From positions 1 to 32,998 of the forward strand of contig DYOW01000020.1 in assembly GCA_020720325.1 (NCBI GenBank): a stretch of DNA of 32,998 nt, given 5' to 3'. The notes beneath the pieces were generated by a model, which saw only the letters and a program-made list of their open reading frames with translations, did not search any database and was not told where the DNA came from. Origin of the DNA: Desulfobulbus propionicus. GTDB lineage: Bacteria; Desulfobacterota; Dissulfuribacteria; Dissulfuribacterales; DYOW01. This document shows positions 1 to 32,998 of this stretch, piece by piece; the first letter of the stretch is position 1, and each line of letters begins with the position of its first letter. The translations under genes and the position numbers were made by a program.

Positions 1-424
1 CCCTTCTTGCATCGGTTAAGCCTAAGTTTGGAAGGTCAAATCTTGGAGCGCCAGCTCCTGCATTGTAGCTTGTTGCATCGTTAAAAAGCGCTCTACCCTG
101 GTTGCCAGAAGCAAGATGTCCTGCCACGTCAAAGCTTACGATATCTTTGTTAGTTGTTGGTCTTGTGAAGTTTCTTTCAAGACAGCATGTATTAGAAGCA
201 GCTGTAGAAGCCTTTGTCCAATATCTGTAGTGAAGTGAAGTTGCTGCTGCTGCCCTGTTAGCTGTGATAACAGAAACAACAGTTGAAACATTACCTGTGT
301 TTGAATTGATGTAAGGGAAAAGGATAGGACCATTTCCACCTGTTACAGCGGAAGAAATTGATGCAGTAGCGATTGTTGCTACACCTGCAATTAATCCTAA
401 AATTGTTTTTCTCATTTTAGACAT
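1..424 (-). CDS. Secreted surface protein, N-terminal part (cut by window edge)
   Basis: An open frame of 141 codons reads leftwards from ATG at 424 to the window edge with no stop, so the C-terminus is missing. AGGAGG at 433-438 lies 8 nt before the ATG, a strong ribosome site that fixes the start. The protein begins MSKMRKT followed by a hydrophobic stretch rich in Ala, Ile and Gly, ending near SSA at about residue 27: a typical Sec signal peptide. The mature part is rich in Thr, Ser, Asn and Ala, and has a Cys-Cys pair near residue 78. It opens with a segment (GPILFPYI, then VSTVVSVITAN) of the kind seen in unnamed exported proteins of Deltaproteobacteria. Many codons favour A/T and GCA/ACA. 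I do not recognise a named family; surface or S-layer-like protein is only an inference from the signal peptide, composition and strong translation signals. Confidence 0.8.
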   Translation of the reverse strand, partial: MSKMRKTILGLIAGVATIATASISSAVTGGNGPILFPYINSNTGNVSTVVSVITANRAAAATSLHYRYWTKASTAASNTCCLERNFTRPTTNKDIVSFDVAGHLASGNQGRALFNDATSYNAGAGAPRFDLPNLGLTDARR

Positions 425-552
425 TTTTTAAACCTCCTATGGTATTAAATAAAATTTTTTTTAATTTAAAATTTTGCCTTTATAAAACTTTTAAGCTACC
501 TTTAGCTCTCGACCTCCTGACGCCCTCCTGCTAACCACCTCCTTTCTAACAT
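425..552 (-). promoter_or_regulatory. Untranslated leader with repeated AGGAGG motifs and a possible 16-codon ORF
   Basis: Read on the minus strand, the leader of the secreted protein carries three exact AGGAGG motifs (538-543, 524-529, 513-518) within 31 nt, then the true ribosome site at 433-438. A small hairpin follows the cluster (stem AGCTA/TAGCT, 494-507, loop AAGG). A 16-codon frame, ATG at 552 to TAA at 502, spans all three motifs (begins MLERRW) but has no ribosome site of its own. Repeated GGA elements in a leader are the usual layout of CsrA/RsmA targets; that reading is inference. The rest of 425-733 is very AT-rich and holds only the promoter candidate listed next. Confidence 0.4.
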
Positions 553-626
553 TATTTTATAATTTCTAAAAGACTTTTCGGCTTTTTAAATAAAAGCATA
601 AAAGATTTTTTATCATCTTAACTTTT

Positions 627-661
627 ATTCTATCATTAATTTAATTTTTTTAATTTGTCAA
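627..661 (-). promoter_or_regulatory. Candidate sigma-70 promoter for the secreted protein
   Basis: On the minus strand a perfect TTGACA box (661-656) is followed 17 nt later by TAATGA (638-633) and then TAGAAT (632-627). A second TTGACA (715-710) with TATAAA 15 nt downstream lies further up. Both sit in the AT-rich gap after the glycosyltransferase gene, so the secreted protein probably has its own promoter and a leader of about 200 nt. The match is by eye only, in a region where A/T boxes arise by chance. Confidence 0.35.
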
Positions 662-733
662 GCACTAAATAAAAAGCTTTTCAAAAAATTTATAACAGAG
701 ATCTTTTTTTGTCAATAAAAAAATTTCCTATGG

Positions 734-1855
734 CTAAAAAATTCTCTGTAATTTTTTGTCCCATACCCTAATTGAAAGATTTTTTTTAATAAAATTACTC
801 ATCAATTTTTTTTCATAATGAGTATAATTTTTTTTTATTAGTTTGTCAATAATACCTCTTATTTTTTTTTGTGGCAATATTTTTTTATCACCATCCTCAA
901 TATTTAAAAAAAAACCTCTGTCTATTATATATTTTGCCAGTTCAATATCGCTTAAAAAACCCTCAGATCTTCCAACCACAGGGCAACCGCAGGAAAGCGC
1001 CTCAGCGGCTACAAGACCAAAACCTTCATAATAAGAAGGAAAAAAAAGAAAATCTACAATATTATAGATTTTATTAAGCTCTTTCTTATCAATATCCTTT
1101 AAATAAATTATATTTCCATTACATAAAGGATTTCCACCGCCTGAACAACCAACAATAATCCATAAAATATCCTGATTTTCATTTATCACATCTTCAAAAA
1201 GCTTAGTTCCCTTGGCCTCTTCCCATCTGCCCACAAAAAGTCCTATTTTTCTCTCTCCAAAATCATACTTTTTTTTGATTTCTAAAACATCTTTTGCAGG
1301 TAAAGGCTTAAAAACATCCGTATTCACAGGATTATTAATCTTAAATATCTTTTGGGGAGGTAGCTCATAATATTCAATAAGTTGATCTTTCACACTTTCG
1401 CTCACTGCAATAATGGCATCAGAACCCTTTATGGCATTTTTTTCAAATATATCCCCCACAACATGTCGCAACTCCCAATATGTCGCATCTGGCACAAATT
1501 TCCTTACTGCCTCTGCATAATATGGGTGCACTGAATGAAACACAGTGTAGGTTTTAACCTTTTTATCAATAAATCCACCACCGTAATAACCATTTAAAAT
1601 AACAATATCATCCCTGTTAAATGATAATTTTTCTGCATACTGCCCGGCCTGATAAACCCTTCCAAGCCATTCATTATATATATGCAATTCATTTTGAAAA
1701 TCTTCAGCATAAACAAAAAGAACATTATAGCCGTAATCTCTGAGGATATCTTTCAGATATTGATTAAATGTCTCTATCCCTCCTGTATGGGTTTCAATAT
1801 TAAAGCCAGTAACTACAACTGCCTTTTTTTGTTCTTTTTTTCTAAAAAAAATCAA
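734..1855 (-). CDS. Glycosyltransferase family 4 protein
   Basis: A 373-residue GT-B fold retaining glycosyltransferase that would move a sugar from an activated nucleotide sugar to a growing glycan at the cytoplasmic face of the membrane. The N-terminal half has the GT4 acceptor-domain look, including THTGGIETF near residue 24. The C-terminal half has the donor-domain signature: IGLFVGRWEEAKG near residue 205, then FFPSYYEGFGLVAAEALSCGCPVVG, which carries the E-x7-E motif. The start is TTG at 1855; GAGGT at 1864-1868 lies about 9 nt before it and no ATG fits near the family's normal N-terminus. It is transcribed away from the sigma-54 gene on the other strand and stands alone. Donor and acceptor cannot be told from sequence; a role in surface polysaccharide is likely given the other glycan genes in the window. 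Confidence 0.88.
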   Translation of the reverse strand: MIFFRKKEQKKAVVVTGFNIETHTGGIETFNQYLKDILRDYGYNVLFVYAEDFQNELHIYNEWLGRVYQAGQYAEKLSFNRDDIVILNGYYGGGFIDKKVKTYTVFHSVHPYYAEAVRKFVPDATYWELRHVVGDIFEKNAIKGSDAIIAVSESVKDQLIEYYELPPQKIFKINNPVNTDVFKPLPAKDVLEIKKKYDFGERKIGLFVGRWEEAKGTKLFEDVINENQDILWIIVGCSGGGNPLCNGNIIYLKDIDKKELNKIYNIVDFLFFPSYYEGFGLVAAEALSCGCPVVGRSEGFLSDIELAKYIIDRGFFLNIEDGDKKILPQKKIRGIIDKLIKKNYTHYEKKLMSNFIKKNLSIRVWDKKLQRIF

Positions 1856-2013
1856 TTTGTTTTACCTCATTAATGCTTGCCAAAAGACATGCTTAATTTT
1901 AATACTTCATATTTTTTTTGCAAATATTTTGATTTTATCGATAAAAACAACATAATAAACCCAAATAAAATATTGCCTTTACTTTAATATTTTGAAACTA
2001 AAGTAAAATAATA

Positions 2014-2030
2014 TTGGCATAAATATTGCT
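2014..2030 (+). promoter_or_regulatory. Sigma-54 (RpoN) promoter candidate
   Basis: TTGGCATAAATATTGCT matches the sigma-54 consensus (TGGCAC-N5-TTGCW) with the invariant GG (2016-2017) and GC (2028-2029) exactly 12 nt apart. Transcription would start near 2041, leaving a leader of about 43 nt before the ATG at 2084, with a ribosome site at 2071-2075. Placement, spacing and the absence of a competing sigma-70 promoter make this one of the better regulatory calls here. It implies control by an AAA+ enhancer-binding protein encoded elsewhere. Confidence 0.6.
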
Positions 2031-2083
2031 TAACTTATTTTGAAATATTTTTAAACAATTTTTTCATAGAAGGAGAACTATAT

Positions 2084-2911
2084 ATGCAAATTAATACATT
2101 ATCAGGCATGAGTCCCTTAAAAAATAGATTACTTGCAAAATCCCAGGAAAACATCAACAATAATAATTTTAGCAATCTTTTAGACCAAAATATCGCCCCC
2201 AAAAAAACAACGCAGGCACAAACCGTTAGTTCTTCAGTTCCTGCTTCTTTTGAACTGGAGAACAGCTCTTTATCAAATATCAGCGCTTTGACATCCAACT
2301 CCGCCAACACATCTTCAATAGCCTCTTCAACAACCTCCCAAGCAGAACAAACAGCGCCTTTGGTAATTGATCCATCGGATATCTCAGAAAAAAATGCCAC
2401 CTCCGACGCTGTGCAGGTTAAAATAAACGGAGATACCATGACTTTTTCCGTTGATATGAGCAAAACAGACAATGTTAGCATAACTGTCAAAAAAAATGAC
2501 GATGGCTCTTTCACGTTTAATATTACGGATTCAGGGGACACTGACGGTGACTCAACAATAGACAACACTACCGATGAAACTACAGATAGCGAAACATCTT
2601 CTGATCCCACAGCGCCAACCACACCTACAACTAATCCAACTACCCCAGCCACTACTGACAATTCCTTTGAGCTTTTTGATGAGGAATGGATGATAGAAGG
2701 GCATGATTATAGCAATTCTGATCCAGCTTACAGCCCTGTTACAGGTAATAACCTGAATGTTACAATGGGGAATTTTGTAAAAATGATGGATCGCGCCTCC
2801 TGGGATCCTGTCACAAAAACACATCTTGGCACACCTACAGGACAGTCCTGGGTACAGTTTCAATATATGCTAGCCTCAGGTCTTGATCCTTATGTTACCT
2901 TATTCTATTAA
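2084..2911 (+). CDS. Ser/Thr-rich low-complexity protein of unknown function
   Basis: A 275-residue protein with no signal peptide or membrane segment. AGGAG at 2071-2075 sets the ATG start. Residues 1-45 contain an amphipathic part (MSPLKNRLLAK, then FSNLLDQN); 45-95 are Ser/Thr/Asn-rich and look disordered; 97-150 form alternating polar/hydrophobic strands (VQVKING, VSITVKK, SFTFNIT); 150-190 are an acidic Thr/Pro linker; 195-275 are more ordered and aromatic (GQSWVQFQYMLASGLDPYV). The N-terminal pattern and disordered middle resemble flagellar hook-length or hook-associated proteins in general style, and the sigma-54 promoter upstream fits a motility or surface gene, but I see no decisive motif. 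I would leave it as hypothetical. Confidence 0.75.
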   Translation: MQINTLSGMSPLKNRLLAKSQENINNNNFSNLLDQNIAPKKTTQAQTVSSSVPASFELENSSLSNISALTSNSANTSSIASSTTSQAEQTAPLVIDPSDISEKNATSDAVQVKINGDTMTFSVDMSKTDNVSITVKKNDDGSFTFNITDSGDTDGDSTIDNTTDETTDSETSSDPTAPTTPTTNPTTPATTDNSFELFDEEWMIEGHDYSNSDPAYSPVTGNNLNVTMGNFVKMMDRASWDPVTKTHLGTPTGQSWVQFQYMLASGLDPYVTLFY

Positions 2912-2925
2912 AAATTAATTTAACT

Positions 2926-3008
2926 CTGATTATTGATTACTTCGTCAGGTTGCATTATTTTTTTTGTAGAGAAGCATAAGCGCGTCCCTACAAGATAAGT
3001 GTAATCAG
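2926..3008. repeat. Nested inverted repeat, possible MITE or hairpin element
   Basis: In the non-coding stretch 2912-3500, an outer inverted repeat (CTGATTA 2926-2932 / TAATCAG 3002-3008; the alternative TGATTAC 2934-2940 / GTAATCA 3001-3007 also pairs) encloses an inner one (TTGTAG 2964-2969 / CTACAA 2988-2993) with a GC-richer centre unlike its surroundings. The 83-nt unit could be a small non-autonomous element or the 3' hairpin of the preceding gene. It is not a classic terminator because no T run follows the 3' arm. Confidence 0.35.
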
Positions 3009-3220
3009 GGTTTAATTAAGTATTTTTCTTGCCCGGCTGTTTTTTCCTACCGGAATAAAATCAGGAATTTTTTTCCCAATTCATTGAATGTTGCCTAAAT
3101 ATAAAGCCATCATCCACACACACTGAACGGCTGAGAAAATTTATATTCTCTTTTTCAAGATAATGGTAGAGCAGCAAAAACTTTCTTTTTTTTATTCATT
3201 TAGTTGATATAAAAAAAATG

Positions 3221-3249
3221 TTGCAAAAATTCTTTCTTAATGATATAAA
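3221..3249 (+). promoter_or_regulatory. Candidate sigma-70 promoter for the rpsB operon
   Basis: TTGCAA (3221-3226) and TATAAA (3244-3249) are separated by exactly 17 nt, about 250 nt upstream of rpsB. The long AT-rich leader that would result (3257-3500) holds no gene and no RNA family I recognise; a long rpsB leader is common because S2 often represses its own mRNA. Apart from this promoter and the inverted repeat before it, I see nothing definite in 2912-3500. Confidence 0.4.
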
Positions 3250-3500
3250 TATCTTTTTTATATTTTGAAAAATTTCTGATTAATTTTTCCAGTGTTTTAT
3301 TCCGTTATAAGCCTGACACAGACATAATGTAAAATTATTTTCAATGAAAATATATAGTGTTAAACGAATTAATATTACCAGAAAATTAATCAGTAACGAA
3401 AAAAATCTAATAAACATGCCTTAACTACCCTTATGGTGCCAATAAATTTGGTTAGCGGGTTTTAAAAAGGCAGAAGAAAACAACCATAAAAGGAGAAAAA

Positions 3501-4343
3501 ATGAACTATCTTACAATGAAAAACCTGCTTGAAGCAGGCGTGCATTTCGGACATCAGACAAGAAGATGGAATCCAAAGATGAAACCATATATCTTTGGGG
3601 CAAGAAACGGCATTTATATCATAGACCTTCAGCAGACAGTAAAATTTTACAGGGAAGCCCATGACTTCGTATATAATCTTGCTGCAAAGAACGGTACTAT
3701 TTTGTTTGTGGGAACAAAAAAACAGGCTCAGGATGCTGTGGCAGAAGAGGCAGTGAGATGCCAGATGCCTTATATAAATTTCCGCTGGCTTGGCGGTACG
3801 CTTACAAATTTTATTACTGTCCAGAAAAGCATCAATAAACTCAAAAAAATTGAGTCAATGTTCAATGACGGCACAATCGAACGTTTTACAAAAAAAGAAA
3901 TTCTTATGATGAGCAAACAAAAAGAAAGACTCAATATGTCCCTTGGCGGCATAAAAAATATGGAAAAACTTCCTGATGCCCTTTTTATTATTGACTCAAA
4001 TGAAGAATCCATCGCCGTTAAAGAGGCAAACAAACTTGGAATAACTGTTGTGGCTGTTGTTGATACCAATTGTGACCCCGAGGGCGTTGACTATATCATT
4101 CCCGGCAATGACGATGCAATAAGGGCAATAAAGCTCATTTCAAGCCGCATTGCGGATGCAGTCATTGAAGGAAAGGCAAAATACAACGAATCAATCCAAA
4201 GCCTTACCGATAAGAAAGAGACTGCTGAAACCTTCTTTCAGGAAGCGGAAGAAGGCATTGAGCCGGATACTTCAGGACAGATTGAAGAAGTTTCGCAAAA
4301 TGAGATTGTTGAAGAAACAGTTGCTGAGGAAGAAAATTTTTAA
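3501..4343 (+). CDS. rpsB: 30S ribosomal protein S2
   Basis: Small-subunit protein S2, which joins the body and head of the 30S subunit and recruits S1. The N-terminus [28 protein letters not shown] carries the S2 signature; [24 protein letters not shown] and the later [10 protein letters not shown] segment (about residue 185) are family hallmarks. At 280 residues it is longer than the usual 230-250 because of an acidic Glu-rich tail from about residue 235 that looks disordered. AGGAG at 3491-3495 is 5 nt before the ATG. It leads the classic rpsB-tsf-pyrH-frr block, 87 nt ahead of tsf, and is probably the first gene of that transcript. Confidence 0.98.
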
Positions 4344-4430
4344 TATAGCTTCAAATATATTAAAAAAAATTACTTAAAAAATTAAACTTTATTCTTTATT
4401 AAATATTAAAAAGTTATAAGGAGGAGGATT

Positions 4431-5027
4431 ATGGCAGAAATAGCTGCAGCTACAGTAAAAGAACTTAGGGATCGCACAAATGCGGGAATGATGGATTGCA
4501 AAAAGGCTCTTTCGGAAACAAACGGCGATATTGAAAAGGCAGTTGCATGGCTCAGACAAAAAGGCCTTGCAGTCGCTGCAAAAAGAGCTGGAAGGGCAAC
4601 ATCAGAAGGAACAATCCAGACCTATATCCATTCTAACAATAAATTAGGCGTTATGGTTGAAGTTAATTCCGAAACAGATTTTGTTGCGAAAACAGACCAG
4701 TTTATTCAATTTGCAAAGGATATTGCAATGCACATTGCAGCTACCAATCCTGTTTGTATCACAAAGGAAGAAATGCCTCAGGATGTTCTTGAAAAAGAAA
4801 AAGACATATATAGAAATCAGGCTCTTGAGTCAGGAAAACCTGCAAATATCGTTGAAAAGATGATTGAAGGAAGGGTTGAAAAATACTATAAAGAAGTTTG
4901 CCTTATGGAACAGCCTTTTGTTAAAGATCCTAATATAACAATTAAAGATATGCTTAATGACCTTATAGCAAAACTTGGAGAAAGCATAACTATAAGAAGA
5001 TATGTAAGATTTCAGGTAGGAAATTAA
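4431..5027 (+). CDS. tsf: Translation elongation factor Ts
   Basis: Nucleotide-exchange factor that releases GDP from EF-Tu. The N-terminal UBA-like helix bundle is clear (VKELRDRTNAGMMDCKKALSE, then DIEKAVAWLRQKG), followed by the EF-Tu-contacting SETDFVAKTDQF motif near residue 80. At 198 residues it is the short, single-core form found in several lineages rather than the roughly 280-residue E. coli type; the C-terminal half-repeat is absent. A very strong GGAGGAGG precedes the ATG at 4431. It follows rpsB with an 87-nt AT-rich gap, the conserved arrangement. Confidence 0.97.
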   Translation: MAEIAAATVKELRDRTNAGMMDCKKALSETNGDIEKAVAWLRQKGLAVAAKRAGRATSEGTIQTYIHSNNKLGVMVEVNSETDFVAKTDQFIQFAKDIAMHIAATNPVCITKEEMPQDVLEKEKDIYRNQALESGKPANIVEKMIEGRVEKYYKEVCLMEQPFVKDPNITIKDMLNDLIAKLGESITIRRYVRFQVGN

Positions 5028-5156
5028 TTAAATAAAGAAAATAAGTGTAAAGCTAAAAAAGCTTTAGTGTTAACTTAAAGGAATCATTATAATTAAAATT
5101 TCCTCTAACTTAACATTAACTTTGCGCTTAAACCTATTATTATAAAACTGATTTAC

Positions 5157-5176
5157 GGGCAGGTCAAACACTGCCC
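5157..5176 (+). promoter_or_regulatory. Hairpin just upstream of pyrH
   Basis: GGGCAG (5157-5162) and CTGCCC (5171-5176) form a perfect 6-bp GC stem with an 8-nt loop, ending 20 nt before the pyrH ATG. In this AT-rich gap such a stem stands out. The trailing TGTTTAT is too short of T for a convincing intrinsic terminator, so attenuation, mRNA processing or translational control of pyrH are all possible. A second weaker hairpin (AAAGCT/AGCTTT) lies near 5051-5066. Confidence 0.45.
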
Positions 5177-5196
5177 TGTTTATAAAAATTAAAAAA

Positions 5197-5913
5197 ATGT
5201 CAGAAAATCCCAAATATAAAAGAGTTTTATTAAAATTAAGCGGTGAAGCCCTTGCCGGAGATAAAGATTTTGGTGTCTCCATTGAAACCCTTGAAAGAAT
5301 TGCGGAAGAAATCTGCTCGGTAAGAAATAAAGCTATTGAAATAGCCATTGTTGTGGGTGGAGGGAATATTTTCCGTGGTGTTAAAGGCGCTGCCGCAGGC
5401 ATGGACAGGGCCACAGCAGATAATGTTGGTATGCTTGCCACCCTTATTAATTCAATTATATTACAGGATGCCTTAATAAGGACAGGCGCGGATGTTTTTG
5501 TCATGTCTGCCATTGATGTGGGAAGAATGGTAGAGCCTTTTGTAAGAACAAGGGCTATTTCGCTTCTTGAACAAGGGAAAATACTCATTTTTGCCGCTGG
5601 CACTGGTCATCCTTATTTTACAACCGATACTGCCGCCGCATTAAGGGCTCTTGAAATTAATGCAAACTGCCTTATGAAAGCCACAAATGTTGACGGAATC
5701 TATGACAAAGACCCCAGAAAATTTCAGGATGCGAAAAAAATTAAAGAAATAACATACCAGGAAGTTCTGGAAAAAGGTCTCAAGGTTATGGATGCCGCCT
5801 CAATTTCACTTGCAAAGGATGCTTGTCTGCCGGTGTTTGTCTTTAACCTTAACATAAAAGGGAACATTCAAAAAGCTCTGACAGGCGAGGATATTGGTTC
5901 TCTTGTTCTTTAA
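5197..5913 (+). CDS. pyrH: Uridylate (UMP) kinase
   Basis: Bacterial hexameric UMP kinase of the amino-acid-kinase fold, making UDP from UMP and ATP; it feeds all pyrimidine nucleotides. Signatures: KRVLLKLSGEALAG at the N-terminus (phosphate loop), AIVVGGGNIFRGVKG near residue 50, DNVGMLATLIN, and DGIYDKDPRK near residue 168 for nucleotide binding. The 238-residue length is standard. The ATG at 5197 has no visible Shine-Dalgarno sequence and an in-frame stop lies at 5149-5151 with no ATG between, so this start is forced. It lies 169 nt after tsf, with the GC hairpin in between. Confidence 0.97.
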   Translation: MSENPKYKRVLLKLSGEALAGDKDFGVSIETLERIAEEICSVRNKAIEIAIVVGGGNIFRGVKGAAAGMDRATADNVGMLATLINSIILQDALIRTGADVFVMSAIDVGRMVEPFVRTRAISLLEQGKILIFAAGTGHPYFTTDTAAALRALEINANCLMKATNVDGIYDKDPRKFQDAKKIKEITYQEVLEKGLKVMDAASISLAKDACLPVFVFNLNIKGNIQKALTGEDIGSLVL

Positions 5914-5920
5914 TAACTTT

Positions 5921-5973
5921 AGTAAAGTCTGATTAATTGTTAAAGGGAAACTTTTTATAAATCAGATATTACT
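5921..5973 (+). other. Imperfect long hairpin between pyrH and frr
   Basis: AGTAA (5921-5925) and TCTGATT (5928-5934) pair with AATCAGA (5960-5966) and TTACT (5969-5973), with a 2-nt internal loop, and a small inner stem AAAG/CTTT (5942-5945/5951-5954). The structure starts 8 nt after the pyrH stop. No T run follows on the plus strand, so it may be a 3' stabiliser or processing site rather than an intrinsic terminator. Confidence 0.35.
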
Positions 5974-6041
5974 TTAATAAAAAAATATTTAAATAAAATT
6001 AGAACAATTCATATTTAATTAAATATATATAAAAAACTCTT

Positions 6042-6070
6042 AAAAAAAATAAATTATCCTTTATTATAAT
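6042..6070 (+). promoter_or_regulatory. Possible promoter for frr
   Basis: A perfect TATAAT lies at 6065-6070, about 47 nt before the frr ATG, in the 203-nt gap after pyrH. The -35 region is only A-rich with no good TTGACA match, so this is a weak call resting on the -10 box and the size of the gap. Confidence 0.28.
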
Positions 6071-6116
6071 ACACTATTTATTATCTGTTTTTTGCCAAAG
6101 GAGTTAAAAATCAATT

Positions 6117-6686
6117 ATGGAAACCAATATAAAAAATGACATCTTAAATGATACAAAACAAAAAATGGAAAAGGCAGTGGAATCCTTTGAGCGTGAATTA
6201 TCCAAGGTTCGCACAGGAAGGGCAACCCCTGCTCTTCTCGATGGAATCAGGGTTGATTACTACGGAACCCCTACTCCTTTAAGCCAGGTTGCCAGCGTAT
6301 CCGTCCCCGAAAGCCGTCAGATGGTCATTCAACCATGGGATACAACCGTTATCGCTCAGATAGAAAAGGCAATCCAGAAATCTGATCTTGGTCTTACACC
6401 TACATCTGACGGTAAGATTGTAAGGATTAATATACCAGCTCTTTCCGAACAAAGAAGAAAAGACCTTGTTAAATCAACCAAAAAGATTGCCGAAGACAGC
6501 AGGGTTATTTTAAGAAACATCAGAAGAGATATAAATGAAAAACTGAAAAACCTAAAAAAAGATAAATCCATATCCGAAGACGATCAGTTTAAATTGCAGG
6601 ATGACACTCAAAAGCTCACTGACAATTATATCAAAAAGATTGATGAAATTCTTCTTGCCAAAGAAAATGAAATAATGGAATTTTAA
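6117..6686 (+). CDS. frr: Ribosome recycling factor
   Basis: Splits post-termination ribosomes together with EF-G. The 189-residue protein has the three-helix-bundle sequence with [34 protein letters not shown] near residues 29-62 (the conserved hinge region), the [13 protein letters not shown] segment, and [26 protein letters not shown] near residue 113-140. Length is normal (about 185). The nearest ribosome site, AAAGGAG at 6097-6103, is 13 nt from the ATG, longer than usual; a TAA at 6105-6107 excludes any earlier ATG. It sits in its conserved place after pyrH and 50 nt before uppS. Confidence 0.97.
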
Positions 6687-6713
6687 TAACTTATTAAAAA
6701 GATTACACTGACC

Positions 6714-6730
6714 AAAGAGGATATCTCTTT
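6714..6730 (+). promoter_or_regulatory. Hairpin covering a Shine-Dalgarno-like GAGG before uppS
   Basis: AAAGAG (6714-6719) pairs perfectly with CTCTTT (6725-6730), loop GATAT. The stem contains the only GAGG near the uppS start, and the ATG follows 6 nt after the 3' arm. Folding would hide the ribosome site while bringing it closer to the ATG. Whether it regulates uppS is inference. Confidence 0.35.
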
Positions 6731-6736
6731 TTAACT

Positions 6737-7459
6737 ATGGAACTCCCTTTTGAATTGCAAAAAATACCCCTGCATGTTGCCATTATCATGGATGGAAACG
6801 GAAGATGGGCAAAAAAAAGAGCCCTTCCCAGGATAATGGGTCATAAAAAAGGGGTTAAGGCTGTGCAGGATACTGTGGAATTTGCGCGGGAAATAGGCAT
6901 AAAAGCCCTTACCCTTTATGCATTCTCCAAGGAAAACTGGCAACGTCCCCAAGAAGAAGTCAATGCGCTTATGGAGCTTCTTATAGAATACCTTGACTCT
7001 CAACTAGAAAAACTTCTCAAAAACAGGATTGCATTAAAAACAATAGGTGAAACCCATTTGCTTCCGGAAAAAGTCCGTGACAAACTCAATTTAACCATTG
7101 AAAAAACCCGTAATAACAAAGATATGACCCTTGTTCTTGCCCTTAGTTACAGCTCACAAAGTGAAATAGTAAGGGCAGCTAAAAAATTTGCCGCTATGTG
7201 CATAAAGAAAGAAGATATTCCGGATAGTCTTAATGAAGAAAAATTCAAAGCGCTCCTTGATACCTCAGGTCTCCCTGAGCTTGATCTCATAATAAGGACA
7301 AGCGGAGAACTAAGGTTAAGCAATTTTTTGCTTTATCAGGCAGCATATGCCGAGCTATATATGACAAAGACAATGTGGCCTGATTTTGATAAACAAGAAT
7401 TTGTAAAAGCGCTTAATGATTACGCCGCAAGAGAAAGACGCTTCGGCGCTATTTCCTGA
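6737..7459 (+). CDS. uppS: Undecaprenyl diphosphate synthase (cis-prenyltransferase)
   Basis: Condenses isopentenyl diphosphate onto farnesyl diphosphate with cis geometry to give the C55 carrier of peptidoglycan and surface glycans. Motifs in order: HVAIIMDGNGRWAKKR with catalytic Asp19, GHKKGVKAVQ, TLYAFSKENWQRP near residue 67, and LDLIIRTSGELRLSNFLLYQAAYAELY with the C-terminal binding residues. Length 240 is typical. Its stop codon overlaps the cdsA start (TGATG at 7457-7461), so the two are translationally coupled. Local position after frr is the widespread arrangement. Confidence 0.96.
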   Translation: MELPFELQKIPLHVAIIMDGNGRWAKKRALPRIMGHKKGVKAVQDTVEFAREIGIKALTLYAFSKENWQRPQEEVNALMELLIEYLDSQLEKLLKNRIALKTIGETHLLPEKVRDKLNLTIEKTRNNKDMTLVLALSYSSQSEIVRAAKKFAAMCIKKEDIPDSLNEEKFKALLDTSGLPELDLIIRTSGELRLSNFLLYQAAYAELYMTKTMWPDFDKQEFVKALNDYAARERRFGAIS

Positions 7460-8277
7460 TGCATAAAAAACGCGTTATTACAGCGCTCATTGCAGCGCCC
7501 TTACTTTTTCTAACCCTCTGGTTTGGAAATTCTGCTTTTTTTCTTTTGTTAACTGCCATTGTTGGAATCCTCTGCCTTGCAGAATATTTTTTTATGACCT
7601 TTAAGTTTGGAGTGGCGCGTTTTCTGGGAATTTTTATGGGTTTCTTACCCATAGCGTTTTCAATTTCATTTAATAATCCTGAAAAGGGACTTTTTACAGG
7701 GCTTACAATGGGACTTGTTATAAGCGCCATGTTTTTCCTGCTTACCTTTGATTATTGGGATGACGCGCTGGCAAGCTGGGGCAAAATGATCCTTGGAATT
7801 TCATACGTGGGTTTTTGCATAGCCCATATCCCACTTATATACATCCTGCCTTTTGGGAAAAAATGGATTGTTTTTCTTTTTGTTGTAATTTTTGCAGGAG
7901 ATATAGGCGCATACTACGTGGGACATGCAATGGGCGTAAAAAAGTTAAGCCCTAAAATAAGCCAGGGTAAAACTGTTGAAGGGGCTATTGGTGGTCTTGC
8001 ATGTAATTTAATAGCAGGCATGATAATATGGTTTTTCTTTTTTGAAAAATTAAATCCGTGGTTTGTTATGGGAATATCAACTATAATAGGCGCTGTGGGA
8101 CAAATTGGCGATCTTGCCGAATCAATTGTAAAAAGGACCGCAGGTGTCAAAGATTCAGGTATGCTACTTCCCGGACACGGAGGTGTCTTTGACAGGATAG
8201 ATGCCCTGATATTTGCATCCCCGGCGCTCTACTGGTTTTTGCAATTTTTTGACAAATGGAGGATATCATTAGGATAA
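7459..8277 (+). CDS. cdsA: Phosphatidate cytidylyltransferase (CDP-diglyceride synthase)
   Basis: Integral membrane enzyme that makes CDP-diacylglycerol from phosphatidic acid and CTP, the branch point for phospholipids. The 272-residue protein has about eight hydrophobic segments and the C-terminal CDS signature, recognisable as SIVKRTAGVKDSGMLLPGHGGVFDRIDALIFASP (about residues 221-254), with the conserved metal-binding Asp residues. Upstream, AGDIGAYYVGHAMGVKKLSPKISQGKTVEGAIGG (about 140-175) is also typical. It overlaps uppS by 1 nt and dxr by 22 nt, consistent with one transcript. Confidence 0.95.
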   Translation: MHKKRVITALIAAPLLFLTLWFGNSAFFLLLTAIVGILCLAEYFFMTFKFGVARFLGIFMGFLPIAFSISFNNPEKGLFTGLTMGLVISAMFFLLTFDYWDDALASWGKMILGISYVGFCIAHIPLIYILPFGKKWIVFLFVVIFAGDIGAYYVGHAMGVKKLSPKISQGKTVEGAIGGLACNLIAGMIIWFFFFEKLNPWFVMGISTIIGAVGQIGDLAESIVKRTAGVKDSGMLLPGHGGVFDRIDALIFASPALYWFLQFFDKWRISLG

Positions 8278-9446
8278 CACCAAAAAATATCTCAATTCTT
8301 GGTTCTACCGGCTCAATAGGAAAGGCAACCCTTGATGTGGTTAGGCAATCAAAAGGCAAAATTAAGGTAAGTGGGTTGGCTGGCGGAAAAAATATAGAAA
8401 CCATTAAAGAACAAGTCAGACTCTATGAACCCGAAATTGTCTCTGTTGCAAACCCCGAACTTGCAAATCAGTTAAAAAAAGACCTTAACGGAATGAATAT
8501 CAGGATAGTTGAAGGCAAGGAAGGCTGTGTCGAGGTGGCAACCCTTCCGTCTGTTGAGCTTGTTGTATCTGCTATTTCCGGCGCAATAGGCTTAATTCCA
8601 ACCTATTATGCCCTGCTTTCAGGCAAAAATGTTGCCCTTGCCAATAAAGAATCCATGGTGACCGCAGGCCAGCTCCTTAAAAACATTGCAAAAGAAAAAA
8701 ACACCCTTATTATCCCTGTTGACAGCGAACATAATGCTGTTTTTCAATGTCTTCATAATAAAGATTTGGATTATCTTGATAAAATTATACTCACAGCCTC
8801 AGGCGGGCCATTCTTAAATTATTCTATTGATAAACTAAAAAATGTGACTGTTAAAGATGCAATAAATCATCCTAACTGGTCAATGGGCAGGAAAATTTCA
8901 GTGGATTCCGCCACAATGATGAATAAAGGACTTGAGATAATTGAGGCAATGCGGCTTTTTGATATGCCCCTTGAAAAAATTGATGTGCTTATACACCCTC
9001 AAAGTATTGTTCATGCGATGGTTCGTTTCATAGATGGTTCACATATCGCACACCTTGGAGTAAGCGATATGCGCATCCCTATAAGCCACGCCCTTTCATA
9101 TCCCGAAAGAATTCCCGTTGTCACAAAGGAACTTAACCTTGCGACAATAGGCGCATTAAATTTTATGAAACCCGATACAGATAAATTTCCATGTTTAAGA
9201 CTTGCTATTGAGGCTGCAAAAAAAGGGAAAAATGCGCCGGTAATATTAAATGCTGCGAATGAGATCGCAGTTGATTTTTTTCTTGATGGAAAAATTCATT
9301 TTACCGATATAGCCCTTGTAGTTGAAAAAACCATTGAGAATGTCAATATTGATAATATAGAAAATCTGGATGATGTGATGCATTGGGACTCCATGGCGAG
9401 ACTTTCTGCCACCAACATTATCTATGAAAAATTTTTGAATAATTAA
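8256..9446 (+). CDS. dxr: 1-deoxy-D-xylulose 5-phosphate reductoisomerase
   Basis: Second enzyme of the MEP isoprenoid pathway: rearranges and reduces DXP to MEP with NADPH and a divalent metal. Motifs: NADPH site ISILGSTGSIGKATLDV near residue 12; NKESMVTAG; the metal-site segment PVDSEHNAVFQC near residue 155; ASGGPFLN; and HPNWSMGRKISVDSATMMNKGLE near residue 205. Length 396 is normal. The ATG at 8256 overlaps the end of cdsA; the only good ribosome site (GGAGG, 8258-8262) lies just inside the frame, so a non-ATG start a few codons later, such as ATT at 8268, cannot be excluded. It supplies precursors for the UppS product, explaining the grouping. Confidence 0.96.
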   Translation: MEDIIRITPKNISILGSTGSIGKATLDVVRQSKGKIKVSGLAGGKNIETIKEQVRLYEPEIVSVANPELANQLKKDLNGMNIRIVEGKEGCVEVATLPSVELVVSAISGAIGLIPTYYALLSGKNVALANKESMVTAGQLLKNIAKEKNTLIIPVDSEHNAVFQCLHNKDLDYLDKIILTASGGPFLNYSIDKLKNVTVKDAINHPNWSMGRKISVDSATMMNKGLEIIEAMRLFDMPLEKIDVLIHPQSIVHAMVRFIDGSHIAHLGVSDMRIPISHALSYPERIPVVTKELNLATIGALNFMKPDTDKFPCLRLAIEAAKKGKNAPVILNAANEIAVDFFLDGKIHFTDIALVVEKTIENVNIDNIENLDDVMHWDSMARLSATNIIYEKFLNN

Positions 9447-9463
9447 CTTAGGAGATTTATTTA

Positions 9464-10552
9464 ATGACAACTGCTATAGCGTTTTTGATTGTGCTAAGTG
9501 TTCTTATCTTTGTGCATGAATTCGGGCATTTTATTATGGCAAGATTTATGGGGGTCAGGGTTCTGACATTTTCTTTTGGATTTGGCCCAAGAATCTGGGG
9601 AGTAAAAAAAGGCGACACTGATTACTGCCTTTCTTTGTTTCCGCTTGGGGGATTTGTTAAATTATTCGGAGATAATCCTGAGGATGAAATTTCTAAGGAA
9701 GAAGAAAAATGGTCTTTTACACATAAGCCTGTTTGGCGCAGGGCGCTGATTGTCCTTGCAGGCCCGGCATTTAATCTGATTTTTGCATGGTTTGTATTTT
9801 TTCTATTACTCGCAACAGTTGGAAATCCGGTTCATCTTTCTGAAATAGGCGATGTAAATCCTGGATCCCCCGCTCAGCTTGCCGGAATACAAAAGGATGA
9901 CATGGTTATCTCAATTAATGACAAAAAAATCAATGAGTGGGAAGAAATGTCAAAAATTATCAAAAGTGACGGAAGAACGGGGGCTTTGAAGGTAACTGTA
10001 AAAAGAGGCTCTGAAACCATTAATTTTGTTGTGCAGCCCAAAATCCAAAAAATAAAAAATCTCTTTGGCGAAGAAGTTGACAGTCCGGCGCTGGGCATAA
10101 CCTCAAAGGGCGCCGTAAAAATAGAAAAGATTAATCCCTTTAATGCGTTTTCTGTTTCCATTAAAAAATTTATCGAGCTTGTGGATATTACCATTCAGGG
10201 TTTTGTCAAGCTTTTTCAGGGAGTGATCCCGCTTTCCACTCTTGGCGGGCCGGTTCTTATCGCACAGTTGGCTGGAAAACAGATACAATATGGTCTTATA
10301 AGCTTTGTTTCCTTTATTGCAGTGTTAAGCATTAATCTCGGAGTTTTAAATCTTTTACCCATTCCAATTCTTGACGGAGGACACCTTGTTTTTTACATGA
10401 TAGAGGCAATAAGGGGCAAGGCATTATCATTAAAACAAATGGAACTTGCGCAAAAAGTTGGCATGGCAATACTTGGACTTTTGATGATAATTGTATTTTA
10501 CAATGATATCGCAAGGTTAATAGGGATATTGCCACCTTTGACACCGCCGTAA
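9464..10552 (+). CDS. rseP: RIP metalloprotease RseP (site-2 protease)
   Basis: Membrane-embedded zinc protease that cuts transmembrane anti-sigma factors and leftover signal peptides. The zinc motif HEFGH is at residues 18-22 in the first membrane segment; a PDZ domain occupies about 115-195 (begins EIGDVNPGSPAQLAGI); the third active-site motif NLLPIPILDGGH follows near residue 298; the C-terminus is hydrophobic. Length 362 fits the single-PDZ form, shorter than E. coli RseP, which has two PDZ domains. AGGAG at 9450-9454 sets the ATG. It lies 17 nt after dxr, the conserved neighbour. Confidence 0.95.
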   Translation: MTTAIAFLIVLSVLIFVHEFGHFIMARFMGVRVLTFSFGFGPRIWGVKKGDTDYCLSLFPLGGFVKLFGDNPEDEISKEEEKWSFTHKPVWRRALIVLAGPAFNLIFAWFVFFLLLATVGNPVHLSEIGDVNPGSPAQLAGIQKDDMVISINDKKINEWEEMSKIIKSDGRTGALKVTVKRGSETINFVVQPKIQKIKNLFGEEVDSPALGITSKGAVKIEKINPFNAFSVSIKKFIELVDITIQGFVKLFQGVIPLSTLGGPVLIAQLAGKQIQYGLISFVSFIAVLSINLGVLNLLPIPILDGGHLVFYMIEAIRGKALSLKQMELAQKVGMAILGLLMIIVFYNDIARLIGILPPLTPP

Positions 10553-10558
10553 TCATAA

Positions 10559-11287
10559 ATGATTATCCTTGCCATTGAAACCACAGCCAAAATGGGAGGA
10601 ATTTCCATTATTAGAAACGGGGAAATCCTTGCGGAAATCATGCATGCCGGCGCGGAGACATATTGCGTCCGCCTTTTACCTGATATTGAAAAAATCTTTG
10701 CTTCCCTTGACATTTCATGGAAAGACCTTTCAGGTGTGGCTGTTAGTTTGGGTCCCGGGAGTTTTACCGGATTAAGGATTGGAATTGCCACTGCAAAAGC
10801 AATTGCCTTTAGCCTTGACATACCCATTCTTGGAATCCCAACCCTTGATGCCCTTGCAACGAATATCACAGCCTGCTCTGATTTATTAATCTGCCCTGTG
10901 ATTGATGCAAGAAAAGAACAGATTTATACTGCTATTTACACATATAAAAAAAATGAATTAACCAAAATAACCTCTTATATGGCAATAAAACCCCTTGAAT
11001 TTATTCAGACTCTTTCTGGAAAAAATGAATCTATATGTTTTCTTGGGGATGGATTAATAAGATACAACGAAATATTTGATTCTTTTTTTCAAAAAACAAG
11101 ATGCTTTGCCGCTGCGAAAAATCTTAATTACGTCAAGGCATCAAATATAGCCTTTCTTGCTGCTTTAAGGTTAAAAAAAGGACAGAAAGACGATCCTCTC
11201 ACGCTTCAGCCAATATATATAAGACCATCGGACGCTGAGGTAAAAAAATTGTTTCCTGATAAAGATTCTCCAATTTTTTACGAATAA
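10559..11287 (+). CDS. tsaB: tRNA t6A37 threonylcarbamoyltransferase complex subunit TsaB
   Basis: ASKHA-fold partner of TsaD and TsaE in making N6-threonylcarbamoyladenosine at position 37 of ANN-decoding tRNAs; TsaB is a scaffold with no independent activity. It begins MIILAIETTAKMGGISII, has the dimer-contact signature LGPGSFTGLRIGIATAKAIAFSLDIPI near residue 65-90, and ends LQPIYIRPSDAE as in the family. Length 242 is normal. It starts 6 nt after the rseP stop and closes the run begun by rpsB. The 80-nt AT-rich gap after it suggests the block ends here. Confidence 0.94.
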   Translation: MIILAIETTAKMGGISIIRNGEILAEIMHAGAETYCVRLLPDIEKIFASLDISWKDLSGVAVSLGPGSFTGLRIGIATAKAIAFSLDIPILGIPTLDALATNITACSDLLICPVIDARKEQIYTAIYTYKKNELTKITSYMAIKPLEFIQTLSGKNESICFLGDGLIRYNEIFDSFFQKTRCFAAAKNLNYVKASNIAFLAALRLKKGQKDDPLTLQPIYIRPSDAEVKKLFPDKDSPIFYE

Positions 11288-11367
11288 ATATATTAAATAT
11301 ATTGATAATTTCACAATCAGGAATTATATTTAATTTGTAAAGGCATATCTAAAATAACGGAAAAAAA

Positions 11368-12081
11368 ATGATATTAAGGGTAAATAACACATATAACCCG
11401 GTATCAAACGGTAATAGTTCATATTATGGGACTAAGAGAACAAATCCGTCCAATCCCCAAAAAAATACCTCTGAAAATTCAAATAATAATAAAAATTCTG
11501 TCTCCCAAACAAATAATTCCAGCGATAACTCTGTTGCAAAGAATCAATTAGTAAAGTCTTCTACAGAATCAACCCAAAAAGCTAAAATACAGGAGGTAGT
11601 CACCAAACTTCTTGCAAGGCAAAACAGTGTGATTGCCCATGAAGCAGCCCATAAAGCAGTGGGAGGCTCACTTGCAGGCCCCCCATCATTTCAATATACT
11701 CAGGGTCCTGATGGCAATGCTTACATATCCGGCGGCGAGGTCCCGATAGACATGTCCGAGGGCAAGACACCTCAGGATACAATAAGCAAAATGCAGCAGG
11801 TCATCGCCGCAGCCCTTGCCCCTGCCGACCCTTCCCCGCAGGATTATAAGGTTGCCGCTACAGCAAGTCAGATTCAAGCATCAGCAAGAAACCAACTTCT
11901 TTCTGAAACTAATGAAAGACTTAAACAAAATACTGCGAGCAAAGAGGGAGAAAATAGTGTCACAAAAAATAATGCAAAAGAAAACAATAATAGCACAAAC
12001 TCTCAGGCTATCAAACAATACAATAATGTTCAAAACGCCACTTCCTTTTATTCTTCAAAAAATCTAATTGGTATCGGATAA
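11368..12081 (+). CDS. SprA-related family putative metalloprotease
   Basis: A 237-residue protein with a disordered Asn/Ser-rich N-terminus (1-75) and a conserved core at about 80-175. The core contains NSVIAHEAAHKAVGG with HEAAH at 91-95, a zinc-protease-type HExxH, followed by GPDGNAYISGGEVPIDMS and an Ala-rich helical part (MQQVIAAALAPADPSPQDYKVAA). This order is that of the SprA-related family, named by a distant link to a regulatory protein; catalysis has not been established as far as I know. No signal peptide is seen. The C-terminal 60 residues are again low complexity. It stands after tsaB and 3 nt before a glycosyltransferase. The ribosome site is weak (CGGA shortly before the ATG). 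Confidence 0.82.
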   Translation: MILRVNNTYNPVSNGNSSYYGTKRTNPSNPQKNTSENSNNNKNSVSQTNNSSDNSVAKNQLVKSSTESTQKAKIQEVVTKLLARQNSVIAHEAAHKAVGGSLAGPPSFQYTQGPDGNAYISGGEVPIDMSEGKTPQDTISKMQQVIAAALAPADPSPQDYKVAATASQIQASARNQLLSETNERLKQNTASKEGENSVTKNNAKENNNSTNSQAIKQYNNVQNATSFYSSKNLIGIG

Positions 12082-12084
12082 TAA

Positions 12085-13206
12085 TTGAAATCCCGCCTGA
12101 TTTTTTTTATACCTACCCTTGCCGGAGGCGGAGCAGAAAGAGTGGCGTCATATCTTATTCCATATTTAAACAACCATTTTGATTTGCTTGTGGCGCTTAT
12201 TGAAAAAAAAATTGACTACAGCATACCTGACACCCTAAAAATACGTTTCCTATCAGAAAAAAACCTCAATTTAACAGGGCATATTTCAAATTTTCCCTTA
12301 CATTTATCAAAATTTATAAGTATAATCAGGGAATTTAAGCCGGATGCTGTATTAAGCTTTATGGAACAGGCAAATATAATTAATATTTTATCTTCTTTTG
12401 CAGGTAAACATAAAACCATTATTTCCCAGCGGACAAACCCCATAAAACAATATGAAAACAAAGGCTTGTTGGGCAAAATTATTAAATTTCTCTCAAAAAC
12501 TCTTTATAAAAAGGCAGATAAAATTTTATCAGTGTCTCAGGGAATAAAGAACAAACTTGCAGAACACTATGATATCAGGGAAAAAAATATTTTTGTTATA
12601 CCAAATCCTGTGCTAATCAACCCAAATGAAGGAGAAAACATTTCAAAAAACCTGCCGGATAACAAGCCTTATATACTTAATGTGGGAAGGCTTGATATAA
12701 AAACAAAAGGACTTGATGTTCTTTTAAGGGCTTTTTTAATAATTAGCAAGACATATCCTGATATTTATCTAGTTATTGTGGGAGACGGAAAGGACAGGGA
12801 AAATATTATTAATCTTGCCAAATCACTTCAAATAGCAGAAAAAGTTATACTTGCAGGATGGCAAAAAAATCCCTTCCAATATATGAAAGATGCAGAATTA
12901 TTTATATTATCCTCAAATTATGAGGGATGGCCAAATGTCATTATTGAGGCAATGGCGCAGGGCTGTCCCGTAATTGCAACTGACTGCGAAACAGGCCCAA
13001 AGGAAATTATAAAAGGCAATGAATTTGGAATACTTGCTCCAGTAAACAACTCTGAAGAAATCGCAAGGGCGGCATTACGGATTTTAAGCGATAAAAATCT
13101 TAAAGAATATTACAAGGAAATGGGAATAAAAAGGGCAAGTGAATTTGATATTGAAATAATCGGTAAAAACTATGAGGATGTCATTAAAAGTGTTATATCA
13201 CAATAG
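12085..13206 (+). CDS. Glycosyltransferase family 4 protein
   Basis: A 373-residue GT-B retaining glycosyltransferase. The N-terminus FFIPTLAGGGAERVASYL is the nucleotide-sugar/acceptor loop typical of the GalNAc/Gal-type GT4 enzymes (PglH- or WbpY-like). The C-terminal domain has YILNVGRLDIKTKGLDVLLRAF near residue 195, VIVGDGKDRE, and SSNYEGWPNVIIEAMAQGCPVIATDCETGPKEII with the E-x7-E catalytic motif. The start is TTG at 12085, 3 nt after the previous stop; no ATG occurs before the conserved N-terminal motif, so a TTG start is nearly forced. Probably takes part in O-antigen, capsule or glycoprotein oligosaccharide assembly; the exact sugar is unknown. Confidence 0.9.
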   Translation: MKSRLIFFIPTLAGGGAERVASYLIPYLNNHFDLLVALIEKKIDYSIPDTLKIRFLSEKNLNLTGHISNFPLHLSKFISIIREFKPDAVLSFMEQANIINILSSFAGKHKTIISQRTNPIKQYENKGLLGKIIKFLSKTLYKKADKILSVSQGIKNKLAEHYDIREKNIFVIPNPVLINPNEGENISKNLPDNKPYILNVGRLDIKTKGLDVLLRAFLIISKTYPDIYLVIVGDGKDRENIINLAKSLQIAEKVILAGWQKNPFQYMKDAELFILSSNYEGWPNVIIEAMAQGCPVIATDCETGPKEIIKGNEFGILAPVNNSEEIARAALRILSDKNLKEYYKEMGIKRASEFDIEIIGKNYEDVIKSVISQ

Positions 13207-13267
13207 GTTATTGTTTTTTGCATAAAATTTCCTTTATTTTTTTTAAATCAAAAAAAACAATGATTTT

Positions 13268-13299
13268 TTCGATAAAAATGTTATTATATTTATTATAAT
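13268..13299 (+). promoter_or_regulatory. Possible promoter of the kinase-UspA pair
   Basis: The 147-nt gap after the glycosyltransferase holds a perfect TATAAT at 13294-13299, 55 nt before the kinase ATG. The -35 region (TTCGAT around 13268) is poor. The gap and the fresh, strong ribosome site support a new transcript; the exact promoter is uncertain. Confidence 0.28.
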
Positions 13300-13353
13300 C
13301 ATCTGATAAAGCTGTTAAATATCTCCATAATTTTATTAAGGAGCCTTTACATA

Positions 13354-14316
13354 ATGGCAAACAATGTCAAAGAGCTTGTCACAAAGTTAAGACCAACGCT
13401 AAGTCTTGCAAGATATGGGAAAATCTTTACAGATACCACTGATTTTTCAAATATTGACCACGGAGATGTGATTAAGATAAATAATCTTCATTATGTCGTT
13501 ATAAGGGATGAAGTTGAAAGAAGCTATGGCATTGAAGACCCAAAATACTGGGTAAAAAGGTGCGTGTGCCTTGAAAACGGCGAAAGATATATTATAAAAC
13601 TTGTTTTTTATGAAAATTTTATCCTGAATCTTGGTGTGTTAAAGATAAAATGCTACAGAAGCCCTGAAAAAGAAGCAAGAATCCTTAACCTCGTAAAAAA
13701 CGACAAACGATTTATGCAGGGCATGCCTTTTAAGGATGAAAAGGGTAATTCAGTCCGGATTATCGAGATTGTTATCGGGAAAAAACTTGATGATTATATA
13801 GCTAAAATAGAGGCTGACCACAGGACATATTTCTTTGAATGTTTCCCGGAAATACTTGAAAAATACATTTACGCATGTGAAGCAATTAATTTTCTGCATG
13901 AAAATAATGAAAAACATGGAGATATAAGAAGAGACCACCTCTGGATAGAATACAAAACCGGTGATTATGTATGGATTGATTTTGACTATACCTTTGATTT
14001 TTATGAAAATCCCTTTGGTCTGGATATTTTTGGTCTGGGAAACCTGCTTGCCTGTTATTTGGGAAAAGGCGAAATTTCAAACATTGACCTTGAAAAGATG
14101 TCACAGACAAAAGAGCTGGATTTTAACATAACCAAAGACGACTATTCCCTGTTATATTCAAACAGAGTATATAACCTTAAACAAATTTACCCCTATATTC
14201 CCGAAAGACTTAACGAAATCCTGATGCATTTTACTGTTGGGTCTGAGGTCTTTTATGAGACAGTTGATGAATTTCTACTGGATTTAAATAAATGTCTGCA
14301 TGAATTAAAAAAATAA
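13354..14316 (+). CDS. Kinase-fold protein (protein/aminoglycoside kinase-like)
   Basis: A 320-residue cytosolic protein with the main motifs of the eukaryotic-like kinase superfamily in order: a candidate ATP-binding Lys82 (RYIIKLV), Glu107 in a helix (SPEKEARIL) to pair with it, the catalytic loop HGDIRRDH at 188-195 in place of HRDLKxxN, and WIDFDYTF at about 208-213 in place of DFG. Asp190 and Asp209 are both kept, so phosphotransfer is plausible; the catalytic-loop Asn is His195. No Gly-rich loop is obvious. HGD and IDFD are closer to the aminoglycoside/choline and LPS kinase-like branches than to classic Hanks kinases. It is followed by a UspA gene 15 nt later, so both are probably one operon. 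AAGGAG at 13338-13343 supports the ATG. Confidence 0.75.
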   Translation: MANNVKELVTKLRPTLSLARYGKIFTDTTDFSNIDHGDVIKINNLHYVVIRDEVERSYGIEDPKYWVKRCVCLENGERYIIKLVFYENFILNLGVLKIKCYRSPEKEARILNLVKNDKRFMQGMPFKDEKGNSVRIIEIVIGKKLDDYIAKIEADHRTYFFECFPEILEKYIYACEAINFLHENNEKHGDIRRDHLWIEYKTGDYVWIDFDYTFDFYENPFGLDIFGLGNLLACYLGKGEISNIDLEKMSQTKELDFNITKDDYSLLYSNRVYNLKQIYPYIPERLNEILMHFTVGSEVFYETVDEFLLDLNKCLHELKK

Positions 14317-14331
14317 AAAAGGAGATAAGAT

Positions 14332-14784
14332 ATGGAAAACAACAAATTGCTGGTCGCAGTTGACACATCCGAAAACTCCGAAAGAGCCATACATTACATA
14401 TCCTACATTTTAAAAAACAGGGATGATTTCCAGATAGGTTTATTATATGTGCATATGCTTCCTGACAAAGACATTTTTCCCGATGAGGAGTCATGGAAGC
14501 TCTGTTGTGCGGAAAGGGAAAGAAAAGGGGATGCTTTCCTGAAAAAATGTGAAAAAACATTATTGGAAAAAGGCTTTAAAAAAGAAAATATCAAACAAAT
14601 TTTTTATTACATGGAAGCAGGCTCTGTTGCTCAGAAAATCCTCGAAATTCAGGAAAAAAACGGTTATGGGACTATTGTCGTGGGAAGAAGAGGTATTTCA
14701 AAGGCAGAGGAATTTCTTTTCGGAAGCGTTTCCAATAAAATCATACATTATGCCAAAAACAGCGCTGTATGGGTTGTAGAGTAA
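14332..14784 (+). CDS. Universal stress protein (UspA family)
   Basis: A 150-residue single-domain Usp protein that should dimerise in the cytoplasm. It begins KLLVAVDTSENSERAI with the ATP-binding Asp, and ends with VVGRRGISKAEEFLFGSVSNKIIHYA, an exact G-x2-G-x9-G-S match (G118, G121, G131, S132), the pattern of the ATP-binding UspFG/MJ0577 type rather than the non-binding UspA type. GGAG at 14321-14324 sets the ATG. Its link to the kinase-like gene upstream and glycogen synthase downstream suggests an energy or starvation response; that is inference. Confidence 0.9.
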   Translation: MENNKLLVAVDTSENSERAIHYISYILKNRDDFQIGLLYVHMLPDKDIFPDEESWKLCCAERERKGDAFLKKCEKTLLEKGFKKENIKQIFYYMEAGSVAQKILEIQEKNGYGTIVVGRRGISKAEEFLFGSVSNKIIHYAKNSAVWVVE

Positions 14785-14830
14785 TTTAGGAGATTTTAAA
14801 TTCTTGGTTTTTTTGTTTTCTGGTTTAATA

Positions 14831-14854
14831 TATAGAGAAAATTCTTTCTCTATA
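14831..14854 (+). promoter_or_regulatory. Perfect 10-bp hairpin upstream of glgA
   Basis: TATAGAGAAA (14831-14840) and TTTCTCTATA (14845-14854) are perfect complements around a 4-nt loop ATTC. It lies between uspA and glgA, ending 16 nt before the glgA ATG, which has no Shine-Dalgarno sequence. No T run follows, so it is not a standard terminator; an operator or mRNA structure is possible. Confidence 0.45.
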
Positions 14855-14870
14855 AACTTATTTAATCCCC

Positions 14871-16430
14871 ATGGAAAAAAACAAAATAAAAAATATCTGT
14901 ATGCTCACAAGGGAGTACGGCAGCATTGCCGGCGCAGGCGGAGTTAAAGATGTTGTGCCGGAGCTTTCTGAGTCCTTTATTCATCTTGGTTTTAAAGTTG
15001 ATGTCATTATGCCGTGTTATGGTTTTATTGACCCGGTTGAAAAAGGTTTTTCTTCTCTTGAGGGTGAATTTGAAGTTGATATGAACTACAAAGACAGGGA
15101 ACGGCGGGAAAAAATAACCTTTTATGAAAAAAATGAAAACAGCATAAACATAATTCTTGTAAGCTCAAAGAGATTTTCAGAAAAAAACGGTGTTTATTCC
15201 TACACAGCCATTGATGAGGAAAAAAATCCATCTCATCCAAAAGGTGGAGGACATTACGACTACTTCCCAATGAATGTGCTTCTTCAAAAGGCTGCTCTTA
15301 TCTATTATCTTTCTCAGCATAAAAAGCCGGATATATTCCACTGCCATGACGGACATACTGCTCTTTTGCCTGCAATTATGAGAGAACTTGAGGGTTTCAG
15401 GGTATATTTCAGGGATTCATGCAGCCTTATCACCATTCATAACGCTGGCAAAGGCTACCATCAGGAAATTATGGACATATCCTTTGCAAAGGCAAACACT
15501 GGTCTTCCCAAGCGCCTCATTGACAAATCAATCTTAGCAAAGGCATTCGACCCTTTTATTGCAGGTGCATATTACTGCCCTATAAATACAGTCAGCGAAA
15601 ATTATGCAAGGGAACTCCGGGAAACACCCCTTGACGAGCTAACAGGCTGGCTTGGACACACCCTCAAGGCAAAGGGCATAACAATAGATGGAATTACAAA
15701 CGGCATAAATCCAAATAATTTTAATCCCAAAAATCCCGAAAAATTAGGTCTTGATGTTGCTTTTGACCCTTTAAATGGTGATTTTAATGGCAAATATCAT
15801 GCAAGAAATAAAATCTATAATATTTTAAGGGAAAACAGCGCATTAAAAATATTCGGAAATCTTTATGAATCACAATCCCCTATCCTTACTGTTATAAGCC
15901 GTCTTACAAAGCAAAAAGGCATTGAGGTTCTTGTGGACGCATTGACAAGTCTTTTTAGAACAGATTTTCAGATTATCATCCTTGGGGAAGGGACAAAGGA
16001 TATTGAAGAACATATTAAAAACCTTGTTCAAAACCCATCGCTTAACGGTAGGGCAGCATTTATTGCCGACTATAACCCTGAGCTTTCAAACCTTATCTAT
16101 GCGACAGGGGATTTTTTTATTATTCCTTCTTTATATGAACCATGCGGACTAACTGACTTTAAGGCGCAGCTTGTGGGCAATCTCCCAATAGTAAGGGAAA
16201 CAGGCGGTCTTGTAAAGGTTATTGACGGATTTAACGGGTTTTCATATAAAAATCAAAATGCGCAGGAATTAAGGGAGGTTATTGCAAGGGCAATTGAAAC
16301 CTATAAAAATTCTCCTGATACAATTCACAGGATGAGGGTTGACGCTGTAAAAAATATCTATGAAAATTATACATGGGAAAAGGTTGCAATAAAATACCTG
16401 GCTTTATATGAAAAGGCAATGGAATTTTAA
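14871..16430 (+). CDS. glgA: Glycogen/starch synthase, GT5 (GlgA-like)
   Basis: A 519-residue GT-B enzyme that would extend alpha-1,4-glucan from ADP- or UDP-glucose. The GT5 N-terminal domain has CHDGHTALLPAIM near residue 160 and the TIHNAGKGYHQE segment; the C-terminal domain has VISRLTKQKGIEVLVDAL near residue 345 and IPSLYEPCGLTDFKAQLVGNLPIVRETGGLV near 420, the GlgA signature. Length is a little above the usual 480. Odd: the classic N-terminal KTGGL motif is AGAGGV here, with the donor-binding Lys replaced by Gly21, so the donor may differ from bacterial ADP-glucose. The ATG at 14871 has no visible ribosome site. Neighbours are UspA upstream and a toxin-antitoxin pair downstream; no other glycogen gene is in view. 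Confidence 0.85.
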   Translation: MEKNKIKNICMLTREYGSIAGAGGVKDVVPELSESFIHLGFKVDVIMPCYGFIDPVEKGFSSLEGEFEVDMNYKDRERREKITFYEKNENSINIILVSSKRFSEKNGVYSYTAIDEEKNPSHPKGGGHYDYFPMNVLLQKAALIYYLSQHKKPDIFHCHDGHTALLPAIMRELEGFRVYFRDSCSLITIHNAGKGYHQEIMDISFAKANTGLPKRLIDKSILAKAFDPFIAGAYYCPINTVSENYARELRETPLDELTGWLGHTLKAKGITIDGITNGINPNNFNPKNPEKLGLDVAFDPLNGDFNGKYHARNKIYNILRENSALKIFGNLYESQSPILTVISRLTKQKGIEVLVDALTSLFRTDFQIIILGEGTKDIEEHIKNLVQNPSLNGRAAFIADYNPELSNLIYATGDFFIIPSLYEPCGLTDFKAQLVGNLPIVRETGGLVKVIDGFNGFSYKNQNAQELREVIARAIETYKNSPDTIHRMRVDAVKNIYENYTWEKVAIKYLALYEKAMEF

Positions 16431-16455
16431 AAATATTTAAATTTAAGGTGTTATT

Positions 16456-16740
16456 TTGCAGATAAAAAATATTATCTGGTTGATTGACATTGTTGAAAAA
16501 ATAAAAATTAAACATTCTGTATCACAAATTGAGGTTATAGAAATATTAGAAAATAAACCAAAATTCAGGTTTGTTGAAAAAGGTTTCAGAAAAAATGAAA
16601 ATGTTTACTGTGCGTTAGGTAAAACAAATTCAGGACGATATTTAATTATTTTTTTTATTTATAAATTAAATTGTAATGCAATAATAATTTTTGCAAGAGA
16701 TATGACAAAATCAGAAAGGCATAAATATGAAAAAAAATAA
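16456..16740 (+). CDS. BrnT-like toxin of a type II toxin-antitoxin system
   Basis: A 94-residue basic protein. The middle (KFRFVEKGFRKNENVYCALGKTNSGRYLIIFF) and the ending ARDMTKSERHKYEKK match the BrnT family (DUF497), small RelE-fold ribonucleases that inhibit translation; the final AR-M-x3-ER-x-Y-E motif is the family hallmark. Start TTG at 16456 with AAGGTG (16445-16450) 5 nt before it; no ATG precedes the conserved part. It overlaps the next gene by 14 nt, as toxin and antitoxin genes often do. Base composition is even more AT-rich than the flanks, consistent with a mobile module. Confidence 0.82.
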   Translation: MQIKNIIWLIDIVEKIKIKHSVSQIEVIEILENKPKFRFVEKGFRKNENVYCALGKTNSGRYLIIFFIYKLNCNAIIIFARDMTKSERHKYEKK

Positions 16741-16990
16741 AACTACAATCTCTAAAAGCAAGTCTTATAAAGAAATCGGTGAGTTCTGGGATACTCATGA
16801 CCTCTCTCATTACTGGGAAAAAACAGAGGTTACAAACTTTGATGTTAACATTAAATCACAACAAAAATATTTTCCTATTGATGCCAATCTTACTAAAAAA
16901 ATAAAAAAATTAGCAAAAAAAAGGGGAGTAAAAACAACAACACTGATAAATTTATTATTACAGGAAAAAATTTCTGAAAATGTAATGTAA
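16727..16990 (+). CDS. CopG-family antitoxin, partner of BrnT-like toxin
   Basis: An 87-residue protein with the CopG-antitoxin layout: a toxin-binding KSYKEIGEFWDTHDLSHYWE segment near residues 12-30 and a ribbon-helix-helix region near 45-80 (FPIDANLTKKIKKLAKKRGVKTTTLINLLLQEKI). The FWDTHDL motif is typical of the CopG-type antitoxins paired with BrnT. It should bind its toxin and repress the shared promoter. The ATG lies inside the toxin gene, with AAAGG about 8 nt upstream. The toxin-first order matches brnTA operons. Confidence 0.85.
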   Translation: MKKNKTTISKSKSYKEIGEFWDTHDLSHYWEKTEVTNFDVNIKSQQKYFPIDANLTKKIKKLAKKRGVKTTTLINLLLQEKISENVM

Positions 16991-17040
16991 ATATTTGAAG
17001 TTGATAGAATTAAATTTATAAACAGGTAAAATTTACATAT

Positions 17041-19806
17041 ATGTCAATAAAATCATTATCTAATCTTTTTTCTCCAAAAAATATCGCCATTCTTGGCTCT
17101 GATTTCAAAGTGGGAACCGCAGGAAGAGTGCTTCTTAATAATTTAATCCAGGACAACTATGAAGGGGCAATATATCCTGTATTTTCAGAAAAACCCGCTG
17201 TTCTGGGGATTCCTGCCTTTAAAAATCCCGAAGACCTGCCGGATGACATCCAGCTTGCAGTCCTTGCAGGAGAACCTGAAAAATATTTGCAACATCTGGA
17301 TGCCTGCAAGAAAAAAAAGATAAAATCTATCCTTCTTTTTGGATATGATTTCAGACACAGAATAAAAGAACCCGACAAACTGCTTGCTGAAATAAAAAAG
17401 ATATGCAATGAAAATAACATAAGATGTCTGGGTCCCAATTCATTTGGTTTTATCCGCCCAAAACACAATCTTAATGTAAGCACCATAAAACAGGGATTAC
17501 AGCCCGGAAACCTTGCTTTCATCACCCAGAGCGCCACCCTTGGCTCAGCAATTCTCGACTATGCCCTTAAAAAAAATATAGGTTTCAGCCTGTTTATCTC
17601 CCTTGGAGCGCAGATAGACATTGATTGTTCCGAGCTTATTGATTTTCTTGCGACTGACCCGGATACAAAGGGAATAGTCCTTCACCTTGAATCAATAAAA
17701 AAAGGAAGGCAATTTATAGGGGCTGCCAGGTCTTTTGCAATGGTAAAACCCATTATAGCGGTAAAAGGTGGAAAATTTACCGAATCCTCCCAGGTTTCCC
17801 TTACCCATTCAGGCACAATGGCAGGAGAGGACAGGGTTTATGACGCTGTGTTTAAAAGGGCTGGAATTGTAAGAGTTGACCAGGTCTTTGAACTTTTTAA
17901 TGTTTCTGAGGCGCTTTCATGGCAAAAACCACCTGCAGGAAACAAACTTTTAATAGTAACAAATGCCGGAGGTCCCGCTGTTCTTGCCACTGATAAACTC
18001 ATAAGTTCAGGAGGCGCCCTTGCAAAATTGACAGATGACACCCTTGCCAAGTTAAATAAAGTCCTTCCTCCCTTCTGGTCTTCTGCAAATCCCATAGATG
18101 TGCTCTCAGACGCATCCCCCCAGCGAATTGCAAATGTCACTGAGATATGTCTTAATGCAAAGGAAACCAATGGAACGCTTGTAATCCTTACACCCCAGTT
18201 TGCCACCCAATCCATATTAACAGCCCAGGAAGTGGTGAATCTCTCAAAAAAATATCCGCAAAAAACCCTTCTTGCATGCTGGATGGGCGCTGGCGATATG
18301 GAAACAGCAAGAAAAATACTTGATGAAGGAAAAACGCCTAATTATGAAGCCCCTGAAGAGGCTGTCAAAAGCTTTGTCTTCATGCATAATTATAAGAAAA
18401 ATATCTCCCATCTCTATGAAACCCCCGCAAATATCCTTGCAGACCTTATCCCTGACTATGACGATGTGGAAAAAATCATAAATAACGCCGGGCTTGAAGG
18501 AAGAATAATCCTTAGCGAAAGGGAGTCAAAAGAAATTTTAAGCTGTTACGGTATTTTTTCACCTGAATTAAGACTGGCAAAAACCCCGGAACAAGCCCTT
18601 GCAATTGCAAAAGAAATAGGATTTCCTGTGGCAATGAAGATTGAATCCCCGCAGGTTACACATAAATTAAGCGTGAAAGGGATTTTTTTACATGTAAAAG
18701 AAGAAGAGGTTATCCAAACCTTTAATGCAATAAGCGAAAATCTGGCTAAATTTGCCCCTGACGCGCAATTTTCAGGGGTGACAGTTCAAAAAATGATTCT
18801 ATGGACAGGTTATGAGCTGACTATAGGCGCTAAAAAGGATACAACCTTTGGTTCGGTTATTCTGTTTGGCGCTGGCGGTGTGCTTGTTGAGGCAATAAAG
18901 GATTATGCAGTGGCGCTTCCACCCTTAAATCAAACCCTTGTAAAAAGACTCTTTGAAGAGACAAAAGTATATAATTTTCTTAAATACAGCGCCCGTTTCA
19001 CTCCTAATCTTGATAAACTTGAAGAGGTGATACTTAGATTTTCCCAGCTTATATGTGATTTTCCAATTATAAAAGAGGTGGATATCAATCCTTTCTATCT
19101 TGGGGAAAAAGACTACCTGTGTCTTGACGCAAGGATAATCCTTGAAGATGATGTAAAACATGGTTATAAAAAACCTCTTGGGGCATTTTGTCCTGCAAAT
19201 CTTGTCATCTGCCCCTATCCTATAAATTATATTGACAGCGCCATTGATAAAGACGGCAAGACCTTTATTGTAAGACCCATAAAACCCGAAGACGAGCCTC
19301 TTCTTTATGAACTTTTCAATACATTTTCCCCTGAGACAATAAGAATGAGATTTTTCCGTCCGCTTACTGAAATTTCCCACGAACAAATGGTTAAATACTG
19401 CCATCTTGATTATGACAGAGAAATTGCCCTTCTTGGCGCTTATCATGAAGACAATAAAGAAGTTGTCATGGGGGTTGGAAGGCTTATAATCTTTCCGGAT
19501 AATGAATATGCGGAATATGCGGTGGTTATTGGGGATCCGTGGCAGGGAAAAGGCATCGCGGGCATTCTTACTAAGAAATGCCTTAAAATTGCCATGAAAA
19601 AAGGACTAAAACATGTTGATATGGATGTGTTAAAAGAAAATTCCCCGATGAGAGGACTTGCGGTTAAATTTAATTTTATTGAGATAAAACAGGATGAAGA
19701 TGAAGGCATCATTAAATACAGGCTGTTTTTGGATAATACAGATATATTAAACCAAAATATTAAGACAAACGGCAAAAAGCCCAGAAAAGGTATTTCAAAA
19801 AAATAA
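17041..19806 (+). CDS. ADP-forming acetyl-CoA synthetase fused to a GNAT acetyltransferase (Pat-like)
   Basis: A 921-residue fusion. Residues 1-450: CoA-binding and succinyl-CoA-ligase-like domains (IAILGS near 15, CLGPNSFGF near 130). Residues about 490-715: ATP-grasp subunit (SERESKEILSCYGI, then PVAMKIESPQVTHK, FGAGGVLVEA, IKEVDINPF). Residues about 735-890: GNAT domain with acetyl-CoA motif DPWQGKGIAGIL. The order ACS-ATP-grasp-GNAT is that of the lysine acetyltransferase Pat/PatZ. In Pat the synthetase part is considered inactive because its catalytic His is lost; here His256 (THSGTMAG) and the second His (TQVTHK-type, THK) are both kept, so it may make or consume acetyl-CoA and also acetylate proteins. 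Its TAA overlaps the next ATG by 1 nt. Confidence 0.88.
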   Translation: MSIKSLSNLFSPKNIAILGSDFKVGTAGRVLLNNLIQDNYEGAIYPVFSEKPAVLGIPAFKNPEDLPDDIQLAVLAGEPEKYLQHLDACKKKKIKSILLFGYDFRHRIKEPDKLLAEIKKICNENNIRCLGPNSFGFIRPKHNLNVSTIKQGLQPGNLAFITQSATLGSAILDYALKKNIGFSLFISLGAQIDIDCSELIDFLATDPDTKGIVLHLESIKKGRQFIGAARSFAMVKPIIAVKGGKFTESSQVSLTHSGTMAGEDRVYDAVFKRAGIVRVDQVFELFNVSEALSWQKPPAGNKLLIVTNAGGPAVLATDKLISSGGALAKLTDDTLAKLNKVLPPFWSSANPIDVLSDASPQRIANVTEICLNAKETNGTLVILTPQFATQSILTAQEVVNLSKKYPQKTLLACWMGAGDMETARKILDEGKTPNYEAPEEAVKSFVFMHNYKKNISHLYETPANILADLIPDYDDVEKIINNAGLEGRIILSERESKEILSCYGIFSPELRLAKTPEQALAIAKEIGFPVAMKIESPQVTHKLSVKGIFLHVKEEEVIQTFNAISENLAKFAPDAQFSGVTVQKMILWTGYELTIGAKKDTTFGSVILFGAGGVLVEAIKDYAVALPPLNQTLVKRLFEETKVYNFLKYSARFTPNLDKLEEVILRFSQLICDFPIIKEVDINPFYLGEKDYLCLDARIILEDDVKHGYKKPLGAFCPANLVICPYPINYIDSAIDKDGKTFIVRPIKPEDEPLLYELFNTFSPETIRMRFFRPLTEISHEQMVKYCHLDYDREIALLGAYHEDNKEVVMGVGRLIIFPDNEYAEYAVVIGDPWQGKGIAGILTKKCLKIAMKKGLKHVDMDVLKENSPMRGLAVKFNFIEIKQDEDEGIIKYRLFLDNTDILNQNIKTNGKKPRKGISKK

Positions 19807-20780
19807 TGTCTGACTTCTATAAAATAAATATAGTGACACACGATATCTACAGACTGCATGATACGAGCGGAGATAAATATCATCCTGAAAAGCCCGGGCG
19901 AATAACCTCTGTAGTTGAACATCTCAAAAAAGGGATGCTTTCCACAAACTTAAATTTTATTGAAGCCAATTGCCCTGAAAGGGAATGGATATTAAAGATA
20001 CATAATAACAATTATCTCCTGCGTTTTGAGGAGGCATGCCTTGCGGGAAAGGAATATCTTGCCCATCCTGACAACAGGATTTCATATAATTCCTTTGAGG
20101 CAGCCTTTTATTCCTGCGGTTCAGGCTTGACTTCAATAGATTATGTTGAAAAACAGACAGATGGAGTATTTTTCTGCCTTTCAAGACCACCGGGACATCA
20201 TTCTGAAACATCCCTTGCCCTTGGATTTTGTTTTATTAATAATGTTGCGGTTGCGGCAAAATACTGGCAGGAAAAATATAATAGAGAACGGATTTTTGTG
20301 CTTGATTTTGACGCCCATCACGGAAACGGCATTCAGGCAAGCTTTGAGGAAGATCCATCTGTATTTTATGCAAGCATCCATGAACATCCCACATTTAGTT
20401 TTCCCGGCACAGGTTATGCTGACGACAACGGAAGCGGAAAAGGCATTGGCGCGACATTAAATATTCCCTTAAAGCCTGGTTCAGGCGATAAGCAGGTTCT
20501 TGAAATAATGGATACAACTATTTATGATGCTTTGGAAAGGTTTAAGCCTGATGCGATCATTGTCGCGGCAGGATTTGACGCCCATATTGATGATGATATG
20601 TCAGGACTTGCCTTTTCAACAAGGCTTTATGGAGAAATCGGAATGAGGCTTTTTGTGATGGCAAAAAAATTCTGTGATGGTAGAATTATAAGCATATTGG
20701 AGGGCGGCTATAATATCAACGCGCTTTGTAACAGCATTGAGACATATCTGGCGGGTATATCTATTAAAACAGGAGAATAG
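19806..20780 (+). CDS. acuC: Class I histone-deacetylase family protein, AcuC-like
   Basis: A 324-residue zinc deacetylase fold. Catalytic and metal residues are all present: RPPGHH with His131-His132, FDAHHGNG with Asp169 and His171 as zinc ligands, GFDAH with Asp258, and LEGGYN with transition-state Tyr302. Expected role: removing acetyl groups from lysines, here most likely those placed by the GNAT partner. It starts at the last base of the preceding stop (ATG 19806), so expression is coupled with the acetyltransferase. In Bacillus, AcuC reverses AcuA acetylation of acetyl-CoA synthetase and AcuB lies beside it; the same trio is arranged here. The alternative, acetoin utilisation or polyamine deacetylation, cannot be excluded from sequence. 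Confidence 0.9.
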   Translation: MSDFYKINIVTHDIYRLHDTSGDKYHPEKPGRITSVVEHLKKGMLSTNLNFIEANCPEREWILKIHNNNYLLRFEEACLAGKEYLAHPDNRISYNSFEAAFYSCGSGLTSIDYVEKQTDGVFFCLSRPPGHHSETSLALGFCFINNVAVAAKYWQEKYNRERIFVLDFDAHHGNGIQASFEEDPSVFYASIHEHPTFSFPGTGYADDNGSGKGIGATLNIPLKPGSGDKQVLEIMDTTIYDALERFKPDAIIVAAGFDAHIDDDMSGLAFSTRLYGEIGMRLFVMAKKFCDGRIISILEGGYNINALCNSIETYLAGISIKTGE

Positions 20781-20784
20781 CAAT

Positions 20785-21426
20785 ATGTATATATCTGAAT
20801 ATATGACAAAAGACCCTTTAAAAATAAATCCTGACCTGACCATATCTCAGGCAAGAGAAATTTTGGATTCAAAACACTTCAGACATCTTCCTGTTGTTGA
20901 TGATAACGGGCGCCTTCTCGGTATCATAACAGACAGGGATATAAGGTCTGCCTATCCTTCCTCCCTTGCCCCGGATGAAGAAAGAAAAAGAACCCTTGAA
21001 CAGACAACAATAACCCCGGTAGGCTCAATAATGAGCAGGGTATTATCAACCCTTTCCCCTGATGCCACCCTTGATGACGCTCTTCTATTCTTCAGAAAAC
21101 ATATTGTCGGGGCAATTCCAATTACCGATAAGGAAAATAAACTTGTTGGAATTTTTTCAATAAGGGATATGATTAAAGCATACAGTAATATCTTTGGATT
21201 GGGTGAGAAAGGAAGCCAGTTAATTGCCGTTGAAGACGACCTTGACAAAAAGAATATAATGAGCCTTATTGTAAGGGTTTTGGAAAGCAATAATATATCT
21301 TTTACACGGATTATGCGCACAGGCAGCAGGATTTATATAAGGGCGCAATCCTATAATATAAAATCCATAAAGGCAGCGCTGGAATCAGAAGGACTTAATC
21401 TTATTGAAAGAAAGGTGGACGTATGA
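20785..21426 (+). CDS. acuB: CBS-CBS-ACT domain protein, AcuB-like
   Basis: A 213-residue protein with two CBS domains (about 1-60 and 76-135; each with RHLPVVDDNGRLLGIITDRDI or GAIPITDKENKLVGIFSIRDM) and a C-terminal ACT-like domain (about 145-212, beginning GSQLIAVEDDL). CBS pairs bind adenosine nucleotides, ACT domains bind small ligands, so it may sense energy state. The AcuB layout is exactly this. Start: ATG 20785 with AGGAG at 20771-20775 (9 nt); an upstream in-frame ATG at 20737 lies inside acuC and gives a non-homologous prefix, so I rejected it. Its TGA overlaps the next ATG (ATGA, 21423-21426). Confidence 0.88.
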   Translation: MYISEYMTKDPLKINPDLTISQAREILDSKHFRHLPVVDDNGRLLGIITDRDIRSAYPSSLAPDEERKRTLEQTTITPVGSIMSRVLSTLSPDATLDDALLFFRKHIVGAIPITDKENKLVGIFSIRDMIKAYSNIFGLGEKGSQLIAVEDDLDKKNIMSLIVRVLESNNISFTRIMRTGSRIYIRAQSYNIKSIKAALESEGLNLIERKVDV

Positions 21427-23513
21427 AATACCTTCTATATCCTGAATCGGTTTGTGTCATAGGGGCATCAAGAAATCCCCAGAAACTCGGCTATGCAATA
21501 CTTAAAAATGTTATTGACAGCGGTTTTAAAGGGGATATCTTCCCCGTTAATCCATCTGGCGAGGAAATTCTGGGGTATAAATCCTTTCCTGATGTAAAAT
21601 CCATAAAAGACAGGGCGCATCTTGCAGTAATCACAATTCCTTCAAGGTTTGTGATTGAAACCATAAAAGAATGCGGTGAAAACGGCGTTAAAGCAATAGT
21701 TGTAATATCCGCAGGTTTCAGGGAAACAGGGCACAAAGGGTTAATGGCTGAGATGGAAATCGCAAGGCTTGCTGAAGAATATAATATGGATATTGTTGGG
21801 CCCAACTGTCTTGGTTTAATAAACACACATACCCCCGTAAATGCGTCATTTGCGGCTGGAATGCCATTAAAAGGCAATATTGCCTTTATGTCACAGTCAG
21901 GGGCATTATGCACTGCAGTTCTTGATATGTCCTTTAATCTTGGAATAGGATTTTCAACATTTGTTAGTCTTGGGAACAAGGCGCATATTAATGAAGTGGA
22001 TTTTCTCTCTGCCTTTGACAATGACCCAAACAGCAGCGTAGCGCTTGCATATCTTGAGGGTATCTCAAACGGCGGTCTTTTTATTAAAAAAGCAAGAGAC
22101 ATAAGCAAAAGAAAACCAATAGTTGCCATAAAATCAGGCACAACTGACGCTGGTTCAAGGGCTGTAAGCTCCCATACCGGCACCCTTGCAGGAAGCGAAA
22201 AGGCATATGAGGCTGCCTTTAAACAGGCTGGTGTCATAAGGGCAGGAACAGTATCAGACCTTTTTGACATATCCTGGGCTTTTTCCACCCAACCTTTGCC
22301 TACCACAGAGAGAATCGCAATAGTGACAAATGCAGGCGGACCTGGCATACTTGCGACAGATATGGCTGAAAGAAAAGGATTAAAGCTTGCATCCCTCACA
22401 TCCGAGACAATGGAAGAATTAGCAAAATCGCTTCCTTCTGCTGCAAGTGTGCTTAACCCTGTTGATGTCCTTGGAGACGCGCTCTCAGACAGATATAAAG
22501 TCGCAATAAAACTTGTCCTTGAAGACCCCAATGTGGGCGGTGTAATAGTCATACTAACTCCGCAGATAATGACTGAAATCGAAGAAACAGCAAATGTCAT
22601 TATTGAACTTTCAAAACAGTATAATAAACCCATTCTTACAAGTTTTATGGGTGATGCCACAACAGGCAAAGGGGTCGCCATACTTTCCCGAAACAAAATC
22701 CCCAATTATCCCATTCCCGAACGCGCTGTTTATGCCCTTAAGGAAATGGTGAATTACAGGCTCTGGCAGGATGTTCAGGACGAAGAAATTACAGAATTTG
22801 AATTTGATAATGAAAAAATAAATAATATCTTTCAAAAAGCCCTCTCCAAAGGAAGACTTACTCTTGGCGAAACAGACGCAAAACAGATAATGGAGGCAAT
22901 AGGCATGAAAGTCCCCCCTTCCAAACTCTGTTCGTCTGCAGATGAAGCGATTAAGTTTGCCGATGAGATTGGCTATCCTGTGGTTATGAAGATAGCCTCC
23001 CCTGACATACTTCATAAAACCGATGTTGGTGGAGTAAAACTTGATGTAAGAACTCCCGAAGATGTCAGAGACAGTTTTGACCTTATAACCATGAGGTCAA
23101 TGAGATATATGCCAAATGCCGAAATATGGGGTTGCAATGTGCAGAAACAACTTCCAAAGGCAAGGGAAATGATTATCGGAGTCAACAGAGATACTCAGTT
23201 TGGTCCCCTTGTTATGGCAGGACTTGGCGGCATATATGTTGAAGTATTAAAGGATGTCGCATTCAGAATAGCGCCTTTTTCAAGAAAAACAGCAAGGGAG
23301 ATGCTCTTTGAGATAAAAACAATTAATCTCATAAGAGGAGTAAGGGGACAGGCGCCCGGAGATATTAACGGCATTATTGACACCCTTATCAGGATATCAC
23401 AACTTGTCACAAGATTTCCAAATATTGTTGAGCTTGATATTAATCCCCTCTTTGTTTATGAAGAAGGCAAAGGTGTTGTGGGACTTGATATGAGACTTGC
23501 ATTAAAACCATAA
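21423..23513 (+). CDS. Acetate/acyl-CoA ligase (ADP-forming), fused alpha-beta subunits
   Basis: A 696-residue acyl-CoA synthetase that converts acyl-CoA, ADP and phosphate to acid, ATP and CoA, and the reverse; in anaerobes it conserves energy from acetyl-CoA. Alpha part: CoA-binding domain (VCVIGASRNPQKLGYA), VGPNCLGLIN near residue 125, and the phosphorylated His251 in AVSSHTGTLAGS. Beta part from about 460: ATP-grasp domain (PPSKLCSSADEAIKFADEIGYPVVMK, then SPDILHKTDVGGVKL with the second His, and LDINPLFVYEEG near the end). No GNAT domain. It overlaps acuB by 4 nt. The substrate (acetate or branched/aryl acids) cannot be told. Confidence 0.92.
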   Translation: MKYLLYPESVCVIGASRNPQKLGYAILKNVIDSGFKGDIFPVNPSGEEILGYKSFPDVKSIKDRAHLAVITIPSRFVIETIKECGENGVKAIVVISAGFRETGHKGLMAEMEIARLAEEYNMDIVGPNCLGLINTHTPVNASFAAGMPLKGNIAFMSQSGALCTAVLDMSFNLGIGFSTFVSLGNKAHINEVDFLSAFDNDPNSSVALAYLEGISNGGLFIKKARDISKRKPIVAIKSGTTDAGSRAVSSHTGTLAGSEKAYEAAFKQAGVIRAGTVSDLFDISWAFSTQPLPTTERIAIVTNAGGPGILATDMAERKGLKLASLTSETMEELAKSLPSAASVLNPVDVLGDALSDRYKVAIKLVLEDPNVGGVIVILTPQIMTEIEETANVIIELSKQYNKPILTSFMGDATTGKGVAILSRNKIPNYPIPERAVYALKEMVNYRLWQDVQDEEITEFEFDNEKINNIFQKALSKGRLTLGETDAKQIMEAIGMKVPPSKLCSSADEAIKFADEIGYPVVMKIASPDILHKTDVGGVKLDVRTPEDVRDSFDLITMRSMRYMPNAEIWGCNVQKQLPKAREMIIGVNRDTQFGPLVMAGLGGIYVEVLKDVAFRIAPFSRKTAREMLFEIKTINLIRGVRGQAPGDINGIIDTLIRISQLVTRFPNIVELDINPLFVYEEGKGVVGLDMRLALKP

Positions 23514-23527
23514 ATTAAGGAGGAAAA

Positions 23528-24592
23528 ATGATTCCCATATATATTACATCAACTCAGAATTTTTCAGGAAAAAGCGCTATTTGTGTTGGTCTTATCAAAA
23601 AGCTTCTGGCAAAAGGCTTAAAAACCGGATATATAAAACCTTTCAGCGCTCATGCAAAATATTTTAACGGCAAATTGATAGATGAAGACACTGTTTTTAT
23701 AAGAGATATATTTGAAATGCCCGAACCTGTTGAAAAACTCTGTCCTGTCATGCTTTCCGACAGGGTGGTTGAAGATATAGTAAAGACCGGCGAACACAAT
23801 TATAAGGAAGTAATTCTTAATGCCTTTAAGGACATATCTTCCAATAAAGATGTGATGATTATTGAAGGCGCATCAAATCAAAGGGAAGGCTGGCTTTTGG
23901 ATCTCTCACCTTTAAAGATAGTTAAAGAATTTGATGCAAAGGTATTCGCAATAGTACCATTTGAAAACAATCTGCAGTTTATGGATGATGTCCTCACACT
24001 AAAGGGAAAATTCGAAGACAGGCTTGTTGGAGTTATTCTTAACAGGATTCCAAAAATAAAGCTTAATACAGTTAATGAAAGTTTCAGACCATATATAGAA
24101 TCAAAGGGGATCCGCGTGCTTGGAGTATTTCCAAAAGAAGTTGTTTTGATGTCAGTAAGCGTTCAGGAAATACTGGAAGGTCTGGGAGGCGAAATTCTCT
24201 GCGCCAGAGAAAATATCAATGAACTTGTGGAGCATCTTATGATCGGGGCAATGAGCGTGGACAGCGCTCTGAGATATTTCAGAAGGCATTCCAACAAGGC
24301 GGTAATAACGGGTGGAGACAGACCGGATGTCCAGCTTGCAGCCCTTGAAACCTCTACAAAATGCCTTATCTTAACAGGAAATCTAAGACCAAATCCAATG
24401 ATTGTCGCAAAGGCAGAGGATATGGGCGTGCCTATTATACTCACCCAATACGATACATTAACAACTGTTGAGATAATCGAATCATTTTTCGGAAAGACCA
24501 GATTCCACCAGAAGAAAAAAATCATGGCCTTTGAAGAAATGATGGATAAAAATCTTGATTTTGATAGACTTTATTCAGTATTAATGATATAA
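23528..24592 (+). CDS. BioD-like/DRTGG-domain protein (phosphotransacetylase N-terminal-like)
   Basis: A 354-residue cytosolic protein with two parts of the long-form phosphotransacetylase: an N-terminal AAA_26 (dethiobiotin-synthetase-like) P-loop domain, whose loop reads YITSTQNFSGKSAICVGL (about residues 5-22), and a C-terminal DRTGG domain (about 215-320; AVITGGDRPDVQLAAL). The catalytic acetyl-phosphate transferase domain is absent. Such stand-alone proteins are thought to be regulatory, but function is not known to me. A strong AAGGAGG at 23517-23523 precedes the ATG. Position directly after the ADP-forming ligase supports a link to acetyl-CoA/acetyl phosphate metabolism. Confidence 0.85.
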   Translation: MIPIYITSTQNFSGKSAICVGLIKKLLAKGLKTGYIKPFSAHAKYFNGKLIDEDTVFIRDIFEMPEPVEKLCPVMLSDRVVEDIVKTGEHNYKEVILNAFKDISSNKDVMIIEGASNQREGWLLDLSPLKIVKEFDAKVFAIVPFENNLQFMDDVLTLKGKFEDRLVGVILNRIPKIKLNTVNESFRPYIESKGIRVLGVFPKEVVLMSVSVQEILEGLGGEILCARENINELVEHLMIGAMSVDSALRYFRRHSNKAVITGGDRPDVQLAALETSTKCLILTGNLRPNPMIVAKAEDMGVPIILTQYDTLTTVEIIESFFGKTRFHQKKKIMAFEEMMDKNLDFDRLYSVLMI

Positions 24593-24621
24593 TTAAAAAA
24601 AATTACAGGATTATAACTAAG

Positions 24622-25101
24622 ATGGAAAAAGTTACTGTTCAGAAAGGAAAATTTATAATTAGTAATGATACAACGATAGAGATCGTTACAGAATTCCTTG
24701 GCGCATCTCTTGCTGTTATTATCTATGACAGGGTTGAAAAAATCGGAGGAATTTTAGTCTGTATGATTCCCAAAAGCCTCATGCTTGTTATGGGTAATGA
24801 TAAAAACGTAAGACATGGACTTAACACTGGTCTTCCTGCCCTTTTTAAGGGATTTATGCCAAATTCCAAAAAAGAAAATTTTGAAATTTATCTTGTGGGC
24901 GCAGGCTCTTTTCTAAGCTCTCCCCCACAGTTTGATATCGGAGACCAACTTTACAGAACTGCGACACATATCCTTACAAAAAATAAATTTGAGATAAAGG
25001 GTGAGCATATTAAATGGCAGATAAACAGATCTGCGCTTCTTAATATTGAATCAGGAGAAGTAAAAATAAGACTCACCGACGGTCAGGAGATCAAATTATG
25101 A
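24622..25101 (+). CDS. CheD-like protein lacking the catalytic Cys and His
   Basis: A 159-residue protein aligning by eye to chemoreceptor glutamine deamidase CheD: LGASLAVIIYDRVEKIGGILVCMIP near residues 26-50, then LYRTATHILTKNKFEIKGEHI, and GEVKIRLTDGQEI at the end. CheD uses a Cys in a G-S-C-V motif (Cys27 in Thermotoga) and a His in GGxxH (His44). Here these positions are Ser29 (LGAS-L) and Val46 (GGILVC), so deamidase activity is unlikely; a scaffold or binding role is likelier. No chemotaxis genes are present in the window. It overlaps the downstream HDOD gene (ATGA, 25098-25101), indicating joint function. Confidence 0.78.
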   Translation: MEKVTVQKGKFIISNDTTIEIVTEFLGASLAVIIYDRVEKIGGILVCMIPKSLMLVMGNDKNVRHGLNTGLPALFKGFMPNSKKENFEIYLVGAGSFLSSPPQFDIGDQLYRTATHILTKNKFEIKGEHIKWQINRSALLNIESGEVKIRLTDGQEIKL

Positions 25102-25964
25102 AAGGCGATACAGTAGTTATAGATACATCACTTGAGCATATATTTGAACATATAAACCAGCTTCCTGTTTTTCCAAAGGTTGTATTTAAGGCATTAAAGC
25201 TTCTTGACGACCCTGATGCAAATCTGAAAGAACTTGCGGACCTCATAAGATATGACCAGGGGTTAAACGCCAATTTTTTAAGACTTGCCAATTCAGCCCG
25301 TTTCGGACTTTCAAGGCAGGTGACACGTCTTGACATGGCCCTTGCCCTTCTTGGCATAGATCAGATAAAAGAAGTCCTTCTTGTCAGCGCCGCCAAACCA
25401 TATCTTGACAAACCTCTTCAGGGATATGGAATGTCAGGTTTTGAGCTCTGGACACATTCCCTTGCAATTACAGTGGTAAGCGAGGTTGTTAGCCGTAAAA
25501 TGGGAATACAGGATTCCACCACGCTTTTTACCGCTTGTCTGATGCATGACATTGGAAAAGTTGCAATGAATGTGCAAATAGGCCTTAAAAACAGTGAAAT
25601 ACTTCAACTTGTTCATCAGGAAAATGTTTCTTTCAATGAGGCTGAATGGAAGGTTGTTGGCGGGGATCACGCTGTTGTTGGCTCAGAGATTTTAAGACAA
25701 TGGGAATTTCCCTTTGAGATAGTGCGCGCTGTGAGAAACCATCATGACCCTGACCTTTACATACAGGACGAACTATCCCTCTGGCTGTCATCCTGCAACA
25801 CCATGACAACCCTTATGGGGCTTTCCTACGGACTTGATACCTTTATGTATAAAATACACCCTGATTTACCCAAAAAACTTGGTCTGACATACGACTTTCT
25901 CTTTGATGTGCTTCAGGATTCAGTGATTGAATTTGAAAAAACAAGAGACATGCTTTATTTATAA
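25098..25964 (+). CDS. HDOD domain protein
   Basis: A 288-residue protein in which the HDOD domain occupies about residues 10-210: HINQLPVFPKVVFKALKLLDDPDANLKELADLIRYDQGL, then SARFGLSRQVTRLDMALALLGIDQIKEVLL. An HD-like metal pattern occurs in the middle (LMHDIGKVAM near 150, and NHHDP near 215), more complete than in many HDOD proteins. These proteins act in signalling, cell-cycle and motility control in Deltaproteobacteria and relatives; no enzyme activity is proven for most. Translation is coupled to the CheD-like gene by a 4-nt overlap. No other signalling domain is fused. Confidence 0.88.
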   Translation: MKGDTVVIDTSLEHIFEHINQLPVFPKVVFKALKLLDDPDANLKELADLIRYDQGLNANFLRLANSARFGLSRQVTRLDMALALLGIDQIKEVLLVSAAKPYLDKPLQGYGMSGFELWTHSLAITVVSEVVSRKMGIQDSTTLFTACLMHDIGKVAMNVQIGLKNSEILQLVHQENVSFNEAEWKVVGGDHAVVGSEILRQWEFPFEIVRAVRNHHDPDLYIQDELSLWLSSCNTMTTLMGLSYGLDTFMYKIHPDLPKKLGLTYDFLFDVLQDSVIEFEKTRDMLYL

Positions 25965-25988
25965 TATTTTATAACAAACTGACTTATA

Positions 25989-27503
25989 ATGAAAAAACTT
26001 TTATATTTGGGGTTCTTTTTTTTTATCATTTTTTTGAATAATCTTTGTGCTGAACCCCTAACCCTTAAAGACCTCGTAAAATCCTCCATTGAAAAAAATC
26101 TTGATATTCAAGCTGAAGAAATTACCATTAAAGAATCAGAAGAATTAACCACTGTTGCAAAATCCAAATACGAACCCCAGATTGAGATAAATCTTAGAAC
26201 AATTGACAGAAATATTCCTTCCTCCACTGCATTTTCCAGCGACGATTCAGATATCTACAGGGAAATCGGGGCTGATGTCTCTCTTTCCAAAATGTTTTCA
26301 TCCGGACTAAAATCCACCGTTAAACTCGAAACAGACAAGTCAATGAACAATTCCTCTGTTGACTCTTTAAGACCCCATTACAATACACTTTTACGCTTTG
26401 ATATAACACAGCCTCTTTTTAAAAATTATGGCGCCCTTATTAACAACAAAGACATTGAAATCAGCAAAAAAGTTGTTTTACAGGCAATAAAAAACTATGA
26501 GAAACAAATAGAATCCATTTCATATGAAACAGAGGCGCTCTACTGGGAACTCTATCAATCCCTTGAAATACTTAAATTAAGTTATTTTTCAAAAGAGCTC
26601 ACAATTAAACTCCTGAAAGCAAATCAGGATAAATTTAATGCCGGCATAATTCCAATAACCGAGGCACAGCAATCTGAAACAGCCCTTGCAGGAAAAGAAG
26701 AAGACATAATAAAGGCAAAGGAAGCAATTGATATTCTTCAAAATAAAATAAAGGATATAACTGGAATCACCTCTTCAATCAATATTATTGAAGAACCTGA
26801 TTATTACTCAAAAACCAGAATTTTTAATGAAAATGAAGGAATTGACATTGCCCTAAGCAAAAGGCCTGAAATAGATATTCAAAAAACTGCCATAGAAATT
26901 ACTGAAATCGATGAAAATTACTATAAAAATCAAACCAGACCCAGCGTTGACCTTCTTGCAAGCGCAAGTTTCAGCGGGCTTTCAGGCGAGGAAAGAAAAA
27001 CAGAATTTTTCCCTGATTTTTCAAATCCAAATAAAGGCGGATATTTTGATTCAGTTAGCGGCGCTGCCACAGGAGATGGAAAGGAATTGTTTGCAGGCAT
27101 AAAATTTTCCCATCCCCTTGATAATAAGGGCGCCAGGGCAAATCTTAAAAAAACGCAATGGACAAAAGAAAAAAACCAGCTAAAACTAATAAGACTCAGG
27201 GAAAAAATAACCCTCGATGTAAAAAACGCCCTGGTCACTATCAATAAGACAAAGGAAAGAATCGAGACATCCATGGAATTTGTCAGGCTTGCGCAGATTA
27301 CGCTTGACCAGGAAATGGAAAGGTTTAGCGCAGGGTTATCTGATACCTTTCATATTTTAAGATATCAGGAAGACCTTGTTAATGCGAAGATAAAACTAAC
27401 TGTCGCAAATTTTGATTATTACAAGGCAATGGCAAACTTTTATTTTGTGACATCCCAAAATCTGGATAATATGGATATAAGAGTTGGCTATAAAGCACAG
27501 TAA
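25989..27503 (+). CDS. TolC family outer membrane channel protein
   Basis: A 504-residue protein with a signal peptide (MKKLLYLGFFFFIIFLNNLCA, cleavage near residue 21) and then the OEP domain: two repeats of long amphipathic helices. LTLKDLVKSSIEKNLDIQAEE opens the mature part, TTVAKSKYEPQIEI is the typical TolC helix-strand joint, and NKTKERIETSMEFVRLAQITLDQEMERFSAG near residue 420 is the second-repeat counterpart. It would form a trimeric channel-tunnel for efflux or type I secretion. No partner ABC or RND gene is adjacent; the next gene is a MurJ-like flippase, so polymer or lipid export is a possible role. The ATG at 25989 has no visible ribosome site. Confidence 0.85.
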   Translation: MKKLLYLGFFFFIIFLNNLCAEPLTLKDLVKSSIEKNLDIQAEEITIKESEELTTVAKSKYEPQIEINLRTIDRNIPSSTAFSSDDSDIYREIGADVSLSKMFSSGLKSTVKLETDKSMNNSSVDSLRPHYNTLLRFDITQPLFKNYGALINNKDIEISKKVVLQAIKNYEKQIESISYETEALYWELYQSLEILKLSYFSKELTIKLLKANQDKFNAGIIPITEAQQSETALAGKEEDIIKAKEAIDILQNKIKDITGITSSINIIEEPDYYSKTRIFNENEGIDIALSKRPEIDIQKTAIEITEIDENYYKNQTRPSVDLLASASFSGLSGEERKTEFFPDFSNPNKGGYFDSVSGAATGDGKELFAGIKFSHPLDNKGARANLKKTQWTKEKNQLKLIRLREKITLDVKNALVTINKTKERIETSMEFVRLAQITLDQEMERFSAGLSDTFHILRYQEDLVNAKIKLTVANFDYYKAMANFYFVTSQNLDNMDIRVGYKAQ

Positions 27504-27504
27504 A

Positions 27505-28874
27505 ATGTCCTGGCAATTTTTTTTTCTTCCTACATAGAAAAATGGAATAAGTGGAAATCAAAGTCCGTTAAAAGATTTATTTTCGGCTCTGCCTTTATTG
27601 TTTCTCTCCTAACAGGAATTGTCTATGTCTTTCACGGCGTTAAGGATATTTACTCAGCTTCAATATTCGGAACAACCGATATCTTTGAAAGCTTTATCCT
27701 TGCCTACACCATTCCTTCATTTATAATAAATCTCATGGCAGGTTCAATAGCTTCAGCTTTTATTCCTGTTTATCTTGATGTAAAAGCAAAAACAGACGAT
27801 GTGTCTGCCTCAAAGCTTTTTAACACCTTTTTAATTTCAGTTCTTTTAATGCTCATAATCTTAACTGTGCCGCTCCATTTTGGGGGAAATTACTTTATTA
27901 AATTTATAGCCGGTTCTTACACGCCGGAAAAAATTATTAAAACCATTGAAATTTACAATTTTCTCCTTATATTAATAGTGTTACAGGTTCTGATTAATCT
28001 GTTCTCAGCCCTTCTAAATGCTTCAAACCGTTTTATCCTTAGCTCAATAACACCCTTAATTTCTTCAATATTAACTATTTTGCTTCTCTTTTTTGCAGGT
28101 AAATTCCTCAATATTTACGCTGTGATTTACGGGCTTATTTTGGGAAGCATTGTCCAGCTAATTCTTCTTATAAACAGGGCATATAAAAAAAATATCTTTA
28201 GCCTGGAACCTCCTTCATTTCACCCGGGCCTTTTTCGTATATGGAAACATTATCTACCTCTTCTCGCAGGCTCTTTTTTTGTCTGTGGAACAATTACCGT
28301 GGATCAGGTAATGGCAGCAACCCTTCCAGCCAAAAGCCTTGCAGCGTTAACGTACGGAGACAGGATTGTATCCGCTATTACAACGCTTCTTATGACAGGG
28401 CTTGGCACAGTTATTCTTCCTGTGTTTTCAAGGCTTATTGCGGCAAATGAAATAGATAGCTTAAGAAAAACCCTATGGTTTTATGTAAAACTAAGCATTC
28501 TTGCAGGGGCTTTGATTTCTGTTTTTTTTATTTTTTTCTCTGAAAATATTGTTAAAATATTCTGGGAAAGGGGCGCATTTACCCAGGAAGACACTATTAT
28601 TGTGTCAAAAATACAATGGATTTACGGGCTTAAAATACCCTTTGTGCTTGCAATAATATTGATTGTCAGGACTATTTCAGCGCTTGGGTTTAATCATTAC
28701 ATAACAGGCATTGCCGTAATAAATATGTGCTCTAATATTATTTTAAACTATATCTTAATGAAATACTTTGATGCCGCCGGAATAGCTGCTTCAACGGTGA
28801 TTGTACATACTATTTCATTTATTCTGGTATTCTTAAGCATAAAAAAAATATTGTTAACGAGAAAAAATCTTTGA
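27505..28874 (+). CDS. MurJ/MviN-family lipid-linked glycan flippase with a frameshift at a T9 tract
   Basis: The frame from 27735 to the stop at 28872 codes for a multi-span membrane protein of the MOP/MurJ type (about twelve hydrophobic segments). Homology clearly extends upstream in the same frame: from 27525 it reads FIFGSAFIVSLLTGIVYVF, then SIFGTTDIFESFILAYTIP, the MurJ N-terminal pattern, but no ATG, GTG or TTG occurs there. An ATG at 27505, 1 nt after the tolC stop, reads MSWQFFF into nine T's (27517-27525) and then hits TAG at 27535. One more T, or a -1 slip, joins it to the downstream frame, giving 456 residues. A CTG start at 27510 is the non-shift alternative. It probably flips lipid II or an undecaprenyl-linked polymer. 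Confidence 0.75.
27517..27525 (+). repeat. T9 homopolymer at the MurJ-like gene start
   Basis: Nine consecutive T's span codons 5-7 of the frame that begins at ATG 27505. Length 9 leaves the ATG out of frame with the flippase; 10 (or 7) would restore it. Such tracts are typical of slipped-strand phase variation, transcriptional slippage, or sequencing indel error. Confidence 0.8.
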
Positions 28875-29830
28875 TATCTATGGAATATATACTATGTAAC
28901 TGCTGCGGCAGCACAAAATTAAAAAAAATCTATGAAAAACCCGATGAAAAGTTCTTTTCTGACGAATGGTTTAATATTGTTGAATGCGAAGAATGCCACC
29001 TTGGTTTTATAAATCCAAGACCATCGGAACAGGAAATAAGCAAATATTATCCTTCTGATTTTTTCAATTACTTCCGAGAGATTGACCATACAAAACGTTA
29101 CACCGAAGAATCAGAATATTTTCTTGATATTGAAAAATCAAGACAAAACCCCAAATTACTTGACATAGGTTGCGCCAACGGTGATTTTCCAAGGTTTATG
29201 AAAAACCGTGGGTGGATTGTGGAGGGTGTGGAGCCGTCAGTCACTTCTGAACCTATAGATGATTTCAAAATATACAAAAAGAAACTTACGGATTTGGAGC
29301 TTAAAAACGAATATTATGACGCTGTCACTGCATGGGCAGTTTTGGAACATACCCACAATCCCTTGGAATATTTTAATAAAATCGGAAAAATTTTGGCAAA
29401 TAACGGCAGGTTTGTCTTTCTTGTCACAAATTTTGAAAGCCTTGCCTCAAAATATCTTTTTGCCGAGGATATACCAAGGCATCTTTATTTTTTTACCCCA
29501 AAAACCATTAAGCGATATCTTGAGAGTTCAGGCATGAAGCTCGTGAAAATAAATTTTTCTGATAAAATATACATGATGCGTTCAAATAACTGGCTCTTAT
29601 TTCTTATAAAATATTTATCAGGGGAAAAACTGCTCTATTCTGATATTCCTTTATCTTACACTAAATTTTTACAAAAAAATAACTTAAAGGATACATTTAT
29701 AAGAAAATTAATTTTTTCTTCAAAAAATCCTCTTTTTATCATGGATAAAATTTTCTGCCCTTTTTTTGATAAAGTTTCTATATTATTAAAAAGATACGGG
29801 ATTATGATATGTGTTGCGGAAAAAAAGTAA
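28871..29830 (+). CDS. Class I SAM methyltransferase with N-terminal zinc ribbon
   Basis: About 316-319 residues. The N-terminus has two Cys pairs (CNCCGS and CEEC) spaced like a zinc ribbon, then GFINPRPSEQEISKYYP, a hallmark of a large methyltransferase group found in sugar and surface-glycan clusters. The Rossmann SAM-binding motif follows: LLDIGCANGDFPRFMKNRGWIVEGVEPS near residues 96-123; AWAVLEHTHNPLEYFNKIGKIL is the post-I/motif IV region. Start: TTG 28871 overlaps the preceding stop by 4 nt; ATG 28880 is equally possible and would give 316 residues. The acceptor is unknown, most likely a sugar or polymer precursor. Confidence 0.85.
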   Translation: MISMEYILCNCCGSTKLKKIYEKPDEKFFSDEWFNIVECEECHLGFINPRPSEQEISKYYPSDFFNYFREIDHTKRYTEESEYFLDIEKSRQNPKLLDIGCANGDFPRFMKNRGWIVEGVEPSVTSEPIDDFKIYKKKLTDLELKNEYYDAVTAWAVLEHTHNPLEYFNKIGKILANNGRFVFLVTNFESLASKYLFAEDIPRHLYFFTPKTIKRYLESSGMKLVKINFSDKIYMMRSNNWLLFLIKYLSGEKLLYSDIPLSYTKFLQKNNLKDTFIRKLIFSSKNPLFIMDKIFCPFFDKVSILLKRYGIMICVAEKK

Positions 29831-29912
29831 AACTAACAATTTTCCTGATGGCTGTGTTGCCTGTCTTCAAAAAATGCTAATTTTACACATTGCGATAAAT
29901 TAATTTTTATTT

Positions 29913-30734
29913 ATGAATACTAAAAAAAAAACATCTCCTTCTTATTGGGAAAATATCTGGCAAAACTCTGATGCTATAAAGGGAATTGATCCCCATGACA
30001 ATAAAATCAGCAATTTTGTAAACAGACAGCTTCACCTGTTTTTTAAAGACTTCCTGAAAAGTCATTTTAGGGACAGCCCCCTTAACAAACTAAAATTACT
30101 TGAGGTTGGATGCGCTTCCTCAGCATGGCTTGCCTATTTTGCTAAAAACTATGACATGGAAGTCTGCGGCATTGACTATTCTGAAAAAGGATGTGAACTT
30201 GCAGAAAAAATCCTTGAAAAAAAAGGTGTTGCGGGTAATATTTCCAGGGAAGACCTTTTTAATCCTTCTCAAAGCCTTTTGCATTCTTTTGATATTGTCT
30301 TTTCATTCGGGCTTGTGGAACACTTTGATCCAATAAATTGTCCTCTCTCTTATTGTTCAAAATTTTTAAAAAATAATGGAATAATGATAACAATTATACC
30401 TAATCTTAAAGGTATTTATGGTTTAATCCAAAAAAAAATTGATATTGAAATTTATAATGCGCATACGCCAGCGGATATTATGGAATTAATCAGGGAACAC
30501 GAAAAAGCTGATTTGGAAATTATAAAATCCCAGTATATTATTTTTTTAAACTTAGGCATGTTAAATATTGAAAAAATAAAAAAAAATTCCCCTTTGCTAT
30601 GGGAAGCCTTAAAAAAAATACGGGGAGCAACAGACATGTTTTTCTGGTTTGCAGAAAAAAAATTCCCGAAAATTTTTATACCCAATAAGACATTTTCTCC
30701 ATACATAATCTGTATTTCAAAATTAAAAACATGA
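29913..30734 (+). CDS. Class I SAM-dependent methyltransferase
   Basis: A 273-residue soluble protein. SAM-binding motif I reads LLEVGCASSAWLAYFAKNYDMEVCGIDYS near residues 61-90; FDIVFSFGLVEHFDPI near 130 is motif IV. The N-terminus SYWENIWQNSDAIKGIDPHDN matches the family of methyltransferases that act on sugars or lipids in surface-polysaccharide loci. C-terminal part (about 190-273) is family-specific and basic. It is separated by an 82-nt AT-rich gap from the previous gene and has no clear ribosome site before its ATG. Confidence 0.83.
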   Translation: MNTKKKTSPSYWENIWQNSDAIKGIDPHDNKISNFVNRQLHLFFKDFLKSHFRDSPLNKLKLLEVGCASSAWLAYFAKNYDMEVCGIDYSEKGCELAEKILEKKGVAGNISREDLFNPSQSLLHSFDIVFSFGLVEHFDPINCPLSYCSKFLKNNGIMITIIPNLKGIYGLIQKKIDIEIYNAHTPADIMELIREHEKADLEIIKSQYIIFLNLGMLNIEKIKKNSPLLWEALKKIRGATDMFFWFAEKKFPKIFIPNKTFSPYIICISKLKT

Positions 30735-30782
30735 ACGGCATTGGCTTTAGTTTTTTTCAAAAAAAATTTCAGGAGGTTTTAC

Positions 30783-31586
30783 ATGTCAGATGACAAAGTG
30801 TTTACCTTTGGTAAAAACTGGTCGGATTTCCTAAGTGTTTTATCCGAAGACAGGATAAAAGAGGCAGAAGAATCCTTAAAAAAGATGATTGGCTTGCAAG
30901 ACCTCGCGGGTTTATCCTTTATTGATATTGGCTCCGGAAGCGGGCTATTTTCCCTTGCAGCCGCCAGATTAAATGCTTCAAAAATCCATTCCTTTGATTA
31001 TGATATCCAGAGCGTTAACTGTGCAAAAGAACTGAAAAGGCGTTTTTTCTCAGATAATGACAACTGGATCATTGAACAAGGTTCTGTGCTTGATCCTGAC
31101 TATTTGAATAAACTTGGAAAATTTGACATTGTATATTCATGGGGAGTTTTGCATCATACCGGAGATATGTGGAAGGCTTTGGAAAATGTGTCATGTCTTG
31201 TTAAGGTCAATGGCATCCTTTTTATTTCCATTTATAATGATCAGGGACTAATGAGCAAATTTTGGAGGATTATCAAGAAAACTTACAATAAAATCCCTGA
31301 TTTTTTAAGACCTTTCTATATTTTTATCGTCTGGTCTCCATTTGAGGCAATATCAATGGCAGGACAAATCATAAGAGGAAAATTACCATGGCAAAGCTGG
31401 ATTGACTATAAAAAAAACAGGGGCATGTCAAGGTTATATGACATAATTGACTGGATTGGCGGTTATCCCTTTGAAGTTGCCAAACCAGAAGATATTTTTA
31501 GGTTTTACAGGTCTAAAGGTTTTATTTTACAAGAACTTGTCACAAGACAGGGAATAGGATGCAATGAGTTTGTGTTTAGAAAATAG
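30783..31586 (+). CDS. Class I SAM-dependent methyltransferase
   Basis: A 267-residue methyltransferase. Motif I FIDIGSGSGLFSLAAARLNASKIHSFDYD near residues 46-74 and motif IV YSWGVLHHTGDMWKALENV near 118-136 are clear. After about 150 the sequence becomes aromatic and basic, with a hydrophobic stretch (FYIFIVWSPFEAISMA) that may be a membrane-facing helix. The ATG at 30783 has AGGAGG at 30771-30776 with 6 nt spacing; a TTG at 30741 in frame would add 14 residues without homology and without a ribosome site. Third of three methyltransferases in a row; role in modifying a surface glycan or lipid is inferred from the row and the MurJ-like gene. Confidence 0.83.
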   Translation: MSDDKVFTFGKNWSDFLSVLSEDRIKEAEESLKKMIGLQDLAGLSFIDIGSGSGLFSLAAARLNASKIHSFDYDIQSVNCAKELKRRFFSDNDNWIIEQGSVLDPDYLNKLGKFDIVYSWGVLHHTGDMWKALENVSCLVKVNGILFISIYNDQGLMSKFWRIIKKTYNKIPDFLRPFYIFIVWSPFEAISMAGQIIRGKLPWQSWIDYKKNRGMSRLYDIIDWIGGYPFEVAKPEDIFRFYRSKGFILQELVTRQGIGCNEFVFRK

Positions 31587-31620
31587 AGTTAATATCAGCT
31601 TCTTTTGTTTCACCAATCTC

Positions 31621-31656
31621 TGAATGATTTTTTTATTACCTTCTAACAATCATTCA
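31621..31656. terminator. Inverted repeat between convergent genes, weak bidirectional terminator candidate
   Basis: TGAATGATT (31621-31629) and AATCATTCA (31648-31656) form a perfect 9-bp stem with an 18-nt loop holding a T run; the right arm covers the stop of the minus-strand gene. Position between converging genes fits a terminator, but no T run follows the stem on either strand, so confidence is low. Confidence 0.3.
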
Positions 31657-32099
31657 TTATGCGTTTTCTTTTTAACTCCGAGCCACTTTTGAATAGCCTC
31701 ATCCCTTTTTTTTGATGACTTATAGGCAACATGCAACATTGATCCATGATCCCAATATTTATAATTTGTTGGTTTACAAAAAGATAAAATCCTTTGCATC
31801 ATTTTTAAGTCATTATTGGTTATAGGAATTTCATCTGGGACTCCGGTCATATTTCCTGTTATTTTATAACCTACCCTAACATCAAGAGTTGCGACCAGTT
31901 CGCAAATATTGGTGGCGCAAAAGTCATAACATCCTCCTGTGCCACAAGCATTTAAATCTTCAAATGCTTCACGCAGCTCATTCTTTGCCTGCTCCACACT
32001 TTTAATATGCTGAACCCAGCTTTCGTCAGCCGCAAAGCCAGCTTGCAAACATCCCAAAAACAAAAAAAATGCAGTTGTCAAAGATACAAATCTTATCAT
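31650..32099 (-). CDS. Cys-rich secreted protein of unknown function
   Basis: A 149-residue exported protein. AGGAGG at 32107-32112 lies 7 nt before ATG 32099, which I prefer to an ATG seven codons upstream because the downstream one begins directly with the signal peptide (MIRFVSLTTAFFLFLGCLQAGFA, cleavage near AGFA-A). FLGC is close to, but not a good match for, a lipoprotein box. The mature part has four Cys in a tight cluster (CGTGGCYDFCATNICE) and one later Cys, suggesting disulfides, then charged stretches. No family is recognised. It diverges from the thermonuclease gene; the 197-nt gap holds AT-rich candidates for two promoters and a doubled CATATAC-like motif, none conclusive. Confidence 0.7.
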   Translation of the reverse strand: MIRFVSLTTAFFLFLGCLQAGFAADESWVQHIKSVEQAKNELREAFEDLNACGTGGCYDFCATNICELVATLDVRVGYKITGNMTGVPDEIPITNNDLKMMQRILSFCKPTNYKYWDHGSMLHVAYKSSKKRDEAIQKWLGVKKKTHNE

Positions 32100-32296
32100 T
32101 TTGTTACCTCCTATAATCATTGGGTCAAATTGCTTTTTGTATCATCATATACATAATCATATACAAGAGACTCTCATAAATACTCCACAGTTTATGAAAT
32201 AATATCCGATTATGAACATTTTTTTGTATATCTTTAGTAATATTTTTATTATAATAAAGTCTGAAATAAATGATACACTAAAAAAAAGGATGTCCG

Positions 32297-32755
32297 ATGT
32301 TAAAACAAACAAATACATTAAAAATTTTTTTTATTATATTAACTTTAAGCCTTATTTTGCCTTTAACAAAGGCTTTTTCCAGGGATATGGCAGGGGAATT
32401 CATCTCAAACTATGACGGAGACACAATGACCGTAAAAATCTTAACCCCTAATGATCCTCTTTACGGAACATCCGAACCTGTAAGGTTAAAAGGAATTGAC
32501 ACCCCGGAAATAAGAGGAAATTGTATCGAAGAAATAAGACTTGCTGAAAAAGCGAGAATCAGACTTAACCAGCTTTGTTATAACAAACCGGTTTTACTAA
32601 AATATGTATTCAGAGACAAGTACAATAGATTGTTAGCCGATGTTTTTTGCGGCGGACTGGATGTGACAGCGATACTTCTCAGGGAACACCTCGGTGTTGC
32701 CTACTCAGGGCACACACAACGTATTGATTGGTGCGGATATCTAAAAAAATATTAG
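32297..32755 (+). CDS. Secreted thermonuclease family (SNase-like) nuclease
   Basis: A 152-residue protein with a signal peptide (about residues 1-26, ending TKA) and an OB-fold SNase domain. The signature is intact: YDGDTMTVKI at 39-48 with calcium-binding Asp, VRLKGIDTPEIRG with Arg63 and Glu71 (S. aureus Arg35 and Glu43 equivalents), and FRDKYNRLLADVF with Arg111 (Arg87 equivalent). It should cut DNA and RNA outside the cytoplasm using calcium. AGGA at 32287-32290 is 6 nt before the ATG. The C-terminus is short for the family, ending DWCGYLKKY. A terminator follows. Confidence 0.87.
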   Translation: MLKQTNTLKIFFIILTLSLILPLTKAFSRDMAGEFISNYDGDTMTVKILTPNDPLYGTSEPVRLKGIDTPEIRGNCIEEIRLAEKARIRLNQLCYNKPVLLKYVFRDKYNRLLADVFCGGLDVTAILLREHLGVAYSGHTQRIDWCGYLKKY

Positions 32756-32773
32756 AGAAGTTAAAAATCTTGG

Positions 32774-32791
32774 TTGGGAGTCTTGGGAGTC
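32774..32791. repeat. Perfect 9-bp tandem duplication
   Basis: TTGGGAGTC at 32774-32782 is repeated exactly at 32783-32791, between the nuclease stop and its terminator. It may be a slippage product or a scar of the nearby transposition event. Confidence 0.6.
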
Positions 32792-32805
32792 TTCAGAATT
32801 TTGTG

Positions 32806-32827
32806 TCAGATTAAATCTGAATTTTTT
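32806..32827 (+). terminator. Rho-independent terminator of the nuclease gene
   Basis: TCAGAT (32806-32811) and ATCTGA (32815-32820) form a perfect 6-bp stem with a 3-nt loop, followed directly by ATTTTTTC. It lies 50 nt after the nuclease stop, with proper orientation. The stem is short but the T run is good. Confidence 0.6.
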
Positions 32828-32846
32828 CAAAATATATCATAATTTC

Positions 32847-32998
32847 CTGTCGATTAATTTCTTCAAAAAGAAGTTTATCAATACCTTTTTCAACCAAAAT
32901 ATTTCAAAATCTACAAATTGTTGTATGATCAGGAACATCTTCTCAACGGATGTTCCGCCAAGAAAGTCTGTTGTTCATCCAGCTAACTACTTGATTTT
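32847..32998 (-). pseudogene. Decayed IS5-type transposase fragment
   Basis: Read on the minus strand in one frame, this end of the window gives SWMNNRLSWRNIR, a stop, EDVPDHTTICRF, a stop, then NILVEKGIDKLLFEEINRQ. This is the conserved N-terminal region of IS5-group DDE transposases (the DUF772-type domain), where the usual wording is VPDHTT-RFR followed by LFEEINRQ. Two in-frame TGA codons (32943-32945 and 32904-32906) and loss of similarity after 32847 show that it is dead and truncated. The part closer to the N-terminus, if any, lies beyond the window. No inverted repeats could be identified. Confidence 0.75.

Follow-up and report, generated by a model that had tools for sequence, protein, structure and literature searches.

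The gene at 17041-19806 on the forward strand of the window (the whole stretch of 32,998 nucleotides analysed here) encodes a Pat-like fusion protein, which probably acts as a Pat-type lysine acetyltransferase and as the writer of an acu-type module of reversible acetylation. The protein retains the two catalytic histidines of ADP-forming acetyl-CoA synthetases (ACDs), and its operon, with a putative writer, eraser and energy sensor and a separate, intact ACD, is more unusual than these retained histidines.

The open reading frame starts with ATG and codes for 921 residues, with an ACD-like domain (residues 1-701) and, C-terminal to it, a GNAT domain (about residues 737-895; 19249-19725). The Pfam matches were CoA_binding_2 (13-138), Succ_CoA_lig (155-292), Ligase_CoA_2 (304-435), ATP-grasp_5 (486-701) and GNAT (743/779-879). 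Type I acetyltransferases are defined by an ACD-like N-terminus of ~700 residues and a C-terminal GNAT domain (PMC6456759); the product of 17041-19806 has this architecture and was assigned to type I (class I-alpha). Both the catalytic Glu of the GNAT domain (E825, codon 19513-19515, in the column of PatZ E809) and the acetyl-CoA P-loop QGKGIAG were kept. The closest solved structures by sequence were full-length E. coli PatZ, 9it0 (E = 8e-145) and 9isq (E about 1e-144), followed by ADP-forming acyl-CoA synthetases. In a Foldseek search with the AlphaFold model (pLDDT 85.7, from an alignment of 27 sequences), PatZ 9it0 was the top match, with a TM-score of 0.87 over 902 columns, and 8wzu, DddX and ckcACD1 came next. 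Within the model, pLDDT fell below 50 in just one internal segment, 246-253, which adjoins H256 and would fit a mobile loop. Orthologs were 45-55% identical to the fusion across all domains.

Aligned with PatZ and the Pyrococcus ACD subunits, the protein carries both histidines on the catalytic columns, as the earlier note had claimed. H256 (THSGTMAG, codon 17806-17808) matched exactly the alpha-His column, i.e. the SHTG histidine of Pyrococcus PH0766 (2csu) and of the Nitrosopumilus 4HB-CoA synthetase Nmar_0206 (8wzu), and H541 in the THK motif (QVTHK, codon 18661-18663), the equivalent of the ATP-grasp (beta) histidine, matched the HK column of PH1789 (1wr2), ckcACD1 beta (4xyl_B) and 8wzu. 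E217 and D681, which we take to represent the catalytic Glu and Asp columns of the ACD family, were retained in the alignment as well. The two histidines of Nmar_0206 are H256, located on a swinging loop (S246-I266), and H535 of the ATP-grasp unit (PMC11494057). The equivalent of this swinging (phosphohistidine) loop in the fusion was placed at codons 246-266 (17776-17838), on the basis of the alignment, the low pLDDT and the Nmar_0206 loop. The contrast with PatZ that had been drawn for both sites stood for only one of them: in E. coli PatZ the alpha-His is deleted in the alignment (QRL----LNTTAG) but the beta-His is present (SPDIPHK), so one site differs, not two, and the beta-His was rejected as a mark separating the fusion from PatZ. 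The claim that the ACD domain of type I Pat proteins is regarded as inactive agrees with a review (PMC8556138): taking E. coli PatZ and Salmonella Pat as its cases, it calls the synthetase half of bacterial type I acetyltransferases catalytically inactive.

The retention of both histidines turned out not to be special to this fusion. They were kept in 77 of 80 ACD-GNAT fusions from loci of named genomes in many phyla (Bathyarchaeota, Chloroflexi, Bacteroidota, Planctomycetes, Nitrospirae, Verrucomicrobia and others; a sample chosen by similarity to the query, with two rows, L057 and L058, from the window's own order), and in 36 of 44 in an even draw of the window's phylum with its own order excluded. 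On these counts, the view of the histidine pair as unusual for the ACD-GNAT architecture was rejected. It is the window's order that is the unusual group, with both histidines kept in only 8 of its 20 fusions. The alpha-His was replaced by Arg or a gap in 11 of the 20 order orthologs, some of them with an unchanged operon (e.g. G006, G039, G029 and G020). In a maximum-likelihood tree, made by a quick search without the swinging-loop columns and with PatZ on a long branch, the fusions of the order formed one clade, and five alpha-His changes were found overall, three of them inside the order (G006, G012 and one subclade of family f10), which corresponds to about three independent losses within the order. 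Since the outgroups and most fusions carry the histidine, the simplest reading is that it is ancestral and was retained in the fusion; since orthologs have lost it repeatedly, in some cases with the same operon around it, it is dispensable for the function they share.

The beta-His was kept in eight of the nine order members with the alpha-His and in five of the eleven without it (Fisher p 0.07, uncorrected for phylogeny), and this co-retention comprised five independent pairs, too few to reach 0.05. It hints at a residual constraint, is not significant and is no proof of activity. L018, the G003 ortholog, has the alpha-His and an Arg in the beta-His column, which shows that one histidine can be lost without the other. 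The idea that the alpha-His is kept to compensate for a missing stand-alone ACD was unsupported, as the genome of the window has both; no stand-alone ACD was seen in G040-G042, which carry the histidine, nor in the members of family f10 that lack it.

Completeness of the active site was judged from 64 alignment columns in which conservation reached 95% or more across 24 non-redundant stand-alone ACDs, identified by sequence, and the Pyrococcus protein. The fusion kept 49 of these 64 positions (77%), PatZ 61%, the widespread fusions a mean of 92% and the fusions of the window's order a mean of 75%. Because the histidine pair and a mean of 92% of the ACD-invariant positions are kept, many fusions look catalytically complete. 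In the fusion studied here, AGFxE was changed to DFRH, SQSG to SQSA and GN to GA, and the GxRG loop was lost; the Gly of AGFxE was Asp in all 20 order members. Other fusions retain AGFxE, SQSG and GxRG. The GN change is of little weight, as it occurs in many of the widespread fusions too, just 31% of which keep the Asn. The fusion scored 403 bits against TIGR02717, the NCBIfam acetate-CoA ligase alpha model, under its cut-off of 567; it has the histidine pair of an active ACD and falls short of one both in invariant positions and in the NCBIfam equivalog score. As read from the alignment, the motif changes set the protein apart from the ACD pattern and do not amount to evidence of inactivity.

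The genes behind the fusion lie on the same strand. The Pat stop and the start of an HDAC gene (19806-20780) overlap in TAATG, and the product of the latter is a Zn-dependent deacetylase of the HDAC family (PF00850, 3.4e-87) in the position of AcuC. It is class II-like, with HDAC6 and HDAH as best PDB matches, and contains the motifs PGHH, DFDAHHGNG, GFDAH and EGGYN. An AcuB-like gene (20785-21426) likely has its true start at 20785, 4 bases past the HDAC stop (listed ORF start, 20737), and codes for a CBS pair (Bateman) and a C-terminal ACT-like domain. This protein matched Thermus TTHA0829 and the Bacillus-type AcuB by sequence, and in its model (two sequences, pLDDT 80) residues 144-209 had the ACT-type order beta-alpha-beta-beta-alpha-beta; in a Foldseek search the top 11 matches were all Geobacillus AcuB chains (9s52 among them), over the full length. 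Thus, both an AcuB with a CBS pair and an ACT domain and an HDAC-family deacetylase with Zn and active-site motifs are co-encoded with the fusion, as in an acu module. The AcuB-like stop overlaps in ATGA with the start of a stand-alone ACD of 696 residues (21423-23513; TIGR02717, 576 bits versus the cut-off of 567), which has both His and the Glu and Asp in the alignment columns. The next gene (23528-24592), which begins 14 bases past the ACD, encodes a PtaN-like protein (P-loop AAA_26 and DRTGG) that resembles the regulatory N-terminus of long phosphotransacetylases; it is without the phosphotransacetylase catalytic domain. The PtaN-like gene was also found 3' of the ACD in G003, G006, G007 and G016, the last two of which have the Pat fusion at another place or lack it. 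Genes for a CheD-like protein (24622-25101) and an HDOD-domain protein (25098-25964) continue in the same direction, overlap each other in ATGA and may belong to the same transcript. An Rfam search of the window gave no match.

The order Pat-HDAC-AcuB was found in G003, G004, G006, G010, G020, G023, G029, G033 and G039, with the ACD directly behind it in G003, G006 and G010; in G040, where both histidines are kept, neither HDAC nor AcuB adjoins the fusion. Further afield, an HDAC gene adjoins the fusion in about 15 of 78 loci, archaea and Bacteroidota included, suggesting that HDAC genes next to ACD-GNAT fusions are a recurring putative writer-eraser pair. Loci with the HDAC directly upstream of the fusion (L066, L067, L068, L073, L074, L081, L082, L083, L087, L092, L096, L100, L105 and L126) were mostly from archaea and Bacteroidota. 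In studies of Bacillus and Geobacillus proteins, AcuB was shown to bind adenine nucleotides and to inhibit the deacetylase AcuC (PMC13121692, PMC13039410). Whether Ap4A strengthens or relieves the inhibition of AcuC by AcuB is disputed between these two papers of 2026: in one, inhibition was observed with AMP and not with ATP or Ap4A (PMC13121692), in the other it was enhanced by Ap4A (PMC13039410).

The genome (2.44 Mb, 97.6% complete) contains only two ACD-type ORFs, both within this operon, and AckA had no match in it. One AcsA scored above the curated cut-off; it is complete, located on another contig (C193) and has the acetylatable motif TRSGKIMRR. A second AcsA-like fragment was seen at a contig end (G000:C11:2-811, L033). 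AcsA-family matches were present in all 60 relatives, in 51 of them over the cut-off.

Two sister families of the order, f2 and f9, have 3' of the stand-alone ACD a gene for a fusion of a 4-hydroxybutyrate/acetyl-CoA CoA-transferase with a GNAT domain (626 residues; PF02550, PF13336 and GNAT; L050:6320-8197 and L051:4071-5945, each directly after the ACD). In G015 (L051), the genes are ordered HDAC, AcuB, ACD and CoA-transferase-GNAT. Among 46 genomes of the order, 10 had the CoA-transferase-GNAT, 20 the ACD-GNAT and none both. Because two different acyl-CoA enzymes are joined to GNAT in similar gene company, these fusions suggest that the fused enzyme domain would supply or sense acyl-CoA for the GNAT domain. 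No paper describing CoA-transferase-GNAT fusions was found in a literature search confined largely to papers outside subscription.

The role of an acu-type writer, which we consider probable, is suggested by several of these findings: PatZ is the closest structure both by sequence and by fold, the GNAT Glu and P-loop are kept, the genes of the Pat-HDAC-AcuB-ACD series overlap or nearly abut, Pat-HDAC-AcuB recurs in relatives and an HDAC neighbour in other phyla, the AcuB-like protein matches Geobacillus AcuB along its whole length, AcsA carries TRSGKIMRR, some orthologs without the alpha-His keep the operon, ACD motifs that other fusions retain are missing in the clade, and CoA-transferase-GNAT takes the place of ACD-GNAT in f2 and f9. 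Against it count the remaining His pair, Glu and Asp, the non-significant hint of residual constraint in the co-retention of the histidines, the class II-like HDAC (Bacillus AcuC being class I) and G040, without HDAC or AcuB beside the fusion. As the writer, the fusion would acetylate AcsA and/or the neighbouring ACD and thereby control them, the HDAC-type protein would remove the acetylation, and the AcuB-like CBS-ACT protein would restrain the deacetylase according to the adenine nucleotide state; the substrates, the direction of regulation and the sensor role are what we infer here. PatZ and Salmonella Pat depend on their N-terminal domain for activity, and the domain of Salmonella Pat binds acetyl-CoA (PMC8556138). 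In line with what is reported for PatZ and SePat, the ACD-like N-terminus of the fusion would most likely act mainly in sensing acetyl-CoA (and possibly ATP or phosphate) and in oligomerisation. The two histidines would then be an ancestral feature still present, with residual synthetase or phospho-His chemistry possible. The literature search, confined largely to papers outside subscription, found no report of acetylation as a control on an ACD, which also counts against this reading.

Alternatively, the protein may be a true bifunctional enzyme, with an ACD part that makes or hydrolyses acetyl-CoA with ATP/ADP via phosphorylated H541 and H256, while the fused GNAT domain takes acetyl-CoA to acetylate proteins. 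The four retained residues (both His, E217 and D681), the frequency of the pair in related fusions (77/80 and 36/44) and the 92% of invariant positions in the widespread ones speak for this possibility. However, the fusion itself reaches only 77%, with AGFxE, SQSG and GN altered and the GxRG loop gone, its own order shows about three losses of the alpha-His, and a complete ACD is encoded within the same operon, and we find bifunctionality rather doubtful for this protein. The histidines could also serve as a switch, with autophosphorylation by ATP at H541/H256 setting the activity of the GNAT domain without net CoA-ester synthesis, so that ATP and acetyl-CoA would be read jointly. This would fit a pair that is kept while AGFxE, a motif of the CoA-binding half, is altered in 20 of 20 order members, and a partner that is of the adenine nucleotide sensor type (AcuB-like); yet the idea is purely inferential, 11 of 20 orthologs have Arg or a gap at the alpha-His, some with the same operon, and we regard it as very improbable.

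That the pair persists as a neutral remnant of a decaying pseudo-synthetase, without any part in chemistry or sensing, also seems very improbable to us. The alpha-His was indeed lost repeatedly and independently in the order, and other motifs are gone as well, but the domain is of full length and well folded in the model, its orthologs are 45-55% identical over all domains, and PatZ and SePat require their N-terminal domain for activity (PMC8556138). A bolder proposal, which we find rather doubtful, is that most ACD-GNAT fusions of bacteria and archaea, this one included, either work as bifunctional enzymes that link the synthesis of acetyl-CoA with protein acetylation within one chain or are ATP-driven phospho-His switches, and that here such a protein is the writer of an acu module controlling an ACD.

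Compared with known systems, the fusion shares with E. coli PatZ and Salmonella Pat the domain order, the full-length fold (TM 0.87 to 9it0), the GNAT Glu and P-loop and the beta-His, whereas PatZ is without the alpha-His and has 61% of the ACD-invariant residues (77% in the fusion), and the patZ gene adjoins no HDAC, AcuB or ACD gene. With the stand-alone ACDs (ckcACD1, Nmar_0206, PH0766/PH1789) it has in common the ACD domains and the His, Glu and Asp columns; these enzymes, however, have no GNAT domain, and the fusion is without AGFxE, SQSG, GN and GxRG and lies under the NCBIfam ACD cut-offs. The acu system of Bacillus (AcuA, AcuB, AcuC, AcsA) likewise combines an acetyltransferase, an HDAC-type deacetylase and a CBS-ACT AcuB, but the putative writer is a Pat-type fusion here and the small AcuA there, the deacetylase here is class II-like, and the synthetase of the operon is ADP-forming, with AcsA on another contig. 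The CoA-transferase-GNAT proteins (L050, L051) also present a GNAT domain fused to an acyl-CoA enzyme beside an ACD, in L051 with HDAC and AcuB as well; their N-terminal enzyme, in contrast, belongs to the 4-hydroxybutyrate/acetyl-CoA CoA-transferase family, not to the ACDs.

The general rule of inactive synthetase domains in type I Pat proteins looks unsafe: to judge by sequence, most fusions have both histidines and an almost complete active site, and the claim of inactivity is directly testable there. The operon suggests that ADP-forming acetyl-CoA synthetases, too, may come under reversible acetylation of the acu type; if true, an ACD would be regulated by acetylation, in an enzyme class for which the literature search found no such report. 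The order itself offers a natural series of orthologs with and without the histidine, together with the replacement by CoA-transferase-GNAT, for probing the purpose of the fused domain.
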